Shown piece after piece: positions 1 through 8,660 of a stretch of DNA of 8,660 bases. The translations under genes were made by a program, and so were the position numbers. Numbering within the stretch: position 1 is the stretch's first letter; every line of letters begins with the position of its first letter. The stretch is from an archaeon (GTDB taxonomy: Archaea > Thermoproteota > Nitrososphaeria > Nitrososphaerales > UBA183): assembly GCA_021807225.1 (NCBI GenBank), contig JAKAPI010000026.1, positions 1-8,660 on the forward strand, in the 5' to 3' direction. The notes below the pieces were generated by a model. The model did not search any database. It saw only the letters and a program-made list of their open reading frames with translations, and was not told where the DNA came from.

Positions 1-294
1 GAGTACGACCACGCATTTCTGCGAGGTGTAAAGCACAACCCACGTCAGATCTAACCGAAGTCAGATCTCCACTTTTGTGCGCGCATCTGGAGGTCGTGCG
101 TTTCATGGCGTTAGGGCTCGGCCCTTTTGCTCGAGGCAGACGCCGCCAATTAATGCGCAGAAGCGGCCGCAAGCTGGAGTTCGTATATATGCATTCCCGT
201 GTGAAATTAGCCGAATTCGTGCAAGCGGCCCCTCTGGGCTGGATTCTATTTCCCATGCAGGCGGCAACAGGCGGAGCACCGTTGGCAGGGGCGG
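1..294. other. No supported gene; intergenic or edge region
   Basis: I see no credible coding region here. The open frames on the + strand (for example from 75 and 77) run antisense through the small membrane gene at 295-534 and read as arginine- and serine-rich low-quality translations. On the minus strand a frame open from an ATG at 104-106 to the window edge would give about 35 residues with no recognisable motif. Two structures are visible: a 9-bp direct repeat GTCAGATCT at 44-52 and 60-68 (period 16), and a TATATATG stretch at 184-191 that could be a TATA box in either direction. Neither has a gene placed to use it. Confidence 0.5.
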
Positions 295-534
295 TCAGTG
301 GCCCTGATTCTGCTCGTTGGGCAGGGAAGGTTTCTCCAAGGCAGCGAGGCGCCTTTCCAGCTCGGCGATCCGGTCATGGTCGCGCCAGATTAACCACCCA
401 AAGACAGGTATGGCGACGATGATGATCAGACCAGAGAAGAAATCCCCCCCATACAACAGCACGCCGATCAGTACCAAGAAAGTTATGCGGGAGACTGTGT
501 TGAGCCTGAAGGGCACCTTGCTCATCGCCCGCAT
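295..534 (-). CDS. Small two-TM membrane protein with C-terminal coiled-coil helix
   Basis: The product is 79 aa and I recognise no named family. What can be seen is a short basic N-terminus, a hydrophobic segment at about residues 16-29 and a second at about 33-50 (rich in I, V, F and W), then a charged amphipathic helix at 51-68. I56, L59, L63 and L66 in that helix have 3-4-3 spacing typical of a short coiled coil. The tail is polar. The likely topology is a membrane hairpin with a cytoplasmic oligomerising helix. Two starts are possible: ATG at 532-534, or ATG at 523-525 (residue 4). The second forms a 4-base ATGA overlap with the stop codon (522-524) of the frame of the degraded gene just upstream, the usual sign of translational coupling, so the true protein may be 76 aa. 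The gene runs in the same direction as the transporter upstream. Function unknown; the fold pattern makes it a real gene rather than a shadow. Confidence 0.6.
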   Translation of the reverse strand: MRAMSKVPFRLNTVSRITFLVLIGVLLYGGDFFSGLIIIVAIPVFGWLIWRDHDRIAELERRLAALEKPSLPNEQNQGH

Positions 535-729
535 GCCTTCGCTGCCTTCTGATAGCCTTTCTCGTCGTCGAGGCCGGCCCGGATGCCAACGATAAAGTCG
601 GGTCGGCCAGCTGTCGGCCCGTCGGAGCTATCGTAGAACGCCTTGCTGTCGCAGACAGACGCCGCTCCCGGTAAGGACCGGTTTGTTTGTCGCATCCCCG
701 GCGTTCTTGACTGTCTCGTAGATGGTCGG
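522..729 (-). pseudogene. Remnant of an unidentified gene, broken by a 4-bp tandem duplication
   Basis: Two frames on the minus strand join into one protein-like sequence. The first frame (about 729 down to 661) reads ...TIYETVKNAGDATNKPVLTG and then hits a TAG at 628-630. The second, ending at TGA 522-524, reads VCDSKAFYDSS... and closes with ...EKGYQKAAKACGR. The switch falls on a tandem duplication, AGACAGAC on the + strand at 653-660. Removing one 4-bp copy restores a continuous frame through SGVCDSK. Codons in both halves are GC-rich at position 3, as in neighbouring genes. The upstream half has no ATG, GTG or TTG before it runs into the transporter's last codons, so the N-terminus is missing too. 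A 57-aa ORF starting at ATG 693-695 is an alternative intact reading, but its first 13 or so codons look less gene-like. I do not recognise the family. Confidence 0.45.
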
Positions 730-731
730 AA

Positions 732-2711
732 CTACAGAGAATATTTGATCAGGAGGCTCCTGAGCACATCGGCCACGTCTTCGGCTTTGTCAGTGGTCGT
801 CTCCAGGTACTCGTAGACCTCCTTCTCTTTGATGACGTCGAGGGGCGAGGCGGCACCGGGGCCGGTGAAGAGCCTGGCAAGGCATGAGTGGAGCAGGTCG
901 TCTGCGTCGTTCTCGAGTTCATGGATCTTGATGGCTGCGGCGTCGATGGCCACTGTCGCCTCGACTCCCTTAAGGGCGATGATGGCGGTCCTGATCTCCT
1001 TTGCCTGCCCCAAGATGATGTCGGTGAACTTCACTACTTCAGGGCTGAACGCGCGCAGGTGATAGATGCTCATCCTCGACACCGATGCGTCGATGAAGTC
1101 AAGGGTATCATCGAGCGTCTTAAGGAGCCTGGTCACGTCGTCCCTATCGATAGGGGCCAGGAACTTCTTGTCCAGCTTGATGAACGCCTCGTGGACGATG
1201 TCGTCCCCTGCGTGCTCGTACTGCTTGACGTCGATGGCGAGCGCCCCCACGTCCGGGTTCGGCTCCTGTGAGAGTTGGACCGCGCGGTCATGGAGCAGCT
1301 GTGCGGCCCCCTCGAGGTTGGCCGATATCTTGTCGAAAGTATCATAGAACGACTTGAAGATCTCTGAGACGTCGTCGAGAGAAAGGCGTTTCGTCTCAGT
1401 CCCCAGGAAAATCGTGAGGACCGCTCCCAGCAAGCACGCCACGCTGACGACCTCGAGCATCTCTGCGGCGCCTATTGTAGCGAGGATCAGTGGGAGGAAG
1501 AAGGTCGCCACCACCGCGCCCACTTTTCCAACTGTGGCGGCGAGGCCGTGACCGGTCCCTCTGAGCCTCGTGGGAAAGAGTTCGACTGGGTAGATCCAGG
1601 TCGTCGTGTTCGGCCCCATGTTCTCGAAGATGTAGAACACGCCGAAGAACCCGGCGAGTGCGAGCAATGAAGTGGACTGGTAGTAGGCATACCCCAGCAG
1701 GGGAGCCGCCATACCGAAGAAACCTATGATCTGGAGTGGTTTCCTTCCGACCACGTCTATCAGCGCGATGGCCAATAGGTAGCCGAGCCCGGCAAAGATG
1801 AAGAGCTCGCCCGAAGCGTAAACCGAAGCGAGGAGGGGCTTGGAAGGACCATAGATCGACTTGATGAGGGTGGGGGTAAGTATCCCGATGCCGTAGACGC
1901 CCACGTCGACCAAGAACCAGCTGAGCGAGGTGAAGAGGACCCTCTTGCCGTAGGGAGAGAGAAGCAGTTCACGGACAGACGCCCTTTCAGTGACGGCCTC
2001 GAGCTTTTCCTCAGGGACCTGATAGCCGAAGAACCCTGTGAGCACCTTCTGCGCCGCTTCGGTCTTGCCGTGTGAGATGTACCAGCGGGGCGTCTCGGGC
2101 ATGCGCGTCCTTGCTGTGAGCGCGATGAGGGCAGGGACGACCCCTGACAGCAGCATGTACCGCCACGCGTCGGGGCCAAGCGGAGCCAGGAGTACGACCG
2201 CTATGACGCCTCCGATTAGCCCGAGCCCCTGGAAAGAGAAGACGGAAGCGATCAGCTTTCCCCGGTGTTTGCTGCTGACGAACTCGGTGATGTATGACGC
2301 GCTTATCGGATAGTCGGCGCCGATGCCGATGCCCAGGAGGAACCTGAAGAGATAGAGCTCCCAAAGATTCTGGGCGAATGCTGAAGCGGCGGCGAAGACC
2401 ACGAAGAAGAGCAGGTCGATGACGTACAGCCTCTTCCTGCCGAGCTTGTCGGCGAGGTTCCCGAAGAAGACTGCCCCGAAGACGGCACCCAGAAGGGCCG
2501 CAGAGATGATCAGTGCGGTGTCGAAGCTGCTTGTGACGTACGGGATGAACAGGACGGCGGCACCGATGATGAAGAGGTCGTAGCCGTCCATGAACACCCC
2601 CGCCCCTGAAAGGACGAGTACCTTGATGGTCGACCTGGTGACCTTTCCAGATTCTATCTGCCCGAGGAGCGAGGCTCCGTCTGACTTCTTGGTCTGGTCG
2701 CTTGGCTGCAT
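732..2711 (-). CDS. MFS phosphate:H+ symporter (PHS family) fused to a C-terminal DUF47/PhoU-like domain
   Basis: The 659-aa inner-membrane protein should import inorganic phosphate with protons. Residues about 30-440 form a 12-TM MFS transporter: MDGYDLF (41-47) in TM1, NLADKLGRKR (85-94) in the TM2-3 loop, GADYPISAS (131-139), PETPRWY (205-211), VVGRKP (320-325) and GPNTTTWIYPVELFPTR (366-382). Y134, Q161, W265, D269, Y273, N368 and K396 reproduce the spacing of the phosphate-site residues of fungal PiPT (Y150, Q177, W320, D324, Y328, N431, K459, from memory). Residues about 445-659 match DUF47 (PhoU_div) over its usual length of about 205-215 aa. They include acidic metal-binding motifs of the E/DxxxD type: E499-D503, D534-D538, E598-D602 and E637-D641. 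DUF47 proteins normally accompany Pit-type transporters as separate polypeptides, so this fusion to an MFS carrier is unusual. The ATG start at 2709-2711 has no Shine-Dalgarno; a CTTAAG TATA-like box lies about 41 bp upstream. The gap to the DUF84 gene is 54 bp. Confidence 0.93.
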   Translation of the reverse strand: MQPSDQTKKSDGASLLGQIESGKVTRSTIKVLVLSGAGVFMDGYDLFIIGAAVLFIPYVTSSFDTALIISAALLGAVFGAVFFGNLADKLGRKRLYVIDLLFFVVFAAASAFAQNLWELYLFRFLLGIGIGADYPISASYITEFVSSKHRGKLIASVFSFQGLGLIGGVIAVVLLAPLGPDAWRYMLLSGVVPALIALTARTRMPETPRWYISHGKTEAAQKVLTGFFGYQVPEEKLEAVTERASVRELLLSPYGKRVLFTSLSWFLVDVGVYGIGILTPTLIKSIYGPSKPLLASVYASGELFIFAGLGYLLAIALIDVVGRKPLQIIGFFGMAAPLLGYAYYQSTSLLALAGFFGVFYIFENMGPNTTTWIYPVELFPTRLRGTGHGLAATVGKVGAVVATFFLPLILATIGAAEMLEVVSVACLLGAVLTIFLGTETKRLSLDDVSEIFKSFYDTFDKISANLEGAAQLLHDRAVQLSQEPNPDVGALAIDVKQYEHAGDDIVHEAFIKLDKKFLAPIDRDDVTRLLKTLDDTLDFIDASVSRMSIYHLRAFSPEVVKFTDIILGQAKEIRTAIIALKGVEATVAIDAAAIKIHELENDADDLLHSCLARLFTGPGAASPLDVIKEKEVYEYLETTTDKAEDVADVLRSLLIKYSL

Positions 2712-2744
2712 TTGAGACTCAGAGATAGCCGGGCTGCCGACCTA

Positions 2745-2758
2745 TCGTTCTTAAGCTG
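2745..2758 (-). promoter_or_regulatory. Candidate TATA box for the phosphate transporter gene
   Basis: On the minus strand the run CTTAAGAAC (CTTAAG at 2750-2755) lies about 41 bp before the ATG, inside the 54-bp gap after the DUF84 gene. With the usual archaeal spacing of about 26 bp, transcription would start some 15 nt before the ATG. korA has a similar CTTAAACAAC element at nearly the same distance from its start, which supports both weakly. Nothing else marks it as a promoter. Confidence 0.3.
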
Positions 2759-2765
2759 TGGCCTT

Positions 2766-3293
2766 TCAGAGCCTGTAGACACCCCTGTGCAACCAGGGGA
2801 TTAGAGCGGTCACAACGCACTGTTCGGTCAGGTCGGCCCTCGAAACCTCTCCTCTAGTCAGGAAGTGGATCAGTCCACCCTTGTCACCTACTTCAGAGAT
2901 CCCGCTCACTTTTTCAGCCCAGCGCTCGAGCTCGCTTCCTTCCCTGAACAGTTTCTCCATGTCCTCCCTGGGGAGAGAATAGCCGGCCGAGTGGCCGAGG
3001 GACGTCCTCCCGGACAGGTCTGCGACGGCGGCGACCTGGTTGTCGAAGAACACCTCCCCGATCTCGAAGATGCCCGCCTCGACCCCCACGCCGAAGTCTC
3101 CACCTGCATTCGACAGCGCGAACTTGGCCCTCGCTGTCGCACCTGAGGCCATCTCTTCCAGGCCCCTCGGCTGTGCTTTGGAGACGGCTGCTGCATCTAC
3201 GGACCTGAGCTCGACCTTTGGGAAGTATTTCTCGAACGCCCGCCTGATCCCTTCTACCTTGGCAGGGTTCCTCGTACCTACCGCGACTATCAC
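2766..3293 (-). CDS. yjjX: DUF84 family inosine/xanthosine triphosphatase (YjjX-type)
   Basis: The 175-aa cytosolic enzyme belongs to the DUF84 (NTPase_I-T) family, which hydrolyses ITP and XTP to the monophosphates and so removes deaminated purine nucleotides. Family signatures are clear: an N-terminal beta strand and loop VGTRNPAKVEGIRRAF (residues 5-20), the GVEAGI segment (about 69-74), and a C-terminal block VGDKGGLIHFLTRGEVSR (about 135-152) followed by an acidic/Gln helix ending in ALIPW. Length is normal for the family (about 170-180 aa). The start codon is GTG (3291-3293), placed by the need to include the first beta strand IVAVGT. There is no Shine-Dalgarno, and a TTAATA box 28 bp upstream suggests a leaderless transcript. 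The gene follows korB after 108 bp and precedes the transporter. It is probably a housekeeping gene rather than part of either theme. Confidence 0.9.
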   Translation of the reverse strand: MIVAVGTRNPAKVEGIRRAFEKYFPKVELRSVDAAAVSKAQPRGLEEMASGATARAKFALSNAGGDFGVGVEAGIFEIGEVFFDNQVAAVADLSGRTSLGHSAGYSLPREDMEKLFREGSELERWAEKVSGISEVGDKGGLIHFLTRGEVSRADLTEQCVVTALIPWLHRGVYRL

Positions 3294-3315
3294 GAAGATA
3301 GGTCGTCCTGACCGG

Positions 3316-3327
3316 GGGTATTAACCG
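3316..3327 (-). promoter_or_regulatory. Candidate TATA box for the DUF84 gene
   Basis: On the minus strand GGTTAATACC contains TTAATA (3319-3324), centred 28 bp before the GTG start of the DUF84 gene. That spacing puts the transcription start at the start codon, as in leaderless archaeal messages. The gap after korB shows no T-rich terminator, so read-through from korAB is also possible. Confidence 0.35.
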
Positions 3328-3401
3328 TGAGAGGGCGCCTGGAGGTCAGCGATACCGAACGGACATCGGCGTCAGGTAGTTCTGCGGAGGCGAGGTTGAT
3401 T

Positions 3402-4370
3402 CTAGAAGACGCGAAGGTCCTCGAATATCTTGTCGATGTTAGCCAGGGGAGTCCCGTCTGGGCGAGCGATATCCTGGACCGCCGGCGGGTTCGTCTTGTA
3501 TGACGGACTCCTTCCAGCGAGCCTCTCTTCGTAGGTCGGGATGAACTCGTTCTGGTAGAACACTCCTATCGGGGTGCGGTCTCCGAACTCGAACGACTTC
3601 AGCACCGCCTGCTGGACCTTCTTCTCCATCTCGACTTCGTCGTCGGAACGCACGACGCCGTCATACCCGGTCTCTTCGAGCTTGTATGTCCTCGGCTTCG
3701 GCTTCCCTGCGGCGTCGAGGTTACCTTCGCCTGCCCAGTACTCTTTCGTCTGGATGTCGTTGTAGGTGGGGCAGGGCTGGAGTACGTCGAGAAACGCATA
3801 CCCTTTGTGGTTTATCCCCTTGACTATCAGGTCCTTCAGATGGCGGACGTCGTAGGAGTACCCCCTTGCGACCCAGGTATATCCCGAAGCTACTGCGAGC
3901 ATGATGGGGTTAATGCTCTGGTTGATGTTTGGCGACGTCAGGGACTTCGTCTTCTTCCCAAGCCCTAGGGTTGGAGACGCCTGCCCCTTGGTGAGGCCGT
4001 AGACCTCGTTGTCATGGATGATGTAGAGCATGTCGATATTTCTCCTTCCTGAGTTGACGAAATGGCCCGCACCTATCCCCATCCCGTCCCCGTCCCCTCC
4101 TTCGACGACGACGTTGAGGTTGGGGTTCGCGAGCTTGATTCCGGTGGCGAACGGGACGGCTCTGCCGTGGAGCGTATGAACCCCATAAGTCTTGATGAAA
4201 TGAGGCACCTTGGATGAACACCCGACGCCTGAGACAACCACCGTGTTGCTCGGGTCGGCGCTCATCTCGGCGAGAGCCATCTGGACCGCGTTCAGGATGC
4301 CGAAGTCTCCGCAGCCTGGGCACCAGTCGTTGTGCGCCGACGTCTTAAGGTCAGAGAGCTTAAGCGCCAT
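3402..4370 (-). CDS. korB: 2-oxoacid:ferredoxin oxidoreductase, beta subunit
   Basis: The 322-aa cytosolic subunit binds thiamine diphosphate and the electron-carrying 4Fe-4S cluster of a 2-oxoacid:ferredoxin oxidoreductase. With KorA it oxidises 2-oxoacids (2-oxoglutarate, pyruvate or similar) and CoA to acyl-CoA, CO2 and reduced ferredoxin. WCPGCGDFG (16-24), C51 in GVGCSS and C200 in QPCPTYN supply four cysteines (C17, C20, C51, C200) that match the cluster ligands of the Sulfolobus enzyme. [10 protein letters not shown] (91-100), with N121 in [12 protein letters not shown], is the Mg-ThDP site. The C-terminal part ends in the usual TYEERL region and a short tail. There is no fused ferredoxin domain, as in other two-subunit archaeal enzymes. 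The ATG start overlaps the 3' end of korA by 11 bp, so the two are co-translated from one message. Substrate range cannot be told from sequence alone: the archaeal two-subunit enzymes are often broad, so kor versus por naming is a convention here. Confidence 0.95.
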
Positions 4371-6336
4371 GCTTCAACACCAGTTTTGTCGGGGCCTTCC
4401 CCTCGTGTATCATCTTAAGGGAGTCGTAGATCTCTTCGGCGGACATCGGTCGCCCGTTGTATTTCACGACAAGCTGCTCGATGGGAACACAGGTCTTCTC
4501 ACGGGTGACCCCCACAAGCTGAGCTGAGAAGTTCATCTCGATGCCTACTACCTTCTTCGCTTTCGAGAGAATCTTAGTCGCGTATTCTGTCGGGAACGGG
4601 TTGATGAGCCTGATCTGCAGGAAGTTGACGCTTACGCCCTCCTGTTTCAGCCACTCCATAGCATCAAGGATTGCCCCCTTCGTTGAGCCCCAACTCAGGA
4701 CAGTGATGTCAGCGTTCTCGGGACCGAAGAAGTTGACTCTCTCCGCGATTGGTATCTCCTTGTCTGCGAGGTCCACCTTGCCCATCCTCTTGTCCATCAT
4801 GAAGTCGCGGTTGACCGGGTCTTCGCTGATGTGCCCGAGCTCGTCGTGCTCGTCCCCGGTGTACCAGTTGACACCACCCTTGGTGCCAAGCGGGGCCCTG
4901 GGGGAAACGCCGTTAGAGGTGTGCTTGAACCGCTTGAACTCGCCGTTGACAGCATCCGTGATTTCCTTGAGGAAGACACCCCTGTCGATCTTCACCTTGT
5001 TGACGTCGAACATAGGCATGGTCGCATCGGAGTTGGCGAGGGCCTTGTCGACGATGTGGATGACCGGCGTCTGGTAGACCTCCGAGTAGTTGAACGCCCT
5101 GACTGTGTCGTAGAAGGCCTCGTCCAAGTCACCGCTCGCGAGGACGAACCTTGGGAACTCGCCGTGCCCCGCATGGAGCGCGAACCTGAGGTCTCCCTGT
5201 TCGTGTCGCGTAGGGAGCCCTGTGCTCGGCCCTCCGCGTGAGTAGAGCGTCACCACCACCGGGACTTCATTCATCCCTGCGTAGCCGAGGCCTTCGGCCA
5301 TGAGGGAGAAGCCTGGGCCTGACGTTGAAGTGGACGACCTGACGCCTGCCAACCCTCCGCCTATGGCCATCGTCACGGCAGCGATCTCGTCCTCTGACTG
5401 GACCACGGCGATGCTCCCCTTGGCTTTCATTGCGGCGACTTCAGCGGTCTGGGGGTTCTCCTGAGCGGAGTGCCCGTCCAGATCGATTTCAGAATGAGCC
5501 TCGAGGAACTCGCTCTCGTCGCTCGCAGGTGTGATGGGGTAGTAAGTCTGGAACCTGCAACCAGCCAGCTCCTTCGCCATGGCGACCACCGTGTTCCCTC
5601 TGACGAAGAGCCTTGTCTCGTCAACCACAGATGGAGAGAGCTTCGTCCCGAAGCTCCCGTTGTATTTCTCTTCCATGTAATCGTATGCCGCGCCCACGGC
5701 GTCGGCGTTCATCTCGGCTACCTTGGGTTTCGACTTGAACTGTTTCCTGACCGCATCTTTGACGACGTTTTCGTCATAAGAGAGGAGCGCGAAAGAAGCC
5801 GCTACGGCCATGGTATTGAGCATCCTCTGGAGAGTGCTGAGAGAGCTCTCGCCGTGCTTCGCCCCGACTTCCTTCAGTATGTCGTTGTAGGGGACAGGAT
5901 AGATGTGGACCCCGCGTCTTCGTGCGAGCTCGAGCATCCCCTTCACGTCGGCGGACAGCCCAGCCCTTGAGAACTCGGCGTTCAAGGCCGCCCTTACGTT
6001 CGCTTCAATCGTTGGAATCTGGTCGAGCCGCTTCGGGTCCTGGTCCGGGTCGTAGATTATTGCCCCCTCCTTCCTGACTTCAAGAGCGTGACGGAAGATG
6101 GTCTCCTCTTCGAATGTGGCAAGCATGTCTACCGTGTCGACGTGAGACCTGATGGTCCCTCTCGAGACGCGTACCTGGAAATAGCTGTGCTCGCCTTTGA
6201 TGTTCGAATAATACTCCCTCTTGCCGAAGACTTGGAGCCCGCCCGCAGCAGCCGCCTTCGCGAAGAACTGGGCAGATGTGTCGACACCGCTCCCCTGGAC
6301 CCCGCCAATCATCCACGAAAAGTCGTCTCTCTTCAA
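4360..6336 (-). CDS. korA: 2-oxoacid:ferredoxin oxidoreductase, fused gamma-alpha subunit
   Basis: The 658-aa protein carries the gamma domain (residues about 8-195, opening with [16 protein letters not shown]) fused to the alpha subunit (about 245-650). The fusion is typical of aerobic and other two-subunit archaeal enzymes, in contrast to four-subunit types. The alpha part shows YPITPAS (266-272), the 2-oxoacid and CoA-proximal motif; [11 protein letters not shown] (337-347); and [16 protein letters not shown] (367-382), the substrate-loop region. The C-terminal domain II reads [10 protein letters not shown] (547-556) and QIRLINPFP (574-582). Length is normal. The first codon is TTG (6334-6336), since no ATG lies in frame upstream. 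The first ATG in frame is residue 9, immediately before IGG, which would leave almost no N-terminal arm, so TTG is favoured. No Shine-Dalgarno is seen. A TTCTTAAAC box sits about 40 bp upstream in the divergent region. The stop TAA (4360-4362) lies inside korB, giving an 11-bp overlap. The gene is divergent from the AbrB-PhoU regulator. Confidence 0.95.
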
Positions 6337-6417
6337 TGCGGAAGACTTCGAAAATGTAAGGGGGAGATTGTTGTTTAAGAATATAGTTATTATAGTGCTT
6401 ACACGTGCTTATCCTTC
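6337..6417. promoter_or_regulatory. Divergent promoter region of korA and the AbrB-PhoU gene
   Basis: This 81-bp AT-rich gap in GC-rich surroundings must hold both promoters. For korA (minus) the TATA-like TTCTTAAAC lies at 6373-6381, about 40 bp before the TTG. For the regulator (plus) TTATTATAG lies at 6387-6395, about 28 bp before the ATG, which fits a leaderless message. The two boxes are only a few bases apart, so one protein bound here could affect both genes. Confidence 0.5.
6395..6411 (+). repeat. Direct repeat GTGCTTA with 10-bp period, candidate operator
   Basis: GTGCTTA occurs at 6395-6401 and again at 6405-6411, exactly one DNA helical turn apart, between the putative TATA box of the AbrB-PhoU gene and its ATG. 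A CACGTG palindrome bridges the two copies at 6402-6407. Repeats on one face of the helix at this position would suit a dimeric or cooperative repressor. The adjacent gene encodes an AbrB-type DNA-binding domain, so autoregulation is an obvious but unproven idea. The repeat is short and could be chance. Confidence 0.3.
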
Positions 6418-7449
6418 ATGGATGAGAGGAGGCGCATCCAGAAGGTCGGCTACAATTCTCTCGCGATTTCGATACCCAAACAGTACGCGAAAGAGATGAA
6501 CCTCGATAAGGGCGACACCCTGTTAGTCAGAGAGGATATGGACGGGACGCTCAGGCTGATCCCGTCGACGAGGGCCAAGGAGGCGGCGAAGGCCATACTG
6601 AGGGCTGACCAGGCAGGGAGCGGAGAGATGCTGACGATGCTCGTCGTGGGGGCGTATGCTCTCGGCTACGACACCATCGAAGTAGTGGGAAAGGAGCCCC
6701 TCGAGCAATCGACCGCTGACCAGGTGCTCGGCGCCATAAGGCGGCTCAGGGGGATGGAGGTGGTCGAGTCTGACGAGAAACGCATCGTCGCCCAGAGCTT
6801 CATGGACCCTACGAAGTTCCCAGTGGATTCGCTGGTCAAGCGGCTCCAGATCTTGGTATCCAGGAGCCTCGATCGGGTGATAGATTCTCTCGACCTGCGG
6901 CAGACAGCGGGCCTGAATGAGGTTTCGCGCATCCAGGAAGAGATTGACGAGCTCTACTGGCTGATTTCGAGGCAGCTATTGGTAGCCCTGAGCAGGAGGG
7001 AGCTGGCCTCATCGATAGGCATCGAGTCCCCCCTGCACGCGTCTGGGGACAGGGTGTCGGCCAAGACTCTGGACGAGATAGGGGGCATCATACAGGACGC
7101 GGCTGAAGAGTTGGTGAGGCTAAGGGGATTGCGGACCAAGATGGACCAGAAGGTCGCGGCGAGCGTGCAGACGCTGGCAGCGAAGACAAGGGAGGCGTTC
7201 AACACCACGGTGGAGAGCCTTTTGACCCCGGACATCAAGCTCATCGGGAAGTCGCTCGCGCTTGTGGAAGAGACGATGCAGCTCGAGAAACAGGTAATGG
7301 ACGAAATCCTGACGACGTCGGGGTCTGGCTATACGAGGGTCCTCGTGTCCTACTTCGGCCAGCTTGCGAGGTACTGCAACATCATAATCGAGATATCATC
7401 CCACAGGCTCCTGAGGAAGACCAGCAGGGTAGTCACGGTACAGCAGTGA
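6418..7449 (+). CDS. AbrB/SpoVT-domain PhoU-like phosphate regulator
   Basis: The 343-aa cytosolic protein combines an N-terminal SpoVT/AbrB swapped-hairpin DNA-binding domain with PhoU-type helical bundles, a layout common in archaea and annotated there as phosphate uptake regulator. Residues 5-48 give the AbrB fold: RRIQKVGYNSLAISIPKQY, then the helix KEMNLDKGD, then the LLVREDMDGTLRLIP hairpin. Residues about 52-125 form a linker domain (LVVGAYALGYDTIEVVG). Residues about 130-235 and 240-335 are two all-helical PhoU-like repeats, with acidic pairs in IQEEIDELYW (172-181) and VEETMQLEKQVMDE (283-296) where PhoU proteins bind metals; the exact E/DxxxD motif is less clear than in the transporter's DUF47 domain. 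The ATG start is followed directly by the AbrB domain. A TATA box 28 bp upstream implies leaderless translation. Its likely role is sensing phosphate status and binding promoter DNA; its targets are unknown, the divergent promoter being the first candidate. Confidence 0.88.
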   Translation: MDERRRIQKVGYNSLAISIPKQYAKEMNLDKGDTLLVREDMDGTLRLIPSTRAKEAAKAILRADQAGSGEMLTMLVVGAYALGYDTIEVVGKEPLEQSTADQVLGAIRRLRGMEVVESDEKRIVAQSFMDPTKFPVDSLVKRLQILVSRSLDRVIDSLDLRQTAGLNEVSRIQEEIDELYWLISRQLLVALSRRELASSIGIESPLHASGDRVSAKTLDEIGGIIQDAAEELVRLRGLRTKMDQKVAASVQTLAAKTREAFNTTVESLLTPDIKLIGKSLALVEETMQLEKQVMDEILTTSGSGYTRVLVSYFGQLARYCNIIIEISSHRLLRKTSRVVTVQQ

Positions 7450-7453
7450 GACT

Positions 7454-7460
7454 CTTTATC
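7454..7460 (+). promoter_or_regulatory. Candidate TATA box for tRNA-Leu
   Basis: CTTTATC at 7454-7460 lies just after the stop codon of the regulator gene and is centred about 28 bp before the 5' end of the tRNA. That is the normal spacing for an archaeal tRNA promoter. Confidence 0.45.
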
Positions 7461-7484
7461 GGAACATCTCGGAGCTTTGACGGC

Positions 7485-7593
7485 GCGGGGGTAACGAAGC
7501 CTGGTCAACCGTGCGGGACTCAAGATCCGGCCACGCTTCGGATGGGGCATCCCGTCCCTTAGGGGTTCGTGGGTTCAAATCCCACCCCCCGCA
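7485..7593 (+). tRNA. tRNA-Leu (anticodon CAA) with a 24-nt intron
   Basis: All arms can be drawn by hand. The acceptor is GCGGGGG (7485-7491) with CCCCCGC (7586-7592), discriminator A7593 and no encoded CCA. The D-arm is ACG (7494-7496) with CGT (7510-7512) around a loop containing GGT. The anticodon stem is CGGGA (7514-7518) with TCCCG (7550-7554), split by an intron. The anticodon is CAA (7521-7523), reading UUG. The long variable arm TCCC-TTA-GGGG (7555-7565) marks class II tRNA-Leu. The T-arm is GTGGG (7569-7573) with CCCAC (7581-7585) around TTCAAAT. Removing the intron gives a mature length of 85 nt, normal for tRNA-Leu. Box A-like (D-arm) and box B-like (GGTTCAAATCC) internal sequences are present. 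Confidence 0.96.
7525..7548 (+). other. tRNA-Leu intron between positions 37 and 38 (canonical BHB)
   Basis: The 24-nt intron follows G37 (7524) and precedes A38 (7549). The bulge-helix-bulge folds perfectly. The central 4-bp helix is CTCA (7519-7522) with TGGG (7543-7546). The 5' bulge is A7523-G7524-A7525, cut after the second base; the 3' bulge is G7547-C7548-A7549, also cut after the second base. The intron helix TCCG (7526-7529) pairs with CGGA (7539-7542) around a 9-nt loop. This is the substrate of the archaeal splicing endonuclease. Cut positions are predicted from the fold. Confidence 0.92.
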
Positions 7594-7624
7594 CTCTGGT
7601 TTCACACAAGGCGGAAAGGAGCGG

Positions 7625-8529
7625 TCATAACATGCATTTACTCGCAAACACTCCCATGCGTTCTTCAACGCCAGTAACGCCGTTTGGCAGGAGTATCGGC
7701 GAGAACTGATCAAACCCCGCGGCGATGTATCGGCCGAGCTCTTCTCTTACGTCGTATGGAGTTCCGATGATAGCTTCGGGGTCTTCCTTCCTCATCCCGT
7801 CGACGAAAGACGTCCGAGTCTCTCCTTCCTTCTTCAGGCCCGTGTAGTCCAGGGCCGAAGCTAGCAAGTCCGAGTCGTTCTCCATGACAACGAAGTGTTT
7901 CAGGATGGCCGACACGCTCTCCCCGTTCCTACCTGCCGCAGCTGCGGCTTCCTGGACGATATCGGGCTTCATCTGGGCCTGAGCTGGGCCCGTGCAGTGG
8001 ATGTTAATCGCGTCCGCGTACTTGCCGGCCAATTGCAAAAGTCGCTTCGACCGCCTTTCCCCAACCCAGATCGGGGGAACTCCCCTTCGAGGTTGAGTGT
8101 CGACCCGTTGAGTTTGTAGAGCCGCCCGTTGTGGAAGAACCCGCCTCTGTTCATGCTCAGCCCCCTGATGATTGCAAGCGACTCCTCCATGGCGTCCAGC
8201 CTCTCGCCGGCTGAAACGAATGGGAAACCGTGTGACGAGTATTCTGTTTCCTTTCCGCTTCCAACCCCGAGACAGAGAAACGACCTTCCGCCACTGATTG
8301 AATGAAGCGAAAGGGCGGAGTTTGCGAGGGTTACCGGGTGCTTAGTTGTAGTGCTTGAAGCCAAAGTCCCGAGCCGAAGCTTGGATGTCACAGAAACCAG
8401 CGCCGAGAGGGCCACAAACGGGTCAGGTCGGCCGTTCGGCTTCCGTGGTTGAGAGAAGTGCTCCCCAAATCCAATCCCGTCGTAGCCAAGCTCTTCCGCC
8501 TTGCGTGACCTTCCATGAGCCGGGTGCAA
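7625..8529 (-). pseudogene. F420-type luciferase-like monooxygenase (LLM), frameshifted and N-terminally incomplete
   Basis: This is a TIM-barrel flavin/F420-dependent oxidoreductase of the bacterial luciferase-like family. The N-terminal frame (from TTG 8527-8529) reads AEELGYDGIGFGEHF, DPFVALSALVS, LRLGTL, TTTKHPVTLANSALSLHSISGGR and LGVGSGKETEY, all typical of F420-type LLM proteins. It then loses the frame at about 8077. The C-terminal frame continues the same family with PIWVGERRSKRLLQLAGKYAD, IGTPYDVREELGRYIAAGFDQF and EERMGVFA, ending at TGA 7625-7627. The break maps to a run of five Gs on the + strand (8073-8077). A sixth G would join the parts as EFPPIWVGE, giving about 301 aa, close to a normal length. 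The start is also abnormal: beta strand 1 seems to be AGYVLHPA, but an in-frame TAA (8545-8547) sits two codons before it, and only a TTG within it can start. A CTATAAAT sequence (8543-8550) overlaps this point. The gene is either a decaying pseudogene or an intact gene with sequencing errors. Confidence 0.85.
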
Positions 8530-8660
8530 AACATACCCGGCGATTTATAGCGGCCAGTTCCAGCCGGTCGCTCCTCCGAAGTTGAACGCAACCATAGCCA
8601 CCCCCACCGACCACCCAACGGACGGGCGCTCGCTCACATTCCTGGCAGCCCTCCGTGTCC

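Follow-up and report, generated by a model that had tools for sequence, protein, structure and literature searches.

A PHS-type MFS carrier fused to a DUF47 domain in archaea: a candidate self-regulated phosphate importer

Here we describe an archaeal gene that encodes a PHS-type MFS carrier and a complete DUF47 domain in a single chain. It lies within an 8,660-nucleotide stretch of DNA, hereafter the window (contig JAKAPI010000026.1 of assembly GCA_021807225.1, from a member of the Nitrososphaerales). The fusion is real and old, and is found in several archaeal phyla, though sparsely. Judged from sequence, the protein has a somewhat better than even chance of being a single-chain, self-regulated and H+-coupled importer of inorganic phosphate. 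The best reading of its make-up is that a DUF47 regulator of the Pit type would have been grafted onto an H+-coupled phosphate importer. The Pit carrier fold is unrelated to that of MFS.

Domain architecture, phosphate pocket and acidic motifs

The ORF is uninterrupted, starts with ATG and encodes 659 residues (Table 1). A sequence-only reading of this DNA had proposed an MFS phosphate carrier and a complete DUF47 domain in one chain, and had asked for a domain search that might find DUF47 after residue 445. Pfam recovered both domains, Sugar_tr (together with MFS_1 at 5.2e-35) and, immediately downstream, PhoU_div/DUF47 at 75.5 bits (gathering threshold 24.4), the match to the latter covering positions 10–213 of a 214-position profile. 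The Pfam matches, the structural model and fold matches all identify the carrier as an MFS/Sugar_tr protein with 12 transmembrane helices. Among PDB sequences, it matches OsPHT1;11 (1.3e-51) and the fungal phosphate transporter PiPT (7sp5; 1e-45), and the tail matches the PhoU-like protein 3l39. Scores were below the cut-offs of both NCBIfam models concerned, TIGR00887 (phosphate:H+ symporter; 236.3 bits, cut-off 610.3) and TIGR00153 (46.4 bits, cut-off 104.3), so the protein is described here as PHS-type and DUF47-type, outside both models. No Pit was found among the eight window ORFs scanned with Pfam, and the DUF47 domain of the window is thus not adjacent to Pit. Rfam and ARAGORN searches returned nothing within the window.

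Table 1 Features of the window, with positions, strand and the basis of each assignment
Feature	Positions	Strand	Basis
MFS(PHS-type)–DUF47 fusion gene	732..2711	minus	ORF of 659 aa and Pfam
12-TM MFS carrier domain, residues 33–452	1356..2615	minus	PF00083 1e-58, PiPT/PHT1 alignment, model helices, fold matches
Junction, residues 439–452	1356..1397	minus	alignment of 70 rows
DUF47/PhoU_div domain, residues 452–655	747..1358	minus	PF01865 4.9e-21; PDB 3l39 1.3e-19
Pocket residue Y134 (PiPT Y150)	2310..2312	minus	PDB alignment and homologue alignment
Q161 (PiPT Q177); W in 38/120 listed homologues	2229..2231	minus	PDB and homologue alignments
W265-D269-Y273 (PiPT W320, D324, Y328)	1893..1919	minus	PDB and homologue alignments
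N368 (PiPT N431)	1608..1610	minus	PDB and homologue alignments
K396 (PiPT K459); R in 38/120 listed homologues	1524..1526	minus	PDB and homologue alignments
DUF47 acidic motif 1, E499-H500-x-x-D503	1203..1217	minus	alignment; H common to Pit-partner DUF47
DUF47 acidic motif 2, D534-x3-D538	1098..1112	minus	alignment
DUF47 acidic motif 3, E600-N601-x-x-D604	900..914	minus	alignment
DUF47 acidic motif 4, E637-x3-D641	789..803	minus	alignment
AbrB/MazE-like N-terminus with PhoU domain, candidate regulator	6418..7449	plus	PF04014 4.7e-10, PF01895 1.1e-9

The seven phosphate-site residues of PiPT, as given in PMC6761603, all match in the window protein (Y134, Q161, W265, D269, Y273, N368 and K396), as the sequence-only reading had aligned them. 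In the alignment with PiPT, F158 also corresponds to F174. Read by eye in the same way, proton-path residues D42, D45, R123 and D133 correspond to PiPT D45, D48, R139 and D149, and D99 is at the position of PiPT E108. The seven-residue site is also complete in 37 of 41 unfused MFS rows, and is therefore no marker of the fusion.

The DUF47 domain contains four acidic motifs, all of which are invariant or nearly so in DUF47 alignments and among the listed homologues (the 120 best of 778 above threshold, in a search limited to the 8000 candidates with the most words in common). Three of these motifs, E499–D503, D534–D538 and E637–D641, had been placed correctly from the letters alone; the remaining one had been read as E598–D602, two residues off. 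Position 598 is E in 66 of the 120 listed rows and position 602 is D in 15 of them. E600 and D604, by contrast, do not vary in any of the 114 rows that have letters there, which assigns the motif to E600–D604.

The predicted structure (mean pLDDT 85.8, pTM 0.73) comprises the MFS fold and a tail of long helices. When the full-length model was used in structural searches, the match lists were filled by the MFS domain, with SV2A at the top by fold only. A count of loop charges showed most of the Lys and Arg residues to be in the alternating loops that lie on the same side as the N-terminus and the tail, which would place the C-terminal domain in the cytoplasm. At the junction, the spacing from E439 to F452 spans 13 residues in 60 of the 70 aligned rows and 19 in the other 10; with this near-fixed length, the tail is probably fixed in position and not on a loose tether.

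Spread and ancestry of the fusion

Of the best homologues, 120 of which were listed with the query among them, 113 have both domains; the others are four partial sequences and three unfused bacterial carriers. Both Pfam families are present in all 70 members of the chosen alignment. The source annotations of the homologues vary between MFS transporter, MFS family permease, TIGR00153-family phosphate transport protein and DUF47 family protein. A genome scan covering the best 80 of 542 relatives yielded 42 loci at which a single frame encodes both MFS and DUF47 (the carrier frame being short or broken in L040, L045 and L086) and 38 with a carrier and no DUF47. By their record titles, the fused loci belong to Nitrososphaerota, Marsarchaeota, Thermoplasmata, Aciduliprofundum, Micrarchaeota and a Thermoprotei MAG; this conservation across several archaeal phyla shows that the fusion is not a one-off. 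To judge from these titles, several of the fused archaea probably come from acid habitats.

The mapping across archaea that the sequence-only reading had called for thus gave several phyla, yet a sparse distribution. The fusion is present in 8 of 46 genomes of the nearest genome's family (one copy is cut by a contig end), in 6 of 145 Thermoplasmatota (of which G361, the centre of that sample, and G368 were already in the best-80 scan) and in 1 of 151 genomes of a phylum sample at E up to 1e-60. That last genome is the nearest genome itself (G001). Its copy of the gene is identical in DNA, so it may come from the window's own organism, and we do not treat it as an independent occurrence. Searches of a literature library of limited coverage, judged by titles and abstract openings, listed no paper on an MFS–DUF47 protein.

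The DUF47 domain of the fusion belongs to the lineage that partners Pit. A model built from fused DUF47 domains scored 150–257 bits at fused loci, 187–214 bits for nine free-standing proteins and 27–84 bits for 49 other DUF47 proteins. In a quick tree of 79 DUF47 rows, the fused domains, the Pit partners and the standalone proteins P0126–P0136 separate from the rest (SH-aLRT 100), and the fused domains form one cluster (SH-aLRT 93). By eye, P0123 and P0125, nominally standalone proteins within that cluster, appear to be fragments of fused genes. In the EHxxD and ENxxD motifs, H is present in 43 and N in 44 of 46 fused domains, each is present in 9/9 Pit partners, and neither in any of 49 other DUF47 proteins; the window protein has both motifs and clusters with Pit-adjacent DUF47.

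Where DUF47 of the fused type is free-standing, it adjoins Pit. In the window's family, this holds for 12 of 12 genomes, in which Pit is high-scoring (289–310 bits) and on the same strand as DUF47 in 11 cases and on the opposite strand in G311; in Thermoplasmatota, it holds for 15 of 15, with DUF47 preceding Pit on the same strand. The earlier statement that DUF47 proteins are mainly partners of Pit thus holds for this lineage in 27 of 27 genomes, a count made over the 12 family and 15 Thermoplasmatota genomes, with L031 (the ninth scored protein) and P0126–P0136 outside it. The Pit partners L144 and L145 have, by eye, a short leader before the first helix, at the place where the fusion has the end of the MFS domain.

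On the carrier side, a single clade of fused proteins was rejected (40 rows, AU p = 2.7e-24), as unfused bacterial and archaeal carriers interleave with them. In tests on 24 fused proteins, the carrier topology was compatible with the DUF47 alignment (p-AU 0.089), but the DUF47 topology was rejected by the carrier alignment (1.2e-9). Taken with the interleaved carriers and the single DUF47 cluster, these tests would fit best with one old fusion followed by repeated loss of DUF47; repeated fusion in place of one old event would be the less likely reading. No two-gene stage with MFS and DUF47 side by side was apparent, the fused-type DUF47 model finding no match in the DNA available for the 38 unfused loci, and the carrier can thus evidently do without DUF47. 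At L096 (Thermoproteus), the tblastn match is longer than the MFS frame, and inspection by eye of the three forward frames beyond it revealed no obvious DUF47.

Other phosphate importers in genomes with the fusion

The fusion and Pit with the same type of DUF47 show zero overlap, being present in 8 and 12, respectively, of the 46 family genomes and in 6 and 15 of the 145 Thermoplasmatota. A Pit match of at least 150 bits was found in none of the 6 fused Thermoplasmatota and in 91 of the 139 unfused ones (Fisher p = 0.002, ignoring relatedness; the 91 are the 106 genomes with a Pit match minus 15 whose best match is weak, one of these 15 being fused). In the family, the corresponding values are 0 of 8 fused versus 12 of 38 others (p = 0.09, not significant, again ignoring relatedness). 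Among the 42 fused genomes of the best-80-of-542 scan, 18 had a match to PF01384 (Pit), none above 133.2 bits. These three genome sets (the 42, the family and the Thermoplasmatota) share members, and all counts given here take genomes as they come, without weighting for relatedness. A case comparable to this exclusivity is that of Ca. N. brevis, in which, according to PMC9239043, Pst and Pit (DUF47 + pit) replace one another at one locus beside phoU.

PstA (TIGR00974) was matched in 27 of the 42 fused genomes at E up to 0.001, with 8 over the model's cut-off, and Na_Pi_cotrans (PF02690) in none of the 42. From the PstA matches and the low-scoring Pit matches, the fused protein is often not the sole importer. 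Eleven of the 42 genomes (G346, G371, G372, G374, G375, G376, G377, G378, G381, G383 and G386) had no match to Pit, PstA or the Na/Pi carrier. In five of them (G371, G372, G374, G375 and G386), a search with the whole model at 1e-5 matched the fusion and nothing else. One of the 11, G377, contains the complete chromosome of Ca. Micrarchaeum A_DKE (L064), and has one additional, weaker MFS (148 bits); several other genomes of the 11 are small and may be incomplete. Ca. Micrarchaeum A_DKE has few transporters and is likely host-dependent (PMC8975820), which tempers the case for the fusion as sole importer.

Proposed mechanism, alternatives and related systems

In our preferred reading, the N-terminal 12-TM PHS-type MFS domain would bind phosphate through the PiPT/Pho84/PHT1 pocket and would be driven by the proton gradient. 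The four-motif DUF47 bundle would sit on the cytoplasmic face, and is of the same lineage as the free-standing, Pit-adjacent DUF47 proteins. It most likely reads a cytosolic cue, either phosphate itself or a metal bound at the acidic ExxxD motifs. This cue would alter the bundle so that the inner gate is held and the carrier is restrained when the cell is phosphate-replete, in the manner of a feedback brake. We infer from the sequence that phosphate is the substrate, that transport is inward, that DUF47 binds metal and acts as a restraint, and that it gates its own carrier.

The DUF47 domain could instead be a constitutive partner, serving the stability, folding or dimerisation of the carrier and taking no part in its regulation. 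PhoU-superfamily bundles often dimerise, and a structural role would be suited equally well by the near-fixed junction and by the one-directional agreement between the trees of the two domains. However, four near-invariant acidic motifs exceed the needs of a scaffold, and unfused MFS carriers with the same pocket manage without DUF47. We regard such a purely structural role as unlikely, though worth some weight.

Genes of an AbrB–PhoU family are present at 11 of 43 fused loci (window included) versus 1 of 38 unfused loci (p = 0.004, ignoring relatedness), the lone unfused match being weak (33 bits). In the window, the AbrB–PhoU gene is 3.7 kb from the fusion, with triphosphatase and oxidoreductase genes between them. 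A member of this family is next door to the fusion in seven loci (L046, L049, L050, L051, L056, L057 and L060), and head-to-head with it in L046, L051, L056 and L057. These neighbours would suit a transceptor, in which phosphate flux is sensed and DUF47 relays the state of the carrier to a partner, for example AbrB–PhoU, with no gating of transport; the PHS carrier Pho84 is described as a transceptor (PMC5159500). However, 32 of the 43 fused loci (with flanks of unequal length, and relatedness again ignored) have no AbrB–PhoU gene in the DNA available, and we consider a transceptor rather improbable.

A third alternative concerns the substrate, which might be another oxyanion or a phosphate ester, or might be exported, with DUF47 serving general anion or metal homeostasis. 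Q161W and K396R occur together in 38 of the 120 listed homologues, in which DUF47 is kept. In MFS trees, this subclade groups with bacterial unfused carriers that have mostly lost N368 as well. As K449A abolishes transport by AtPHT1;1 (PMC6761603), the subclade may carry something else, through a possible change of substrate or affinity.

DUF47 is also found on an MFS carrier of another kind. Locus L147 (G086, from the window's phylum) encodes a 606-aa MFS–DUF47 chain (PF07690 2.1e-46, PF01865 1.2e-23) with 21% identity to the window protein; its carrier is not PHS-type, the best match being to the multidrug-type model TIGR00880, below cut-off. Its homologues P0137–P0139 have both domains and align over 98–100% of the length of the L147 protein, and the other 79 of 82 hits have no DUF47 among their listed domains. 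Attachment of DUF47 to an MFS carrier has thus occurred repeatedly, and has involved carriers outside the PHS type, so that DUF47 alone is no proof of phosphate and is a weaker sign of the substrate. Against a different substrate or direction, the window protein retains all seven pocket residues and 11 of the 42 fused genomes lack a match to the other phosphate importer models; we give this alternative a low probability. Finally, an assembly or gene-calling artefact that joined two genes, which the sequence-only reading had allowed for, can be dismissed: a few homologues are partial or frame-broken (P0121–P0125, L040 and L045), but both domains are found in 113 of the 120 listed homologues and in 70/70 aligned members, and fused ORFs are intact in other genera.

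The self-regulated importer that we favour has counterparts among known systems. PHS symporters (PiPT, Pho84 and PHT1) have the same MFS fold, the seven pocket residues with F158, and the proton-path acids and Arg; those of solved structure have no matched DUF47 tail, and the window protein is below the TIGR00887 cut-off (236 versus 610 bits). In pairs of the PitA–PitR type, Pit is the carrier and the adjacent DUF47 gene is a separate regulator, which in archaeal pairs is of the same DUF47 lineage as in the window. The Pit–DUF47 chain L142 (Thermoplasmatota, G501; PF01384 1.4e-115) is likewise a phosphate carrier with a C-terminal DUF47, but the carrier is Pit; G501 has no match to window-type DUF47 at E up to 1e-40. 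The DHA1-like chains (L147 and P0137–P0139) are likewise MFS with a C-terminal DUF47, but their carrier is multidrug-like. As described in PMC11705898, NptA has a phosphate carrier and a PhoU-like domain in one chain, as in the window protein, but is of the sodium/phosphate type; S. aureus PitR/PhoU2, encoded beside pitA, is a DUF47 protein like the tail of the window protein, but is free-standing and bacterial. Carrier–PhoU single chains are therefore known in kind, and the PHS-type version is another carrier class.

More broadly, and with rather less than even confidence, we suggest that DUF47 may be a portable, carrier-independent brake on phosphate import, of which one lineage would have moved from Pit to MFS in archaea. 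The fusion would replace the Pit–DUF47 pair genome by genome and would be the sole recognisable importer in reduced Micrarchaeota. AbrB–PhoU would add transcriptional control, so that regulation by PhoU-type modules would extend from the protein to the gene, and L142 and L147 would be further graftings.

The effect of DUF47 (PhoU_div) on phosphate carriers is unsettled: PitR is encoded beside PitA, and two-hybrid tests detected no interaction between the S. aureus proteins (PMC11705898). A natural one-chain fusion on a structurally solved carrier class would offer a simple comparison, that of the carrier with and without DUF47. The association of one regulator lineage with both Pit and MFS argues that DUF47 acts on import generally and not on one carrier fold. 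For those archaeal genomes in which no other importer was matched by the models searched, some of which are strongly reduced, the fusion is a likely phosphate importer. As a regulator that has apparently changed carriers, it could help to show the role of the little-understood DUF47 family.

Pocket substitutions among fused homologues

Among the 120 homologues listed (query included), 38 fused proteins (P0068–P0095 and P0098–P0107) carry tryptophan in place of Q161 and arginine in place of K396, forming a pocket-variant subclade that retains DUF47. Both replaced positions belong to the phosphate pocket.

Genes flanking the fusion

Upstream of the fusion lie a DUF84 gene and a two-gene oxidoreductase, the alpha and beta genes of which overlap each other. 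Towards the end of the window, the PF00296 gene is split between two frames; either the gene itself is disrupted or the sequence contains an error. A neighbouring stretch resembles, by eye, an intron-bearing archaeal tRNA-Leu; this candidate was reported neither by ARAGORN nor by Rfam at gathering score.

Features in the window and at two further loci
Feature	Location	Strand	Genome
Inosine/xanthosine triphosphatase (DUF84)	within window 2766–6336	−	
2-oxoacid:ferredoxin oxidoreductase alpha	window 4360–6336	−	
2-oxoacid:ferredoxin oxidoreductase beta	window 3402–4370	−	
tRNA-Leu-like stretch	window 7490–7595	+	
Luciferase-like monooxygenase (PF00296), two overlapping frames	window 7625–8038, 7969–8529	−	
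Pit with C-terminal DUF47, one chain, 757 aa	L142:237–2510		G501
DHA1-like MFS with C-terminal DUF47, 606 aa	L147:556–2376		G086

Other fusions and unfused carriers

The chain at locus L147 is a second MFS–DUF47 fusion, separate from that of the window: its carrier part is DHA1-like and not PHS-type, an architecture shared by three homologues (P0137–P0139). The Thermoplasmatota Pit listing includes 29 frames longer than 700 aa, and the domain scan covers L142 alone. Ten fusion-free Thermoplasmatota genomes (G432, G436, G440, G451, G482, G485, G490, G502, G514 and G520) have at least seven or at least eight carrier-part matches each, among eight candidates scored, and the only Pit in each is a low-scoring one. 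Each genome of this set has numerous unfused carriers.
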